From Candidatus Mediterraneibacter quadrami (GTDB lineage Bacteria; Bacillota; Clostridia; Lachnospirales; Lachnospiraceae): 61,394 nt of DNA. The notes under the pieces are model-generated. The model saw only the letters and a list, made by a program, of their open reading frames with translations, did not search any database and was not told where the DNA came from. The stretch spans positions 1 through 61,394 of the forward strand of contig DWUU01000008.1 in the NCBI GenBank assembly GCA_019120575.1, written 5' to 3'. Both the position numbers and the translations under genes were made by a program. How positions within the stretch are numbered: position 1 is the first letter of the stretch; each line of letters begins with the position of its first letter. Shown here one piece after another: positions 1 to 61,394 of this stretch.

Positions 1-1
1 C

Positions 2-310
2 GCAATTCTGCTTGCCATCCTTATAACCGGTATAAGTTATAACGGCTATGTTAAGACACACACTTTTACTCTTTCAGGTAGCGAGAGAGTGAAAAGTGAA
101 GAGATTCAGCCTGTTAGCGGAAGCGTAAAAATTACCAGTACTGCTGATACCGATGTCGTATTTACGGATATCAAAAGCGGGGAAATTTATGTGATAGGTT
201 ATATTACTTCTGGAGTAGGAGAAACAATTAAACTTGAACGGGGAAAATGGTACAGGGTTGAAGGGATTGGAGAACTTACAGTGAGACCAGTCAATGTTCG
301 TATAGAATGA
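2..310 (+). CDS. Small membrane-anchored protein of unknown function, 5' end cut by the window edge
   Basis: An open frame runs from the first bases of the window to a TGA at 308-310, so the start lies outside. The visible part is about 102 residues. It begins with a hydrophobic stretch (AILLAILITGI), which looks like the end of a membrane segment or signal anchor, followed by a beta-rich polar domain without cysteines. A GTG at 89 could start a 73-residue protein, but the hydrophobic upstream codons stay open to the edge, which favours a longer gene. I do not recognise the family. The DNA is AT-richer than the genes after 1 kb. Confidence 0.55.
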   Translation, partial: AILLAILITGISYNGYVKTHTFTLSGSERVKSEEIQPVSGSVKITSTADTDVVFTDIKSGEIYVIGYITSGVGETIKLERGKWYRVEGIGELTVRPVNVRIE

Positions 311-413
311 CAGAAAAATATTCAGGGCGTTATAACAGACAAAAAAAGAATGAAAAATTGAAGGGTTTGGAGAATAGCAGATGACTTTGAAATAAAACGG
401 GAGGATAAAAGAT

Positions 414-536
414 ATGGAATGGCTGCCGCTTGTGATAATAGCGATTTTCATCGGAGTATTAGGGCTATATTATATTGTAAAATGGGCAGTAAAAGATGCA
501 TTAAAAGAATATTTTAAGGATAAGGACAAGGAATAA
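414..536 (+). CDS. 40-residue single-pass membrane protein (DUF6019-like)
   Basis: ATG at 414 follows a GGGAGG ribosome binding site at a good distance and the frame closes with TAA at 534-536. The protein has one N-terminal hydrophobic helix (residues about 4-22, LVIIAIFIGVLGLYY) and a charged lysine-rich tail (KEYFKDKDKE), so it probably sits in the membrane with its tail in the cytoplasm. Size and pattern resemble the small clostridial DUF6019 proteins; that assignment is from memory and tentative. The good ribosome binding site is the main reason to call it real. Confidence 0.55.
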   Translation: MEWLPLVIIAIFIGVLGLYYIVKWAVKDALKEYFKDKDKE

Positions 537-537
537 C

Positions 538-615
538 ATGTTGAGTAATGCACAGAAATACAAGACAAACTACATACTCATTGGAGACAGATACGAGATT
601 GATATTGTGCTTTAG
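538..615 (+). other. Possible 25-residue ORF
   Basis: ATG at 538 lies one base after the stop of the preceding small gene and the frame ends with TAG at 613-615. Upstream AAGGA sequences lie inside the preceding gene, so it could be translationally coupled. The 25-residue product shows no hydrophobic helix and no motif. It may be a chance frame or a degenerate remnant; listed only because it fills the gap between two likely small membrane-protein genes. Confidence 0.15.
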
Positions 616-632
616 CAGAGGAGGATCTTGAT

Positions 633-971
633 ATGAAAATAGTAGCATTCTGGTCATGTGGAGTTCTGGTTATTCCTTTCGCAATTACAGGAATCCTGTT
701 TGGTATATTTAAAGAGAAAGCGACTAAATTTGTTGCAGGATTTAATACTTTATCTGAAGAGGAACAGGATCTGTATGACAAGGCTTATATTTCACGCGAT
801 ATCAGAAACCAGTGTTTCACCTGGTCTGCCATAATGTTGATCGGGGCAGTATTGTCTTATTTTGTAACACCGTATATGGCGATTCTTGCCTATATTGTCT
901 GGCTGGTTTTGTTTTTTAAGGATGTTCACTGGGATAATCATAAAGCTTTTGAAAAATATCTGCTGAAATAA
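633..971 (+). CDS. DUF3784-like membrane protein
   Basis: The 112-residue product has an N-terminal hydrophobic helix, then a motif with AGFNTLSEEEQDLYD, then two further hydrophobic helices (about 64-98) and a short polar tail. The combination of a helix, an AGYNT-S-EE-YD motif and two more helices is typical of the DUF3784 family of small Bacillota membrane proteins, whose function is unknown. ATG at 633 follows a GAGGAGG-type ribosome binding site. With the two preceding short genes it makes a local group of small membrane proteins in AT-rich DNA. Confidence 0.65.
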   Translation: MKIVAFWSCGVLVIPFAITGILFGIFKEKATKFVAGFNTLSEEEQDLYDKAYISRDIRNQCFTWSAIMLIGAVLSYFVTPYMAILAYIVWLVLFFKDVHWDNHKAFEKYLLK

Positions 972-1002
972 ATCGTAATTTGAGAACAGGAGGAAAATTA
1001 TC

Positions 1003-1980
1003 ATGAAAATCGGGATCATTGGCTGTGGAGCCATGGCAGGAAAATTCGCCGAAACACTGATGCAGATGAAAGAGGCTGAGTGTTATGCTGCGGCTTCGCG
1101 CTCACAGGAACGTGCGGAAGAATTTGCACATCAATACGGATTCAGGAAGGCATACGGAAGCTATGAAGAACTGTGTGCAGATCCGGACGTGGAACTTATT
1201 TATATCGCAACGCCTCATTCCTGTCATTATGAGAATATGGAACTGTGCATCCGGCATAAAAAACCGGTTCTCTGTGAAAAATCTTTTACACTGAATGCAG
1301 GAGAAGCCCGGAAGATCAGAGAACTGGCGGAGAAGGAGCAGGTCTTCATCGCTGAAGCAATCTGGACAAGATATATGCCGTCCAGAGATATGATCCGAGA
1401 GATTATGGACAGCGGGATCATCGGAAATATATCGACCCTGACAGCCAACCTTTCTTATCCGATCACGCACAAAGAACGCATCATGCGTCCGGAGCTGGCC
1501 GGCGGCGCCCTTATGGATATAGGCGTGTACGGTCTTAATTTCGCCCTGATGAATTTCGGGACGGATATCGAACGGATCGAATCTTCTGTGCGGATGACGG
1601 AAACCGGCGTGGACGGAATGGAATCCATCACGATCTTCTTCCGCGGCGGCCGTATGGCAGTGCTCACGCATGATATCTGCAGCAGATCAGACCGGAAAGG
1701 GATTCTTTACGGCGAAACGGGATATATTGTTGTGGAGAATATTAATAATCCGCAGTGTATCTCTGTCTATGATACAGAAGACAGACTTCTGCAAAAGACG
1801 AATGTTCCGGATCAGATCAGCGGATATGAATATGAAGTGAAAGAATGTATAGAAGCTGTCCGTGCCGGAAAGCTGGAAAGCGATTCCATGCCGCTGGCAG
1901 ACAGTATCCATGTAATGGAGATCATGGATGAACTGCGTCGACAGTGGGGATTGGTTTATCCGCAGGAAAAAGGAGATTAA
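1003..1980 (+). CDS. Gfo/Idh/MocA family NAD(P)-dependent oxidoreductase
   Basis: A 325-residue cytoplasmic dehydrogenase. The N-terminal Rossmann fold carries the dinucleotide motif IGIIGCGAMAGKF, and the family's EKP-type motif appears as CEKSFTLN near residue 95, whose lysine is the usual catalytic residue. The C-terminal half has the substrate-domain signature GGALMDIGVYGLN. The relatives it most resembles act on dihydrodiols, inositols or sugars; the substrate here cannot be read from sequence. ATG at 1003 follows AGGAGG. The stop is two bases before the next gene's start codon, so the two dehydrogenases are almost certainly co-transcribed. Confidence 0.85.
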   Translation: MKIGIIGCGAMAGKFAETLMQMKEAECYAAASRSQERAEEFAHQYGFRKAYGSYEELCADPDVELIYIATPHSCHYENMELCIRHKKPVLCEKSFTLNAGEARKIRELAEKEQVFIAEAIWTRYMPSRDMIREIMDSGIIGNISTLTANLSYPITHKERIMRPELAGGALMDIGVYGLNFALMNFGTDIERIESSVRMTETGVDGMESITIFFRGGRMAVLTHDICSRSDRKGILYGETGYIVVENINNPQCISVYDTEDRLLQKTNVPDQISGYEYEVKECIEAVRAGKLESDSMPLADSIHVMEIMDELRRQWGLVYPQEKGD

Positions 1981-1982
1981 TC

Positions 1983-3032
1983 ATGAAAGCAGTCGTATAT
2001 AAGGGAAAAGGCAAGATTGCACTGGAGAACCGTCCGGTGCCGAAGATCCAGGATGACCGGGATGCGATCATTAAAGTAACGCTGACAACGATCTGTTCCA
2101 GCGATATACATATTAAACACGGCGCAGTGCCGCGTGCTGTCCCGGGAACGATCCTGGGCCATGAGTTTGTCGGCCGTGTTGTAGAAACCGGAAGCGCAGT
2201 AAAGAAGATCAATCCTGGCGACCGGGTATCAGTAAATGTTGAGACTTTCTGCGGAGAATGTTTTTTCTGCAAACGGGGATTCGTAAATAACTGTACAGAT
2301 CCGGACGGAGGCTGGGCGCTCGGATGCCGGATTGACGGCGGACAGGCTGAGTATGTCCGGATCCCGTTCGCAGATAACGGACTTACCGTGATACCGGACC
2401 ATGTGTCGGATGAACAGGCGCTCTTTAACGGAGATATTCTGTCCACCGGTTACTGGGCGGCGAAGATCGGTGAAATCAATCCGGCGGATACAGTCGCCGT
2501 GATCGGAGCGGGTCCTGCCGGCCTGTGTACGATGATGTGCGCGCGCCTCTATACGCCAGCCAGGATCATTGCCATAGATACGGATGAATACAGGCTGAAT
2601 CTGGCGAAAGAAAAGGGCCTTGCCGATATTACTCTGGTACCCGGCAGGGATGATCTTGAGAAGGTCATAAAAGAACTGACGGACGGACGCGGCGCGGATA
2701 CTGTATTCGAGGTCGCCGGAGGGACGGATACATTCCAGACCGCATGGAAGATCGCGCGGCCGAATGCGGTCGTTGTGGTTGTGGCGATGTATGAAGAAGC
2801 CCAGGAGTTTCCGCTTCCGGATATGTACGGGAAGAATCTTGTTTTCAAGACAGGCGGCGTGGACGGCAGCTACTGCAGGGAGATCATGGATCTGACTGCA
2901 TGCGGGAAGCTTGACGCCGGATTTCTTATCACACACAGATGTTCATTGAATGATATAATGAACGCGTACCATATATTTGAGAATAAAAAAGAGCATGTAA
3001 TAAAATACGCTGTAAATATTGAAGGACGATGA
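1983..3032 (+). CDS. Zinc-dependent medium-chain alcohol dehydrogenase
   Basis: A 349-residue protein. Catalytic-zinc ligands are visible as C38 (TICSSD) and H60-E61 (GHEF), and the structural-zinc loop has four cysteines (C90, C93, C96, C104). A Rossmann motif (AVIGAGPAGLC) follows. The architecture matches sorbitol, threonine or butanediol dehydrogenase-like enzymes; the real substrate is unknown. ATG at 1983 was chosen because AGGAGA lies just before it and the protein begins with the usual MKAVVYKG; an upstream in-frame ATG at 1944 lies inside the preceding gene. Co-transcription with the Gfo/Idh gene suggests one polyol or sugar pathway. Confidence 0.88.
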   Translation: MKAVVYKGKGKIALENRPVPKIQDDRDAIIKVTLTTICSSDIHIKHGAVPRAVPGTILGHEFVGRVVETGSAVKKINPGDRVSVNVETFCGECFFCKRGFVNNCTDPDGGWALGCRIDGGQAEYVRIPFADNGLTVIPDHVSDEQALFNGDILSTGYWAAKIGEINPADTVAVIGAGPAGLCTMMCARLYTPARIIAIDTDEYRLNLAKEKGLADITLVPGRDDLEKVIKELTDGRGADTVFEVAGGTDTFQTAWKIARPNAVVVVVAMYEEAQEFPLPDMYGKNLVFKTGGVDGSYCREIMDLTACGKLDAGFLITHRCSLNDIMNAYHIFENKKEHVIKYAVNIEGR

Positions 3033-3034
3033 TC

Positions 3035-3865
3035 ATGGGACAGAAAGTTGATCTGCACATTCATTCTTTATATTCGGACGGCAGATGCAGAATTCCTGAA
3101 ATCATGCAGATCATAAAGAAAGAAGCGATCAGTGTGTTTGCCATTACGGATCATGATACGGTGGACGGAATACAGGAGGCCAGGGATGCTGCAGGTTCAT
3201 CTGCTAAATGTATCGCAGGGATTGAATTTACGTGCAGGGAACAGCGGTTTTCAGCATCCGGGAATGCATTTTCCATCCATCTTCTCGGCTACGGATTTGA
3301 TCCGGAAAATATAAAACTGAGAGCACGTCTGGACAAGCGGAAACATGGAGTGACTGAAGCATTCGACCGGCTCTGCAAAGAGATCACACAGATGGGGTAT
3401 AAGATCAGGAGAGAAGACGTCCCGATAAGCTGCGGGATCGTTATGCAGCTCTGTGATGTGGAGGCATATGTCCGTCAGCTTTATCCGCTGGCACCTGAAG
3501 AAGTATACGGCAGGATCGAGGAGTATGCAACGTATCTTGATCAAGTGAACATTTCTGTACGGGAAGCGATGGGGCTGATCCATGACGCGGGCGGCAAAAC
3601 CGTGTGGGCGCATCCGTTCTGTACATATCAGAGATTTCACAAGATCCGGATGAGCAGAGAAGAGATCCTTGATGCGCTGCCACAGATGAAGGAAACGGGT
3701 CTGGACGGTCTTGAAGCGGATTATCTGGATTTTACTGAGGAAGAGCGCGGCTGGCTGCGTGATGTTGCTTCCCGGAACGGACTGATAACCACTGCTGGAA
3801 GTGATTTTCACGGTTCGCCGGGGCGGAGCCGGATGGGCGTAGATATAAAAGGAGACCAACTATGA
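3035..3865 (+). CDS. PHP-domain phosphoesterase (nucleoside bisphosphatase-like)
   Basis: About 276 residues, cytoplasmic. All PHP metal-binding motifs are visible in order: DLHIHSLYSDG at the N-terminus, ITDHDTVDG, AGIEFTC, WAHPF in the second half, and AGSDFHG near the C-terminus. Relatives (the TrpH/YciV type) hydrolyse 3',5'-nucleoside bisphosphates or act on short oligonucleotides, so phosphoesterase activity is likely but the substrate is inferred. ATG at 3035 is about eight bases after GAAGGA; ATG 3029, overlapping the previous stop, is the alternative. It overlaps the next gene by four bases (ATGA), indicating translational coupling. Confidence 0.82.
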   Translation: MGQKVDLHIHSLYSDGRCRIPEIMQIIKKEAISVFAITDHDTVDGIQEARDAAGSSAKCIAGIEFTCREQRFSASGNAFSIHLLGYGFDPENIKLRARLDKRKHGVTEAFDRLCKEITQMGYKIRREDVPISCGIVMQLCDVEAYVRQLYPLAPEEVYGRIEEYATYLDQVNISVREAMGLIHDAGGKTVWAHPFCTYQRFHKIRMSREEILDALPQMKETGLDGLEADYLDFTEEERGWLRDVASRNGLITTAGSDFHGSPGRSRMGVDIKGDQL

Positions 3866-4425
3866 ATCCATCACAGATCACAGAGTGGTGCCACAGCGTC
3901 ATCGCATCAAATGCCGTACGGGGCGGCACCTATATCGACGCGACAATGGGCAATGGAAACGATACGCTTTTTCTCTGCAGACTGGCAGGACAAAGCGGGC
4001 ATGTGTGGGCATTTGATATTCAGGAATGTGCACTTCAGAATACAAAAGCGCTCCTTCTTGCGAACGGTTGTCTCGATCAGGCGTCTCTGATCCTGGACGG
4101 ACATGAAAATATGAGTCAATATCTTGAACCGGAGAGCGCTGATGTGATCTGCTTCAATTTCGGCTATCTGCCGGGCGGAGATCATAATCTTTCAACCAGA
4201 ACCGAAACAAGCATCGAAGCCATACGCCAGGGACTTGCGATCCTGAAGTCCGGCGGTATCATGAGCCTGTGCATCTACAGCGGCAAAGATACAGGCTTCG
4301 AAGAGAAGGCGGGCACCCTTGCGTATCTGAAGACGCTTGCCCCGAAAGAATATACGGTAATCGTAAATGAATACTATAACCGCGGAAACTGCCCGCCGCT
4401 GCCGGTATTCATATTCAAAAAATAA
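3862..4425 (+). CDS. mnmM: tRNA 5-(aminomethyl)-2-thiouridine methyltransferase, MnmM/YtqB family
   Basis: A 187-residue class I SAM-dependent methyltransferase. Motif I appears as DATMGNGNDT, and the family signature FNFGYLPGGDH is present in the middle. These two together mark the YtqB group, members of which are established as MnmM, the enzyme methylating the wobble uridine to mnm5s2U in Gram-positive bacteria. Its length fits that family. The start overlaps the PHP gene stop (ATGA), so the two are translated together. Function is assigned by motif only. Confidence 0.82.
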   Translation: MNPSQITEWCHSVIASNAVRGGTYIDATMGNGNDTLFLCRLAGQSGHVWAFDIQECALQNTKALLLANGCLDQASLILDGHENMSQYLEPESADVICFNFGYLPGGDHNLSTRTETSIEAIRQGLAILKSGGIMSLCIYSGKDTGFEEKAGTLAYLKTLAPKEYTVIVNEYYNRGNCPPLPVFIFKK

Positions 4426-4455
4426 GCAATCCATTACAGAGGAGGAACGATTAAA

Positions 4456-5046
4456 ATGCGAACAAGCAGGATAACAAGAGAACAGGCACTGGAATTATTA
4501 AAGACTTACAACAAAGAGGCATTTCATATCCAGCACGCCCTTACGGTTGAGGGAGTGATGCGCTGGTATGCGAATGAACTGGGATACGGTGATGAAGCGG
4601 AGTACTGGTCCATCTGCGGCCTTCTTCATGATATTGATTTTGAGATGTACCCGGAGGAACACTGTCAGAAAGCGCCGGAGCTTCTGGAAAAGGGCGGCGT
4701 CGGCGAGGACATGATCTATACGGTCTGTTCCCACGGTTACGGGATATGCAGTGACAAAGAGCCGGTCCATGAGATGGAGAAGGTGCTCTTTGCTACGGAT
4801 GAACTGACCGGGCTTATCGGGGCGGCAGCGCTGATGCGTCCGTCAAAGAGCGTAATGGACATGGAAGTTTCCAGTGTAAAAAAGAAATTCAAAGACAAGC
4901 GGTTCGCGGCGGGCTGCTCCCGAGATGTGATCAGACAAGGCGCTGAAATGCTCGGCTGGGAACTTAACGAACTGTTTGAGAAGACGATCCTTGCGATGCG
5001 ATCCTGCGAGACGTCCATACAGAAGGAAATGGAGATGTTTTCCTGA
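4456..5046 (+). CDS. HD-domain hydrolase
   Basis: A 196-residue protein with an HD-type metal site: a first histidine in the HALTVEGVM segment (about residues 29-37), the HD pair in CGLLHDIDFEMYP (about 57), and a later conserved SHGYG plus ATDELTG helix. This layout is shared by the HDIG/YfbR-like hydrolases acting on nucleotides or phosphate esters; the substrate is not apparent. ATG at 4456 follows AGGAGG. It lies 30 bases after mnmM and ends the run of genes from 1003. Confidence 0.75.
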   Translation: MRTSRITREQALELLKTYNKEAFHIQHALTVEGVMRWYANELGYGDEAEYWSICGLLHDIDFEMYPEEHCQKAPELLEKGGVGEDMIYTVCSHGYGICSDKEPVHEMEKVLFATDELTGLIGAAALMRPSKSVMDMEVSSVKKKFKDKRFAAGCSRDVIRQGAEMLGWELNELFEKTILAMRSCETSIQKEMEMFS

Positions 5047-5134
5047 ATTTCCGCATAAAACTGCGGATTCTACCTCTGAGAGGTGTGCATTTGCCCCATG
5101 ACATTTTACTATTATCATGAAGGGAGGTAGTCGT

Positions 5135-6034
5135 ATGGATCTGATCAAAATAGGAAAACACATTGCAGAAAAAAGAAAGGCGCTTGGACTGACACAGAAA
5201 CAGCTTGCCGATAAGTTAAATATGAGCGACAAGTCTGTGTCAAAATGGGAGCGGGGAATCTGTCTTCCGGATGTTTCGGTTTATCTGGAATTATGCGAGA
5301 TCCTGGATATGAGCATTAATGAGTTCCTGGCAGGAGAGGAGATTCCGGCTGAAAAACTGGCAGAAAAATCAGCTGATAATCTTCTTCAAGTGACAAAAGA
5401 CAGCAAAAACCGGCAGAAATTCCTGAAACGGATCATTGCAGCATTGATTATTGTCACATGCATTGTGCTGGCTGCTGTATCGGGATATTTTATCAGAGAG
5501 TACATTAATGAATCTAAAAGCTATATTGTTGCGCTTGATCCGGAAAGTCCGGAAATGAAAACAGCAAAACTGATATCCGGCTTTGAGGAAGCTCACCTGT
5601 TCAGATATTCGCTCCATGACAGATATGAGAAACTGCTTGTATATATGTCAGAATACCATTCAGGTGAACTTATAGAAAAATCAGAGATTGCCTGTTTGAT
5701 ATATGACAATTCTGCATCTCCGACGGCGGGAATGCTTGCTGTTGTCCCGGATTTTGAAGATTTTACAGTGAGACTGGTTATTTCTGATGACACAGCGAAT
5801 ATGTATACAGATTTTTCAATCCTTGAAGAGGTGGAAGGCAGAGAATATTATGGGCGCTCAGCCACCCGGATTGAGGACAGGAAAATGATCAAAGCGGATA
5901 AAGAACAGGGACTTTGCACTCTGATATACGGAAAAGACGGAATCTGGATGACTCCGGTTGATACAATAGAATCAGGAGATATGCCAGATGACAACGATTA
6001 TATCTATTACTTTTCATACTGCTTTTTTAAATAA
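5135..6034 (+). CDS. XRE-family DNA-binding protein with a transmembrane helix and an extracytoplasmic domain
   Basis: A 299-residue protein. Residues about 5-62 are a helix-turn-helix of the XRE type (LGLTQKQLADKLN, SDKSVSKWERG). About residues 100-122 form a strong membrane helix (ALIIVTCIVLAAV). The remaining 170 residues are a polar domain predicted to face outside. This makes a one-component membrane regulator that may read an envelope signal. ATG at 5135 was chosen because AGGGAGG sits seven bases upstream; the ATG at 5117 precedes that site. No partner gene is adjacent, so its target is unknown. Confidence 0.75.
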   Translation: MDLIKIGKHIAEKRKALGLTQKQLADKLNMSDKSVSKWERGICLPDVSVYLELCEILDMSINEFLAGEEIPAEKLAEKSADNLLQVTKDSKNRQKFLKRIIAALIIVTCIVLAAVSGYFIREYINESKSYIVALDPESPEMKTAKLISGFEEAHLFRYSLHDRYEKLLVYMSEYHSGELIEKSEIACLIYDNSASPTAGMLAVVPDFEDFTVRLVISDDTANMYTDFSILEEVEGREYYGRSATRIEDRKMIKADKEQGLCTLIYGKDGIWMTPVDTIESGDMPDDNDYIYYFSYCFFK

Positions 6035-6104
6035 AGGTTATCTTTAACAGAAGGAATTTTTAGTTGCCATCGAGGCAAAAAACTCAGTTGGGAGAATGAA
6101 ACAG

Positions 6105-6932
6105 ATGGAAGAAGCACATGTGCTAAAATTAAAAAGCAGAAAATTTTCTGATTTTTATCTGTGTTTCTGCGGCTATGCAAAATGTGAGCCGCTGCACAGT
6201 TTTGGCCCTGCTGTGCGTCCGAACCACGTCATTCATATCATAACAAAAGGCAGGGGGAGATATACGGCAGGAGGAAGGCAGTATGACCTTCATGAAGGGC
6301 AGGGGTTCCTGATCGAACCGGAAGTCCAGACATTCTATCAGGCCGACAGAAATGAGCCCTGGTCTTATATGTGGATTGGTTTTTCCGGCACAAGGGCAGG
6401 CGAATATCTGGCTGATCTGGGACTCAGCGGAAATAATCTGATCTTCAGCTGCAGGGACATACCGGAACTTAATGTGTTGATGCAGAATATTATTAACCGG
6501 AATACATATTCCGTTGAAAATGAATTCCTGAGAGAAAGCTTTCTTTATCAGGTGTTTGCCGTTTTATCCCGCAGTCTTAAAGTACAGAGTCTGTCTGCTG
6601 ATGAAAAGGATCCTGACAATATTTATGTGAGACAGGCTGTAGAATATATCCAGAATAATTATCTGGAACCGGTCCGCGTGGCTGACATCGCTGATTATGT
6701 CGGTGTAAGCAGAGGGTATCTGCACAAACTTTTTCTGAAATATGTCGGCCAGTCGCCACAGGATTATCTGATCGGCTGCCGCATGACGAGGGGAGCGGAA
6801 CTTCTGTCTGTTACAGAATTGTCGATTGAAGAGATTGCATTGTCCTGCGGTTATACAGATCCTCTTGCGTTTTCCAGGATCTTTAAACGGAGAATGGGAA
6901 TGACGGCGAGAGAATACCGAAAAAACAACTGA
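6105..6932 (+). CDS. AraC-family transcriptional regulator, probable activator of the alpha-galactosidase gene
   Basis: About 275 residues. The N-terminal half is a cupin-type ligand domain (IITKGRGRYTAGGRQYDLHEGQGF region, then a WSYMWIGFSG segment), as in the sugar-sensing MsmR/RafR group. The C-terminal 100 residues carry two helix-turn-helix units, with YVGVSRGYLHKLF and the second-unit signature IALSCGYTDPLAFSRIFKRR. The gene lies directly upstream of and parallel to a GH36 alpha-galactosidase, so control of alpha-galactoside use is a reasonable inference. ATG at 6105 is ten bases after GGGAG; ATG at 6096 is too close to that site. Confidence 0.82.
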   Translation: MEEAHVLKLKSRKFSDFYLCFCGYAKCEPLHSFGPAVRPNHVIHIITKGRGRYTAGGRQYDLHEGQGFLIEPEVQTFYQADRNEPWSYMWIGFSGTRAGEYLADLGLSGNNLIFSCRDIPELNVLMQNIINRNTYSVENEFLRESFLYQVFAVLSRSLKVQSLSADEKDPDNIYVRQAVEYIQNNYLEPVRVADIADYVGVSRGYLHKLFLKYVGQSPQDYLIGCRMTRGAELLSVTELSIEEIALSCGYTDPLAFSRIFKRRMGMTAREYRKNN

Positions 6933-6975
6933 TCAAAAGGATACATTTGTCCTGTTTTTGTATACATCGCAGCAT

Positions 6976-7002
6976 TTGATATTCCGGCTCATCCGATATA
7001 AT
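6976..7002 (+). promoter_or_regulatory. Probable promoter of the alpha-galactosidase gene
   Basis: A consensus -10 box TATAAT lies at 6997-7002. The best -35 candidate, TTGATA at 6976-6981, is only 15 bases away, two short of optimal. A suboptimal spacing is common at activator-dependent promoters and fits the AraC regulator encoded just upstream. The start codon of the alpha-galactosidase follows at 7050. Confidence 0.45.
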
Positions 7003-7049
7003 GAAACCAACAAAGCAAACAAGATTTTCTTGATCAGGAGGATAAGGCG

Positions 7050-9290
7050 ATGGGAATATCGGTAAACAGGGAAAAGGATACATTTCATCTGTACAATAAT
7101 GAGATCAGTTACATAATAAAAATACTTCCAAACAATCAGCTGGGGCAGATCTATTTCGGAAAACGGATCCGGATACCGGAGGATTGTTCTTATTTTCTGG
7201 AACTTTATTCGCGTCCGATGTCTTCCTGTGTATATGACACGGACAAACGATTCTCCATGGAGCACATCCGGCAGGAGTACGGTGTGTTCGGCACTTCGGA
7301 CTACCGCATGCCGGCCACGGAAGTGCTTCAGGAAAACGGAAGCAGGATCTCTGAATTCTGCTTCCGCGGATACCGGATCGAGAAAGGTAAACCGGGCCTT
7401 GCCGGGCTTCCTGCAACTTACGTTGAAAATGAAGAAGAGGCTGAGACGCTGATCATCGAACTGGCTGATCCGCTGACCGGGCTTCATCTGGAGCTTTCCT
7501 ATACTATATTTGCCGCAGGCGGCGTCATTGCAAGAAACGCGCGTTTTATCAACCGTGGACAGGAGAGCGTGCATCTTCTGTCTGCCATGAGTCTCTGCCT
7601 GGATCTTCCGGACAGCGGCTATGATATGATCCAGTTCTCCGGTGCATGGGCAAGAGAGCGGTATCCGAAGACGAGAAGACTGGAGCAGGGGATCCAGTCC
7701 GTGGGCAGCATAAGGGGAAATTCTTCCCATAACCATAATCCGTTCATCATCCTGAAGCGTCCGACAGCAGATGAATTCCAGGGTGAAGCGATCGGATTCA
7801 GCCTGGTATACAGCGGCAATTTCCTGGCACAGGTGGAAGTGGATACATATGATACCGCAAGAGTGCTGATGGGCATCCATCCCCATTGCTTTGACTGGAA
7901 GCTTGATCCGTCTGAAGAATTTCAGACGCCGGAAGCGGTAATGGTATATACGGATCAGGGGCTGAACCATCTGAGCCAGACGTACCACCGGCTGTATCAG
8001 AAGCGTCTTGCCAGAGGTTACTGGCGGGACCGGGTCCGGCCGATCCTGATCAACAACTGGGAAGCGACGTATTTTGACTTCACGGAAGACAAGCTGGTGA
8101 GGATCGCGGAGAAAGCCAGAGAGAGCGGCGTGGAACTGTTCGTGCTCGATGACGGATGGTTTGGAAAACGGTGCAGTGAACACGCGGGCCTGGGTGACTG
8201 GGTCGCGAATCCGGACCGTCTGAAGAACGGTATCACCGGACTGGCAGAGCGGATCGAGGATCTCGGCATGAAGTTCGGCCTCTGGTTCGAGCCGGAGATG
8301 GTCAACAGGGACTCTGACCTGTACCGTGAACATCCGGACTGGATCATACAGGTACCGGGACGCAGGAATTCTCACGGAAGATTCCAGTACGTGCTGGACT
8401 TTTCCCGAAAAGAAGTGGTAGACCGGATATATGAAATGATGGCAAAGATCCTCTCGGAAGCGAAAGTCTCCTACATCAAATGGGACATGAACCGGAGCAT
8501 CACGGAATGTTATTCGGCGGCGCTTCCGGCCGGACGGCAGGGCGAAGTTTATCACCGGTATATTCTCGGAGTCTATGACCTTTACGAGAGACTGACCCGT
8601 GAATTTCCGCATGTACTCTTTGAATCCTGTGCAAGCGGAGGCGGCCGGTTCGACCCGGGAATGCTTTATTATGCGCCCCAGTGCTGGACAAGCGATGACT
8701 CTGATGCAGTGGAGCGGATCAGAATCCAGTACGGCACATCCTACTGTTATCCGGTGAGCAGTATGGGGACCCACGTATCCGTCGTCCCAAACCATCAGGT
8801 GAACCGGATCACACCCCTTTATACGCGGGCGAACGCGGCGTATTTCGGGACATTCGGATATGAGCTGGATCTGAATGCGCTGACAGCCGACGAACAGGAA
8901 GAGGTTAAGGAACAGATCGCATTTATGAAACAGTACCGCAGTCTATTCCAGTTCGGCACATTTTACCGGCTTCAGAGTCCGTTTGAAAATAATACGTCTG
9001 CATGGATGGTTGTAAACGACGACAGGACAGAGGCGATCGTCGGCTGGTATCGCGTCCTGAACGGCATCAACCTGCCGTATACACGCCTTTATCTGAAGGG
9101 ACTGGCTGAAGATGTTCCGTATACCATCAACGGGGAGTCTGTCATCCATTACGGGAGTGAACTGATGCATGCCGGGCTGATCACAACAGACGCTTCATCC
9201 GGGCAGGCGGAAGGCGATGAAAAGATGTGTCAGGATTTTGAATCCAGACTTTATATACTGAAAGCGGCCAGAGGAGGACAAACCGTATGA
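7050..9290 (+). CDS. Alpha-galactosidase, glycoside hydrolase family 36
   Basis: A 746-residue enzyme that removes terminal alpha-1,6-galactose from melibiose, raffinose, stachyose and related plant sugars. It has the full GH36 layout: an N-terminal beta-sandwich, then a TIM barrel with VLDDGWFGKR, GLWFEPEMVN, the nucleophile aspartate in YIKWDMNRS (about residue 480), and the acid/base aspartate in CWTSDDSDA (about 547), preceded by FESCASGGGRFD. There is no signal peptide, so the enzyme is cytoplasmic and needs an uptake system encoded elsewhere. ATG at 7050 follows AGGAGG. It overlaps the next gene by four bases. Confidence 0.95.
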   Translation: MGISVNREKDTFHLYNNEISYIIKILPNNQLGQIYFGKRIRIPEDCSYFLELYSRPMSSCVYDTDKRFSMEHIRQEYGVFGTSDYRMPATEVLQENGSRISEFCFRGYRIEKGKPGLAGLPATYVENEEEAETLIIELADPLTGLHLELSYTIFAAGGVIARNARFINRGQESVHLLSAMSLCLDLPDSGYDMIQFSGAWARERYPKTRRLEQGIQSVGSIRGNSSHNHNPFIILKRPTADEFQGEAIGFSLVYSGNFLAQVEVDTYDTARVLMGIHPHCFDWKLDPSEEFQTPEAVMVYTDQGLNHLSQTYHRLYQKRLARGYWRDRVRPILINNWEATYFDFTEDKLVRIAEKARESGVELFVLDDGWFGKRCSEHAGLGDWVANPDRLKNGITGLAERIEDLGMKFGLWFEPEMVNRDSDLYREHPDWIIQVPGRRNSHGRFQYVLDFSRKEVVDRIYEMMAKILSEAKVSYIKWDMNRSITECYSAALPAGRQGEVYHRYILGVYDLYERLTREFPHVLFESCASGGGRFDPGMLYYAPQCWTSDDSDAVERIRIQYGTSYCYPVSSMGTHVSVVPNHQVNRITPLYTRANAAYFGTFGYELDLNALTADEQEEVKEQIAFMKQYRSLFQFGTFYRLQSPFENNTSAWMVVNDDRTEAIVGWYRVLNGINLPYTRLYLKGLAEDVPYTINGESVIHYGSELMHAGLITTDASSGQAEGDEKMCQDFESRLYILKAARGGQTV

Positions 9291-9937
9291 ATGAAAAACG
9301 CGGCTTATTGCTCAAAAGAACCATCATGATGCTTGGGGGCATCCTGTTTATCAGCATCGCTGTCGGATGCTACCGCCTGAGCGGGTTCGGCGTCGATGCC
9401 TTCACCTGCATGAATCTGGGCATCAGCGGATTTATCGGCATGACATTCGGAACATGGCAGCTGATCATGAATATCCTGATCCTGATCGTCGTGTTTTTTA
9501 CGATCAGGAAATGTATCGGCGCCGGCACCATTGTCAACATGGTATGCGTCGGATACGGGGCTGATTTTATCTGCTGGATGGTCCAGGATGTGCTCCGGAT
9601 CGACATGACGCTGCCGCTCCGGATCGGCGCGCTCATACTGGGCAGTCTGTTCGCCGGGCTCGGGGTAGCGTTCTATATGGTGGCGGAGATGGGGATCGCG
9701 CCCTATGACAGCGTGGCGCTGATCGTTGAGAAGATTACAAAGAACCGGGTAAAATTCCAGTATGCCAGAGTTTTAAGCGATGTGACCTGTATCGTGATCG
9801 GCGTATTGTTCTGCCTGGCGTCACATGGGGATCTGCTTATGATCATAGGCATCGGCACGGTGATCAACGCATGTTTCAACGGACCGCTGATCCAGTTCTT
9901 CCGGACCTATGTCACGGAGCCGCTGATAAAAATGTAA
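9287..9937 (+). CDS. YczE/YyaS/YitT-family integral membrane protein
   Basis: A 216-residue protein with about five to six hydrophobic helices and the family's short motifs SGFGVDAFT near the N-terminus and GIAPYDSVAL in the second half. YczE-type proteins are membrane proteins of uncertain transport function. The start overlaps the alpha-galactosidase stop (ATGA), so it is translated from the same message. It does not resemble a known sugar permease, so a role in galactoside uptake is only a possibility suggested by position. Confidence 0.78.
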   Translation: MNEKRGLLLKRTIMMLGGILFISIAVGCYRLSGFGVDAFTCMNLGISGFIGMTFGTWQLIMNILILIVVFFTIRKCIGAGTIVNMVCVGYGADFICWMVQDVLRIDMTLPLRIGALILGSLFAGLGVAFYMVAEMGIAPYDSVALIVEKITKNRVKFQYARVLSDVTCIVIGVLFCLASHGDLLMIIGIGTVINACFNGPLIQFFRTYVTEPLIKM

Positions 9938-10037
9938 ATAAATAAAAAATCATGAAACAACTTCCTCGGAACAGATCTCTTTCTCATGCAGATACTGTAT
10001 ATGAAACCGATCATGTTTCAGAAGGGAGTTGTTTTTT

Positions 10038-10434
10038 ATGATCGCAGATAAAGAGCATCTTGCCATGGCCTCGGTCCCGGTGCAGACCTGGGGCGCACTG
10101 TATGACAAGGATGAAGTGCTGGCGGCCGGAACCGTTTTTAAGGAACTGGACATGCCTTTTTTCGCCGCGGACCATATTCCGGCGGAAAAGGGAGTGACAG
10201 ATCCGCTGACCGAGATCCAGAAGATCAGCTTTATCCTGGATGACCTGCGCCTGTACCTTGACACCCATCCGGATGATCACCGATCCCGAGGTGCGGGAAC
10301 CGCTGAAATTCCTGCGGGCAAGGGAAATCGTCCATTTCCAGCGCTTCGGAGAGGCGCTCGAGCAGACAAAAGAGAAGATGGATGCAAAAAATTATTACTA
10401 TATCAATCCAGAATTTGACAAAAAAACCGTATAA
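10038..10434 (+). pseudogene. Collapsed cotJA-cotJB-cotJC spore coat locus
   Basis: Three spore-coat genes have been reduced to about 400 bases. From ATG 10038 the frame gives CotJA-like sequence (ASVPVQTWGALY, AAGTVFKELDMPFF), then runs without a stop or new start into the core of CotJB (EIQKISFILDDLRLYLDTHPDD). At about 10273 the similarity jumps to another frame, which encodes the C-terminal end of CotJC, a manganese-catalase-like coat protein (ITDPEVREPLKFLRA, EIVHFQRFGEAL, YYINPEFD), stopping at 10434. The CotJA frame itself continues out of frame to 10418. Most of CotJC, including its metal site, is missing. Either a deletion at a short repeat or a local assembly collapse could explain it. 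Confidence 0.8.
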
Positions 10435-10445
10435 TACTGTACGAA

Positions 10446-10485
10446 CTGAAGCCGGGGTTTTTCAGAAGATCAGCCCCGGCTTCAG
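10446..10485 (+). terminator. Perfect 12-bp inverted repeat, probable terminator stem
   Basis: CTGAAGCCGGGG at 10446-10457 pairs perfectly with CCCCGGCTTCAG at 10474-10485 across a 16-base loop. It lies between the cotJ remnant and the promoter of the aldo/keto reductase. The stem is very stable, but there is no T-run directly after it on either strand, so termination is inferred from position. Confidence 0.5.
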
Positions 10486-10494
10486 CGTGCACCA

Positions 10495-10523
10495 TTGTAT
10501 TTTGCAGAGACGGCGTGTATAAT
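10495..10523 (+). promoter_or_regulatory. Promoter of the aldo/keto reductase operon
   Basis: TTGTAT at 10495-10500 and TATAAT at 10518-10523 are separated by the optimal 17 bases, with TG one base before the -10 box. Start codon of the first gene is at 10588. This is a good vegetative (sigma-A type) promoter. Confidence 0.65.
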
Positions 10524-10587
10524 TAAAAGAGCGTTCGGGGTTATTTTTACCGGACCAGACGATAAAAGGAAAGAATGGAGTGGGATC

Positions 10588-11601
10588 ATGGATAAGGTCA
10601 TACTTGGAAAAACAGGCCTGGAAGTGAATAAGAACGGCTTCGGCGCGCTGCCCGTCCAGCGTGTGGAGAAGAAAGAAGCGGTTTATCTTCTGCAGAAGGC
10701 TTTTTATAACGGCATCGACTATTTTGATACGGCAAGAGCATATTCGGACAGCGAGGAGAAGATGGGCGCTGCTTTTGAGTACATAAGGGACCGGATCGTC
10801 ATCAGTACGAAATCCGGCGCCCAGACCGGCGCGGATATGCGGAAGGATCTGGAAGAAAGCCTGCGCATGCTGAAGACGGATTATATCGACATTTATCAGT
10901 TCCATAATCCGGCGTTCTGTCCGAAACCGGGCGACGGGAGCGGTCTTTATGAAGAGGCGCTGAAGGCAAAGGAAGAGGGCAAGATCCGCCATATCGGGAT
11001 CACCAACCACCGGATCGCCGTGGCAGAGGAAGCGATCCGTTCCGGGCTGTACGAGACGATGCAGTTCCCCTTCTCATACATTTCGGCGGAGCCGGATCTG
11101 AAGATCGTGGAAATGACACGGGAGGCCGGCATGGGATTCATCGCCATGAAGGGACTTGCGGGCGGACTTATCAACGATTCTGCCAGCGCCTACGCGTATA
11201 TGGCGCAGCCGCAGTTCTCCCATGTGGCGCCGATCTGGGGCATCCAGAGGGAGTCGGAGCTTGATGAGTTCCTGTCTTACCAGGAATGTCCGCCGCAGCT
11301 GACAGATGAGATGAAGGCGAAGATCAGGCGGGACAAGGCGGAGCTGACCGGCGATTTCTGCCGGGGATGCGGGTACTGCATGCCCTGTCCGGCAGGGATC
11401 GAGATCAACAACTGTGCGCGGATGAGCCTGATGCTCCGCCGTGCGCCGAGCGCGGCATGGCTGACCGAAGAGTGGCAGGAGAAGATGAAGATGATCGAGG
11501 GCTGCCTGAACTGCGGACAGTGTATGAAGAAATGTCCGTACGGGCTGAATACGCCGGAACTTCTGAAGAAGAATTACGAGGATTACAAAACGTTCCTGTA
11601 A
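10588..11601 (+). CDS. Aldo/keto reductase with C-terminal 4Fe-4S ferredoxin motifs
   Basis: A 337-residue protein. The N-terminal barrel has the catalytic tetrad elements: aspartate and tyrosine in FDTARAYSDSE, lysine in VISTKSG, and histidine in IYQFHNP. The C-terminal 80 residues hold cysteine clusters CRGCGYCMPCP and CLNCGQCMKKCP, which should bind one or two iron-sulfur clusters. The subfamily is common in anaerobes, and the clusters suggest coupling to ferredoxin or flavin rather than simple NADPH reduction. ATG at 10588 starts the usual MDKVILGKTGL; upstream codons in frame lie in the promoter region. It heads a three-gene unit. Confidence 0.88.
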   Translation: MDKVILGKTGLEVNKNGFGALPVQRVEKKEAVYLLQKAFYNGIDYFDTARAYSDSEEKMGAAFEYIRDRIVISTKSGAQTGADMRKDLEESLRMLKTDYIDIYQFHNPAFCPKPGDGSGLYEEALKAKEEGKIRHIGITNHRIAVAEEAIRSGLYETMQFPFSYISAEPDLKIVEMTREAGMGFIAMKGLAGGLINDSASAYAYMAQPQFSHVAPIWGIQRESELDEFLSYQECPPQLTDEMKAKIRRDKAELTGDFCRGCGYCMPCPAGIEINNCARMSLMLRRAPSAAWLTEEWQEKMKMIEGCLNCGQCMKKCPYGLNTPELLKKNYEDYKTFL

Positions 11602-11656
11602 GATTATATTTCAGGAATAAATAATAACAGACTGCAGCAGAAAGAAGGAAAAGGAA

Positions 11657-12175
11657 ATGGCATTTGAAGAAGTAAAGATTTCAGAATTACAGTTTAACCC
11701 TTTTGATAAGATCAGCAATCAGTGGATGCTGATCACAGCCGGTGAGAGCAGCGAAGACTGCAATACCATGACCGCCAGCTGGGGCGGCGTCGGCATCATG
11801 TGGGGAAAGCCGGTTGCGACGGCTTATATCCGTCCTCAGAGATATACGAAGGAATTCGTGGATAAGAATGAGTATTTTACCCTGTCTTTTCTCCCGGAAG
11901 CATACCGGAAAGCGCTGAATGTATGCGGTTCCGTGTCCGGAAGAGATGTGGAGGATAAGTGGCGGGAAGCCGGCCTCCATCCGGTGGTGATCGACGGGAC
12001 GACCGCCGTGGAAGAGGCGGAGGAGATCTTCGTGTGCAGGAAACTCTATGCTCAGGAGATGATGCCGGCGTGCTTCACGGACGGCGGAGCATGTGATGAA
12101 AAATGGTATCCGAATAAAGATTACCATACGATGTACATGGCGGAGATCGTGAAAGTGCTGAGGAAGAAAGCATGA
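11657..12175 (+). CDS. Flavin reductase-like FMN-binding protein
   Basis: A 172-residue protein of the split-barrel flavin reductase type. Visible family features are NTMTASWGGVGIMWGKP in the first third and the IRPQRYTKEFV and FTLSFLPE segments that shape the FMN pocket. Such proteins carry FMN and pass electrons, often with ferredoxin or NAD(P)H. ATG at 11657 follows GAAGGAAAAGG. It overlaps the next gene by four bases, coupling it to the DUF89 protein. The substrate is unknown. Confidence 0.8.
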   Translation: MAFEEVKISELQFNPFDKISNQWMLITAGESSEDCNTMTASWGGVGIMWGKPVATAYIRPQRYTKEFVDKNEYFTLSFLPEAYRKALNVCGSVSGRDVEDKWREAGLHPVVIDGTTAVEEAEEIFVCRKLYAQEMMPACFTDGGACDEKWYPNKDYHTMYMAEIVKVLRKKA

Positions 12176-13044
12176 AGATCAATTCATTCTGCCTTGCCTG
12201 TCTGATCAATATGCAGGAATCCCAGGTGAGGAAATTCGATGATGAAGAGAAAAAGATGGACTACATGCGGGAAATCCTCGCCTTTCTGTCGTCCTGCGAT
12301 CCGGACCTGTCCGCCCCGGCGCTCGTAAAGCCGCTCTCGCGGATCTATGAGAAGTACTGGGGAAAACGAGACAGCATGGAAGAGGTGAAGCAGGAGTTTA
12401 ACGATTACCTGCTCTCCATGGAAGAGGAACTGGAAGCGCAGATCCGGAACCATCCCGATCCGCTGGAGGCCGCGCTGTGCTATGCCCGCACCGGCAATTA
12501 TATCGATTATGCAGCGGTAAAAGACATTACAAAGGAAAAGCTGCTGGAGCTTTTTGAATCCCAGGGTTCAGCCGGTCTTGAAAAAGAGATGTACCGGCGG
12601 TTCCTTGACGATCTGGAGCATGCTTCATCCCTCGTGTGGCTTACGGACAACTGCGGCGAGATCGTCCTTGACAAGATCGCCATGAAGATCCTGCGGGAGC
12701 AGTATACGGATGTAAAAGTGACAGCCATTGTCCGCGGCGAGCCGGTGGTCAATGACGCGGACCTGGAGGCCGCGCGTTATGTCGGACTGGACCGGATCGT
12801 GAATGTGACAGGCAACGGAAGCGGGATCGCCGGCACAGACCTTGCCGATATCAGTGAGGAGGCAGAACAGCTTATAAGAAACGCTGACCTGATTGTCTCA
12901 AAAGGACAGGGGAACTTTGAGACTATACACGGATGCGGGCTGAACATCTATTACCTCTTCCTGTGTAAATGCGAATGGTTCGTGCAGAAGTTCCGGGCAG
13001 AACGCTTTCAGGGAATGTTTATCAACGAAAGATCCATTACCTGA
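12172..13044 (+). CDS. DUF89 (ARMT1-like) metal-dependent damage-control phosphatase
   Basis: A 290-residue protein. The DUF89 active-site signatures are visible: VWLTDNCGEIVLD (metal-binding Asn and Asp), VRGEPVVNDADL, and VSKGQGNFE. Family members are metal-dependent phosphatases that remove phosphate from damaged or overproduced sugar phosphates; the natural substrate differs between members. The N-terminus (NSFCLACLINMQ) carries the CxxC seen in prokaryotic members. It ends an operon with an Fe-S aldo/keto reductase and a flavin protein, and a hairpin with a T-run follows. Confidence 0.85.
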   Translation: MKINSFCLACLINMQESQVRKFDDEEKKMDYMREILAFLSSCDPDLSAPALVKPLSRIYEKYWGKRDSMEEVKQEFNDYLLSMEEELEAQIRNHPDPLEAALCYARTGNYIDYAAVKDITKEKLLELFESQGSAGLEKEMYRRFLDDLEHASSLVWLTDNCGEIVLDKIAMKILREQYTDVKVTAIVRGEPVVNDADLEAARYVGLDRIVNVTGNGSGIAGTDLADISEEAEQLIRNADLIVSKGQGNFETIHGCGLNIYYLFLCKCEWFVQKFRAERFQGMFINERSIT

Positions 13045-13071
13045 ACCCATTTATCTGAATAGGACATTGTG

Positions 13072-13116
13072 TGCCGCACATATACTGACTATAAAAGGCG
13101 TATGTGTGGCATTTTT
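13072..13116 (+). terminator. Terminator-like hairpin directly before yqfC
   Basis: TGCCGCACATA at 13072-13082 pairs with TATGTGTGGCA at 13101-13111 (eleven pairs, one G-T), followed by five T at 13112-13116. It probably ends the aldo/keto reductase operon. Its T-run touches the ATG of yqfC at 13117. A weak sigma-E-like pair (GAATAGG at 13057 and CATATACT at 13079, 15 apart) overlaps the left arm. Confidence 0.55.
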
Positions 13117-13404
13117 ATGGAAAGAGAGCAGTTGCGGGACAGACTGGTTGAAGCCGCCGGGCTTCCCAGGGACGTTCTTCAGAAAGCGCCGGTTCTTACG
13201 GTGACCGGAGATTTTGAAGTATACATCGGAAATTACCGTGGAATTGAGGAATATTCAGACGTTCTGGTCAGGATCCGGACCCGGACCGGACAGATCCGGG
13301 TGACCGGCAGCCGCCTTCAGGTTGATTATTACACGAATGATGAGATGAAAGTGACCGGGAAGATCGGAGAGATCCGGTTTGAAAACGGGAGGGAAGAGCC
13401 ATGA
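13117..13404 (+). CDS. yqfC: Sporulation protein YqfC (YabP/YqfC family)
   Basis: A 95-residue protein with the YabP/YqfC core: AGLPRDVLQKAPVLTVTG, EVYIGNYRGIEEYSD and a C-terminal TGKIGEIRFENG. In Bacillus subtilis yqfC and yqfD are sigma-E controlled mother-cell genes, and the order yqfC-yqfD-phoH-ybeY is conserved here. ATG 13117 gives the usual family length, but it has no clear ribosome binding site because a hairpin T-run abuts it; ATG 13102 is an alternative. The stop overlaps yqfD by four bases. Confidence 0.82.
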   Translation: MEREQLRDRLVEAAGLPRDVLQKAPVLTVTGDFEVYIGNYRGIEEYSDVLVRIRTRTGQIRVTGSRLQVDYYTNDEMKVTGKIGEIRFENGREEP

Positions 13405-14631
13405 TCCGGTCATTGCTCCGCTGGATCGGCGGTTATGTGAAGATCTGTGTGGAAGGATTCTCACCGGAACGCTTTATTAATCTGTGTTCCCGGAACAACA
13501 TTTATATCCGGGGACTTGCGCCCTCAGGAAACGGATACGAGATGTATCTTGCCCTTTCAGATTTCAGGAAGATCCGGCCGCTTGCGCACAAGGCACATAC
13601 CAGGATCCGGGTGACCGGACGGTACGGCATGCCTTTTTCTCTCTTCAGATGGAGGCGCCGGAAACTGTTTTTTGCAGGGATCCTTCTGTGCGCCGCCCTT
13701 CTGAAAATATATTCGCTCTTTATCTGGGACATCCGGTTTGAGGGAAATGTCCGGTGGCCGGACGAAACGCTGGCCGCGTTTTTGAGAGAGGAGGGCACAG
13801 CGCCTCTGATGCCGGTAAGCCGGGTGGACTGTCCGGGGATTGTCAAAAAGATTCGGAAGGAATATAATGATATCGTTTGGGTGTCGGCATCCATAGACGG
13901 AAGCCGGCTGAATATCCGTATAAAAGAGAATGACGACGCGGATCCGGATCGGACCGGTGAAGCGGAGGAAAGCCGGATGCCGACGGATCTCGTCGCCGCG
14001 TCGGACGGCGTGATCACGAAGATCGTTACGCGCTCCGGCGTTCCGCTGGTCCACGAGGGGGATCAGGTGAAAAAAGGAGATATCCTGGTCCTTGGGCGGA
14101 TCGAAGTTACGGACGATGCAGGCGAGGCTGCCGGCTATCAGTACTGCAATGCGGATGCGGATGTTTATGCGGATACAACGCTGACTTACGAACGATCCAT
14201 TCCGCTCACGGAACAGGAGAAATCTTTCAGCGGGAAAGAAAAGCACATGGTCTATGTGCGTCTCGGCAATATCCGGATCTCGCTTGGCAGTACGGCCAAT
14301 GACTATAAGGACAGCGAGACATCCGTTCAGGAAAGACAGCTGAAGGCCGGGGAGAACTTTTACCTGCCTGTTTCGTTCGGCATAAAGACCGTGCGCTCCT
14401 GCACATTCCGGGAAAGAAAAGTGGCGGCCGAAGAGGCGCAGGCGCGGCTGAGTGCGGATTTTGAGAGATTTTGTGACGAATTACGGGAAAAAGGTGTTCA
14501 AATCTGCGAAAATAATGTTAAAATAAATCTGTATGCCGATATGGCAAAGGCAAAAGGCGTGATCTGGCTCAATGAACGGATCACCGAAGAAAAGGATACA
14601 GAAATTGTAACAGTTGAAAGGAAAGAAACAG

Positions 14632-14657
<26 letters not shown>
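13401..14657 (+). CDS. yqfD: Sporulation protein YqfD
   Basis: A 418-residue mother-cell membrane protein. A polar N-terminal domain (about 1-90) precedes one strong membrane helix (about 92-112, FFAGILLCAALLKIYSLF), then a long extracytoplasmic part with the POTRA-like segment DIRFEGN and the family stretch ASDGVITKIVTRSGVPLV. Length and order match YqfD. The start overlaps yqfC (ATGA), and the 3' end overlaps phoH by 26 bases, so all are one transcript. Its biochemical role in sporulation is not well established. Confidence 0.9.
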
Positions 14658-15620
<963 letters not shown>

Positions 15621-15624
<4 letters not shown>

Positions 15625-16115
15625 GCCTGTATCTTGAAACCGAAGGAACGGTGGATCTGCCGTTTGACGCAGAGGAGACGGCGGCGCTTGTTGCAGAGGC
15701 CGCTTTAGAATATATCGGATGTCCCTATGAGGCGGAGGTGAATCTGCTTCTGACCCACGATGAGGAAATCCGGGAGATGAACCGCGAATACCGGAATATC
15801 GACCGCCCTACGGATGTTCTTTCTTTTCCGATGCCGGAATACGGGACACCCGGCGATTTCTCCGGATTCGAGGACAGGCCGGATTATTTTGATCCGGATT
15901 CCGGAGAACTGCTGCTCGGGGATATTGTGATCTCTCTTGACCGCGTAAAGGCGCAGGCGGAGGAATACGGACATTCCGTGCGGCGGGAGTATGCGTTCCT
16001 GATCGCACACAGTATGCTGCATCTGTTCGGGTTCGATCATATGGAAGAGGATGAACGGACCGTGATGGAACAGAAGCAGCGCGACATCATGGAGAAAATT
16101 CAGATCATGCGCTGA
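15621..16115 (+). CDS. ybeY: Endoribonuclease YbeY (rRNA maturation factor)
   Basis: A 164-residue protein with the zinc site H-x3-H-x5-H visible as HSMLHLFGFDH near the C-terminus, and the upstream family motif NREYRNIDRPTDVLSFP. YbeY takes part in maturation and quality control of 16S rRNA. Its start overlaps the phoH stop by four bases (ATGA), so the two are translationally coupled. Confidence 0.95.
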
Positions 16116-16147
16116 GAAGCCGGAACTGATGTTTAAGGAGGGACTAC

Positions 16148-17869
16148 ATGTCTGACACACCAAAGAAAAATAAAAGAAAGACCGCGGGAGGCGATTATAT
16201 CGTCCAGGGTTCGATCCTTGCCGCTGCGGCCATGATCTCGAAAGTGATCGGTGTTGTTTACCGGATCCCGCTGACCAATATTCTGGGAGATGAAGGGAAC
16301 GGATATTACGGCTATGCATTTCAGGTATATGCATTCGCACTGATGCTTTCCTGTCTCAGCCTTCCGACGGCGGTTTCCAAGCTCGTATCGGCCAGAAGGG
16401 CCATGAACCAGCAGAGAAATGCGTTCCGTGCATTTATCGGCTCCCTTGTATTTGCCGCGGTTGTGGCATTTATTATCGCACTTGCCATTTTCCTCGGGGC
16501 GGGGATCATCTCCGAGCATATGATGAAAGCGCCGCTCAGCAGATATGCCCTCCGCGTGCTTGCGCCGGGACTTCTGGTTGTCGCGGTGATGGCCGTGATC
16601 CGGGGCTATTTCCAGGGTCTTGGAACCATGGTGCCGACCGCTGTATCACAGGTGGTTGAGCAGATCATCAATGCCGTTATCAGCATTGTCGGAGCCAGTG
16701 TCCTTTTCGGAGTCGGCAGCCGGCTGGGCGAAGAATCCGGGGAAGATCTTCTCGGGCCTGCCTTCGGCGCGGCGGGCGGTACGCTCGGAACCGTGACCGG
16801 AGCGCTCGCCGGACTGATCTTTCTCCTGTTCGTGCTCTGGCTGTCCCGCGGCGTGATCCGGAAGCGGTTACGGAGAGACCGGTCGGAACAGACCGAATCC
16901 TACTCGCATATTGTTAAGGCGCTGCTTCTGACGGCCGTGCCGATCATTTTCAGTACGGCGATCTACAATATCAACCAGATCATCGATCTGACCGTGTTCA
17001 ATCATGTGATGGATGCCCAGGGATTTGCGGAGAGTGAATATATCGCACTTCAGGGAATCTATACGGGGAAATATGATCCGCTGATCAACGTGCCGATGGC
17101 GATCCCCAATGCGCTCTGCACTTCACTTGTCCCGAGCCTTACCATGGTCGTCATTGCCGGAGTCCGGAAAAAAGTACACAGTCAGATCGGCCAGATCCTT
17201 CGGCTTACGACGATCCTTACCATACCAAGCTGCATCGGCTTCCTTGTACTCGCCTCACCTCTCATGGTGCTGCTTTACAATGACCCGTCTGCAACGCCGG
17301 CCAATCTGCTGATGCTTGGCGCGGTTGTGATCGTTCTGTACGGATGGGCTTCGATCAGCAATTCGGTGCTCCACGGATTGAATTATATGTCCAGTCCGGC
17401 AAAACATGCGGCCATCGCCCTTGTTGTCCATCTGATCGCGTTTGTGATCATGTTGGTGGTCTTCCGGATGAATGTATACGCACTTCCGGCAAGCAATATC
17501 GTATTTGCCCTTGTGATGTGCTACCTGAATCAGCGAAAGATCCGTCAGGTCTGCGGGTACCGGATCGACTTTAAGGATCTGTTCCTGAAGCCGCTCATCG
17601 CTTCAGCGGTAATGGGAGTCATTACATATTTTATCCATCTCGGACTGGATACGCTGATCGGCGGAAGAGTGATTCCGACGGTTATCGCGATCCTGATCGC
17701 GATCGTGATCTATGTGGTGCTGATCCTGAAACTCGGAGCTATGTCCGAAGACGATATCCTGGCGCTTCCGATGGGTGCAAGGATCCTCCGGGGCTGCCGG
17801 AAGATCCGGCTGATACCGGAGCCTTCAGGAGAGACGGGAGAAGACGAAGGATCAGAAGAAGACGAATAA
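16148..17869 (+). CDS. SpoVB/MurJ-like flippase (MOP superfamily)
   Basis: A 573-residue integral membrane protein with about 14 hydrophobic helices. It begins with a short charged tail and IVQGSILAAAAMISKVIGVVYRIP, typical of the polysaccharide-biosynthesis/SpoVB branch of the MOP exporters. Relatives flip lipid-linked cell-wall precursors; SpoVB is needed for spore cortex in Bacillus. Which of the two roles this protein plays cannot be told from sequence. ATG at 16148 follows AAGGAGG. The C-terminal tail is acidic (EDEGSEEDE). Confidence 0.85.
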   Translation: MSDTPKKNKRKTAGGDYIVQGSILAAAAMISKVIGVVYRIPLTNILGDEGNGYYGYAFQVYAFALMLSCLSLPTAVSKLVSARRAMNQQRNAFRAFIGSLVFAAVVAFIIALAIFLGAGIISEHMMKAPLSRYALRVLAPGLLVVAVMAVIRGYFQGLGTMVPTAVSQVVEQIINAVISIVGASVLFGVGSRLGEESGEDLLGPAFGAAGGTLGTVTGALAGLIFLLFVLWLSRGVIRKRLRRDRSEQTESYSHIVKALLLTAVPIIFSTAIYNINQIIDLTVFNHVMDAQGFAESEYIALQGIYTGKYDPLINVPMAIPNALCTSLVPSLTMVVIAGVRKKVHSQIGQILRLTTILTIPSCIGFLVLASPLMVLLYNDPSATPANLLMLGAVVIVLYGWASISNSVLHGLNYMSSPAKHAAIALVVHLIAFVIMLVVFRMNVYALPASNIVFALVMCYLNQRKIRQVCGYRIDFKDLFLKPLIASAVMGVITYFIHLGLDTLIGGRVIPTVIAILIAIVIYVVLILKLGAMSEDDILALPMGARILRGCRKIRLIPEPSGETGEDEGSEEDE

Positions 17870-17883
17870 ACTGAATAAAGAAT

Positions 17884-17958
17884 CAGAAAAAGCCAATACT
17901 GTATGAAAAAAGGGTGTGGAAACGATGAAACCGAAATACATGATTGGCTTTTTTTCTG
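17884..17958 (+). repeat. Inverted repeat enclosing the ribosome binding site and start codon of the next gene
   Basis: AAAAAGCCAAT in the left arm (17884-17897) pairs with ATTGGCTTTTT in the right arm (17943-17958), where the T-run sits inside the signal-anchor codons of the next gene. It looks like an intrinsic terminator of the flippase gene, but its 45-base loop contains the ribosome binding site and ATG 17925. It may terminate read-through or hide the start of the next gene. Confidence 0.5.
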
Positions 17959-18302
17959 TACTGGCGGTCCTGCTCTGTATCCTGTCGGCAGGTTACAGGA
18001 TCTCCTACAGCCATGTTGTGGAGAAGCAGGCGGCGCTTGAAAAAAGCGCAGCGGATGCGCGGAATGTAGAGGCGGAGATCACCGCGGATGAAGGGAAGGA
18101 TGCGGATGACGCAGGCGGATACTGCCTGAAAGAGCTTCAGGGATATGTCGCGGTTTACGCTGACAACGGCGCCGGCCTGTATGAACTGACGGATATACAG
18201 GTGTCGGATCTGCCGGAGGAGGTTCAGCAGGAGATCGCGGCGGGAAAGCATATTGCGTCCGAAAAGGAACTGTACGGCTTTCTCGAGAACTATTCCAGCT
18301 GA
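17925..18302 (+). CDS. BofC-like membrane-anchored protein
   Basis: A 125-residue protein with an N-terminal membrane helix (about 4-25, MIGFFSVLAVLLCILSAGY), a short charged linker, and a C-terminal domain with YCLKELQGYVAVYADNG and TDIQVSDLPEEVQQEI. That C-terminal pattern resembles the bypass-of-forespore C domain, found in proteins acting between the two spore membranes. The resemblance is by eye and the family name is tentative. ATG 17925 is preceded by AGGG; the in-frame GTG at 17916 is an alternative start. Confidence 0.6.
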   Translation: MKPKYMIGFFSVLAVLLCILSAGYRISYSHVVEKQAALEKSAADARNVEAEITADEGKDADDAGGYCLKELQGYVAVYADNGAGLYELTDIQVSDLPEEVQQEIAAGKHIASEKELYGFLENYSS

Positions 18303-18305
18303 ATC

Positions 18306-18334
18306 TGGACGAACCGGATCAAATAGTGTATAAT
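18306..18334 (+). promoter_or_regulatory. Promoter before the DUF896 gene
   Basis: TGGACG at 18306-18311 and TATAAT at 18329-18334 are 17 bases apart. The -10 box lies inside the near-palindrome GTGTATAATACAC. It would drive the DUF896 / cyclo-ligase / DUF4250 / miaB run. Confidence 0.5.
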
Positions 18335-18383
18335 ACACTCCGACATGCAGAGGAATAAGAAGAAAGATCAGGAGAGGAGAGCC

Positions 18384-18605
18384 ATGGACAGGCAGAAGAT
18401 AAACAGGATCAATGAACTGTACCGCAAATCAAAAGCCGAAGGGCTTACGGAAGCGGAGAAGAAAGAGCAGAAGATCCTCCGTCGGGAATATATCGAGGCG
18501 GTAAAGGGGAATCTGCTCGCGCAGCTTAACAATATTGATATCGAAGAGAAAGACGGAACGGTTGTGAATCTTGGTGAAAAATACGGAAAGAAAATCGGAA
18601 ATTAG
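18384..18605 (+). CDS. DUF896 (YnzC-like) small cytoplasmic protein
   Basis: A 73-residue highly charged helical protein with the family pattern INRINELYRKSKAEGLTEAEKKEQ followed by RREYIEAVKGNLLAQL. Bacillus YnzC is a small helix-hairpin protein of unknown function linked to the SOS region; no function is assigned here. ATG 18384 follows GGAGAGGAG; an earlier in-frame ATG at 18345 has no such site. The gene's 3' end overlaps the next coding region. Confidence 0.85.
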   Translation: MDRQKINRINELYRKSKAEGLTEAEKKEQKILRREYIEAVKGNLLAQLNNIDIEEKDGTVVNLGEKYGKKIGN

Positions 18606-19149
18606 AGAGAAATATCAGAAACTCAGAGCAGAGCTTCCGCCCGGAGAACGGAAGAGAGCGGAAGAACAGATCGCGGACAGGCTGATCGCAGGCAGCATGT
18701 TCCGTGATGCGCACTGCATCTATATCTATGTATCATTCAGGGACGAGGCGGATACGCGCCGGATCATCGGGGAAGCCCTCCGTCAGCGGAAGCGTGTGGC
18801 CGCCCCGCGGGTGCGCGGAAAGCACATGATGGAATTCTGCTTCGTCCGCAGTATGGCGGATCTGCGCCCCGGCGTGTTCGGCATCCCGGAGCCCGGCCCC
18901 TGGTGCCCGAAGGCGCCTCATCCGGGTGAGGACGCCCTGGTGGTTATGCCGGGAACCGCGTTCGACCGGACCGGTGCGAGGATCGGGTACGGCGGCGGAT
19001 TCTATGACGCTTATCTTGAGAAAGACACTGGATGTACGCGTGCGGCGCTGGCCTTTTCCTGCCAGATCGCAGAGGAACTGCCCGCCGATGACTATGACGT
19101 GCGCGTCCGCTATATATTTACAGAGAAGGAGATGATCACATGTTTCTGA
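18571..19149 (+). CDS. 5-formyltetrahydrofolate cyclo-ligase
   Basis: About 192 residues; converts 5-formyltetrahydrofolate with ATP to 5,10-methenyltetrahydrofolate. The family signature is visible near the C-terminus as PGTAFDRTGARIGYGGGFYD, with an N-terminal basic segment (REKYQKLRAEL) before it. The start is uncertain: TTG 18571 or GTG 18574, both inside the DUF896 gene, which overlaps by over 30 bases; there is no ATG at the expected place. Translational coupling to DUF896 is likely. The stop overlaps the DUF4250 gene. Confidence 0.88.
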   Translation: MVKNTERKSEIREKYQKLRAELPPGERKRAEEQIADRLIAGSMFRDAHCIYIYVSFRDEADTRRIIGEALRQRKRVAAPRVRGKHMMEFCFVRSMADLRPGVFGIPEPGPWCPKAPHPGEDALVVMPGTAFDRTGARIGYGGGFYDAYLEKDTGCTRAALAFSCQIAEELPADDYDVRVRYIFTEKEMITCF

Positions 19150-19322
19150 ATCTTCCGAAAGACCCGGTCATGCTTCTGAGCGTGATCAATACAAAGCTCC
19201 GGGACCGTTATCCGTCCCTGGATGCACTCTGCGACGACCTGGGCGCGGACCGCGCGGAGATCGCAGAGCGGCTCGGGATGATCGATTATGTATATGATGC
19301 AGGGAGGAACCAGTTCGTATGA
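19140..19322 (+). CDS. DUF4250 small protein
   Basis: A 60-residue protein beginning MFLNLPKDPVMLLSVINTKLRD and containing a helix-turn-helix-like stretch (LDALCDDLGADRAEI). This matches the DUF4250 family of short Clostridia proteins of unknown function. AGAAGGAG precedes ATG 19140. It overlaps the cyclo-ligase by ten bases and miaB by four, so it is embedded in that transcript. Confidence 0.78.
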   Translation: MFLNLPKDPVMLLSVINTKLRDRYPSLDALCDDLGADRAEIAERLGMIDYVYDAGRNQFV

Positions 19323-20773
19323 ATGAATATTCTGTACATAACACTGAGCAGGAGGCGGCCGCTCCGGTATGTGAGCCGGAGCGCCAGTACTATTATATAG
19401 AGAAAGCAAAGGCATATCTTGAAAAAATGTCTGAGGCGGCCGGCCGGCCGCTTACTTTTTGCGTAACCACCTTCGGATGTCAGATGAACGCCCGGGATTC
19501 CGAGAAGCTGACGGGCATCCTGGAGCGCATCGGCTATGTGGAAGAACCGGATGAGGAGAAGGCGGATTTTGTCATCTACAATACATGTACGGTCCGGGAA
19601 AATGCAAACCAGCGCGTTTACGGCCGCCTGGGACAGCTGGGCCGGATCAAAAAGAAGAATCCCCACATGATGATCGCGCTGTGCGGCTGCATGATGCAGG
19701 AGCCGGAAGTCGTGGAGAAACTGAAAAAAAGCTATCCTTTCGTGGATCTCATTTTCGGGACCCACAATATTTTCAAATTCGCAGAACTTCTGGCCACTCG
19801 GATGGAATCAGGCCGCACCGTCATCGATATATGGAAAGATACGGACAAGATCGTGGAGGATCTCCCGAGCGAGCGTAAATATCCGTTCAAATCCGGCGTG
19901 AATATTATGTTCGGCTGCAATAACTTCTGCAGCTACTGCATCGTTCCTTATGTCCGGGGACGGGAGCGGAGCCGTGATCCGAAGGCCATCATCCGTGAGA
20001 TCGAACGTCTGGTGGCGGACGGGGTCGTGGAAGTCATGCTTCTGGGACAGAACGTCAACTCCTACGGAAAGACGCTGGAACATCCTATATCCTTTGCGGA
20101 GCTCCTGCAGGAGATCGAGAAGATCGACGGGCTTGAGCGGATCCGTTTTATGACGTCCCACCCGAAGGATCTGTCCGACGACCTGATCCGGGTCATGGCG
20201 GACTCGAAAAAGATCTGCAGGCATCTTCACCTCCCGGTGCAGTCCGGAAGCACTCGGATCCTGGAGAAGATGAACCGCCGGTATACAAAGGAAGGCTATC
20301 TGGCTCTTGTAGACCGGATCAGAACAGCCATGCCGGACATTTCGCTGACCACGGACATCATTGTCGGGTTCCCCGGAGAGACCGAGGAAGATTTTCTGGA
20401 AACCATGGATGTGGTGAAAAAAGTCGGATATGACAGCGCTTTTACGTTCATTTACTCAAAGCGGACCGGAACGCCGGCCGCCGTGATGGAAGACCAGGTG
20501 CCGGAAGCGGTGGTGAAAGACCGGTTCAACTGCCTGCTTCAGGTCGTACAGGAAATATCCGCACAGCGCTGCGCCATTCACGAAGGCACAGTGCAGACCG
20601 TGCTTGCGGAGAGTGTAAACGATCATGACAGCAGTCTGATCACGGGAAGACTGGGCAATAATCTGCTGGTCCATTTTCCGGGGGACGCGTCTATGATCGG
20701 AAAGTTCTATCACGTGCATCTCCGGGAATGCCGGGGATTTTACTATCTGGGCGAGATTGCATCAGAGGATTAA
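19319..20773 (+). CDS. miaB: tRNA-2-methylthio-N6-dimethylallyladenosine synthase MiaB
   Basis: A 484-residue radical SAM methylthiotransferase that adds a methylthio group to i6A37 of tRNAs reading UNN codons. The N-terminal UPF0004 domain shows TTFGCQMNARDSEK and later cysteines (YNTCTVRENA, CGCMMQEPE); the radical SAM motif is GCNNFCSYCIVPYVRG; a TRAM domain ends the protein. The cysteines for both 4Fe-4S clusters are present. Start overlaps DUF4250 by four bases. Confidence 0.95.
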   Translation: MNEYSVHNTEQEAAAPVCEPERQYYYIEKAKAYLEKMSEAAGRPLTFCVTTFGCQMNARDSEKLTGILERIGYVEEPDEEKADFVIYNTCTVRENANQRVYGRLGQLGRIKKKNPHMMIALCGCMMQEPEVVEKLKKSYPFVDLIFGTHNIFKFAELLATRMESGRTVIDIWKDTDKIVEDLPSERKYPFKSGVNIMFGCNNFCSYCIVPYVRGRERSRDPKAIIREIERLVADGVVEVMLLGQNVNSYGKTLEHPISFAELLQEIEKIDGLERIRFMTSHPKDLSDDLIRVMADSKKICRHLHLPVQSGSTRILEKMNRRYTKEGYLALVDRIRTAMPDISLTTDIIVGFPGETEEDFLETMDVVKKVGYDSAFTFIYSKRTGTPAAVMEDQVPEAVVKDRFNCLLQVVQEISAQRCAIHEGTVQTVLAESVNDHDSSLITGRLGNNLLVHFPGDASMIGKFYHVHLRECRGFYYLGEIASED

Positions 20774-20774
20774 G

Positions 20775-20802
20775 TCATAATTTATAAACCGCCTCATATA
20801 TT
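20775..20802 (+). promoter_or_regulatory. Sigma-E-type promoter of the spoIIIA operon
   Basis: TCATAAT at 20775-20781 matches the -35 consensus TCATATT in six of seven positions, and CATATATT at 20795-20802 matches the -10 consensus CATACANT closely, with a 13-base spacer. It lies just downstream of miaB and 20 bases before the spoIIIAA start codon. In Bacillus the spoIIIA operon is transcribed by mother-cell sigma-E, which supports the call. Confidence 0.65.
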
Positions 20803-20821
20803 GTGTAAAGAGGTGGACAAG

Positions 20822-21763
20822 ATGGAGAAAAGAGAGAACGGCAGACATCAGGTATACGATGCCCTTGCAGCGGGCATCCGGAACATGGTCCGGCGTGCAG
20901 CCGCCGATGACGACCGGCTGGAGGAGATCCGCATGCGTACCGGGCAGCCGCTGATGATCCGCTATGACGGACGGGAGCAGATCCTGCCGGCCGTACAACA
21001 GCCGCATATTGTTACGAAAGAAGAGATGAGGGAGACAATGGACTATATCAGCCATTACTCCCTCTACGCATATTCAGAGGAACTGAAACACGGGTTTGTA
21101 ACGATAGAAGGAGGGCACAGGGTCGGTGTGGCTGGAAAGGTGATCACGGAACAGGAAAAAGTGAAAAATGTTCAGCATATATCATCCGTCAATATCCGGG
21201 TGTCGCATGAGGTGATCGGCTGTGCGGATCCGCTGCTCCCGTATATTGTCCTGGATGGCCGGATCTGCCATACGCTTCTGATCTCGCCGCCGGGATGCGG
21301 GAAGACGACCATGATCCGGGATCTCATCCGCCAGATCTCTGACGGAAATGAGTACATAGAGGGGTGCTCCGTCGGCGTTGTTGACGAGCGGTCCGAGCTG
21401 GGCGGTTGCTATATGGGCATCCCGCGGAATCATCTGGGTAAACGGACCGATATACTGGACTGCTGTCCGAAAGCAGCCGGCATGCTCATGCTGATCCGCT
21501 CAATGGCGCCCCGCGTGATCGCCGTTGACGAGATCGGCTCACGGGAGGATGTGCAGGCGGTGGAATACGCCATGCAGTGCGGATGCCGGCTGATCGCAAG
21601 CGTCCACGGCATGGATATGGATGAAGCGCTCAGGAAGCCGGCGCTGGGCGACCTGATCCGGAAGCGGGTGTTTGAGCGGTATGTGGTACTCGGATGTGAT
21701 GAACATCCCGGCAGGATACGGGAAATCTATGACGGGCGGGGGAGAGCGTTATGGAACGGCTGA
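20822..21763 (+). CDS. spoIIIAA: Stage III sporulation ATPase SpoIIIAA
   Basis: A 313-residue cytoplasmic ATPase related to type II/IV secretion motors. Walker A is PPGCGKTTMIRDL (about residue 160) and Walker B is VIAVDEIGSRED. It powers or assembles the SpoIIIA-SpoIIQ channel between mother cell and forespore. ATG 20822 follows AAAGAGGTGG; a TTG at 20801 overlaps the promoter. It overlaps spoIIIAB by 13 bases. Confidence 0.95.
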   Translation: MEKRENGRHQVYDALAAGIRNMVRRAAADDDRLEEIRMRTGQPLMIRYDGREQILPAVQQPHIVTKEEMRETMDYISHYSLYAYSEELKHGFVTIEGGHRVGVAGKVITEQEKVKNVQHISSVNIRVSHEVIGCADPLLPYIVLDGRICHTLLISPPGCGKTTMIRDLIRQISDGNEYIEGCSVGVVDERSELGGCYMGIPRNHLGKRTDILDCCPKAAGMLMLIRSMAPRVIAVDEIGSREDVQAVEYAMQCGCRLIASVHGMDMDEALRKPALGDLIRKRVFERYVVLGCDEHPGRIREIYDGRGRALWNG

Positions 21764-22269
21764 TCGGCGGGATCCTGATCCTGACCGCCACATGCGGCGC
21801 CGGGTATGTGTACTGCAGGGAACTGAATAATTATATTGCAAGGCTCCGGTATCTCCGCTATACGTTCGGTCTGATCCGCGGGGAGATCAATTACGCCCAT
21901 GCGCCCCTTCCGGAGGTTCTGTCCGAAGTGGCAGGACGCGTCCGGCAGCCGTACCGCAAATGGCTTCTGGAGACGGCTCGCGCGCTGGCGGACCGTTCGG
22001 AAAGCAGCTTCGCCAGGATCTGGAATAAATGCGTGGACCGGTATCTGGACCGGCTGGACTTAAAAGAGGCCCATTCCGTCCTTCTTAAAGAGGCCGGTAC
22101 ATTCCTGGGTAGCCTGGAGAAGGATACACTGGATCACACCCTTCAGATGTATCTGAACCGGATGGATCTGGAGATTGAAAAGCAGAGGGAAGGACTGGCT
22201 TCCAGGATCAGGATCGGGCGGTGGCTCGGCGTAATGAGCGGTCTGTTCCTGATCGTCCTTCTGCTCTGA
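21751..22269 (+). CDS. spoIIIAB: Stage III sporulation protein SpoIIIAB
   Basis: A 172-residue protein with an N-terminal membrane helix (LIGGILILTATCGAGYVY), a helical cytoplasmic body with SGF-like core (YLRYTFGLIRGEINYAHAPL), and a C-terminal membrane helix (LGVMSGLFLIVLLL). This matches SpoIIIAB, which resembles type II secretion GspF halves. It is the second gene of the operon and overlaps spoIIIAA. Confidence 0.93.
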   Translation: MERLIGGILILTATCGAGYVYCRELNNYIARLRYLRYTFGLIRGEINYAHAPLPEVLSEVAGRVRQPYRKWLLETARALADRSESSFARIWNKCVDRYLDRLDLKEAHSVLLKEAGTFLGSLEKDTLDHTLQMYLNRMDLEIEKQREGLASRIRIGRWLGVMSGLFLIVLLL

Positions 22270-22282
22270 TACAGGAGGATGT

Positions 22283-22477
22283 ATGGATATCAACCTTATC
22301 TTTCGGATCGCGGCAGTGGGGATCCTTGTATCCGTCCTCGGACAGGTGCTCAAACACAGCGGACGGGAAGAGCAGGCATTTCTGGCAAGTCTGGCCGGAC
22401 TGATCCTGGTGCTTTCCTGGGTTCTTCCGTATATCTACGATCTGTTCCTGACGATCCGGCGGCTTTTCGCACTGTAA
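22283..22477 (+). CDS. spoIIIAC: Stage III sporulation protein SpoIIIAC
   Basis: A 64-residue membrane protein with two hydrophobic helices around the conserved VLKHSGREEQAFLASLAG loop, as in all SpoIIIAC proteins. It and SpoIIIAD are ring or export components of the feeding channel. ATG 22283 follows AGGAGG. Confidence 0.94.
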   Translation: MDINLIFRIAAVGILVSVLGQVLKHSGREEQAFLASLAGLILVLSWVLPYIYDLFLTIRRLFAL

Positions 22478-22507
22478 AGGTCAGGTGCAGGAGAGGGGGA
22501 CAGTGAT

Positions 22508-22897
22508 ATGAGTATGATCCAGATCGGAATGATCGCGGTGATCGGGACAGTGCTTGCGGTCCAGATGAAAAGCAGCGGAAGGACAGAATACGCGACCTGT
22601 GTGTGCGTCGCTGCCGGACTGCTGCTTTTTTCGTTTATTGTGGAACGGCTCGGTTATTTTACCGATACCGTGGGAAAGATCCTGTCCTGGCTGCACCTGG
22701 ATACGGGATATCTGTCTGTCATGCTGAAAATGATCGGCATCACGTGCATCGCGGAATTCACATCCGGCATATGCAGGGATGCGGGATGCCAGACGCTGGC
22801 CGGGCAGGTCGAACTGTTCGGGAAGCTGACCATTCTGTCTCTGGGAATGCCGGTGCTCCTGGCCCTTCTTGAAACCATACAGGAGTTCCTGTCATGA
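22508..22897 (+). CDS. spoIIIAD: Stage III sporulation protein SpoIIIAD
   Basis: A 129-residue membrane protein with four hydrophobic segments. The conserved features are LAVQMKSSGR near the N-terminus and LKMIGITCIAEFTSGICRDAG in the second half. ATG 22508 follows GAGAGGGGG. It overlaps spoIIIAE by four bases. Confidence 0.94.
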   Translation: MSMIQIGMIAVIGTVLAVQMKSSGRTEYATCVCVAAGLLLFSFIVERLGYFTDTVGKILSWLHLDTGYLSVMLKMIGITCIAEFTSGICRDAGCQTLAGQVELFGKLTILSLGMPVLLALLETIQEFLS

Positions 22898-24102
22898 GGG
22901 AGCGAAGAGGCGTGATCGTCCTGATTTTTACACTGGTGATCGTGGTGTTCTTTGCAGGCGCCCGGATTACCGAGGCGGCGGAAGAGAACAGCGCAGCGGG
23001 GGATGCAGACCGCACATCCGGAACGGAAGAGGAGCCGGATGAGATTGCGGAAGCCATGAAGACGGAGATCCTTTCGGAATTTGATTTTTCAGAACTGGAC
23101 AGCAGTTTGCGGGAAATGTTCCCTGAGGAGAAAGTCAGCTTCAGCGATATCGTATCATCCCTCATATCCGGCGGGATCGACGATGCCGGGGACAGGATTG
23201 TACAGTTTCTGAAAGACCGGATCGCCTATGACTTCCTCTATAACCGGAAAACCCTTGTCTATATCATACTGGCGGCGCTTGTGGCGGCGGTATTCAGCAA
23301 TTTTGCAGACGCGTTTCAGAACCGGCAGATATCGGATATCAGTTTTTATGTGATCTACATGCTGCTCATCACCCTGTGTCTGACGGCGTTTCAGACGGCG
23401 GTATCCGGACTGGAAGAGAAGATGGGCCTGCTCACGGAGTTTATCCGGGCGCTGGCGCCGGCATATTTTATGGCTATGGCATTTTCGTCCGGAAGCGCCG
23501 CCGCACTGGTTTTCTACAACCTGATCCTGTTCCTGATCTACATTGTGGAACTGGTCATCATACACATCCTGCTCCCGGCTGTAAATATCTATGTGATGAT
23601 CTGCGTGCTCGGCAGCCTGATCGAGGAAGATTTTCTCTCGGAACTGGCCGGCCTGATCCGCAAAGCCGTGACCTGGGCGCTCCACGGCCTGCTGGCCTGT
23701 GTGGCGGGGATCAATGTCATTCAGGGGCTTCTGGCGCCGGCCGTTGATTCGGTGAAACGGAGCACCCTCACCCGGACCGCCGAGGCCGTTCCCTGGGTGG
23801 GCGATCTCATGGGCGGGACGGCGGAGATCCTTACCGGGACCGTGATCCTCATAAAGAACGGGATTGGGATGTCCGGCGCGGTGATCGCCCTGATCATCTG
23901 CGCCACACCGCTTCTTCAGATGGTCGTAACGGCGCTGATGTACAAACTGGCCGCCGCTCTTGTCCAGCCGGTGTCGGATAAACGGATCATCTCCTGTATC
24001 CGGGGCGTCAGCGAGGGGTATGAACTGCTTGTCAGGATCCTGTTTACTGCGGGCTCGTTATTTCTCATAACGATCGCCGTCACGGCTTCTTTTACATCAT
24101 GA
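22894..24102 (+). CDS. spoIIIAE: Stage III sporulation protein SpoIIIAE
   Basis: A 402-residue polytopic protein. An N-terminal signal-like helix is followed by an acidic external stretch (residues about 30-90) and then about seven to eight membrane helices, including ALAPAYFMAMAFSSGS and LLPAVNIYVMICVLGSL. It resembles a permease and is the largest subunit of the SpoIIIA complex. The start overlaps spoIIIAD (ATGA). Confidence 0.93.
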   Translation: MRERRGVIVLIFTLVIVVFFAGARITEAAEENSAAGDADRTSGTEEEPDEIAEAMKTEILSEFDFSELDSSLREMFPEEKVSFSDIVSSLISGGIDDAGDRIVQFLKDRIAYDFLYNRKTLVYIILAALVAAVFSNFADAFQNRQISDISFYVIYMLLITLCLTAFQTAVSGLEEKMGLLTEFIRALAPAYFMAMAFSSGSAAALVFYNLILFLIYIVELVIIHILLPAVNIYVMICVLGSLIEEDFLSELAGLIRKAVTWALHGLLACVAGINVIQGLLAPAVDSVKRSTLTRTAEAVPWVGDLMGGTAEILTGTVILIKNGIGMSGAVIALIICATPLLQMVVTALMYKLAAALVQPVSDKRIISCIRGVSEGYELLVRILFTAGSLFLITIAVTASFTS

Positions 24103-24138
24103 CAGGATAATAATATAGAGTGGAAAGGGGGAAGCAGG

Positions 24139-24384
24139 ATGGATATGATCGGAGCATGGATCCGGGACATTGCCGTATTTCTGATCGTTTCTGCGGCTGT
24201 GCTGCACGCAGTGCCGGGAAAGAGTTACCGGAAATATATCCGGTTCTTTACCGGACTGATCCTGATCCTCCTGCTGGCGGAGCCGGTCCTGGAGCTGTCC
24301 GGCATGGCCCGCCGGTTTGAAGCGATCTGTCACCAGAGCATGATCAGAGAGGAGGCGGCATCCGGAGATGGGATATTTGAATGA
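24139..24384 (+). CDS. spoIIIAF: Stage III sporulation protein SpoIIIAF, short form
   Basis: An 81-residue protein with the two N-terminal membrane helices of SpoIIIAF (IRDIAVFLIVSAAVLHAVPG and FTGLILILLLAEPVL). Bacillus SpoIIIAF is about 200 residues with an extra cytoplasmic or intermembrane domain, which is missing here. The stop falls within spoIIIAG (17-base overlap) and the reading frame is otherwise intact, so this may be a natural short form rather than a lesion. ATG 24139 follows AAAGGGGG. Confidence 0.82.
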   Translation: MDMIGAWIRDIAVFLIVSAAVLHAVPGKSYRKYIRFFTGLILILLLAEPVLELSGMARRFEAICHQSMIREEAASGDGIFE

Positions 24385-24910
24385 ATGGCTCAGGAAGCTT
24401 CGCTCCGGCGAACAGCTTCCGAAGAAGAATCATCTTCTTCTGATCCTCCTTGCCGGGATCCTTCTTCTGGTCGTTACATTTCCGGACGCCCGGGCTGATC
24501 CGGCAGCGGATGAGAATGACGGCGGTTCCGTTTCGGTCATGAATGAAAACACAGACCTTCAGAAATACGCCGATGATCTGGAAGAAGAGATCGCCGGGAT
24601 TCTGAGCCGGGTAGAGGGCGTCGGCGAAGTGGAAGTGATGATCACTCTGCAATCCGGGAACCGGAAGATCGTTGAAAAGGACGAACGGTCGACCGGGGAC
24701 AATACCGCAGAAGAAACCAGTGTCTACCGGCAGAATGCCGACGGCTCATCCGAGCCCTATGTAAATACGGAACTGAGTCCCGGGATCGAGGGAGTGGCGG
24801 TGATCGCGGAAGGCGGCGGCAGCCCGGTCGTGCGGCAGGAGATAACCGAAGCCGTCCAGGCATTATTTGATGTAGAGGCGCATAAGATAAAAATAATGAA
24901 ACATGCCTGA
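24368..24910 (+). CDS. spoIIIAG: Stage III sporulation protein SpoIIIAG
   Basis: A 180-residue protein with a short cytoplasmic tail, one membrane helix (HLLLILLAGILLLVVTF) and an intermembrane domain with GVGEVEVMITLQSG and VAVIAEGGGSPVVRQEI, the ring-building motif shared with secretin and FliF-type proteins. SpoIIIAG forms a large ring in the intermembrane space. Start overlaps spoIIIAF. Confidence 0.93.
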   Translation: MGYLNEWLRKLRSGEQLPKKNHLLLILLAGILLLVVTFPDARADPAADENDGGSVSVMNENTDLQKYADDLEEEIAGILSRVEGVGEVEVMITLQSGNRKIVEKDERSTGDNTAEETSVYRQNADGSSEPYVNTELSPGIEGVAVIAEGGGSPVVRQEITEAVQALFDVEAHKIKIMKHA

Positions 24911-24935
24911 TACATAAAAAGGAGGATGTGGAAGA

Positions 24936-25565
24936 GTGAAACGGCTGTTGAAAAAGAATCAGATCATTATTGCCACTCTTGCGGTCATGATCGCAGTCGC
25001 CGGCTACCTGAATTATTCGGGCGTGCTGTTCGGGGAAGAGGACAGTGCGGCGGAGGCGAATGCAGAACTGGCAGGACAGGAACTGCTTGATATTTCAGAG
25101 GAGGACATTGAAAGTTCCACCGAAGATATTGAAAGCCTGGATTCCGAAGTTGAAGGAACGCCGGGAGAAGCGGTACTCACCAGCGGAACCGCGGCGGCGA
25201 CCGTGGCCCAGGCAAAAATCACGCGGGAACAGGTGCGGGCGGAGAACAAAGAAACGCTTCAGGGCATCATCGACAACGCAAATCTCAGCGATGAGGAAAA
25301 GCAGAGCGCCGTGGACCAGCTGGTCCGCATGACAGAGATATCGGAACAGGAGGCGGCCATTGAGACGCTGATGGCGTCAAAGGGTTTTTCCGAGGCTGTC
25401 GTCAATCTGGATTCTGACTCGGCCGACATTGTGGTGAAATCCGATGAGCTGACGGATGCGAACCGCGCCCAGATCGAGGATATCGTCACCCGCAAGACCG
25501 AGATCGACCCGCAGAATATCGTGATCACCCCGATACGCGAACAGGAACCGGCGGCGCAGGAATAA
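24936..25565 (+). CDS. spoIIIAH: Stage III sporulation protein SpoIIIAH
   Basis: A 209-residue protein with one N-terminal membrane helix (IIIATLAVMIAVAGYLNYSGV), an acidic linker, and a C-terminal YscJ/FliF-like domain (ASKGFSEAVVNLDSDSADIVV) that binds forespore SpoIIQ across the septum in Bacillus. It starts with GTG at 24936, supported by AAAGGAGG eleven bases upstream. It is the last gene of the operon. Confidence 0.93.
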   Translation: MKRLLKKNQIIIATLAVMIAVAGYLNYSGVLFGEEDSAAEANAELAGQELLDISEEDIESSTEDIESLDSEVEGTPGEAVLTSGTAAATVAQAKITREQVRAENKETLQGIIDNANLSDEEKQSAVDQLVRMTEISEQEAAIETLMASKGFSEAVVNLDSDSADIVVKSDELTDANRAQIEDIVTRKTEIDPQNIVITPIREQEPAAQE

Positions 25566-25592
25566 AACCGGGAACCTGCGGAAAAATATGTA

Positions 25593-25651
25593 TTGCACCG
25601 GCTATAAAAAGTGAGTATAATGGCAAAGGCGTCCTCTCCGGCGAGGAGAGG
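25593..25651 (+). promoter_or_regulatory. Promoter and leader hairpin of prfC
   Basis: TTGCAC at 25593-25598 and TATAAT at 25616-25621 are 17 bases apart. The transcript would start near 25628 and open with a hairpin, CCTCTCC at 25633-25639 with GGAGAGG at 25645-25651 (five-base loop), before the GGGGG ribosome binding site of prfC. No T-run follows, so the hairpin is not a terminator; it may protect the 5' end. Confidence 0.6.
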
Positions 25652-25671
25652 CTATACATCGGGGGTAAATT

Positions 25672-27264
25672 ATGTCTGATATAAAGAACGAAATCAAAAA
25701 AAGAAGAACCTTTGCCATTATCTCACATCCGGATGCCGGTAAGACCACGCTGACAGAGAAGTTCCTTCTCTACGGCGGGGTTATCAATACAGCCGGATCG
25801 GTAAAAGGCAAGGCGACGGCAAAACACGCCGTGTCCGACTGGATGGAGATCGAGAAGGAGAGAGGTATCTCCGTCACGTCTTCGGTCCTCCAGTTCAATT
25901 ATGACGGATACTGCATCAATATTCTGGATACGCCGGGACATCAGGACTTCTCGGAGGATACGTACCGTACGCTGATGGCGGCCGATTCGGCGGTTATGGT
26001 CATCGACGCGTCAAAGGGCGTGGAGGCGCAGACAAGAAAGCTTTTCAAAGTCTGTGCCATGCGCCATATCCCGATCTTTACATTCATTAATAAAATGGAC
26101 CGGGATGCGAAGGATACATTTGATCTTCTTGATGATATTGAAAAAGAACTGGGAATCCCCACCTGTCCGGTAAACTGGCCGATCGGATCCGGTAAAGCGT
26201 TTAAGGGTGTTTACAACCGGAAAGAGCGGGAAGTGGACCTTTTCTCGGATACAAGAAAAGGAACGTCCATGGGTGAAGTGAAGAAAGTGGCGGTCGACAG
26301 CCCGGAAGCCGCAGAACTGATCGGCGAAGAGGCGAAAGCGCTGCTTGAAGAGGAGATCGAACTGCTGGACGGCGCTTCGGCGGAATTTGACCAGGACCTG
26401 GTTGATCAGGGAAAACTTTCCCCTGTGTTTTTCGGCTCGGCGCTGACCAACTTTGGCGTGGAGACATTCCTGCAGCATTTCCTCACCATGACGACTTCAC
26501 CGCTTCCGCGCATGTCGGACCACGGGGAGATCGATCCGATGAAAGAAGAGGATTTCTCGGCCTTTGTGTTCAAAATTCAGGCAAATATGAATAAAGCCCA
26601 CCGGGATCGGATCGCATTTATGAGGATCTGCTCCGGGGAATTTGATGCGGGCATGACCGTGTTCCATGTGCAGGGCGGCAAAGACGTCCGTCTCTCCCAG
26701 CCCCAGCAGATGATGGCAAGCGAGCGGAAGATCATTGACAAGGCTTACGCAGGCGACGTGATCGGCGTATTTGATCCGGGTATTTTCTCCATCGGGGACA
26801 CCCTGACCACCTCGAAAGAAAAGTTTGCCTACGAAGGCATCCCGACTTTCGCGCCGGAGCATTTTGCCCGCGTGCGGCAGGTGGATACGATGAAGCGGAA
26901 GCAGTTTGTCAAGGGCATCAACCAGATCGCACAGGAAGGCGCAATCCAGATCTTCCAGGAATACAATACCGGCATGGAAGAGATCATCGTCGGCGTTGTC
27001 GGCGTCCTGCAGTTCGACGTGCTCAAATACCGCCTGCAGAATGAATACAATGTGGAGATTATCCTGGAGAACCTGCCGTATGAGCACATCCGCTGGATCG
27101 AGAACGAGAACATTGATCTGGATCATGTGAGCGGAACATCCGATATGAAGAAGATCAAGGATCTGAAAGACCGCCCGCTTCTCCTGTTTGTCCACGAATG
27201 GAGCATCCGGATGACACAGGAGCGCAACGAAGGACTGATCCTTTCCGAATTCGGCCGTTCCTAA
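25672..27264 (+). CDS. prfC: Peptide chain release factor 3
   Basis: A 530-residue translational GTPase that recycles release factors 1 and 2. The GTPase motifs are visible: G1 HPDAGKTTLTEK, the G2 region ERGISVTSS, G3 DTPGHQDFSEDT, and G4 NKMDRD. The C-terminal domains II and III follow, with FAPEHFARVR and GVVGVLQFDVL, which are characteristic of RF3 rather than EF-G. Full length. Confidence 0.96.
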   Translation: MSDIKNEIKKRRTFAIISHPDAGKTTLTEKFLLYGGVINTAGSVKGKATAKHAVSDWMEIEKERGISVTSSVLQFNYDGYCINILDTPGHQDFSEDTYRTLMAADSAVMVIDASKGVEAQTRKLFKVCAMRHIPIFTFINKMDRDAKDTFDLLDDIEKELGIPTCPVNWPIGSGKAFKGVYNRKEREVDLFSDTRKGTSMGEVKKVAVDSPEAAELIGEEAKALLEEEIELLDGASAEFDQDLVDQGKLSPVFFGSALTNFGVETFLQHFLTMTTSPLPRMSDHGEIDPMKEEDFSAFVFKIQANMNKAHRDRIAFMRICSGEFDAGMTVFHVQGGKDVRLSQPQQMMASERKIIDKAYAGDVIGVFDPGIFSIGDTLTTSKEKFAYEGIPTFAPEHFARVRQVDTMKRKQFVKGINQIAQEGAIQIFQEYNTGMEEIIVGVVGVLQFDVLKYRLQNEYNVEIILENLPYEHIRWIENENIDLDHVSGTSDMKKIKDLKDRPLLLFVHEWSIRMTQERNEGLILSEFGRS

Positions 27265-27273
27265 AGGTTTTTG

Positions 27274-27302
27274 TTTGCAAATCTTCCGATCTTTGATATA
27301 AT
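27274..27302 (+). promoter_or_regulatory. Promoter of the Asp23/Gls24 gene
   Basis: TATAAT at 27297-27302 is preceded by TTTGCA at 27274-27279 with 17 bases between, or TTGCAA one base further on with 16. It lies ten bases after the prfC stop and 37 bases before the next start codon. Confidence 0.6.
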
Positions 27303-27338
27303 GGGGAGAGAGATCAGACAAAACGGGAGGTTTTGAAT

Positions 27339-27722
27339 ATGGCAAAGGACGAGAGAAATACTTACACGCTGCAGAATGACGAGAGCCTGGGCGAAGTAAA
27401 GATCGCAGATGAAGTGGTGGCTATCATTGCCGCGCTGGCAGCTACGGAAGTCGACGGAGTTGCATCCATGGCCGGCAACATCACGAACGAAGTGATCGGC
27501 AGGCTCGGGATCAAAAATCTGTCAAAAGGCGTAAAAGTCGATGTGCTTGAAGGCGTGGTTACGGTATCGCTTGCACTGAACATCAAATATAATTACAGCA
27601 TTATGGACGTAACTGCCAAGGTACAGGATAAGGTCAAAAATGCTGTAGAGAATATGACAGGACTTGAAGTAGCGGACGTCAATATCAAGGTTGCCGGCGT
27701 AGAGATGGACAGGCAGGACTGA
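27339..27722 (+). CDS. Asp23/Gls24 family envelope protein
   Basis: A 127-residue protein with the Asp23 core: GEVKIADEVVAIIAALAATEVDGVASM and IKYNYSIMDVTAKVQDKVKNAVE. Family members sit at the membrane or in the cytoplasm near it and are tied to cell-envelope homeostasis; in Clostridia the copy next to nusB corresponds to Bacillus YqhY. ATG 27339 follows CGGGAGG eight bases upstream. Confidence 0.88.
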   Translation: MAKDERNTYTLQNDESLGEVKIADEVVAIIAALAATEVDGVASMAGNITNEVIGRLGIKNLSKGVKVDVLEGVVTVSLALNIKYNYSIMDVTAKVQDKVKNAVENMTGLEVADVNIKVAGVEMDRQD

Positions 27723-27737
27723 TCCGTACCGGCGATA

Positions 27738-27767
27738 TTGCCAAGCGTACAGAGTGTGTTGTATAAT
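27738..27767 (+). promoter_or_regulatory. Promoter of nusB
   Basis: TTGCCA at 27738-27743 and TATAAT at 27762-27767 are 18 bases apart. The predicted start point near 27774 falls inside the left arm of the terminator that ends the preceding gene, so transcripts from here would lack a full hairpin. Confidence 0.5.
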
Positions 27768-27770
27768 AGG

Positions 27771-27793
27771 GGATGTCGTAAGACATCCTTTTT
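27771..27793 (+). terminator. Intrinsic terminator of the Asp23/Gls24 gene
   Basis: GGATGTC (27771-27777) pairs with GACATCC (27782-27788) over a four-base loop and is followed by TTTTT. It is a compact, textbook rho-independent terminator. Confidence 0.75.
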
Positions 27794-27831
27794 CTATATA
27801 TCTGGTTACAAAACATAAGGAGACATACATT

Positions 27832-28239
27832 ATGATGCGTTCTGAACTGAGAGAGCATGTATTTAAAATGCTTTTCCAGATTGAATTCAACGATGCTTCG
27901 GAGATGCCCGAACATCTGAAATACTATTTCGAAGACCTTGAAAATGCGAAAGACAAAGATAAGGACTATATCCGGTCAAAATATGAAGCGGTTGCAGCCC
28001 GCGTTCCTGAGATCGATGAGCTCCTGAATCAGACGGCGGAAGGGTGGAAGACATCCCGGATGAACAAGGTGGATCTGACGATCCTGCGCCTTGCCGTTTA
28101 TGAGATGCGCTGGGATGCCGACGTGCCGGAAGGCGTCGCCATCAATGAGGCGGTTGAGCTGGCGAAGAAGTTCGGCGGGGACAGCAGTTCATCTTTCGTC
28201 AACGGCGTACTTGGAAAACTTGCGGGTCAGGAGTCCTGA
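27832..28239 (+). CDS. nusB: Transcription antitermination factor NusB
   Basis: A 135-residue all-helical RNA-binding protein. It starts with REHVFKMLFQIEFND and carries the conserved core MNKVDLTILRLAVYEM and INEAVELAKKFGG, with FVNGVLGKLA at the end. NusB with NusE binds boxA of rRNA leaders for antitermination. The start is ATG 27832 (or the next codon, also ATG), nine bases after AAGGAG; upstream in-frame codons cross the terminator. Confidence 0.95.
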   Translation: MMRSELREHVFKMLFQIEFNDASEMPEHLKYYFEDLENAKDKDKDYIRSKYEAVAARVPEIDELLNQTAEGWKTSRMNKVDLTILRLAVYEMRWDADVPEGVAINEAVELAKKFGGDSSSSFVNGVLGKLAGQES

Positions 28240-28241
28240 AT

Positions 28242-29465
28242 ATGAAAAATGTCTACACGGTCGGACAGGTGAATTCCTATATTAAAAATATGTTTGCGCA
28301 GGATTTCATGCTGAACCGTCTGTATGTAAAAGGCGAGGTGTCAAACTGTAAATACCATACATCCGGACATCTCTATTTTTCGTTAAAAGATGAATCCGGA
28401 ACCATCGCCTGTGTGATGTTCGCCGGAAACCGGTCCGGACTGTCTTTCCGTCTTGCGGACGGCCAGCAGGTCATCGTGCTCGGGTCGGTCAGCGTCTATG
28501 AGCGAAGCGGCCAGTATCAGCTCTATGCACGGGAGATCATACAGGACGGCCGGGGAGCGCTTTATGAAAAATACGAGGCGCTGAAGAAAGAACTGGAAGA
28601 GATGGGCATGTTCGCCCCGGAATATAAACGGCCGGTGCCCCGTTATATCCGGACGCTCGGAGTCGTTACTGCGCCCACCGGCGCAGCGGTCCGGGATATC
28701 ATCAATATCGCACAGAGGCGGAATCCGTTCGTTCAGATCATCCTTTATCCTGCACAGGTACAGGGAGAGGGCGCAAAAGAAAGCATCGTCCGGGGGATCC
28801 GCGAGATGGAAAAGCTCCGTCCGGATGTGATCATTGTCGGGCGAGGCGGCGGGAGCATCGAAGATCTGTGGGCGTTTAATGAAAGATGTGTCGCCCGCGC
28901 CATCTTCGGATGCAGCGTTCCGGTTATTTCCGCCGTTGGCCATGAGACCGATACGACGATCGCTGATTTTGCGGCGGACCTGCGTGCTCCGACGCCTTCG
29001 GCCGCAGCGGAACTGGCGGTATATGACATCCGTGATGCACTGGAGCGCATAAGCGGATACCGGAAAGCGCTGGCAGACCGTATGAACTACCGTATATCGG
29101 CAGAACGGTCCGTTCTGGAACAGTTGCGGATGCGCCTGAAGGCGGCTCATCCCAGGCAGAAGCTGCTGGAGAACCGGCAGTATTCCGCCGATCTGGAGAA
29201 TCGGCTGAGGCAGCGGATGGAAACCAGGCTGGAACGGGAGAAGCACCGTCTCGCGATCTGCATTGAGAAATTGAAAGGGCTATCGCCGCTGGACAGACTG
29301 AGCCGGGGATATTCCTATGTAACCTCAGAATCCGGGGAGAATATCCGGAGTACAGATCAGGCCAGACCGGGGATGAAACTTTATATCTATGTAAAAGACG
29401 GGCGGTATTCAGCGGAAGTGACGGCTCCGGATGAATGGATGCTGCCCGGGTCAGAGGAGAAATGA
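28242..29465 (+). CDS. xseA: Exodeoxyribonuclease VII large subunit
   Basis: A 407-residue nuclease subunit. The N-terminal OB fold (YTVGQVNSYIKNMF, VKGEVSNCKYHTSGHLYFSLKD) is followed by the catalytic domain with GVVTAPTGAAVRDI, VGRGGGSIEDLWAFN and SAVGHETDTTIADFAAD, then a coiled-coil C-terminal part. It acts with XseB to degrade single-stranded DNA. It begins two bases after the nusB stop. Confidence 0.96.
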   Translation: MKNVYTVGQVNSYIKNMFAQDFMLNRLYVKGEVSNCKYHTSGHLYFSLKDESGTIACVMFAGNRSGLSFRLADGQQVIVLGSVSVYERSGQYQLYAREIIQDGRGALYEKYEALKKELEEMGMFAPEYKRPVPRYIRTLGVVTAPTGAAVRDIINIAQRRNPFVQIILYPAQVQGEGAKESIVRGIREMEKLRPDVIIVGRGGGSIEDLWAFNERCVARAIFGCSVPVISAVGHETDTTIADFAADLRAPTPSAAAELAVYDIRDALERISGYRKALADRMNYRISAERSVLEQLRMRLKAAHPRQKLLENRQYSADLENRLRQRMETRLEREKHRLAICIEKLKGLSPLDRLSRGYSYVTSESGENIRSTDQARPGMKLYIYVKDGRYSAEVTAPDEWMLPGSEEK

Positions 29466-29466
29466 T

Positions 29467-29706
29467 ATGGATGAGAAGATCCTGAAAGATGAGGGAAAGA
29501 ATACAGAGACACCGGCCCTGGAAGAAATGTTCGCCTCTCTGGAAACGGTGATCGGGAAGATGGAAGGCGCGGACGTTACGCTGGAACAGTCCTTTGAACT
29601 GTACAATCAGGGCATGGAACTGCTGAAAAAATGCAATCAGGCGATTGATACCGTTGAGAAAAAGGTCCTTGTACTGGACGGGGATGGTGAAACACATGAA
29701 TTTTAA
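29467..29706 (+). CDS. xseB: Exodeoxyribonuclease VII small subunit
   Basis: A 79-residue helical protein with the signature LEEMFASLETVIGKMEG and LEQSFELYNQGMELLKKC. It assembles around XseA. ATG 29467 immediately follows the xseA stop; an upstream ATG at 29431 lies inside xseA. The 3' end overlaps ispA by 11 bases. Confidence 0.93.
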   Translation: MDEKILKDEGKNTETPALEEMFASLETVIGKMEGADVTLEQSFELYNQGMELLKKCNQAIDTVEKKVLVLDGDGETHEF

Positions 29707-30586
29707 TGAAGAATATGAAAAACGACTGACGGAGATCGAGTCCGTACTGACCCGTTACCTTCCCGAAAAGGAAGGATACCAGAAGATCATTATGGAAGCG
29801 ATGGAATACAGCCTGCTGGCAGGCGGAAAACGGCTGCGGCCCATGCTGATGCTGGAATCATTCCGGCTCTTCGGCGGGCGGTCGGCCTGCATCGAACCTT
29901 TTATGGCAGCCCTGGAAATGATCCACACGTATTCACTGGTCCATGACGACCTGCCGGCCATGGACAATGATGATTACCGCCGGGGGCGGAAGACCACCCA
30001 TGTGGTATACGGGGAAGATATGGGGATCCTTGCAGGGGATGCCCTGTTAAACTATGCGTTTGAGACAGCCTGCAAAGCGTTTGACCTGGAGCCGGAGAAC
30101 AGTCTGCGCATTGGACGTGCGCTGAAGATCCTGGCGGAAAAAGCCGGAATCTACGGCATGATCGGCGGACAGGTGGTTGACGTTCGGGAATCCGGACACC
30201 GTATATCGGGGGAACTGCTGGAGTTCATTTACCGGCTGAAAACCGGCGCGCTGATTGAAGCTGCGGTCATGACCGGCGCCGTGCTTGCCGGAGCGGCAGA
30301 TGAAGAGATCCGCCGGATGGAAGAGATCGCCGGGAAGATCGGGCTGGCATTCCAGATCCAGGATGATATCCTCGATGTGACAGGAACAGAGGAAATCCTC
30401 GGCAAACCGGTACACAGCGATGAAAAGAACGAGAAGACGACTTATGTATCATGGAAAGGGCTGGAAGATTCCCGCCGGAAAACCGCCCGTCTGACGGATG
30501 AAGCGATCGCAGACCTGCGTGCGCTCGGACGGGACGGCGGCTATCTGGAAGCACTGTTCAGATGGCTTGTATACCGTGATAAATAA
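29696..30586 (+). CDS. ispA: Polyprenyl diphosphate synthase (farnesyl/geranyl type)
   Basis: A 296-residue prenyltransferase that condenses isopentenyl with allylic diphosphates. The first aspartate-rich motif is HDDLPAMDNDDYRRG and the second is FQIQDDILDVTG; the KPVHSDEKNEKTTYV stretch is typical of the short-chain IspA group. It makes C15 precursors for undecaprenol and quinone-type lipids. The start codon 29696 lies inside xseB; ATG 29684 is an alternative. Confidence 0.93.
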   Translation: MNFNEEYEKRLTEIESVLTRYLPEKEGYQKIIMEAMEYSLLAGGKRLRPMLMLESFRLFGGRSACIEPFMAALEMIHTYSLVHDDLPAMDNDDYRRGRKTTHVVYGEDMGILAGDALLNYAFETACKAFDLEPENSLRIGRALKILAEKAGIYGMIGGQVVDVRESGHRISGELLEFIYRLKTGALIEAAVMTGAVLAGAADEEIRRMEEIAGKIGLAFQIQDDILDVTGTEEILGKPVHSDEKNEKTTYVSWKGLEDSRRKTARLTDEAIADLRALGRDGGYLEALFRWLVYRDK

Positions 30587-30618
30587 AGCTCATAATACAG
30601 GACAGACAGGAGGAAGTT

Positions 30619-32490
30619 ATGGCTCTTGAATTGATCCGGAAAGAAAATGACATAAAGAAACTGAGTGATGAACAGCTTGGCGGACTGGCCGATGAGATCC
30701 GCCGTTTCCTGATCGAAAAGATCAGCCGGACCGGCGGGCATCTTGCGTCGAACCTGGGCGCTGTCGAACTGACCATGGCGCTCCATCTTACGCTTGATTT
30801 CCCTGAGGACAAGCTGATCTGGGATGTGGGGCATCAGTCCTATACCCACAAGCTTCTTACCGGCCGCAGCGGCGGGTTTGACACGCTGCGCAAATACGGC
30901 GGCATGAGCGGGTTTCCGAAGCGGAAGGAAAGCGACTGCGACGCCTTTGATACGGGCCACAGCTCCACATCTATCTCAGCGGGCCTGGGACTTGTGGAGG
31001 CGAGGGAGCTGCTGGGCCAGGACCACACGGTCGTGTCGGTGATCGGGGACGGATCCATGACCGGCGGCATGGCCTATGAGGCGCTGAACAACGCATCCCG
31101 GCTGAATAGTAATTTTATCATTGTTTTAAACGATAATCATATGTCCATATCCGAAAATGTGGGCGGCATCTCCAGATACCTGAACGGGCTCAGGACGACC
31201 CAGACCTATACAGAGATCAAAAAAGGAGTCGAGGGGACGCTCAAGAGGATCCCGGGCAAAGGCGACCGTATTGTGAGCCAGCTGCGGAAGACAAAGAGCG
31301 GGATCAAACAGCTTTTCGTGCCGGGCATGTTTTTCGAAGATATGGGAATCACCTACCTGGGTCCGGTGGACGGACATGACGTGCGGAAGCTCGTAAAGGT
31401 CTTAAATGAAGCGAAGCGGGTGGACCATGCCGTCCTCGTACATGTGATCACAGAAAAAGGAAAAGGCTACCGGCCGGCGGAGGAGAACCCGTCCCGTTTC
31501 CACGGGACAGGACCCTTTGACATCCGGACCGGCGAGCCGGCGGAAAAGAGCGCCACGGACAGCTATACCGAAGTGTTTTCCAAGGTGCTTACGGATATCG
31601 CGCGCAAAGATGACAAAGTCGTGGCCATTACGGCAGCCATGGCGGACGGGACAGGACTTGCCGCATTCAAAAAATATTTTCCGAAGCGGTTCTTCGATGT
31701 AGGCATCGCGGAAGAACATGCCATGACCTTTGCAGCCGGACTGGCGGCCGGCGGGATGAAGCCGGTATTTGCGGTTTATTCGTCCTTCCTCCAGCGGGCC
31801 TATGACCAGACGCTTCATGACGTCTGTCTTCAGGACCTGCCGGTGGTGATCGCCGTGGACCGGGCCGGTCTGGTCGGAAGCGACGGGGAGACCCATCAGG
31901 GGATCTTTGACCTGTCATTTCTTTCCAGTATCCCGAACATGACCGTTATCTCCCCGAAAAACCGCTGGGAGATGGCGGATATGCTGAGGTTTGCAGTTGA
32001 TTATCCGCATCCGGTCGCCCTGCGTTACCCCCGCGGGGAAGCCTACGAGGGCATGAAGGAGTTCCGGGCGCCGGTGGAATACGGAAAAAGTGAAGTCCTT
32101 TACGAAGAGGCGGATATCGCCGTGATCTTTGTCGGGCATATGGCGGAACTGGCGGACCGGGTCAGAACCGGGATCCGGGAAGCCGGATACAAATGCAGTC
32201 TGATCAATGCACGGTTTGTGAAACCGCTTGACACGCAGCTTCTTGACCGGCTGTCACGCACCCACCGCCTGTTCGTCACCATTGAAGAAAATGTGGTGTC
32301 CGGCGGATTCGGCGGACAGGTCCTGGAATATGCATCCGAAGCGAAACTTCCCGTATATATCCGCAACATCGGCATTCCCGATGATTACGTGGAGCACGGG
32401 AATGTTGAGATCCTCCGCCGGGAAGTGGGTCTTGACTGCGGCCGGATCGTGGAGCAGGTTTTGAGGGATTATTCAGAGATAAAAGGATGA
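30619..32490 (+). CDS. dxs: 1-deoxy-D-xylulose-5-phosphate synthase
   Basis: A 623-residue thiamine-diphosphate enzyme, first step of the MEP isoprenoid pathway (pyruvate + glyceraldehyde 3-phosphate). The TPP motif GDGSMTGGMAYEALNN, the N-terminal GGHLASNLGAVELT, the VDRAGLVGSDGETHQG stretch and a transketolase C-terminal domain are all visible. ATG 30619 follows AGGAGG. Sitting next to ispA it forms an isoprenoid unit. Confidence 0.97.
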   Translation: MALELIRKENDIKKLSDEQLGGLADEIRRFLIEKISRTGGHLASNLGAVELTMALHLTLDFPEDKLIWDVGHQSYTHKLLTGRSGGFDTLRKYGGMSGFPKRKESDCDAFDTGHSSTSISAGLGLVEARELLGQDHTVVSVIGDGSMTGGMAYEALNNASRLNSNFIIVLNDNHMSISENVGGISRYLNGLRTTQTYTEIKKGVEGTLKRIPGKGDRIVSQLRKTKSGIKQLFVPGMFFEDMGITYLGPVDGHDVRKLVKVLNEAKRVDHAVLVHVITEKGKGYRPAEENPSRFHGTGPFDIRTGEPAEKSATDSYTEVFSKVLTDIARKDDKVVAITAAMADGTGLAAFKKYFPKRFFDVGIAEEHAMTFAAGLAAGGMKPVFAVYSSFLQRAYDQTLHDVCLQDLPVVIAVDRAGLVGSDGETHQGIFDLSFLSSIPNMTVISPKNRWEMADMLRFAVDYPHPVALRYPRGEAYEGMKEFRAPVEYGKSEVLYEEADIAVIFVGHMAELADRVRTGIREAGYKCSLINARFVKPLDTQLLDRLSRTHRLFVTIEENVVSGGFGGQVLEYASEAKLPVYIRNIGIPDDYVEHGNVEILRREVGLDCGRIVEQVLRDYSEIKG

Positions 32491-32494
32491 CGGG

Positions 32495-33301
32495 ATGAAA
32501 GAACGATTAGATGTACTGCTTGTAAAGAGAAAACTGGCCGATTCCAGAGAAAAGGCCAAGGCCGTGATCATGGCCGGAAATGTCTTTGTGGACGGTCAGC
32601 GTGAAGATAAAGCCGGAAGCACGTTCCCGGAGGATGTTGACATCGAAGTGCGGGGGCATGTGCTTCCCTATGTCAGCAGAGGCGGACTCAAGCTTGAGAA
32701 AGCGCTGAAAAACTTCGATGTGGACGTGCGGGACAGAGTATGCACCGATGTGGGCTCATCCACCGGCGGATTTACGGACTGTATGCTGCAGAACGGGGCA
32801 AAGAAAGTATACGCCATCGACGTGGGCAGGGGACAATTGGACTGGAAGCTGCGCAACGACGAACGGGTCGTGTGCATGGAGAAAACCAATATCCGCTATG
32901 TTCAGCCTGAGGATATCGGAGAACCGGTGGACTTTTCGTCCATCGATGTATCGTTCATCTCACTGACCAAAGTCCTTGTGCCGATCCGCGATTATCTGAA
33001 GCCGGACGGGGAGATCGTGGCGCTTATCAAGCCCCAGTTCGAGGCCGGCAGGGAGAAGGTCGGAAAAAAAGGCGTTGTCCGTGAGAAAAGCACCCACCTG
33101 GAGGTTATCCGGAAAGTCATGGATTATGCAAGGTCTGTCGGTTTTGATCTCTGCGCCCTTGATTTCTCACCGATCCGTGGACCGGAAGGGAATATCGAGT
33201 ATCTGATCCATCTGAAGAAAAACGGCGGTGGACAGGGCGAAGACCGGGGACTGGAACCGGAGCTTACGGTGGAGCGTGCCTTTGAATCACTTGCAAAATA
33301 G
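32495..33301 (+). CDS. tlyA: TlyA-family rRNA (cytidine-2'-O)-methyltransferase / hemolysin A homologue
   Basis: A 268-residue protein with an N-terminal S4 RNA-binding domain (KERLDVLLVKRKLADSREKAK) and an FtsJ-like SAM domain (DVGSSTGGFTDCM, AIDVGRGQLDWKLR, SSIDVSFISL). Mycobacterial TlyA 2'-O-methylates 16S and 23S rRNA; the clostridial homologue (YqxC) is assumed to act on rRNA. It starts four bases after dxs. Confidence 0.93.
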   Translation: MKERLDVLLVKRKLADSREKAKAVIMAGNVFVDGQREDKAGSTFPEDVDIEVRGHVLPYVSRGGLKLEKALKNFDVDVRDRVCTDVGSSTGGFTDCMLQNGAKKVYAIDVGRGQLDWKLRNDERVVCMEKTNIRYVQPEDIGEPVDFSSIDVSFISLTKVLVPIRDYLKPDGEIVALIKPQFEAGREKVGKKGVVREKSTHLEVIRKVMDYARSVGFDLCALDFSPIRGPEGNIEYLIHLKKNGGGQGEDRGLEPELTVERAFESLAK

Positions 33302-33317
33302 ACACAAGAGGTAGAGA

Positions 33318-34148
33318 ATGGACAGGTTTTATATCATTCCCAACCTGTTAAAGGACGGGGATTTTGCGATTACAAATAAAATAAAAAATTATATCGAAAG
33401 CCGGGGGCGCCGCTGCTATACCGCAGAAAAAGACAGCGACGGACATATCATTCCCGGAACGGTTCCTGACGACGCGCAGTGCGGCCTTGTGCTTGGAGGA
33501 GACGGCACACTGATTCGTTCGGTCCGTGACCTCGGAGAGAGGAACCTCCCGCTTCTCGGTATTAATCTGGGAACCCTCGGCTATCTGGCAGAAGTGGATC
33601 TTGATAACTATAAAGAGGCGCTGGAGCTTCTTTTTGACGGAACGCCGGACATTGAAGAGCGGATGATGCTCTGCGGTTCGTATGAGGGCGGCCTGGACAT
33701 TGCCATGAACGATATCGTTCTTGCAAGAGAGGGGAAGATCCGGATCATCAATTTCAATATTTATGTGGACGGAAGCCTGCTGAACAGTTACCATGCGGAC
33801 GGCGTGATTATATCCACGCCGACCGGAAGCACCGGGTACAACCTGTCCGCCGGAGGCCCCATTGTCGAGCCCACCGCGCAGATGATCGTTGTCACACCGA
33901 TCTGTTCCCATGCGCTGAATACGAGCAGCATCGTCCTTTCGGCGGACGATACGATCGAGGTGGAGATCGGAGAGGGACGGTACGGAAGGCAGGAGAAAGT
34001 TTCCCTGTGCTTTGACGGCGCCGAACAGATCACCCTTGTGACCGGTGACAGGGTTGTTATTAAACGTTCAGAAAGAGCGGCGCGCCTCATCAAACTTGAG
34101 AGTGAAAGCTTTATGAAAACATTACGCAGGAAGATGAAAGGAAACTGA
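33318..34148 (+). CDS. nadK: NAD kinase
   Basis: A 276-residue kinase making NADP+. The family motifs are present: LGGDGTLIRSVRDL (GGDGT), GINLGTLGYLAEVD, AMNDIVLAREG (NE/D motif), and the conserved TPTGSTGYNLSAGGPIV. Length and gene order (tlyA-nadK-argR-recN) are typical. A GAGGTAGAG-type ribosome binding site precedes ATG 33318. Confidence 0.96.
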   Translation: MDRFYIIPNLLKDGDFAITNKIKNYIESRGRRCYTAEKDSDGHIIPGTVPDDAQCGLVLGGDGTLIRSVRDLGERNLPLLGINLGTLGYLAEVDLDNYKEALELLFDGTPDIEERMMLCGSYEGGLDIAMNDIVLAREGKIRIINFNIYVDGSLLNSYHADGVIISTPTGSTGYNLSAGGPIVEPTAQMIVVTPICSHALNTSSIVLSADDTIEVEIGEGRYGRQEKVSLCFDGAEQITLVTGDRVVIKRSERAARLIKLESESFMKTLRRKMKGN

Positions 34149-34152
34149 AAAA

Positions 34153-34611
34153 ATGAAAGTCAGCAGACATGCAAAAATCATCGAACTCATCAGCCGGCAT
34201 GACATCGAGACCCAGGAGGAACTGGCGGATTATCTGAACAATGCCGGGTTTAAAGTAACCCAGGCTACGGTATCCAGGGATATACGCGATCTGAACCTCA
34301 CCAAGGTTGCCGTGAGCGGAGGAAGACAGAAATATGTCGTACACCGGCACGCCGAGCCGGAACTCAACGAAAAATATATGCGTGTGCTCAGGGACGGATT
34401 CCTTTCCATGGATATGGCGCAGAACATCCTCGTGATCAAAACAGTGTCCGGAATGGCCATGGCGGTTGCCGCTGCAGTGGACGCCATGCGGTGGAATGAA
34501 GTTGTGGGCTGCATCGCCGGAGATGATACGATCATGTGCGCGATCCGCACCGTTGAAGACACAGCGGCGGTAATGGAAAAGATCAGGAAGATAGTAGCCA
34601 AAGGAGTATAG
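34153..34611 (+). CDS. argR: Arginine repressor ArgR
   Basis: A 152-residue regulator. The N-terminal winged helix (IELISRHDIETQEELADYL, VTQATVSRDIRDLNL) binds ARG boxes; the C-terminal hexamerisation domain has the arginine-contact GCIAGDDTIMCAIRT. It controls arginine metabolism. It lies in the conserved nadK-argR-recN order four bases after nadK. Confidence 0.95.
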   Translation: MKVSRHAKIIELISRHDIETQEELADYLNNAGFKVTQATVSRDIRDLNLTKVAVSGGRQKYVVHRHAEPELNEKYMRVLRDGFLSMDMAQNILVIKTVSGMAMAVAAAVDAMRWNEVVGCIAGDDTIMCAIRTVEDTAAVMEKIRKIVAKGV

Positions 34612-34619
34612 TTAAAAAT

Positions 34620-36296
34620 ATGTTAGTGAATCTTCACGTAAAGAATCTGGCTCTGATCGACGAGTCAGAAGTGGATTTCGGCCCCGGGCTTAATATCCTG
34701 ACCGGCGAGACCGGCGCGGGCAAATCCATTCTCATGGGTTCCGTAAACCTCGCCCTCGGCGGCCGGTACACGGCCGACATGCTGAGAAACGGCGCGGACA
34801 GCGGACTGGTCGAGCTGACGTTTTCCCTGGATAATGAAGAGATCATCCGCCGTCTTGCGGGAATGGATATCCGGGCCGAAGAGGGTATGGTCACGCTGAG
34901 CCGGCGTCTGATGGAAGGGCGGAGCATCTGCCGGATCAACGGCGAGACCGTAAGCATGGGCACGCTCAAAGAAGCGGCCGGCCTGCTGATCGACATTCAC
35001 GGCCAGCATGACAGTCAGACGCTGCTGAACCGGAAGAATCATCTGGCGCTTCTGGATCTCTATGCTGGCGACCGGATCGGGCCGCTGAAAGAAGCGATGG
35101 CTTCGGCCTGCAGCGAACTGCGAAGAATCGAGCGGGAGATCAGTGAAACGTCTCTTGATGATGAGAGCAGACGCCGGGAGCTTTCCCTGGCTGAATTTGA
35201 AGTACATGAGATCGAAGAGGCCGCCCTTACGGCAGGCGAGGATGAGGAGCTGGAAGACCGGTACCGCCGGATGACCCGGAGCCGGAGGATTACGGAGGCC
35301 GCTTCGGAGGCCTATCAGTATACGGCGGAGAAGGCCGGGGCGAACGCCAGCGACTGTTTAAGCCGCGCGATCCGTGCCTTTCAGGACATTGCGGAATTTG
35401 ACGGACAGGCCGCCCAGCTGTACAGCCAGCTCCTCGATACGGACAGCCTTCTGAACGATTTTAACAGAGAACTTTCCGAGTATACGAAAAGTTTTGAGTT
35501 TTCTGACGAAGAATACCGTGAGACAGAGGACCGGCTGAACCTTATTAATCATTTAAAGTCAAAATATGGCAGGACAATTCCTGCGGTCCTTGCATATTGT
35601 GCAGCAAAGCAGCAGAGAATAGAGGCACTGAATGATTATGAGGCGTTTTTAAACGGGCTTGAAGAAAAACGGATCCATGCAGAGAAAAAAGCCGCCGAAG
35701 CCGCACGACAGCTGAGCAGGCTGCGTCAGGAGCGCGCGCGGGAGTTTGTCCGCGAGATCCGGGAGCAGATGAGCGAGCTGAATTTCATGGACAACCGTCT
35801 GGAAATGCGGTTTACAGATACCGGACATTACAGTGCGGACGGAAGAGATGAAGCTGAATTCTACCTTGCCGTCAACCCGGGTGAGCCCTTAAAGCCCCTG
35901 GCTTCCATTGCATCCGGCGGAGAACTCTCCAGGATTATGCTGGCCGTAAAGACCGTGCTCGCTGACCGGGAGGACACGCCGACCCTTATTTTCGATGAGA
36001 TCGATGCGGGAATATCCGGGATCACGGCGGACCGGGTCGGGGAAAAGCTGGCGCTCATCGCAAAGAACCGTCAGGTGATCTGTATCACCCATCTGCCGCA
36101 GATCGCGGCCGCTGCGGACAGTCATTTCCTGATCGAAAAGAACGCTGAAAGCGGATCTGTCCGTACACAGATCCGGAAGCTTGATGAAGAAGGCGCTGTT
36201 ATGGAGCTTGCAAGGATCCTCGGCGGTTCGAAGATCACGGACCAGATCATGGGAAGCGCCCGGGAGATGAAGGAACTGGCAGCAAGGGACAGATAA
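34620..36296 (+). CDS. recN: DNA repair protein RecN
   Basis: A 558-residue SMC-like ATPase for double-strand break repair. Walker A is GETGAGKSILMGSVN near residue 30; the ABC signature SGGELSRIMLAVK (about 435) and Walker B LIFDEIDAGISG follow a long coiled coil (about 150-350). Length is normal. A terminator follows. Confidence 0.96.
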   Translation: MLVNLHVKNLALIDESEVDFGPGLNILTGETGAGKSILMGSVNLALGGRYTADMLRNGADSGLVELTFSLDNEEIIRRLAGMDIRAEEGMVTLSRRLMEGRSICRINGETVSMGTLKEAAGLLIDIHGQHDSQTLLNRKNHLALLDLYAGDRIGPLKEAMASACSELRRIEREISETSLDDESRRRELSLAEFEVHEIEEAALTAGEDEELEDRYRRMTRSRRITEAASEAYQYTAEKAGANASDCLSRAIRAFQDIAEFDGQAAQLYSQLLDTDSLLNDFNRELSEYTKSFEFSDEEYRETEDRLNLINHLKSKYGRTIPAVLAYCAAKQQRIEALNDYEAFLNGLEEKRIHAEKKAAEAARQLSRLRQERAREFVREIREQMSELNFMDNRLEMRFTDTGHYSADGRDEAEFYLAVNPGEPLKPLASIASGGELSRIMLAVKTVLADREDTPTLIFDEIDAGISGITADRVGEKLALIAKNRQVICITHLPQIAAAADSHFLIEKNAESGSVRTQIRKLDEEGAVMELARILGGSKITDQIMGSAREMKELAARDR

Positions 36297-36332
36297 TACC
36301 AGACTGAAAAACGGGAAACCACACATACTAGA

Positions 36333-36362
36333 AACGGATGCCTGAATGGTATCCGTTTTTTC
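36333..36362 (+). terminator. Intrinsic terminator downstream of recN
   Basis: AACGGATGCC (36333-36342) pairs with GGTATCCGTT (36348-36357; one G-T pair) over a five-base loop, with a T-run to 36361. It separates recN from spoIVB, so spoIVB must have its own promoter or depend on read-through. Confidence 0.75.
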
Positions 36363-36385
36363 TTTCAGAGAAAGGATGTGAATGT

Positions 36386-37513
36386 ATGGCTGGAAACCGT
36401 AAATACAGGCTGGGATGCATTCTGGCAAGCCTGACGGCCGTCCTCGCGTGCGCCGCTGTCCGGAGTCTGAGTCCTGCGATTAATCCGGAAACCGGTCCGG
36501 ATATGTCCAGCGTGTCAGCCGACGCGGCGGGCGGTGCCGGTTCCGACAGCGGTCATACTGTTCTTCTGGGCGGGATGCCGGTCGGCATCTATATGGAGAC
36601 CGACGGCGTCATGGTCTTGAGTACCGAACAGGTCAGAGATACCGACGGCGATTATCATGATCCGTCAGCCGGGCTCATAAAGACGGGCGACTATATCACA
36701 GCCGTGGATCATCATCAGATCGAAGGGAAATCCGATCTTCTGGAGGCGGTGGACAGATGGGGAAATGAGGAGGTCACGCTGACACTCAGAAGAGATGACG
36801 CTGTCCTTGACGTACAGATGAAGCCGGCAGAATATGCGCCCGGAAAATACCGGCTTGGCATCTGGGTCCGTGATAATGTGCAGGGGCTTGGTACGGTCAC
36901 ATTTCTCACCGAAAACAACCGTTTCGGCGCGCTGGGCCACGGAATCCACGACATCGACACGAATCTCCTGATGTCGATCGACAGCGGACGGGTCTACCGC
37001 ACTTCGATCCGGGACATTACCAGAGGTCACAGTGGATCTCCGGGAACCATGGAAGGGGTCATTGTTTATAACAATTATAATATTCTGGGCAGCATTGACA
37101 AAAATACAGAGGCGGGGATCTATGGTTCGCTGGAACCGGACAGTGCTTTTTCCGGCGAAATAATCCCGGTCGATACGGCCCGGAAGGAAGAGATCCATAC
37201 CGGCGACGCCACGGTGCGGTGTTATGTGGACAACAGCCTGAAGGAATATCAGATTCGTGTGACAGATATCGACATGTCCGGAGCCGAGATCAACAAAGGG
37301 TTTGTCATCGAAGTGACGGATCCGGAGCTTCTTGAAATAACCGGCGGGATCATCCAGGGGATGAGCGGAAGCCCCATCCTTCAGGACGGGAAGCTGATCG
37401 GAGCGGTAACCCATGTCTTTGTCCAGGATTCGACAAAGGGATATGGCATATTTATAGAGAATATGCTGGAAGAGGCAGAAACGCCTGCTTTGTCGAATTT
37501 TGTGTCGAATTAG
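36386..37513 (+). CDS. spoIVB: SpoIVB serine peptidase
   Basis: A 375-residue forespore-secreted protease that signals activation of pro-sigma-K in the mother cell. An N-terminal signal-anchor helix (YRLGCILASLTAVLAC) is followed by a PDZ domain (VGIYMETDGVMVL to VTLTLRRD) and the S55 peptidase domain with GHGIHDIDT, TRGHSGSPG and the catalytic-serine motif GIIQGMSGSPIL followed by GAVTHVFVQD. ATG 36386 follows AAAGGATG. Two 0A boxes for spo0A overlap its last codons. Confidence 0.95.
   Translation: MAGNRKYRLGCILASLTAVLACAAVRSLSPAINPETGPDMSSVSADAAGGAGSDSGHTVLLGGMPVGIYMETDGVMVLSTEQVRDTDGDYHDPSAGLIKTGDYITAVDHHQIEGKSDLLEAVDRWGNEEVTLTLRRDDAVLDVQMKPAEYAPGKYRLGIWVRDNVQGLGTVTFLTENNRFGALGHGIHDIDTNLLMSIDSGRVYRTSIRDITRGHSGSPGTMEGVIVYNNYNILGSIDKNTEAGIYGSLEPDSAFSGEIIPVDTARKEEIHTGDATVRCYVDNSLKEYQIRVTDIDMSGAEINKGFVIEVTDPELLEITGGIIQGMSGSPILQDGKLIGAVTHVFVQDSTKGYGIFIENMLEEAETPALSNFVSN
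37491..37509 (+). promoter_or_regulatory. Two 0A boxes upstream of spo0A
   Basis: TGTCGAA occurs at 37491-37497 and again at 37503-37509, a direct repeat with a 12-base period, about one helical turn. This is the exact core of the Spo0A-binding 0A box. The pair overlaps the last codons of spoIVB and ends 20 bases before the -35 box of the spo0A promoter, a position suited to autoregulation by phosphorylated Spo0A. Confidence 0.75.
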
Positions 37514-37528
37514 TGTTACAAAATCTCC

Positions 37529-37557
37529 TTGATTCCGCATTTTCACGCGGATATAAT
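37529..37557 (+). promoter_or_regulatory. Promoter of spo0A
   Basis: TTGATT at 37529-37534 and TATAAT at 37552-37557 are separated by 17 bases, a good vegetative promoter. It lies downstream of the tandem 0A boxes and 56 bases before the spo0A start codon. Confidence 0.7.
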
Positions 37558-37612
37558 AAGCAGGTGGCGTTTTCAGGAAGAAAGGTTTCGAAAACTGTAA
37601 GGAGAGAAGAGG

Positions 37613-38401
37613 ATGGAGCAATTGAGTGTGGCCATTGCAGATGATAACCAGAAAATCCTCAATGTCCTGGGTGAGATCGTCAGCGCGGACAGGGAGCTTG
37701 ACCTCGTCGGGAAAGCGAAAAACGGCGAAGAGATGTGTCAGATCATTAAAGACAGACAGCCGGATGTTGTTCTTCTTGATCTGATCATGCCGAAAATGGA
37801 CGGACTGACCGTAATGGAAAAAGTGGGACAGGACCGGGCGATCCACAAACGACCGTATTTTATCGTGATCACGGCAGTGGGACAGGAAAAAATTACAGAA
37901 GATGCCTTTAATAAAGGGGCGAATTACTATATCATGAAACCGTTTAACAACCAGATGCTGCTGGAACGCATCAAATCCGTCCGGAACATGGCGCACGGTT
38001 CCGACCGGAAATGTGAGGACGGACATACGGAATCCGTAACCGGGGAAAATCTGGAGACAAGGGTGACCAATATGCTCCATGAGATCGGGATCCCCGCGCA
38101 TATCAAAGGATACCATTATCTCAGGGATGCGATCATCATGGCGGTCAACGACATGGACGTCCTCAACGCGATCACCAAGATCCTTTACCCTACGGTGGCG
38201 AAAAAGTATCAGACGACTTCAAGCCGTGTGGAGCGAGCCATACGGCACGCCATCGAGGTGGCGTGGAGCCGGGGAAAGCTGGATACGCTGGATGAACTGT
38301 TCGGCTATACGGTCAGCACCGGCAAAGGAAAGCCGACCAACTCGGAGTTTATCGCACTGATCGCGGATACGATCCAGCTGGAGTACAGGCATAAAAAGTG
38401 A
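37613..38401 (+). CDS. spo0A: Sporulation master regulator Spo0A
   Basis: A 262-residue response regulator. The receiver domain has the acidic pair D10-D11 and the phosphoacceptor D56 ([13 protein letters not shown]), with the conserved lysine in YYIMKPFN. The C-terminal effector domain has [19 protein letters not shown] and the recognition helix region [18 protein letters not shown]. It switches on entry to sporulation. A GGAGAGAAGAGG site precedes ATG 37613. The gene pair spoIVB-spo0A is a hallmark of endospore formers. Confidence 0.97.
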
Positions 38402-38410
38402 TAAAATCCT

Positions 38411-38438
38411 TTTCAACCGCGGGAGAATGGGGTATAAT
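38411..38438 (+). promoter_or_regulatory. Promoter of glgA
   Basis: TATAAT at 38433-38438, within the small palindrome GGTATAATACC, has a weak -35 candidate TTTCAA at 38411-38416, 16 bases upstream. It lies 58 bases before the glgA start codon. Confidence 0.45.
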
Positions 38439-38495
38439 ACCTTTTAACAGGTGCCTTGAGGGAATGAAGAAAGGCAGAAAGTGGAGGAACGTAAT

Positions 38496-39944
38496 ATGAA
38501 GAATATTTTGTTTGCTGCGTCTGAGTGTGTACCCTTTATAAAAACCGGAGGTCTTGCGGATGTTGCCGGTTCGCTTCCGAAAGATTTCGATAAGGAAAAA
38601 TACGACACAAGGGTTGTGCTTCCAAAGTACACGTGCATGAAGCAGGAATGGAAAGACCGTCTTGAGTATGTGACGCATTTTTATATGGATATTGCCGGAC
38701 AGGATCAGTATGTGGGCGTCCTTAAGACCGTACTCAATGATATCACATTCTACTTTATCGACAACGAACATTACTTCAGCGGATTTGCACCCTATGACGA
38801 AGATCCGAAGTGGGATATCGAGAAGTTCGCATTCTTCTCAAAAGCAGTCCTCAGCATCCTTCCCGTGATCGGATTCCGTCCGGATCTGATCCACTGCCAT
38901 GACTGGCAGACCGGACTGATCCCGGTATATCTCGATAATTTCCGTTATCTCGGTGAGTATTACCGCGGGATTAAGACTGTTATGACGATACATAACCTGA
39001 AGTTCCAGGGCGTATGGGATACGAAGACTGTCAGGGGCATTACCGGGCTTCCTGAGTACTATTTTGTTCCGGACAAGATGGAAGCCTACAAGGACGCCAA
39101 CCTTCTGAAGGGCGGCATTGTCTATGCGGATAAAGTAACGACCGTAAGCAACAGCTACGCGGAAGAGATCAAAACCCCGTTCTACGGCGAGGGACTTGAC
39201 GGACTGCTGTCCGCACGCTCCAATGATCTGTGCGGCATCGTGAACGGACTGGATTATGACGACTGGAATCCGGAGACAGACAACCGGATCGCAAAGAATT
39301 TCAATATCAGCAACTTCCGCAAAAACAAGCCGGTCAACAAGACCTGCCTCCAGGAGGAGCTTGGACTGGAGAAAGACCCGAAAGTTATGATGATCGGTAT
39401 GGTTTCCCGTCTGACAGACCAGAAAGGCTTCGACCTTGTGGACTATATGATGGATGAACTCTGTCAGGATGCGGTACAGATCGTTGTACTCGGCACGGGC
39501 GATGTGAAATACGAGAATATGTTCCGCCACTTTGCATGGAAATATTCCGGACGTGTATCGGCGAATATTTATTATTCCGACGAGCTCTCACACCGGATCT
39601 ATGCGTCATGCGACGCATTCCTCATGCCGTCGCTCTTTGAGCCCTGCGGACTCAGCCAGCTGATGAGCCTTCGTTACGGCACGCTCCCGATCGTACGTGA
39701 GACGGGCGGACTGAAGGATACAGTGGAAGCATACAACGAATTCGAGAAGACCGGCACGGGCTTCAGCTTCTGCAATTACAATGCGCATGAGATGCTCAAT
39801 ACGATCCGTTATGCGGAGCGCATCTACTATGATAAGAAGAGAGACTGGAACAAGATCGTGGAACAGGCTATGGCGAAAGACTTCTCATGGAAGAATTCCG
39901 CAAGACAGTACGAGGATCTCTACCGAGGCCTGATCGGCGAATAG
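38496..39944 (+). CDS. glgA: Glycogen synthase (ADP-glucose type)
   Basis: A 482-residue GT5 glycosyltransferase that extends alpha-1,4-glucan. The ADP-glucose motif FIKTGGLADVAGSLP is at the N-terminus, HDWQTGLIPVY in the middle, and the catalytic PSLFEPCGLSQL near residue 380. ATG 38496 was chosen because GGAGG sits eight bases upstream; the in-frame ATG at 38481 precedes that site. No other glg genes are adjacent, so it may be an orphan copy. Confidence 0.93.
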   Translation: MKNILFAASECVPFIKTGGLADVAGSLPKDFDKEKYDTRVVLPKYTCMKQEWKDRLEYVTHFYMDIAGQDQYVGVLKTVLNDITFYFIDNEHYFSGFAPYDEDPKWDIEKFAFFSKAVLSILPVIGFRPDLIHCHDWQTGLIPVYLDNFRYLGEYYRGIKTVMTIHNLKFQGVWDTKTVRGITGLPEYYFVPDKMEAYKDANLLKGGIVYADKVTTVSNSYAEEIKTPFYGEGLDGLLSARSNDLCGIVNGLDYDDWNPETDNRIAKNFNISNFRKNKPVNKTCLQEELGLEKDPKVMMIGMVSRLTDQKGFDLVDYMMDELCQDAVQIVVLGTGDVKYENMFRHFAWKYSGRVSANIYYSDELSHRIYASCDAFLMPSLFEPCGLSQLMSLRYGTLPIVRETGGLKDTVEAYNEFEKTGTGFSFCNYNAHEMLNTIRYAERIYYDKKRDWNKIVEQAMAKDFSWKNSARQYEDLYRGLIGE

Positions 39945-39979
39945 GTTCCGGATATAAAAGTACAGGAGATTAAGACCAG

Positions 39980-40849
39980 ATGAAGATTATTGACAGACTG
40001 AATGACGGCAGGATCCATATTTCTTTCGAGGTATTCCCGCCGAAGAAAGATGAAGATTATGAAAAGGTTGCAGCGGCGACAGATGAGATTGCGAAGCTGG
40101 ATCCGGCCTTTATCAGTGTGACATACGGTGCGGGCGGCGGCACCAGCAAGAATACGGCGCGCATCGCCGCCCACATCAAAAATGATCTGAATATGTTAAG
40201 CCTTGCGCATCTCACCTGCGCATCTTCGACGAAAGAAGAGGTGCGCGGGGTGATCCGCAACCTGAAGGAACTGGGCATCGAGAACATCCTTGCCCTCAGG
40301 GGCGACATTCCGGCCGGCATGATCTTCCCCACGGAGGAACGGTTCCGGTATGCATTTGAGCTTGTAGAGGAGATCCGCCGTTCCGGCGATTTCTGCATCG
40401 GCGCCGCATGCTATCCGGAAGGCCATGTGGAAAATGAGCACAAGGAAGACGATATCCGTTATCTGAAGCAGAAAGTGGACTGCGGGGTGGATTTCCTGAC
40501 TACGCAGATGTTTTTTGATAACGATATCCATTATAATTTCCTGTACAGGATCCGTGAAGCCGGCATCACCGTGCCCGTTCTTCCGGGCATTATGCCGATC
40601 ACAAGCGCTTCCCAGATGAAGCGCAGCCAGGAACTTTCCGGAACCGTGTTCCCGCGCAGATTCCTGGCCATTCTCGACCGGTTCGGTCATTCGCCGGCAG
40701 CCATGAAGCAGGCCGGCATTGCATATGCAACGGATCAGATCATCGATCTGCTGGCAAACGGCGTGAAGAACATCCACATTTATTCCATGAATAAACCGGA
40801 TGTGGCGGCAGCGATTATGAACAACCTGTCAGATGTTATAAAAGCGTAG
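39980..40849 (+). CDS. metF: Methylenetetrahydrofolate reductase
   Basis: A 289-residue flavoprotein reducing 5,10-methylene- to 5-methyltetrahydrofolate. Family motifs are ISFEVFPPKKDEDY at the N-terminus, SVTYGAGGGTSKNT and LRGDIPAG, and FLTTQMFFDNDIHY. It is followed by the MetH reactivation protein and metH, so it supplies their methyl donor. ATG 39980 follows CAGGAGAT. Confidence 0.94.
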   Translation: MKIIDRLNDGRIHISFEVFPPKKDEDYEKVAAATDEIAKLDPAFISVTYGAGGGTSKNTARIAAHIKNDLNMLSLAHLTCASSTKEEVRGVIRNLKELGIENILALRGDIPAGMIFPTEERFRYAFELVEEIRRSGDFCIGAACYPEGHVENEHKEDDIRYLKQKVDCGVDFLTTQMFFDNDIHYNFLYRIREAGITVPVLPGIMPITSASQMKRSQELSGTVFPRRFLAILDRFGHSPAAMKQAGIAYATDQIIDLLANGVKNIHIYSMNKPDVAAAIMNNLSDVIKA

Positions 40850-40858
40850 GGTATCAGT

Positions 40859-41500
40859 ATGAAGAGACGGACAGATGAGGCCGTCCGATATCTGGGATAT
40901 GGAAAAAAAGCGGCAGATGAGAGGACCCGCAGGATGGTCGATGAGGCTTTCCTGGAGCTGGAACAGTCAGCGGATCCGAAATCCATCTGCCGAATTTTTG
41001 ATATAGGCCGGAATTCAGAGGACGGTATAGAGATTGGGAATCTGACAATTATAAGCCACAGTCTTGCACGCAATCTGCGGGGCTGCGACAAAGCGGTGCT
41101 TTTTTGCGCCACGCTGGGCGCGGAGACGGACCGGCTGATTCGCAGGGCCTCCATAACGGATATGAGCCGCGCAGTCATTCTGCAGGCATGCGCAGCGGCT
41201 TATCTTGAAGAGTACTGTGATGAACAGCAGCGTCTGATCGGAGAGGAGATGGCCCGCGAGGAGCGGTTCCTCAGGCCCAGATTCAGCCCGGGATACGGAG
41301 ACTTTGACATCCATTACCAGGAGCCGGTCATGCGGATGCTGGACTGTGCGAAACAGATCGGGCTGTCCATGACAGACGGCTATATGATGACCCCGTCCAA
41401 ATCGGTGACCGCTGTGATCGGCGCCGGACCGGACCGGCCCGGATGCGTGCCGGAGGGGTGTGAGAGCTGCAGGAAAGCAGACTGCCCGTACCGGAGATAA
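40859..41500 (+). CDS. Methionine synthase reactivation-domain protein
   Basis: A 213-residue stand-alone version of the AdoMet-binding activation domain of MetH. It shows RYLGYGKKAADERTRRM at the start, the mid-protein CATLGAETDRLIRR, and the AdoMet-pocket motif RFSPGYGDFDIHYQ with MTPSKSVTAVIG near the end. The C-terminal cysteines (CESCRKADCPYR) may bind iron or cobalamin. It lies between metF and a metH that lacks this domain, so it should reactivate oxidised cobalamin in that enzyme. Confidence 0.88.
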   Translation: MKRRTDEAVRYLGYGKKAADERTRRMVDEAFLELEQSADPKSICRIFDIGRNSEDGIEIGNLTIISHSLARNLRGCDKAVLFCATLGAETDRLIRRASITDMSRAVILQACAAAYLEEYCDEQQRLIGEEMAREERFLRPRFSPGYGDFDIHYQEPVMRMLDCAKQIGLSMTDGYMMTPSKSVTAVIGAGPDRPGCVPEGCESCRKADCPYRR

Positions 41501-41543
41501 TCCGGACGGAAAAATACAAAACAGACACGTGAAAGGATAACTT

Positions 41544-43937
41544 ATGATAAAAGAACGACTTGGAAAAGAACTTCTGTTTTTCGACGGCGGAATGGGAACC
41601 CTGCTTCAGGAGAGAGGACTTGCACCGGGCGAACTGCCCGAGACATGGAATATGACCCGCCCTGAAGTGATAACAGAGATCCATCGGGCGTATATCGAAG
41701 CCGGAAGCGATATTATCCTGACCAATACATTCGGGGCAAACGCCCTGAAATATCATGACAGCGGCTGCCGGCTGGAAGAGATTATCGAACGCGGGGTCAG
41801 CCATGTCAGAGAGGCCGTGCAGGCAGCCGGCGTCTCCCGTCCGGTATACACGGCGCTTGATGTGGGTCCTACCGGAAAGCTCCTGAAACCGATGGGGGAA
41901 CTTGATTTCGAAGATGCCTACAATGCATATCGGAAAGTCATGATCTGCGGCGAAAAGGCAGGTGCCGACCTGATCCATATCGAGACCATGAGCGATACCT
42001 ATGAACTGAAAGCCGCCGTGCTTGCCGCAAAAGAGAATACATCCCTGCCGGTGTTCGCCACCGTGATTTATGATGAGCGGCAGAAGCTTCTGACCGGGGC
42101 TGACATCCCGTCCGTGATCGCGCTGCTGGAAGGGCTCCGCGTCGATGCGCTGGGCATCAACTGCGGTATGGGGCCGGAACAGATGCTGCCGGTTCTTGAA
42201 CAGTACGTGAAGTACGCGTCGCTCCCGGTGATCGTCAAACCCAACGCCGGACTTCCGGTACAGCGTGACGGACATACATGCTACGACGTGCTCCCTGAAA
42301 CGTTTGCATCGTATATGCAGCAGATCGTGAATACAGGCGCCTGCATCATCGGCGGGTGCTGCGGGACTACGCCGGACCATATCCGGGCCATGACGGAGAA
42401 ATGCCGGGGGATGAAGATCCTGCCGGTGACGGAAAAGAACCATACGATCGTATCCTCCTACGGGAGCGCGGTCTTCCTCGGGAACGGGTCAAAGATCATC
42501 GGAGAGCGGATCAACCCGACCGGGAAAAAGCGGTTTAAGCAGGCTCTTAAAGAACATGATCTGGAATATATCATGCGGGAGGGGATCACCCAGCAGGACT
42601 GCGGTGCCCACATCCTTGATGTGAACACCGGCCTGCCGGATATTGATGAAACCGCCATGATGCGGGACGCCGTGCAGGCGCTCCAGAGCGTGGTCAACCT
42701 GCCCCTCCAGATCGACACGGTGGATCCGGAAGCCATGGAAGCGGCCCTTCGCATTTACAACGGAAAAGCAATGGTCAATTCCGTCAGCGGCAAACAGGAG
42801 TCCATGGATAAAGTCTTCCCGCTGATCCGCAGATACGGTGGCGTGGTGATCGGCCTGACCCTTGACGAGAACGGGATCCCGTCGGACGCCGGCGGAAGAG
42901 TGGCCATCGCAGAAAAGATCATCCGTGAAGCCGCGAAATACGGCATCCGGAAAAAAGACATCGTGATCGACGCCCTGGCTATGACCATCAGTTCCGAGCC
43001 GGACGGCGCCATGGTGACCCTTGAAACACTCAGACGCCTGCGGGATGAAGTGGGCGTCAGGACCGTGCTCGGCGTCTCCAATATTTCTTTCGGACTGCCG
43101 TCCCGCCCGGTCATCAACGCGGCATTCTATACAATGGCAATGATGAACGGTCTGAGCGCCGGCATCATCAATCCCTGTTCGGAGGATATGATGCGCGCCT
43201 GGTATGCGTACCACGCCCTCGCCGGACTGGATGAGAACTGCGCCGGCTATATCGCAAAATACAGCGGTGAAGCGTCAGCAGCCGCCCCGGCTGCCGCGGC
43301 AGGATCCGTGACCGTGCTTTCCCTTAAAGAATGTATTGAAAAGGGGCTGAAAGACGATGCGGCGGACCGGACAAGAGAGGCTGTGGAAACAAAGGATCCG
43401 CTGGACATCATCAATGAGATGCTCATCCCGGCCCTGAACCATGTGGGCGAAGGATTCGAAAAGGGCACCCTTTTCCTCCCCCAGCTCCTCATGAGCGCGG
43501 AAGCGGCCAAGAGCGCCTTTGCCATCCTGAAGGACCGGATGGATAAAAGCGGCGAAGTCCGTACAAAATCCGGCCCCGTTGTCCTGGCTACGGTCAAGGG
43601 GGACATCCATGATATCGGGAAAAATATCGTGAAAGTCCTGCTTGAAAATTACAGCTTCGACGTGATCGATCTGGGCAAGGACGTCCCGCCTGAAAGGATT
43701 CTGGAAACAGTTCAGGAGAAAGGGATCCGGCTTGTGGGACTGAGCGCGCTTATGACGACGACCGTCGTAAGCATGGAGGAGACGATCCGCCTGCTGCGGG
43801 AGCATGCGCCCGGCTGCAAAGTGATGGTGGGCGGCGCCGTGCTGAACCGGGAATACGCGGATATGATCGGCGCGGACTATTATGGGAAAGACGCCATGCA
43901 GTCCGTCCGCTACGCGCAGGAATTGTTTGGAATTTAA
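41544..43937 (+). CDS. metH: Cobalamin-dependent methionine synthase, short form without activation domain
   Basis: A 797-residue enzyme. Domain 1 (about 1-290) is the homocysteine methyltransferase, with zinc ligands in GINCGMG and GGCCGTTP. Domain 2 (about 310-570) binds methyltetrahydrofolate (GERINPTGKKRF, LQIDTVDPEAM). The B12 cap (about 590-680) and B12-binding domain with DIHDIGKNIVKVLL finish the protein. The fourth, AdoMet-binding domain of the E. coli enzyme is missing and is encoded by the preceding gene. Confidence 0.95.
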   Translation: MIKERLGKELLFFDGGMGTLLQERGLAPGELPETWNMTRPEVITEIHRAYIEAGSDIILTNTFGANALKYHDSGCRLEEIIERGVSHVREAVQAAGVSRPVYTALDVGPTGKLLKPMGELDFEDAYNAYRKVMICGEKAGADLIHIETMSDTYELKAAVLAAKENTSLPVFATVIYDERQKLLTGADIPSVIALLEGLRVDALGINCGMGPEQMLPVLEQYVKYASLPVIVKPNAGLPVQRDGHTCYDVLPETFASYMQQIVNTGACIIGGCCGTTPDHIRAMTEKCRGMKILPVTEKNHTIVSSYGSAVFLGNGSKIIGERINPTGKKRFKQALKEHDLEYIMREGITQQDCGAHILDVNTGLPDIDETAMMRDAVQALQSVVNLPLQIDTVDPEAMEAALRIYNGKAMVNSVSGKQESMDKVFPLIRRYGGVVIGLTLDENGIPSDAGGRVAIAEKIIREAAKYGIRKKDIVIDALAMTISSEPDGAMVTLETLRRLRDEVGVRTVLGVSNISFGLPSRPVINAAFYTMAMMNGLSAGIINPCSEDMMRAWYAYHALAGLDENCAGYIAKYSGEASAAAPAAAAGSVTVLSLKECIEKGLKDDAADRTREAVETKDPLDIINEMLIPALNHVGEGFEKGTLFLPQLLMSAEAAKSAFAILKDRMDKSGEVRTKSGPVVLATVKGDIHDIGKNIVKVLLENYSFDVIDLGKDVPPERILETVQEKGIRLVGLSALMTTTVVSMEETIRLLREHAPGCKVMVGGAVLNREYADMIGADYYGKDAMQSVRYAQELFGI

Positions 43938-44039
43938 TACAGAAAACTATAAATAATCCACTGGGAAAAAGACAGGGTTCATGTTATATTATTCATGTAT
44001 AACAGAAGCAAAGATCAATATTAATGGAGGAAATGAGTT

Positions 44040-45491
44040 TTGAGGTACGCAGACGCAAATGTAATCAAGATCAAACATGCGGTTCTGGAGGAAGTTGCCA
44101 GACTGGCTTTTGCAGGCGAACTGGAAGAGCGCAAGGACGAGATCGCATTCAAGCTGATTCCCGGACCGACTCCGCAGTTCCGCTGCTGTATCTACAAAGA
44201 GCGGGAGATCATCCGGCAGCGTGTCCGCCTGGCGGAAGGCAAAGCGCCGGGAACAACAGACGACGGCAATATTATCCAGGTCATCAGTTCGGCCTGCGAG
44301 GACTGTCCGATCTCCAGCTACACCGTGACAGAGAACTGCCAGAACTGTCTGGGCAAGGCCTGCATTAACGCCTGCCATTTCGGCGCGATCGAAGCGGGAC
44401 GTCACCGCTCACACATCGATCCGTCAAAGTGCAAGGAGTGCGGCAAGTGTGCGGAGGCCTGTCCGTACAACGCCATCGCGCATCTTCAGAGACCGTGCAA
44501 GTTCAGCTGCCCGGTAGACGCCATCTCATATGATGAGTACGGCATTTCCGTAATAGATGAAGAGAAATGTATCCGCTGCGGCAAATGCATCCACAGCTGT
44601 CCGTTCGGAGCCATCGGTTCCAAGACCTGGATCGTGGATGTGATCAATGCGATCAACGCAGGAAAACACGTATATGCGATGCTGGCTCCGGCTACGGAGG
44701 GACAGTTCGGACCGGACATCACCATGGCCAGCTGGCGGAAAGCCATGAAAGAACTGGGCTTCACAGAATTCGTTGAAGTCGGGCTCGGCGGCGACCTTAC
44801 GGCCAAGTACGAGGCGGAAGAGTGGCGCGAAGCCTATGAAAAGGGAGAGAAGAAAGTTACATCCTGCTGTCCGGGATTCGTAAATATGGTGCGCAGACAC
44901 TATCCGGAACTGAACGACCGCGTCTCCACGACCGTTTCTCCGATGTGTGCGGTTTCCCGCATGATCAAGGCGAAAGATCCAGAAGCGGTCACCGTATTCA
45001 TCGGACCATGCCTTGCAAAGAAATCCGAGATCGTGGACCAGAAGATCGAGGGCAACGCTGATTATGCCATGACCTACAGTGAGATCCGTGCAATGATGCG
45101 TGCAAAGGGCGTTACGCTTGAGCCGGTGGAAAACACGTACCAGGAGGCGTCCGTATTCGGCAAGCGGTTCGGCAACTCCGGCGGTGTTGCGGCGGCTGTA
45201 CAGCAGAGCCTGAAAGAATCCGGAAATGATGTGGACGTGAAGGTGTTCAAGGCAAACGGCGCGGCAGAGTGCAAGAAGGCGCTCCTGCTCATGAAAGTCG
45301 GACGGCTTCCGGAAGATTTCATCGAGGGTATGGCGTGCGACGGCGGATGCGTCGGCGGACCGAGCTCCTTCAAGGATCAGAACCTGGCGAAGAAGTCAAG
45401 AGACGCGCTGATCAAAGAGGCGGATGACAGAGGCATCTACAAGAACCTGAGCAACTACGACGAGGATTCCTTCTCCATGCACAGAGAATAA
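44040..45491 (+). CDS. Monomeric [FeFe] hydrogenase (group B-like) with N-terminal 4Fe-4S domains
   Basis: A 483-residue ferredoxin-linked hydrogenase. The N-terminal half holds several cysteine clusters (CEDCPISSY, CLGKACINACHFGAI, CKECGKCAEACPYNAI, CIRCGKCIHSCPFGAI). The H-cluster motifs follow: TSCCPGFVN (L1), GPCLAKKSE (L2) and GMACDGGCVGGPSS (L3). L1 has Phe where the common form has Trp and L2 has Gly for Met, which points to the group B branch. The frame has a stop just upstream, so the start must be TTG 44040, nine bases after GGAGG. Maturation genes are not in the window. Confidence 0.88.
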   Translation: MRYADANVIKIKHAVLEEVARLAFAGELEERKDEIAFKLIPGPTPQFRCCIYKEREIIRQRVRLAEGKAPGTTDDGNIIQVISSACEDCPISSYTVTENCQNCLGKACINACHFGAIEAGRHRSHIDPSKCKECGKCAEACPYNAIAHLQRPCKFSCPVDAISYDEYGISVIDEEKCIRCGKCIHSCPFGAIGSKTWIVDVINAINAGKHVYAMLAPATEGQFGPDITMASWRKAMKELGFTEFVEVGLGGDLTAKYEAEEWREAYEKGEKKVTSCCPGFVNMVRRHYPELNDRVSTTVSPMCAVSRMIKAKDPEAVTVFIGPCLAKKSEIVDQKIEGNADYAMTYSEIRAMMRAKGVTLEPVENTYQEASVFGKRFGNSGGVAAAVQQSLKESGNDVDVKVFKANGAAECKKALLLMKVGRLPEDFIEGMACDGGCVGGPSSFKDQNLAKKSRDALIKEADDRGIYKNLSNYDEDSFSMHRE

Positions 45492-45514
45492 AATCCGCAT
45501 CTGAATAAGAAACA

Positions 45515-45558
45515 TACATTGAAGCGGGCGCTTTCCGGGCGTCCGCTTTACAAATGTA
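45515..45558 (+). terminator. Long hairpin between the hydrogenase and alaS
   Basis: AAGCGGGCG (45522-45530) pairs with CGTCCGCTT (45540-45548; one G-T), extended by TACATT (45515-45520) with AATGTA (45553-45558). It probably ends the hydrogenase transcript. There is no T-run, and the -35 box of alaS lies in its right arm. Confidence 0.45.
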
Positions 45559-45575
45559 CGGGGCTGTGATATATT
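45547..45575 (+). promoter_or_regulatory. Promoter of alaS
   Basis: TTTACA at 45547-45552 and TATATT at 45570-45575 are 17 bases apart, with TG one base before the -10 box. The leader to ATG 45616 is only about 34 bases, too short for a T-box. Confidence 0.6.
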
Positions 45576-45615
45576 ATAAAACAGGCTTTTTGAGCGAAAG
45601 AGGAGGATTATTAAC

Positions 45616-48255
45616 ATGCAGCCATATGGAGTAAACCAGCTGAGAAAAATGTTTCTGGAGTTCTTTGAGAGCAAAGACCATCTTGCACTGAAGAGCTTTT
45701 CACTGGTGCCGCACAACGATAAGAGTCTGCTGCTCATCAATTCGGGAATGGCGCCTTTAAAACCATATTTTACAGGACAGGAGATCCCGCCGAGGAAGCG
45801 TGTCACGACCTGTCAGAAATGCATCCGTACGGGAGATATCGAGAATGTCGGAAAGACTGCGCGTCACGGCACATTTTTTGAAATGCTCGGAAACTTCTCC
45901 TTCGGCGACTATTTTAAGACCGAGGCGATCCACTGGACATGGGAGTTCCTGACCGAGGTGGTCGGCCTTGACCCGGACCGTCTGTATCCGTCCGTCTATG
46001 TGGACGACGATGAGGCGTTCGAGATCTGGAATAAAGAAATCGGAATTCCTGCAGACCGGATCTTCAAATTCGGAAAAGAAGACAACTTCTGGGAGCATGG
46101 TTCAGGTCCGTGTGGCCCGTGTTCGGAAGTATACTATGACCGGGGCGAGAAATACGGATGCGGCAAACCGGACTGTACGGTAGGATGTGACTGCGACCGT
46201 TACATGGAGATCTGGAATGACGTATTTACCCAGTTTGACAATGACGGGGAGGGGCACTACTCCGAACTGGAGCAGAAGAACATCGATACCGGAATGGGAC
46301 TTGAGCGTCTCGCAAGTGTCGTACAGGACGTGGACTCCATCTTCGATGTTGATACAATCAAAGCGCTGAGAGACCATGTGTGCCGTCTTGCCGGCAAAGA
46401 ATACGGGAAAGTGTATAAGGACGACGTATCGATCCGCGTGATCACGGACCACATCCGCTCCGTGACCTTTATGATCTCCGACGGCATCATGCCGTCCAAT
46501 GAAGGACGCGGGTACGTGCTGCGCCGTCTCCTGAGAAGGGCATGCCGCCACGGAAGACTGCTTGGCATCCACAAAGGATTCCTGCCGGAGCTTGCCGAGA
46601 GCGTGATCGCGGGTTCCAAAGACGGATATCCGGAACTGGAAGAGAAGCGGGAGTTCATCCTCAAGGTCATCGCCAAAGAGGAAGAGCAGTTCAATAAAAC
46701 CATCGACCAGGGACTTGGCATCCTGGCGGATATGATCGCCGATATGGAAGCAAAGGGCGAAAAGACGCTGAACGGAGAGGACGCGTTCCGCCTGTACGAT
46801 ACCTACGGATTCCCGCTGGATCTGACAAAAGAGATCCTGGAAGAGAAGGAATTGGGCGTGGATGAAGAAGGTTTCCACGCGTGTATGGAAGTTCAGAGAA
46901 AGAAAGCCCGCGACGCCCGCGAAGTGACAAACTACATGGGCGCGGACGTTACTGTATATGAATCCATCGATCCGTCTGTTACAAGCACATTCGTCGGTTA
47001 TGACAACCTGACGTATGAGTCGGACGTGACCGTGCTCACCACGGAAGATGAGATCGTGGACGCCCTGTCTGAAGGACAGAAAGGAACGGTCTTTGTTAAG
47101 GAGACGCCGTTCTATGCCACAAGCGGCGGCCAGGAAGCCGATACCGGATATATCCGCACGGCGGAAGGCGAATTCAAAGTAGAAGATACCGTAAAACTCC
47201 TCGGCGGCAAGATCGGCCACATCGGCGTGATGACAAAAGGCATGATCAAAGACGGGGATAAAGTGACCCTTGAGGTCGACGCGAAGAAGCGTGCGCTGTC
47301 CGCAAGGAACCACAGCGCCACCCACCTTCTCCAGAAGGCGCTGCGCACCGTGCTCGGAACCCATGTAGAGCAGGCGGGATCCAGCGTGAATGAAGACAGG
47401 CTGAGATTCGACTTTACCCATTTTTCCGCAATGACGCCGGAAGAACTTCAGAAGGTTGAAAACATCGTAAACGAGCAGATTTCAAAAGGACTCGATGTCA
47501 TTGTGAAAAACATGCCCATCGAAGAGGCGAAGAAGACCGGCGCGCAGGCGCTGTTCGGCGAGAAATACGGCGACATCGTACGCGTCGTAAATATGAGCGG
47601 CTTCTCCATCGAGTTCTGCGGCGGTACGCATGTGAAGAATACTTCTGAGATCATGGCGTTTAAGATCATTTCCGAGACCGGCGTGGCTGCAGGCGTGCGC
47701 CGGATCGAGGCACTGACTTCGGACGGACTGATGAAGTATTATGCGCAGATCGAAGAAACGCTGAAAAATGCGGCTCATCTGATGAAAACAACACCGGACA
47801 ATCTGGCGGACAAGATCACACACATCATGGCGGAGAACAAATCCCTTCACAGCGAAGTGGAGAGCCTGAAGAGCAAAATGGCTCAGGAGGCGGCCGGAGA
47901 TGTAATGGATCAGGTGACAGAGATCAAAGGCGTAAAACTGCTTGCTGCACAGCTGGACGGCATCGACATGAACGGACTCCGCGACCTGGGCGACCAGTTC
48001 AAGGCGAAACTGGGCGAAGGCGTGGTCGTACTTGCGTCCGCGAACGACGGCAAAGTAAGCCTCATGGTGACCGCTACAGACGGCGCAATGAAGCAGGGCG
48101 CGCATGCAGGCAATCTGGTCAAAGGCATCGCAGGATGTGTCGGCGGAGGAGGCGGCGGACGCCCGAACATGGCGCAGGCCGGCGGAAAGAACCCGGCAGG
48201 CATCCCGGATGCGCTCGAAAAAGCGGCGGAAGTGCTGGGATCTCAGATCAAATAG
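45616..48255 (+). CDS. alaS: Alanyl-tRNA synthetase
   Basis: An 879-residue enzyme. The class II catalytic domain has INSGMAPLKPYFTG, TCQKCIRTGDIENVG and FEMLGNFSFGDYFK. The editing domain shows NHSATHLLQKAL and CGGTHVKNTSEI, and the C-terminal DHHA1 domain ends with the glycine-rich GGGGGGRPNMAQAGGK. Full length. Ribosome binding site AGGAGG precedes ATG 45616. Confidence 0.97.
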   Translation: MQPYGVNQLRKMFLEFFESKDHLALKSFSLVPHNDKSLLLINSGMAPLKPYFTGQEIPPRKRVTTCQKCIRTGDIENVGKTARHGTFFEMLGNFSFGDYFKTEAIHWTWEFLTEVVGLDPDRLYPSVYVDDDEAFEIWNKEIGIPADRIFKFGKEDNFWEHGSGPCGPCSEVYYDRGEKYGCGKPDCTVGCDCDRYMEIWNDVFTQFDNDGEGHYSELEQKNIDTGMGLERLASVVQDVDSIFDVDTIKALRDHVCRLAGKEYGKVYKDDVSIRVITDHIRSVTFMISDGIMPSNEGRGYVLRRLLRRACRHGRLLGIHKGFLPELAESVIAGSKDGYPELEEKREFILKVIAKEEEQFNKTIDQGLGILADMIADMEAKGEKTLNGEDAFRLYDTYGFPLDLTKEILEEKELGVDEEGFHACMEVQRKKARDAREVTNYMGADVTVYESIDPSVTSTFVGYDNLTYESDVTVLTTEDEIVDALSEGQKGTVFVKETPFYATSGGQEADTGYIRTAEGEFKVEDTVKLLGGKIGHIGVMTKGMIKDGDKVTLEVDAKKRALSARNHSATHLLQKALRTVLGTHVEQAGSSVNEDRLRFDFTHFSAMTPEELQKVENIVNEQISKGLDVIVKNMPIEEAKKTGAQALFGEKYGDIVRVVNMSGFSIEFCGGTHVKNTSEIMAFKIISETGVAAGVRRIEALTSDGLMKYYAQIEETLKNAAHLMKTTPDNLADKITHIMAENKSLHSEVESLKSKMAQEAAGDVMDQVTEIKGVKLLAAQLDGIDMNGLRDLGDQFKAKLGEGVVVLASANDGKVSLMVTATDGAMKQGAHAGNLVKGIAGCVGGGGGGRPNMAQAGGKNPAGIPDALEKAAEVLGSQIK

Positions 48256-48286
48256 AGGCAAATAGAGGTTTTTAGCCGAAAAACAG

Positions 48287-48314
48287 TTGACGCATGAAAA
48301 AAATATGATATAAT
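48287..48314 (+). promoter_or_regulatory. Promoter of rpsU
   Basis: TTGACG at 48287-48292 and TATAAT at 48309-48314 are 16 bases apart, with TG one base upstream of the -10 box (extended form). It begins 32 bases after the alaS stop and is among the strongest promoters in the window. Confidence 0.75.
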
Positions 48315-48393
48315 CTTTGTTAGTGCAATAAAAATACCCGAACAGTCGTATTATGCACAATACCAGGCTGGAGGGGAGGTAAGGTGTGAGACT

Positions 48394-48570
48394 ATGTCAA
48401 ATGTAATCGTTAAAGAAAACGAGACGTTAGACAGCGCTTTACGCAGATTTAAAAGAAGCTGCGCTAAAGCTGGCATTCAGCAGGAGATTCGCAAAAGAGA
48501 ACACTATGAAAAGCCAAGCGTAAGACGTAAGAAAAAATCTGAAGCTGCTAGAAAACGTAAATATAACTAA
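48394..48570 (+). CDS. rpsU: 30S ribosomal protein S21
   Basis: A 58-residue basic protein starting [16 protein letters not shown] and ending in a lysine/arginine-rich tail ([13 protein letters not shown]), the usual form of S21. It helps initiation on the 30S subunit. A GAGGGGAGGTAAGG site lies upstream of ATG 48394. Its codons (AGA, CGT, AAA) differ from the GC-rich neighbours, as expected for a highly expressed gene. Confidence 0.95.
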
Positions 48571-48585
48571 TATGTGCACTTTAGG

Positions 48586-48615
48586 CAGGATGTCATCTTG
48601 ATGGCATCCTGTTTT
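48586..48615 (+). terminator. Intrinsic terminator of rpsU
   Basis: CAGGATGTCATC (48586-48597) pairs with GATGGCATCCTG (48600-48611; one G-T), followed by TTTT. The remaining sequence up to the gdhA promoter at 48757 is AT-rich and I see no gene in it. Confidence 0.85.
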
Positions 48616-48756
48616 ATATTCCGTATTTTGTCTGTTTAACCTGCATATTTATGAAGAAAAATGTCAAGAAAATAACAATAATGAAATATGACGGGCTCAT
48701 TTCCTGCAAATTTATCGCTATAAAGTGATAAAACTGCAAAATATTGAAATTTCTGA

Positions 48757-48785
48757 TTGACAATAATTCATTTTGCTTTTAAAAT
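48757..48785 (+). promoter_or_regulatory. Promoter of gdhA
   Basis: A perfect TTGACA at 48757-48762 and TAAAAT at 48780-48785 are 17 bases apart. The leader of about 70 bases to ATG 48863 contains no obvious hairpin with a T-run. Confidence 0.7.
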
Positions 48786-48856
48786 AGACGCGTAGACAAA
48801 GATGTCTGACATGCGGGCAGGCTTTTCTTCCCGCAATTATTATTTTCAGGAGGTAA

Positions 48857-50197
<1,341 letters not shown>

Positions 50198-50221
50198 ATT
50201 GTGAAATTACAGTAAAACCCG

Positions 50222-50250
50222 TTGACACAAACCGGAGATTCTATTATAGT
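50222..50250 (+). promoter_or_regulatory. Promoter of the riboswitch-ATPase operon
   Basis: TTGACA at 50222-50227 and TATAGT at 50245-50250 are 17 bases apart. Transcription would begin near 50257, at the 5' edge of the riboswitch-like leader. Confidence 0.7.
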
Positions 50251-50257
50251 AAACTTT

Positions 50258-50359
50258 GGTAAAAGGGAGTAACTGGCGCTTATGACGTAAGCGTTTGCGA
50301 TGTCGTCAGTACGACGGTTTATCCGTCCGTATCGTGATTAAACAGTGAGACTTTTATTG
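50258..50359 (+). ncRNA. yybP-ykoY (Mn2+) riboswitch aptamer
   Basis: The leader begins AAAAGGGAGTAAC (from 50261) and ends CAGTGAGACTTTTATTG (to 50359), resembling the conserved 5' GGGGAGTAG and 3' GCGAGACC-TTT ends of the yybP-ykoY class. AAAAG at 50261 can pair with CTTTT at 50351 to form P1. Inside are hairpins CGCTTA/TAAGCG (50277 on), GTCGT/ACGAC and GACGG/CCGTC. Members of this class bind Mn2+ and often sit before P-type ATPases, as here. The call is by eye, without a covariance model. Confidence 0.72.
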
Positions 50360-50396
50360 TACATAAAAATGTTGTGCAATAGAAGTCTCATTTTTT
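50346..50396 (+). terminator. Riboswitch expression-platform terminator
   Basis: TGAGACTT plus TATTG (50346-50359) pairs with CAATA plus AAGTCTCA (50377-50390) in a 14-bp stem with an inner ACAT/ATGT helix, followed by six T (50391-50396). The left arm is the same sequence as the 3' strand of aptamer stem P1, so the two structures exclude each other. Metal binding should block the terminator and turn the gene on. Confidence 0.8.
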
Positions 50397-50428
50397 ATTG
50401 CACCAGACACTTTGCAGGAGGAGAAGAG

Positions 50429-53047
50429 ATGAAACAGTATTATCAATTATCCGGTGAAGAGACGATCATGAAGATCAACGGTTCCCTGGAACCGCTCACC
50501 GAAGAACAGGTAATGGAACATCAGGAAAAGTACGGCCCCAACGAACTGGTGGAAGGGAAGAAGAAGACCGTTCTTCAGATCTTCCTTGAGCAGTACAAAG
50601 ACTTCCTGGTCATTATCCTGATCATTGCAGCGATCGCATCCGGATTCATGGGCGACGTGGAAAGCGCCCTCGTCATCCTGATCGTTATCACGATGAATGC
50701 GATCCTGGGTACCGTACAGACGGTGAAAGCGGAGCAGTCGCTGGCCAGTCTGAAGAAATTGTCCGGCCCGGAAGCCAAGGTGCTCCGGTGCGGAAATGTG
50801 GTACAGATCCCGTCGTCAGAAGTAACGGTCGGAGACATCGTGATGCTGGACGCAGGCGATTATATCCCGGCGGACGGACGTCTGACCGAATGTGCAAGCC
50901 TGAAAGTGGATGAGAGCGCACTGACGGGTGAAAGCCTCGGTGTTGAGAAGACGACCGAAGTGATTAAAGAAGACGAAGTGCCTCTTGGCGACCGGCTGAA
51001 CATGGTTTACTCCGGCAGCTTTGTCACATACGGGCGCGGCGCCTTTGTCGTAACCGGCATCGGTATGGAGACCGAGGTCGGCAAGATCGCAAGCCTGCTG
51101 AAAACGACGTCTGAGAAGCGGACGCCGCTGCAGATCAACCTGGATCAGTTCGGACAGAAACTGTCCATCCTTATCCTCGTATTCTGTGCGATCCTATTCG
51201 GCATCAGCATTTTCAGGGGCGACAATATCGGAGACGCCTTCCTTTTCGCAGTAGCCCTCGCGGTAGCGGCGATCCCGGAAGCCCTGAGCTCCATTGTAAC
51301 CATCGTTCTTTCCTTCGGTACGCAGAAGATGGCCAGGGAGCACGCCATCATGCGTAAGCTTCAGGCTGTGGAAGGACTGGGAAGCGTTTCCGTCATCTGT
51401 TCGGACAAGACAGGCACCCTGACCCAGAACAAGATGACCGTAGAAGATTATTATGTAGATGACAAATGTATCAAAGCGGCGGATGTGGATATTAATGATC
51501 CGTCCCAGAGCCGCCTGCTGATCAGCAGTATGCTCTGCAATGACTCGAAGAATACGGACGGCGTGGAGATCGGCGACCCGACCGAGACCGCGCTGATCAA
51601 TCTCGGAAGCCGCCTGGGGCTTGATCCCGAGGAGGTGCGCCGGAAATATCCGCGCGAGAGCGAGAACCCGTTCGACAGCGACCGGAAGCTCATGTCCACC
51701 AAGCACACCATGGAAGGCATCCCGACCATGCTTATCAAGGGTGCGGTAGACGTGCTGCTTGACCGGATGACGCTGATCCAGATCGGCAGCGAGATCCGTC
51801 CCCTTACGGCGGACGACCGGAAGAAGATCGAAGACCAGAACCAGCGGTTCTCAAGAGAGGGCCTGCGTGTCCTGGCGTTCGGCTACAAAGTTGTATCCGA
51901 CGAAGAAGAACTTACGCTGGATGACGAGTATGACCTGATCTTCACCGGTCTGATCGCCATGATGGATCCGCCGCGTGAAGAGTCAAAAGCAGCGGTTGCG
52001 GAATGTAAGCGCGCGGGCATCCGTCCGATTATGATCACCGGCGACCACAAAGTCACAGCCGCGGCCATCGCAAAACGGATCGGCATCCTGGAAAATGAAT
52101 CCGAAGCCTGCGAGGGCGCAGAGATCGACAAGATGTCCGATGAAGAACTTAAAAGTTTCGTGGAAGGCATTTCCGTCTATGCGCGTGTATCACCGGAACA
52201 TAAGATCCGCATCGTGCGTGCATGGCAGGACAAGGGGAATATCGTATCCATGACCGGCGACGGCGTCAACGATGCACCGGCTCTGAAGCAGGCGGACATC
52301 GGTGTAGCCATGGGCATCACCGGCAGCGAGGTATCCAAAGACGCGGCGGCGATGGTCCTGACGGACGACAATTTTGCCACCATCGTAAAGGCCGTGGAAA
52401 ACGGAAGAAATATTTACCGCAATATCAAGGCGTCCATCCAGTTCCTGCTGTCCGGCAACTTCGGCGCGATCCTGGCGGTGCTCTATGCATCCATCATGGC
52501 GCTGCCCGTGCCGTTCGCACCGGTGCACCTGCTGTTTATCAATCTGCTGACCGACAGTCTCCCGGCGATCGCTCTGGGACTTGAGCCGGGCTCAAAAGAC
52601 GTGATGAATGAGAAACCCCGTCCGATGAACGAATCGATCCTGACAAGAGACTTCCTCTTCAAGATCGGTACGGAAGGCCTTTCCATCGCCGTTACGACGA
52701 TGATCGCATTTATGATCGGCTACCACGGGAACAACGCGCTCCTCGGAAGCACCATGGCATTTGCAACACTCTGTTCCGCACGTCTGTTCCACGGATTTAA
52801 CTGTAAATCCGACAGACCGGTTGTATTCACACGCAAAGTCGTGAACAACAAGTTCCTGATCGGGGCATTCGTGATCGGCATCGTGCTGATCACCGCGGTT
52901 GTAATGGTACCGGGACTTCACAACGTATTCAAAGTCCAGACGCTGACGCTGACACAGCTGTTCACCGTATACGGTCTGGCGGCGGCGAATATCCCGATCA
53001 TCCAGATTATGAAAGGGATCCGCCTGTTACTGAAGAAGAATAAATAA
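50429..53047 (+). CDS. P2A-type cation-transporting ATPase (Ca2+/Mn2+ class)
   Basis: An 872-residue membrane pump. The P-type motifs are visible: TGES in ALTGESLGVEK, the phosphorylation site SDKTGTLTQNK (about residue 340), and TGDGVNDAPALKQ. Helix M4 has IPEALSSIVTIVLS and M6 has NLLTDSLPAIALG, the ion-binding sequences of calcium or manganese pumps such as Listeria LMCA1. The N-terminal cation-ATPase domain is normal. ATG 50429 follows GCAGGAGGAG; in-frame codons upstream cross the terminator. The Mn2+-type riboswitch in front suggests manganese export. Confidence 0.93.
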   Translation: MKQYYQLSGEETIMKINGSLEPLTEEQVMEHQEKYGPNELVEGKKKTVLQIFLEQYKDFLVIILIIAAIASGFMGDVESALVILIVITMNAILGTVQTVKAEQSLASLKKLSGPEAKVLRCGNVVQIPSSEVTVGDIVMLDAGDYIPADGRLTECASLKVDESALTGESLGVEKTTEVIKEDEVPLGDRLNMVYSGSFVTYGRGAFVVTGIGMETEVGKIASLLKTTSEKRTPLQINLDQFGQKLSILILVFCAILFGISIFRGDNIGDAFLFAVALAVAAIPEALSSIVTIVLSFGTQKMAREHAIMRKLQAVEGLGSVSVICSDKTGTLTQNKMTVEDYYVDDKCIKAADVDINDPSQSRLLISSMLCNDSKNTDGVEIGDPTETALINLGSRLGLDPEEVRRKYPRESENPFDSDRKLMSTKHTMEGIPTMLIKGAVDVLLDRMTLIQIGSEIRPLTADDRKKIEDQNQRFSREGLRVLAFGYKVVSDEEELTLDDEYDLIFTGLIAMMDPPREESKAAVAECKRAGIRPIMITGDHKVTAAAIAKRIGILENESEACEGAEIDKMSDEELKSFVEGISVYARVSPEHKIRIVRAWQDKGNIVSMTGDGVNDAPALKQADIGVAMGITGSEVSKDAAAMVLTDDNFATIVKAVENGRNIYRNIKASIQFLLSGNFGAILAVLYASIMALPVPFAPVHLLFINLLTDSLPAIALGLEPGSKDVMNEKPRPMNESILTRDFLFKIGTEGLSIAVTTMIAFMIGYHGNNALLGSTMAFATLCSARLFHGFNCKSDRPVVFTRKVVNNKFLIGAFVIGIVLITAVVMVPGLHNVFKVQTLTLTQLFTVYGLAAANIPIIQIMKGIRLLLKKNK

Positions 53048-53076
53048 GATATTACGAAAGAAATCGAAGGGATACT

Positions 53077-55506
53077 ATGCCAGGAAGAAAAGCAGTACAG
53101 ACAGAGGAGAAGAGAGACAGAAGGATACCGACCACCCGGTATGAACCGGACTACAGGACCGGCCTGACGGCCCAGCAGGTGCAGGAACACTACCTGCACG
53201 GCTGGGTCAACCGTTCCGTGGAACCGCCGTCCAGGACGACGAAAGAGATCATCCATGAAAATGTCTTCACTTACTTTAACCTTATATTTACCATCCTTGC
53301 CATCCTGCTTATCCTGGTAGGATCCTGGAGAGACCTTGCTTTCATGATTGTCATTGTGGCCAACACGCTGATCGGAATCGTCCAGGAGATCCGGGCGAAG
53401 CAGGTGCTGGACAAGATGACCATGCTGAACGCGCCCCATGCGGCTGTTGTCCGGGACGGGAAGCGTTCTGTCATCGACGCCGAGAAGCTGGTGCTTGATG
53501 ACATCGTCATCTTCAAAGCCGGGAACCAGGTGTGCGCGGATGCGGTCGTGAGCGCCGGCGAAGTTCAGGTAAACGAATCCCTCCTGACCGGTGAATCGGA
53601 CGAGATCACCAAGCGTAAAGGGGACCGGCTCATGTCCGGAAGCTTTATTGTGTCCGGCCAGTGCCATGCAAGGCTGGACCGGGTGGGCGCGGACTCCTAT
53701 ATCTCGAAACTGACGCTCCAGGCGAAAGAGATGCAGTCCGGCGAACAGTCGGAAATGATCCGATCTCTGGATAAGCTGGTTAAATGCGTGGGCATCGCGA
53801 TCATCCCGATCGGCATCATCCTGTTCTGCCAGGCGTTTTTCTTCCAGCATGACAATTTCCGGGAGAGCATTACATCCATGGTCGCCGCGGTGATTGGCAT
53901 GATCCCGGAGGGGCTCTACCTGCTCGCCAGTGTGGCCCTTGCGGTGAGCGCAGTCCGGCTGGCGCAGAAGAAGGTTCTGCTCCACGATATGAAATGTATC
54001 GAGACACTGGCCCGGGTGGATGTGCTGTGTGTGGATAAAACCGGCACCATCACGGAGAATACCATGAAGGTGCAGGATGTGATCGAGACAGATGAATATG
54101 ATAAAGAATCCATGGAACCGCTCCGGACCCTGATCGGCGATTTTGCCGCAGCCATGACAAAAGACAACATTACCATGGCCGCCATTAAAGAATACTTCAC
54201 AACCGCTTCGGGGAAGAAGCCGGTATCCATGACCGGATTCTCATCCGCCACAAAGTACAGCAGCGTCACGTTTGAAGACGGCGCTTATGTACTGGGGGCG
54301 CCGGAGTTCGTCCTGAAGGACCGGTTCGATGAATATGAAGAGGAGATCACGGAACACGCCTCCACCGGAGCCCGCGTGCTTGTCTTCGGGACATATGACG
54401 GGAAGATCGACGGGAAGCCGCTGGACCACGCGGTCACACCGCTCGGATTCGTGCTTCTGGCAAACCCGATCCGCGAGGCCGCGAAAGAGACTTTTGAATA
54501 TTTCGCGGAACAGGGCGTGGAAGTGAAAGTTATATCCGGAGATAATCCGGTAACCGTATCGAAAGTGGCGAAACAGGCCGGCATCAGAAATGCGGACCGA
54601 TATGTGGACGCCTCCGAACTGGACGATGAGAACGCGCTGGCAGAGGCGCTGCTCCACAACACCGTATTCGGCCGCGTTACGCCCAATCAGAAACGGAGGT
54701 TTGTCCGGATCCTGAAAAACGCCGGACACACGGTAGCCATGACCGGAGACGGCGTCAATGACGTCCTGGCGCTCAAGGATGCGGACTGCAGCATCGCCAT
54801 GGCATCAGGAAGCGAGGCCGCGGCGCAGGCGTCCCAGCTTGTGCTCCTGGAATCGGATTTCTCGTGTATGCCTGAGGTCGTGCTGGAAGGAAGAAGAGTG
54901 GTCAACAACATCCAGCGCTCCGCGACGCTTTTCCTTGTGAAGAATATCTTTTCCTTCCTGCTGAGTCTGATCTCCGTAGTATTTATGTTTACTTACCCGC
55001 TGGAACCGTCCCAGATCTCACTGATCAGTATGTTTACGATCGGCATTCCGGCCTTCTTCCTGGCCATGGAGTCCAATAAGAACCTGATCCGGGGACATTT
55101 CCTGACGAACGTATTCCTGAAAGCCCTCCCGGCGGCCATCACGGATGCACTTGCCGTGGGTGCCCTGGTGATCTTCGGAAGAACATTCGGCGTAAATTCA
55201 ACGGACATCTCGACGGCAGCGACCATGCTGCTGGCCATCGTCGGATTCATGATCCTCTACAAGATCAGCGCGCCGATGAACAAGTTCCGCGCCGCCATCC
55301 TGGGCGGATGCATCCTGGGACTTCTGTTCTGCAGCATTTATCTGAACGACCTGTTTGCTATTACGGGAATGACGATGGAATGCATTATGCTGTTTGTTGT
55401 ATTTGCCATCGCTACAGAACCGGTCCTGCGGTATCTGACGCTGCTGGTCGGAAAACTCCGGTTCTATTATCAGAGACTCCGGGGAAGGACTCCGGAAGAA
55501 GAATAG
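53077..55506 (+). CDS. Second P-type cation ATPase, CtpE-like
   Basis: An 809-residue pump 29 bases after the first. Motifs: NESLLTGESDEI, CVDKTGTITENTM, and MTGDGVNDVLALKDAD. Helix M4 has GMIPEGLYLLASVAL, which is PEGL rather than PEAL, and the nucleotide-binding domain is short. Both traits recall the mycobacterial CtpE group of Ca2+ transporters, not the pump before it. There is no metal-binding N-terminal domain. It is probably co-transcribed with the first ATPase under the same riboswitch. Ion specificity is inferred. Confidence 0.85.
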   Translation: MPGRKAVQTEEKRDRRIPTTRYEPDYRTGLTAQQVQEHYLHGWVNRSVEPPSRTTKEIIHENVFTYFNLIFTILAILLILVGSWRDLAFMIVIVANTLIGIVQEIRAKQVLDKMTMLNAPHAAVVRDGKRSVIDAEKLVLDDIVIFKAGNQVCADAVVSAGEVQVNESLLTGESDEITKRKGDRLMSGSFIVSGQCHARLDRVGADSYISKLTLQAKEMQSGEQSEMIRSLDKLVKCVGIAIIPIGIILFCQAFFFQHDNFRESITSMVAAVIGMIPEGLYLLASVALAVSAVRLAQKKVLLHDMKCIETLARVDVLCVDKTGTITENTMKVQDVIETDEYDKESMEPLRTLIGDFAAAMTKDNITMAAIKEYFTTASGKKPVSMTGFSSATKYSSVTFEDGAYVLGAPEFVLKDRFDEYEEEITEHASTGARVLVFGTYDGKIDGKPLDHAVTPLGFVLLANPIREAAKETFEYFAEQGVEVKVISGDNPVTVSKVAKQAGIRNADRYVDASELDDENALAEALLHNTVFGRVTPNQKRRFVRILKNAGHTVAMTGDGVNDVLALKDADCSIAMASGSEAAAQASQLVLLESDFSCMPEVVLEGRRVVNNIQRSATLFLVKNIFSFLLSLISVVFMFTYPLEPSQISLISMFTIGIPAFFLAMESNKNLIRGHFLTNVFLKALPAAITDALAVGALVIFGRTFGVNSTDISTAATMLLAIVGFMILYKISAPMNKFRAAILGGCILGLLFCSIYLNDLFAITGMTMECIMLFVVFAIATEPVLRYLTLLVGKLRFYYQRLRGRTPEEE

Positions 55507-55524
55507 CTCCGGCAATCTGTCATG

Positions 55525-55573
55525 AAAAAACAAAGCCATGTACGGCGGACAAGCGGTACATGGCTTATTTTTT
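55525..55573. terminator. Bidirectional terminator between the ATPase and fliB
   Basis: AAGCCATGTAC (55533-55543) pairs perfectly with GTACATGGCTT (55556-55566). On the plus strand ATTTTTT follows; on the minus strand the stem is followed by TTTTTTC from 55530 downward. It separates two converging genes and overlaps the last codons of fliB. Confidence 0.85.
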
Positions 55574-56735
55574 ACAGAAGGCGGAGCAGATCTTCAAGCG
55601 GGAATTCTATCTCATCACTGAGCAGATCCTCCATCTGGACTTTGTTGAAATCCGAGTGTTCGATCTCGCGGGAATAGCGGTATGCAGTCCGGAAGAGCTC
55701 CGGTCTGCCGGTCCCTTCGGAATCTGAAATCCACTGCGCGCGAAGAAGCTCCCGGATGAGGATCATACCGGCAAGTGCAAACTTCATCTTGCCGTATGCA
55801 TTATAATTATAGACCGCGCCGCAGAAATAGGTGAACACAAAATAGACCAGGATCTGTTCAGCGGTCTCATCGGAAAACAGGGCGGAAAAGTCCGGATCGG
55901 CTTCTGTGTTATCCGTGCGGCTGCTGTATTCTGTAAGGACCTGTCCGGCTTTGTGGATCTGCGGCTCCCAGTCATCCTGAAGGATTTCAAGCCGGTCCAG
56001 GACCTCTAAGAGCTTCCGAAGCGTCTCCCGGCGTTTCTGTGCGTGATCTTCCTCAGATGCCAGAAGTTCCAGGCGGTTTTCAAACCAGTTCCATACATTT
56101 TCTCCTTTATATCGCTCCAGGAGGCGGTCCGCATCGTAGAGCGCCCCGTGGTCGATCCGCTCCTGAAGATCATGGGCGAATGCAAGGGCGGCCGCCGCGC
56201 GGATATTCACAGGATGCGCGCGGTCCTGCAGGATCTGGAACAGGACTTCCCGGGCGTCCTCAAGCTTTGTAAAGAGAAAGTAATCAAAATCATCATACGC
56301 ATCCGGCTGGGGTTCTCCTTTGTCCGGATCCTCTGCATGAAGGAACCGGACTGGTTCAGGCCTTCCCAGGATAATCTCCGCGGCGGCCGGACAGGAGAGG
56401 GACAGGGAGATCTCGCGCAGCCCCTCGAATTCCTCGATATGGCGGGGATAGGTCCGGCATGTCCGGCAGAATGCCTTCTCACCGCCGCCTTCCAGATACA
56501 GATCGCATAGATCGTCTTCATTAAGAAACGCGCAGCGGCCGCCGTACCGGCGGAAACATTTTCCATCCCAGTCGATCTCATTTCTCAGCCTGTTTTTTAA
56601 CGGCCCTTTTGCCTTCCGGTATTTCTTCAGTGACGCCGGATCGATCTGGATCTGCCAGCCGGCACAGCAGGTGGCCGGACACTGACCGGCGGTGCAGGTA
56701 AATTGTTTATAATAATCAGGTACGGTAAACTGCAT
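55572..56735 (-). CDS. fliB: Flagellin lysine-N-methylase FliB-like protein
   Basis: A 387-residue protein with a cysteine-rich N-terminal half: FTCTAGQCPATCCAGWQI, CAFLNEDDLCDLYLEGG and FCRTCRTYPRH. This is the pattern of the YkgJ/FliB iron-sulfur-type family; Salmonella FliB methylates lysines of flagellin. There is no flagellar gene within the window, so the substrate may be different. ATG at 56735 on the minus strand is followed by MQFTVPDYY. Confidence 0.82.
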   Translation of the reverse strand: MQFTVPDYYKQFTCTAGQCPATCCAGWQIQIDPASLKKYRKAKGPLKNRLRNEIDWDGKCFRRYGGRCAFLNEDDLCDLYLEGGGEKAFCRTCRTYPRHIEEFEGLREISLSLSCPAAAEIILGRPEPVRFLHAEDPDKGEPQPDAYDDFDYFLFTKLEDAREVLFQILQDRAHPVNIRAAAALAFAHDLQERIDHGALYDADRLLERYKGENVWNWFENRLELLASEEDHAQKRRETLRKLLEVLDRLEILQDDWEPQIHKAGQVLTEYSSRTDNTEADPDFSALFSDETAEQILVYFVFTYFCGAVYNYNAYGKMKFALAGMILIRELLRAQWISDSEGTGRPELFRTAYRYSREIEHSDFNKVQMEDLLSDEIEFPLEDLLRLL

Positions 56736-56767
56736 ATTCTGGATTCCTTTCTATACTTCTGTATCTC

Positions 56768-56796
56768 ATTATAAAGAGATTCTGTTCATTTTTGAA
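56768..56796 (-). promoter_or_regulatory. Promoter of fliB
   Basis: On the minus strand TTCAAA (56796-56791) and TATAAT (56773-56768) are 17 bases apart. The leader to the start codon at 56735 is about 25 bases. Confidence 0.55.
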
Positions 56797-56826
56797 GATG
56801 AAATTTCCAGGGTTTTCGGGAAAGAC

Positions 56827-56855
56827 TGGTACAGGCAGGAACGTTATGATAAAAT
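56827..56855 (+). promoter_or_regulatory. Promoter of the NifX-SlyD fusion gene
   Basis: TAAAAT at 56850-56855 is preceded by TG at -1 position (extended -10). A poor -35, TGGTAC at 56827-56832, lies 17 bases upstream. It diverges from the fliB promoter. Confidence 0.4.
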
Positions 56856-56893
56856 AGCAGTGCACAAAAATAAAAGAAAGATGAGGATGAAAA

Positions 56894-57757
56894 ATGAAAA
56901 TAGCAGTAACTTATGACAATGGAAATGTCTTTCAGCATTTCGGACGGACAGAGCAGTTTAAGGTTTACGAAGTGGAGGATAACAAAGTCGTATCCAGTGA
57001 AGTGATCGGGTCCAATGGAAGCGGACACGGCGCCCTTGCCGGACTTCTGGCCGGACAGGAGGTGGATGTGCTGATCTGCGGCGGCATCGGCGGCGGGGCA
57101 CAGGCGGCTCTCGCGGAAGCAGGCGTGGAACTGTGCGCCGGTGCAGAGGGAAATACAGACGAAGCAGTGGAAGCATATCTTAGAGGCGAACTGGTATCCA
57201 CAGGCGCCAACTGCGACCATCATCACGAAGAAGGGCACGACTGCGGCGGTCATGATGAGGGACATTCCTGCGGCGGCGGATGCGGAAGCAGCTGCGGTGG
57301 GGGATGCGGTTCTTCCAGACCGGCTTTTGAGGGAAAAAATGTAGGAAAGACATGCCGCGCCCACTACAGGGGAACATTCAATGACGGGACACAGTTTGAT
57401 TCTTCCTATGACCGGGGTGAGCCGCTGGAGTTTGTATGCGGCGCAGGACAGATGATCCTGGGATTTGACAAAGCTGTGGCTGACATGGAAGTCGGCCAGA
57501 CAGTAGATATACACCTGATGCCGGAAGAAGCCTACGGCATGCCTGATCCGGCTGCAGTGTTTACCGTTGAGATCGAACAGCTTCCGGGTTCTGAAGAACT
57601 GCAAGCCGGACAGCAGGTTTATCTGACCAATCAGTTCGGACAGCCTTTCCCGGTCAAAGTGACAGCCAAAGATGAGACAACCATCACATTTGACGCGAAC
57701 CATGAAATGGCCGGGAAAGAACTGAACTTCCGGATCGAGCTTGTTGAAGTAAAATAA
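56894..57757 (+). CDS. Fusion of a NifX/NifB-type cofactor-binding domain, a His/Cys-rich linker and a SlyD-like FKBP prolyl isomerase
   Basis: A 287-residue protein with three parts. Residues 1-100 match the NifX/NafY/NifB C-terminal cofactor-binding domain (KIAVTYDNGNVFQHFGR, ICGGIGGGAQAALAEAG). Residues 101-143 are a linker with six histidines and six cysteines (CDHHHEEGHDC, HSCGGGCGSSC). Residues 145-287 are an FKBP domain with a SlyD-type inserted flap: YRGTFNDGTQFDSS, GAGQMILGFDKA, EEAYGMPDP. SlyD is a metal-binding chaperone that delivers nickel to hydrogenases; NifX-type domains carry Fe-S or FeMo precursors. The frame is unbroken, so this is a single polypeptide. Function is inferred. 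Confidence 0.88.
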   Translation: MKIAVTYDNGNVFQHFGRTEQFKVYEVEDNKVVSSEVIGSNGSGHGALAGLLAGQEVDVLICGGIGGGAQAALAEAGVELCAGAEGNTDEAVEAYLRGELVSTGANCDHHHEEGHDCGGHDEGHSCGGGCGSSCGGGCGSSRPAFEGKNVGKTCRAHYRGTFNDGTQFDSSYDRGEPLEFVCGAGQMILGFDKAVADMEVGQTVDIHLMPEEAYGMPDPAAVFTVEIEQLPGSEELQAGQQVYLTNQFGQPFPVKVTAKDETTITFDANHEMAGKELNFRIELVEVK

Positions 57758-57764
57758 TAATCTC

Positions 57765-59144
57765 TTATTTCAGGAAAAACCGCACCATTTTCTCGTGCAT
57801 TTTCCGGTAGGGCTGATAGCGCATGGGAAGATCGAGCCAGGTCTTTTTATCCACGATGCTCTTATAGTGGGTAAATGTATCAAAGCCGGTCTTTCCATGG
57901 TAAGAGCCCATGCCGCTCTCGCCGAATCCGCCGAATCCCATTTCCGTTGTCGCAAGATGGATAATCGTATCGTTGATGCATCCGCCGCCGAATCCGCACC
58001 GTGCGGTAACTTTTTTCGCCGCCGCTTTGCTGGATGTAAACAGGTAAAGGGCCAGCGGGTGGGGCATGGCGTTGACATTGCGGATCACTTCGTCCAGGCT
58101 GTCAAAGGTGAGGATTGGCATAACCGGTCCGAAGATCTCCTCCTGCATGACAGCGTCTGAAAATGTCACATTATCCATGACCGTCGGTTCGATCCGAAGC
58201 GCATCCCGGTCGGAATTCCCTCCAAAAACTACTTTTTCTTTATCGATCAGTCCCAGAATCCGGTCGAAATGCTTCTCATTGATGATCTTGCCATAGTTCT
58301 TATTATCAAGGAGCTTTTTGCCGAACTGTCTGCGGATCTGTTTCCCGATTTCTTTGATCAGCCGGTCCCGGACGGAGCGGTGGCAGTAGATATAGTCCGG
58401 CGCCACACAGGTCTGGCCGCAGTTCAGATACTTCCCGAACACGATCCGCCTCGCCGCCAGTCTGATATTCGCGGTCTGATCGACAATGCAGGGGCTTTTG
58501 CCGCCCAGTTCAAGCGTCACCGGCGTCAGATGATCCGCGGCGCTTCGCATGACTTCCTTCCCCACAGACTGACTGCCTGTAAAGAAAATATAGTCAAAGT
58601 GCTCGTGCAGAAGGCAGGTGTTTTCCGCCCGCCCGCCGGTCACGACCGACACATACTGAGGCTCAAAGCATTTCGTAAGGATCTGCCGGATCACCTCGCT
58701 CGTGTTTGGAGAATAGGCGCTCGGTTTGACCACGGCCGTATTCCCGGCCGCCAGCGCATCCACGAGCGGGGACAGGGTGAGCATGAACGGGTAATTCCAC
58801 GGGCTCATGATCAGCGTCACACCGTAGGGCGAAGGCTTCTTATAACTTCTTGAATGGAACTGGGCGAGGGGCGTGCGGACCCGTTTCTCCCCGGCGAAAC
58901 GGCGGACATGTTTCAGCATGTAGCTGATCTCCTCCAGCACCAGCCCGGTCTCGCACATATAACTTTCAAATCCGCTTTTCCCCAGGTCTTTCCGCAGTGC
59001 ATCATGGATCTCATTCTCACTGCCGGAGACTGCGTCATAGAGTCTTCGAAGCGCGTCGATCCTGAAGCTGACCGGAAGGGTCGCTCCGGTCTGAAAATAT
59101 TTCCGCTGCGCCGCAACGATGGCATTAATTTCCTGTTCCGTCAT
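57765..59144 (-). CDS. NAD(P)-dependent aldehyde dehydrogenase
   Basis: A 459-residue enzyme of the short, membrane-lacking class 3-like group. Visible motifs: the glutamate in TLELGGKSPCIVD, the catalytic cysteine in NCGQTCVAPDY, the AVVKPSAYSPNTSE segment and the C-terminal GGGCINDTIIHLA. It oxidises fatty or aromatic aldehydes, or runs as part of alcohol formation. It overlaps the end of the broken iron alcohol dehydrogenase by 20 bases, so the two were one operon. Confidence 0.92.
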   Translation of the reverse strand: MTEQEINAIVAAQRKYFQTGATLPVSFRIDALRRLYDAVSGSENEIHDALRKDLGKSGFESYMCETGLVLEEISYMLKHVRRFAGEKRVRTPLAQFHSRSYKKPSPYGVTLIMSPWNYPFMLTLSPLVDALAAGNTAVVKPSAYSPNTSEVIRQILTKCFEPQYVSVVTGGRAENTCLLHEHFDYIFFTGSQSVGKEVMRSAADHLTPVTLELGGKSPCIVDQTANIRLAARRIVFGKYLNCGQTCVAPDYIYCHRSVRDRLIKEIGKQIRRQFGKKLLDNKNYGKIINEKHFDRILGLIDKEKVVFGGNSDRDALRIEPTVMDNVTFSDAVMQEEIFGPVMPILTFDSLDEVIRNVNAMPHPLALYLFTSSKAAAKKVTARCGFGGGCINDTIIHLATTEMGFGGFGESGMGSYHGKTGFDTFTHYKSIVDKKTWLDLPMRYQPYRKMHEKMVRFFLK

Positions 59145-60241
59145 TTTCGTCTTCTCCTTTCATCAGCATGTAATAGAACGGTTCAAGTTCCGATGCGTTC
59201 ATCAGCACCGGCACCGGATAGAGGGGATTGGCTTCTTTGTCTGCATAGTGGGCAAGCTTCGGGATATCGGTCTCCCGGATCTCCGGAATCGTATCCCCGA
59301 TGCCGAACCGTTTCTTCATATCTTTAATGGCCTGAATGAACTGTGCCGCCGCCTCGTCCACGGGCGTATCCGCGTCTGCAACGCCGGCTTCACGGGCCAG
59401 GCGTGCCAGCTTCTTGTGAATGGTTTTCCCGTACGCCTCCAGGATCATGGGAAGAATCACCGCGTTCGCAAGGCCGTGGGGCACGTTGTACTCGCCGCCA
59501 AGGGAATGGGCGATGGCGTGCACATATCCCACATAGGACTTGGTGAAGGCACACCCTGCATAGAAGGAGGCGTGGAGCATATTGCGGCGGGCCTCCACAT
59601 TGGAGCCGTCCGTATAGGCTGTATCAATGTTTTCAAAGATCAGTTTCACGGCCAGCAGCGCGTCCTTTCGCGTTCCATATGTCGTGGAATTCCCGATATA
59701 AGCCTCCACCGCATGGGTCAGCGCGTCCATACCGGTGGTCGCGGTGATAAAGGGCGGAAGACTGAGCGTCACCTTCGGGTCCAGCACCGCATACCGCGGG
59801 ATCAGTGGAAAATCATTGATCGCGTATTTGTAGCGGGTCTCTGCGTCCGTGATCACCGCCGCAAGGGTCGTCTCACTTCCGGTCCCCGCAGTCCATACTG
59901 GACCCGCCGCCGAAGCCGATGATGCAGTCGCAGTCATTTTCCTGATAGAGTTCGATCGCTTCGGATACATTGACGGTCGTCGGATTCGCAACGGTTTTGT
60001 CATAAATACAGAATGGGATATCATTGTCTGCAAGCGCCTTTTCCAGACGGCGGGTAAGTCCCAGGTTCCGGATTCCGGCGTCTGTGATGATCAGCGCTTT
60101 GGTGCATTTTTTCTTCCGGATGACTTCCGGCAGAGACTTCACACTTCCGGTGATCTTCGGTTTACGGTAGGGCAGGAAGGGCAGAGCTATTTTCAGTCCT
60201 GTCTGAAAGGTCCTGCAGTACGCTTTTTTAAGAGGGTTCAT
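59125..60241 (-). pseudogene. Frameshifted iron-containing alcohol dehydrogenase
   Basis: The minus-strand frame from ATG 60241 encodes an Fe-ADH N-terminal domain (RKKKCTKALIITDAGIRNLGL) up to CIIGFGGGSSMDC, then reaches TGA a few codons later, near 59873. The rest of the enzyme continues in another frame from VWTAGTGSETTLAA, with the iron-ligand segments DALTHAVEAY and HAIAHSLGG-YNVPHGLA intact to 59125. Normally 35-40 residues lie between GGGSSMD and TAGTGSE, so about 110 bases are missing at the junction (59885-59900). A deletion at a short GACTGCG repeat or an assembly error could explain it. GAAAGGATC precedes ATG 60241. Confidence 0.85.
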
Positions 60242-60369
60242 GATAACAGATCCTTTCTTTCGTAAATATTGCATGTAATCAGAATACATCTGAAAAATCT
60301 TAGCAATTTGAGGCGGGTTTGTCAATAAACACGGCAGGTTATTGTAATTTTAAATTTAGTAAAACGTAA

Positions 60370-60398
60370 TTGACTAAAACGCAATGCAGTAGTATATT
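60370..60398 (+). promoter_or_regulatory. Promoter of the DUF234 ATPase gene
   Basis: TTGACT at 60370-60375 and TATATT at 60393-60398 are 17 bases apart in a very AT-rich stretch. GGGAGG follows before ATG 60428. The gap from 60242 to 60427 otherwise holds no gene. Confidence 0.65.
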
Positions 60399-60427
60399 AT
60401 ATTTAATATGAACTGGGAGGCAGAAGA

Positions 60428-61394
60428 ATGTTTATTGGCAGAGAGCATGAATTGTCCGTATTGAATAAATTATATATGTCAGATAAATTTGAGTTTGCAG
60501 TTATCTATGGGCGTCGTCGTGTAGGGAAAACTGCGCTTATCAATCAGTTTATCAGTGATAAAAAAGCAATCTATTTTATGGGGGTTGAAAGTAACGCTAA
60601 ACAGAATCTGGAAAACTTCAGCAAAAACATTATGGAGTGCAGTCATGGACTTCAGGCAGATACAGCATTTTTATCATTTCAGGCGGCATTGGAATATGTA
60701 TTTCAAATGGCTGAAAAGGAGCGTCTGATCCTTGCAGTCGACGAGTATCCTTATGTTGCCAGAACATCAAAGAGCCTTGCATCCACGCTCCAGCTTTTAA
60801 TTGATAAATATAAAGATACGTCTAAGTTGATGTTGATTCTCTGCGGATCTTCCATGTCTTATATGGAAGACCATGTATTAGCATATAAAGCTCCATTGTA
60901 TGGCAGAAGAACTGCGCAGATGAAAATATTACCTTTTGATTTTGAAGATACCTGCCGTTATTTCAAAAATTTTTCTGATGAAGATAAAGCTTTAATTTAT
61001 GGAATTGTAGGCGGTACGCCGCAGTACCTGTTGCAAATGGATGATAAACTCAGTATTTCAGATAACATAAAGAACACATTTTTAAACCCTGCTTCATCGT
61101 TATATGAGGAACCGGAGAATTTGTTGAAACAGGAAGTGCGTGAACCGGCATTATACAATGCAATTATTACAGCGATTGCCAATGGCGCCTCTCGAATGGT
61201 GGAAATTTCAACAAAAGTTGGCGAAGATACCAGTGTCTGTGCCACTTATCTGAAAAATCTGATTGCTCTCGGACTTGTACAAAAGGAAACGCCTTATGGA
61301 GAAAAGGCTTCGAGAAAGTCTGTTTATACTATTGATGATAATATGTTCCGGTTCTGGTATCGTTTCGTACCGGCAAATAATTCAATTATTGCAA
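60428..61394 (+). CDS. AAA-type ATPase, archaeal ATPase/DUF234 family, 3' end cut by the window edge
   Basis: From ATG 60428 (after GGGAGG) the frame stays open to the last base, giving 322 residues. It begins FIGREHELSVLNKLY and has Walker A YGRRRVGKTALINQF (about residue 30), Walker B LILAVDEYPY (about 102), and a winged-helix region (SRMVEISTKVGEDTSVCATYLKNL) near residue 260. The family consists of predicted ATPases with a C-terminal DUF234 domain, possibly nuclease-like, function unknown. Codon use is AT-rich, unlike the genes before 60 kb, which suggests a transferred gene. Confidence 0.88.
   Translation, partial: MFIGREHELSVLNKLYMSDKFEFAVIYGRRRVGKTALINQFISDKKAIYFMGVESNAKQNLENFSKNIMECSHGLQADTAFLSFQAALEYVFQMAEKERLILAVDEYPYVARTSKSLASTLQLLIDKYKDTSKLMLILCGSSMSYMEDHVLAYKAPLYGRRTAQMKILPFDFEDTCRYFKNFSDEDKALIYGIVGGTPQYLLQMDDKLSISDNIKNTFLNPASSLYEEPENLLKQEVREPALYNAIITAIANGASRMVEISTKVGEDTSVCATYLKNLIALGLVQKETPYGEKASRKSVYTIDDNMFRFWYRFVPANNSIIA

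Follow-up and report, generated by a model that had tools for sequence, protein, structure and literature searches.

What does a protein do in which a Nitro_FeMo-Co (Di-Nase) domain, a segment crowded with histidine and cysteine and a SlyD-type prolyl isomerase are read as a single chain? The question is raised by one gene of the window, that is, of the whole 61,394-nucleotide stretch of Candidatus Mediterraneibacter quadrami DNA that was analysed. An earlier note on this DNA had suggested a metal-cluster chaperone, in which a NifX-type domain holds a metal centre whilst the foldase shapes the receiving enzyme, perhaps the [FeFe] hydrogenase encoded at 44040. The chaperone idea fits the anatomy of the protein, and relatives of both halves have metal-enzyme roles according to PMC10653786, PMC7055735 and PMC6345978; the NifX label, on the other hand, is loose, and the [FeFe] target found no support. 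We propose that the fusion could be a soluble SlyD-like metallochaperone with an added ORP-type domain, the most likely cargo being Ni(II), a reading to which we would give a probability of about 0.4.

Anatomy of the fusion protein

The frame is open throughout its 287 codons, and the six histidines (H109-H111, H115, H120, H124) and six cysteines (C107, C117, C126, C130, C134, C138) first reported for the linker stand exactly where they had been placed. Both Pfam families score above their cut-offs in the window protein, Nitro_FeMo-Co at residues 9-96 (75.1 bits against 26.3) and FKBP_C at residues 150-219 (72.9 bits against 21.1), and the pairing holds across genomes: all 78 aligned members match both, with PF02579 at E ≤0.001 in each (alignment A2, which omits three of the 80 scan loci, L046 being cut by a contig end and L067 and L088 lying close to others retained). 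An AlphaFold2 model built from the 78 sequences (mean pLDDT 87.9, pTM 0.50) bears out this layout, with two domains predicted confidently and, between them, a stretch (residues 110-140) of pLDDT below 50; since the pTM is low, the mutual placing of the domains is not fixed by the model. The fusion is one conserved chain with two predicted folds that have solved relatives, a conserved His/Cys linker and a conserved isomerase site.

Table 1. The fusion gene, its parts and associated genes; positions are those of the window unless another locus is named
Feature	Position	Strand	Remarks
Gene of the ORP-type/linker/SlyD-type fusion, 287 aa	56894..57757	+	Open frame; both Pfam domains above cut-off
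N-terminal Nitro_FeMo-Co (Di-Nase) domain, residues 1-106	56894..57211	+	H15, H45 and C62 invariant in 78 sequences
His/Cys-rich linker, residues 107-141	57212..57316	+	Low confidence at 110-140, probably disordered
SlyD-type FKBP domain (prolyl isomerase and insert-in-flap), residues 147-287	57332..57754	+	
Insert-in-flap chaperone part, residues about 217-270	57542..57703	+	Aligned to FKBP12-IF(SlyD) chimaera 5i7p; estimated limits
Flagellin lysine-methylase FliB	55572-56735	-	NF038110, 301.8 bits
DUF134/Nitro_FeMo-Co/His-Cys-tail protein, same genome	L002 1366-2208 (G000:C47)	-	
[NiFe]-type, energy-converting-type hydrogenase operon, same genome	L140 (G000:C4:87000-104000)		hypB and hypD adjoin; hypA, hypF and hypE by eye

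The first domain shares its Pfam family (PF02579) with NifX, and to this extent the earlier label stands, but it reaches only 22.8 bits against the NifX model TIGR02663, whose cut-off is 112. Against the NCBIfam MrpORP model it reaches 79.3 bits, the match covering the C-terminal part (positions 265-365; cut-off 450); among solved structures, ORP and PH0822 tie for the closest fold, and TM1816 is the closest by sequence. On these matches we class the domain with the ORP/TM1816 kind, which are single-domain proteins, and not as a true NifX. The likeness to ORP is weak by sequence (E 0.0077) and, set against it, the fusion has no P-loop ATPase: no P-loop family is among its Pfam matches, and the two-domain make-up of MrpORP was not found. 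The motifs named for the MrpORP Di-Nase domain in PMC6345978, CXHFGHCE and CDH, correspond to FQHFGRTE and CDHHH in the fusion, with HFG, E and CDH kept and both cysteines of CXHFGHCE absent (F13 and T19); in the closing C107-D108-H109, C107 is invariant and D108 is found in 64 of the 78 sequences.

Other proteins with this domain offer further comparisons. TM1816 of T. maritima is a stand-alone PF02579 protein of unassigned function which matches the first domain of the fusion only, the solved chains being 124 and 136 residues long. IssA of P. furiosus, like the fusion, has a domain of the same family followed by a disordered tail, but this tail is cationic, rich in glycine and aromatic residues, and binds thioferrate (PMC5524996), whereas the fusion linker is acidic, rich in His and Cys, and holds 0-1 Lys/Arg. 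The fusion's own genome has two PF02579 matches, the fusion itself and a protein 56% identical to its residues 1-141 with a similar His/Cys tail, which differs in having an N-terminal DUF134 domain and no FKBP. DUF134-like proteins were read in five other genomes of the family, too; perhaps DNA-binding, the DUF134/Nitro_FeMo-Co protein might act as a regulator that senses metal or clusters.

The linker, defined by residues 105-141 in the window protein and by the positions aligned with them in its relatives, changes about three-fold in length across the 78 members (23-67 residues), and throughout holds 4-17 His, 3-11 Cys, 4-15 acidic residues, at most one Lys/Arg and at most three residues from the set W, F, Y, I, L, V and M; on average over these members, His and Cys make up 37% of the linker against 3.8% elsewhere. 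Within it, C107 and H111 never vary, and at least 90% of the sequences retain H110, C117, C126 and C138. A steady composition with a drifting length is what would be expected of a flexible metal-binding segment, and it is from this that we infer metal binding.

For the second domain, the SlyD-type flap that had been read from the sequence was confirmed. Solved SlyD structures and SlyD-insert chimaeras align over residues 150-287, and the insert-in-flap chaperone domain is therefore present. The residues which we take to make up the prolyl-isomerase site of FKBP12 (Y26, F36, D37, R42, F48, I56, Y82) have equivalents that are all invariant in the 78 sequences (Y158, F168, D169, R174, F180, I188, Y214), whilst FKBP12 W59 and F46 correspond to F191 and L178. 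Judging by relatives, fold and conserved residues, the fusion would be an active isomerase that binds its clients through the insert. It shares the FKBP fold with insert-in-flap (residues 147-287) with SlyD of E. coli, H. pylori and T. thermophilus, and SlyD too has a flexible His/Cys/acid-rich segment beside the foldase. However, the C-terminal His/Cys tail of SlyD is missing, as the FKBP fold runs to the last residue, 287, and the metal-type segment (107-141) lies N-terminal to the foldase, after the ORP-type domain; at 65 bits, the fusion does not reach the 174-bit cut-off of the NCBIfam SlyD model (PRK10737). SlyD of E. coli and H. pylori binds Ni via the His/Cys tail and works with HypB (PMC7055735, PMC10653786), and this tail is variable, T. 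thermophilus SlyD being without it (PMC7055735). Stand-alone SlyD-type relatives of the foldase half were found in 8 of 299 genomes of the family, with one more in another family, and these have neither an ORP-type domain nor any His/Cys segment, which indicates that the metal part goes with the fusion.

Distribution and history

How widespread is this arrangement? Taking one genome per genus, we count at least 49 fusion carriers among 299 genomes in the family, a lower bound that leaves the weakest matches aside. Of these, 43, with the window's own genome among them, have a single match of near full length (58-100% identity), and six show two matches in one frame, two of which were read (G008, G293); none of the eight genomes with a stand-alone foldase shows the fusion among the matches listed. 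Five further candidates (G027, G031, G148, G221 and G111), with domain-1 matches of 65-74% in frames of 202-328 aa, were rejected, having no FKBP; they combine a DUF134-like front, read by eye and cut short in G221, with a His/Cys tail. A phylum-wide draw of 398 genomes brought one case from outside the family among the listed full-length matches (G656, family f39). A separate collection scan turned up 564 relatives, of which the best 80 were retained, and every one of these spans both domains; going by record title, 46 are Lachnospiraceae, 16 come from other families and 18 are given no family. Isolates with the fusion include Blautia hansenii, Roseburia inulinivorans DSM 16841 and Coprococcus comes and, outside the Lachnospiraceae, Anaerovibrio lipolyticus DSM 3074, the other 15 non-Lachnospiraceae records being uncultured or metagenomic by title, with unconfirmed binning.

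Mapped onto an AlaS tree (95 genomes), the presence of the fusion changes state 30 times against 31.7 when shuffled (156 of 500 shuffles as low); at genus level it is without phylogenetic signal in this sample, and has probably been lost or moved often. The tree (FastTree) holds 95 of the 105 genomes searched: G137 and G181 had no match, G066 gave a 298-residue piece, and G054, G060, G128, G190, G207, G236 and G277 had a divergent copy of at most 52% identity, with fusion carriers among the omissions (G128, G207, G236); shorter pieces were retained for G018, G040, G090, G109, G214 and G226. The 56 non-fusion genomes searched for AlaS were hand-picked at rough steps rather than at random, and are nickel-rich.

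As for origin, the simplest history would be that a SlyD-type gene without a tail gained, at its front, a PF02579 domain that already carried a His/Cys tail. The tree of the FKBP domain (79 fusions, nine stand-alone copies and one outgroup) has four changes of the fusion label, of which supported branches force one, and the domain-1 tree has three, with at least two forced; both trees are short and poorly resolved, and do not settle the number of fusion events. Three stand-alone copies (L130-L132) sit among the fusions in the FKBP tree, on a weakly supported branch, which suggests that their front part was lost later; no remnant of it was found upstream of these copies. Transfer between families is hinted at by the domain-1 tree, where the copies of A. 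lipolyticus DSM 3074 (L105), G656 (L142) and a Butyrivibrio bin (L093) form one group with support of 99/92.

Gene neighbourhood and nickel genes

Could the surroundings of the gene point to its clients? The fusion is flanked by the divergently read flagellin lysine-methylase gene and by a convergent frame which, by eye, looks like an aldehyde dehydrogenase. The methylase is an observation in its own right: no FlhA was found in this genome, which is 94% complete, leaving a FliB methylase without an obvious flagellum. A tandem pair of P-type cation ATPases lies just upstream of the fusion (50345-55506, + strand), and an iron-type alcohol dehydrogenase (59125-60325, - strand) is split over two overlapping frames of 302 and 150 aa, a frameshift or an assembly error; at the related locus L050 the same enzyme is one frame of 457 aa. 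Most of the fusion gene is overlain by an antisense frame of 305 aa (56786-57703, - strand), and 18 loci fall into one cluster of such frames, which are probably a by-product of codon use.

The comparison of neighbourhoods that the earlier note had recommended brought out no recurring partner: at the 56 readable of 81 loci, no conserved neighbour was seen, and no gene cluster other than the fusion and its antisense frame lies nearby in more than nine of the 81. At the remaining 25, the window's own piece among them, a long antisense frame was chosen or the anchor missed. Single metal-related neighbours occur at one locus each, and are presumably a CobW-like GTPase (L090), a ZIP-like transporter (L059) and a MobB-like protein (L091). 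A metal riboswitch at the fusion was considered and dropped, with no Rfam match in 20 loci, and upstream words are in no excess, the best 8-mer being present in 7 of 77 loci against maxima of 5-7 in 20 shuffles.

The [FeFe] hydrogenase at 44040, a monomeric enzyme by the group B model TIGR04105, was set aside as the target: the two genes share only the window, 11 kb apart, and at the 56 readable loci no neighbour of the fusion was seen to recur. A better candidate is the [NiFe]-type hydrogenase encoded beside hyp genes elsewhere in the same genome. Its large subunit matches Pfam Complex1_49kDa and NiFeSe_Hases, its best NCBIfam models are of the NuoD/FpoD type, all below cut-off, and it carries RICGIC and DPCVSC, which we take to be the hydrogenase Cys-pair motifs that are absent from complex I; the adjoining HypB lacks a His-rich N-terminus. 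Another HypB-family GTPase (255 bits; L139 9437-10108, G000:C12:28000-45000) adjoins an 897-aa FAD/Fe-S oxidoreductase (L139 6747-9440), and no hydrogenase genes were seen by eye in the 17 kb around it.

Across the family, HypB or UreG is present in 28/49 fusion genomes against 70/250 others (Fisher p 1.9e-4), with HypB in 20/49 against 64/250 (p 0.037) and UreG in 10/49 against 8/250 (p 9e-5); UreG here stands for the 18 genomes with the weaker class of HypB-model matches, and in all eight of those opened the gene lies, by eye, in a urease operon. The association of HypB or UreG holds in genomes with FlhA (9/13 against 41/139, p 0.01) and in those without (19/36 against 29/111, p 0.004), whilst CooS, for Ni-CODH, shows none (13/49 against 47/250, p 0.24). 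As proof of nickel, however, co-occurrence was weakened. MoaA (counted, like HypB and CooS, at the model cut-off) is associated about as strongly as the nickel genes (28/49 against 78/250, p 9e-4), holding in one of the two FlhA strata, and for HypB or UreG without MoaA the association is gone (11/49 against 48/250, p 0.56). FlhA, a non-metal control, is negatively associated (13/49 against 139/250, p 2.6e-4; 152 of 155 matching genomes counted, the weak G102, G174 and G272 being dropped, and 147 above the model cut-off), so that effects of such size can arise from gene content alone. Lastly, among the 22 independent pairs that the AlaS tree provides, those with and against the fusion number 4.7 and 4.6 for HypB or UreG, 3.2 and 5.8 for HypB, 3.3 and 2.2 for UreG, 0.8 and 5.1 for CooS, 7.4 and 3.0 for MoaA, and 1.3 and 4.2 for FlhA (median p between 0.125 and 1); as the 49 non-fusion genomes in this test were hand-picked and nickel-rich (29/49 against 70/250), it leans against an association.

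Cargo and competing readings

How might such a protein work? In the reading that we prefer, the flexible His/Cys/Asp/Glu linker would, from its composition, take up transition-metal ions, and the SlyD-type part, from its fold and conserved residues, would bind an unfolded client by the insert-in-flap and isomerise its prolines; the ORP-type domain could contribute a further site for metal or metal sulfide, or else a surface for docking, and together the parts would hold metal next to a folding metalloenzyme precursor. The His/Cys tail of E. coli SlyD would in effect have been shifted N-terminal of the foldase, in the company of an ORP-type domain. Ni(II) would serve [NiFe] hydrogenase where present, as in the window's own genome, or urease, perhaps through the insertion GTPases HypB or UreG. 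Nickel is a plausible cargo; counting against it are the H. pylori slyD deletion, in which hydrogenase and urease activity did not change (PMC10653786), the 19/49 fusion genomes in which HypB, UreG and CooS are all absent, and the want of a conserved neighbour at the 56 readable loci.

Could the cargo be iron and sulfur instead? A tentative but serious contender is a Fe-S maturation factor for anaerobes: a Fe-S cluster or iron sulfide would sit in the ORP-type domain, which the C-D-H motif closes, the linker would buffer iron and the SlyD part would keep the apo-protein open for its cluster. H15-F16-G17, E20 and C107-D108-H109 of the fusion match the MrpORP motifs in part; MrpORP has a [3Fe-4S] cluster in its Di-Nase domain (PMC6345978), IssA is an iron sulfide store (PMC5524996), and two-hybrid assays have E. 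coli SlyD binding IscU, IscS and SufS, and not IscA or SufA, B and C, and H. pylori SlyD binding MisS and MisU (PMC10653786). The fusion genomes without HypB, UreG and CooS (19/49) would be accounted for by a cargo that all cells require, but such a need is hard to square with a gene so patchily spread. Moreover, the loss of both CXHFGHCE cysteines speaks against this reading, as does the Di-Nase cluster of MrpORP, which was not efficiently transferred (PMC6345978), and no recurring Fe-S gene was seen beside the fusion at the 56 readable loci.

We consider it unlikely that the fusion is a general buffer for surplus Zn, Co, Cu and Ni, with a linker that would soak up metal and a foldase that would rescue mismetallated or misfolded proteins. 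The linker does resemble a non-specific chelator in composition, and a patchy spread without phylogenetic signal would fit an accessory stress gene, as would the want of a recurring partner at 56 loci, but the invariant H15, H45 and C62 of the ORP-type domain would be left unexplained, and neither Rfam (20 loci) nor the upstream words (77 loci) yielded a metal-responsive element. Still more doubtful is a one-chain machine for both cofactor and folding, where the ORP-type domain would carry a preformed metal-sulfide unit - Fe-S or, by analogy with ORP, Mo/Cu-S - the linker would carry extra metal, and the SlyD foldase would insert the unit whilst folding the client; we know of no description, in either parent family, of cofactor carriage coupled directly to prolyl isomerisation. 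Least probable, and to our minds improbable outright, is a foldase that handles no metal in the cell, with client choice or dimerisation steered by the linker and the ORP-type domain: the stand-alone foldases of 8/299 genomes indicate that the foldase can work without a metal segment, but C107, H110, H111, C117, C126 and C138 are kept in at least 90% of the 78 sequences through a three-fold change in linker length.

Each half was already known, as was each kind of metal segment; it is their union in one conserved protein that was not encountered in the literature searched, a search which found no report of an ORP-type/linker/SlyD-type fusion and had subscription journals largely outside its scope. 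The architecture may already be listed in protein domain-architecture databases. Metal delivery to hydrogenases, urease and Fe-S enzymes in anaerobic gut bacteria is poorly known, and here two protein types, each tied experimentally elsewhere to metalloenzyme assembly, are united in one conserved chain. The fusion is a small and probably soluble protein that cultured species of Blautia, Roseburia and Coprococcus possess, so that both its cargo and its clients are directly testable. The fusion probably helps to load metal into enzymes, and it recurs in many gut bacteria.
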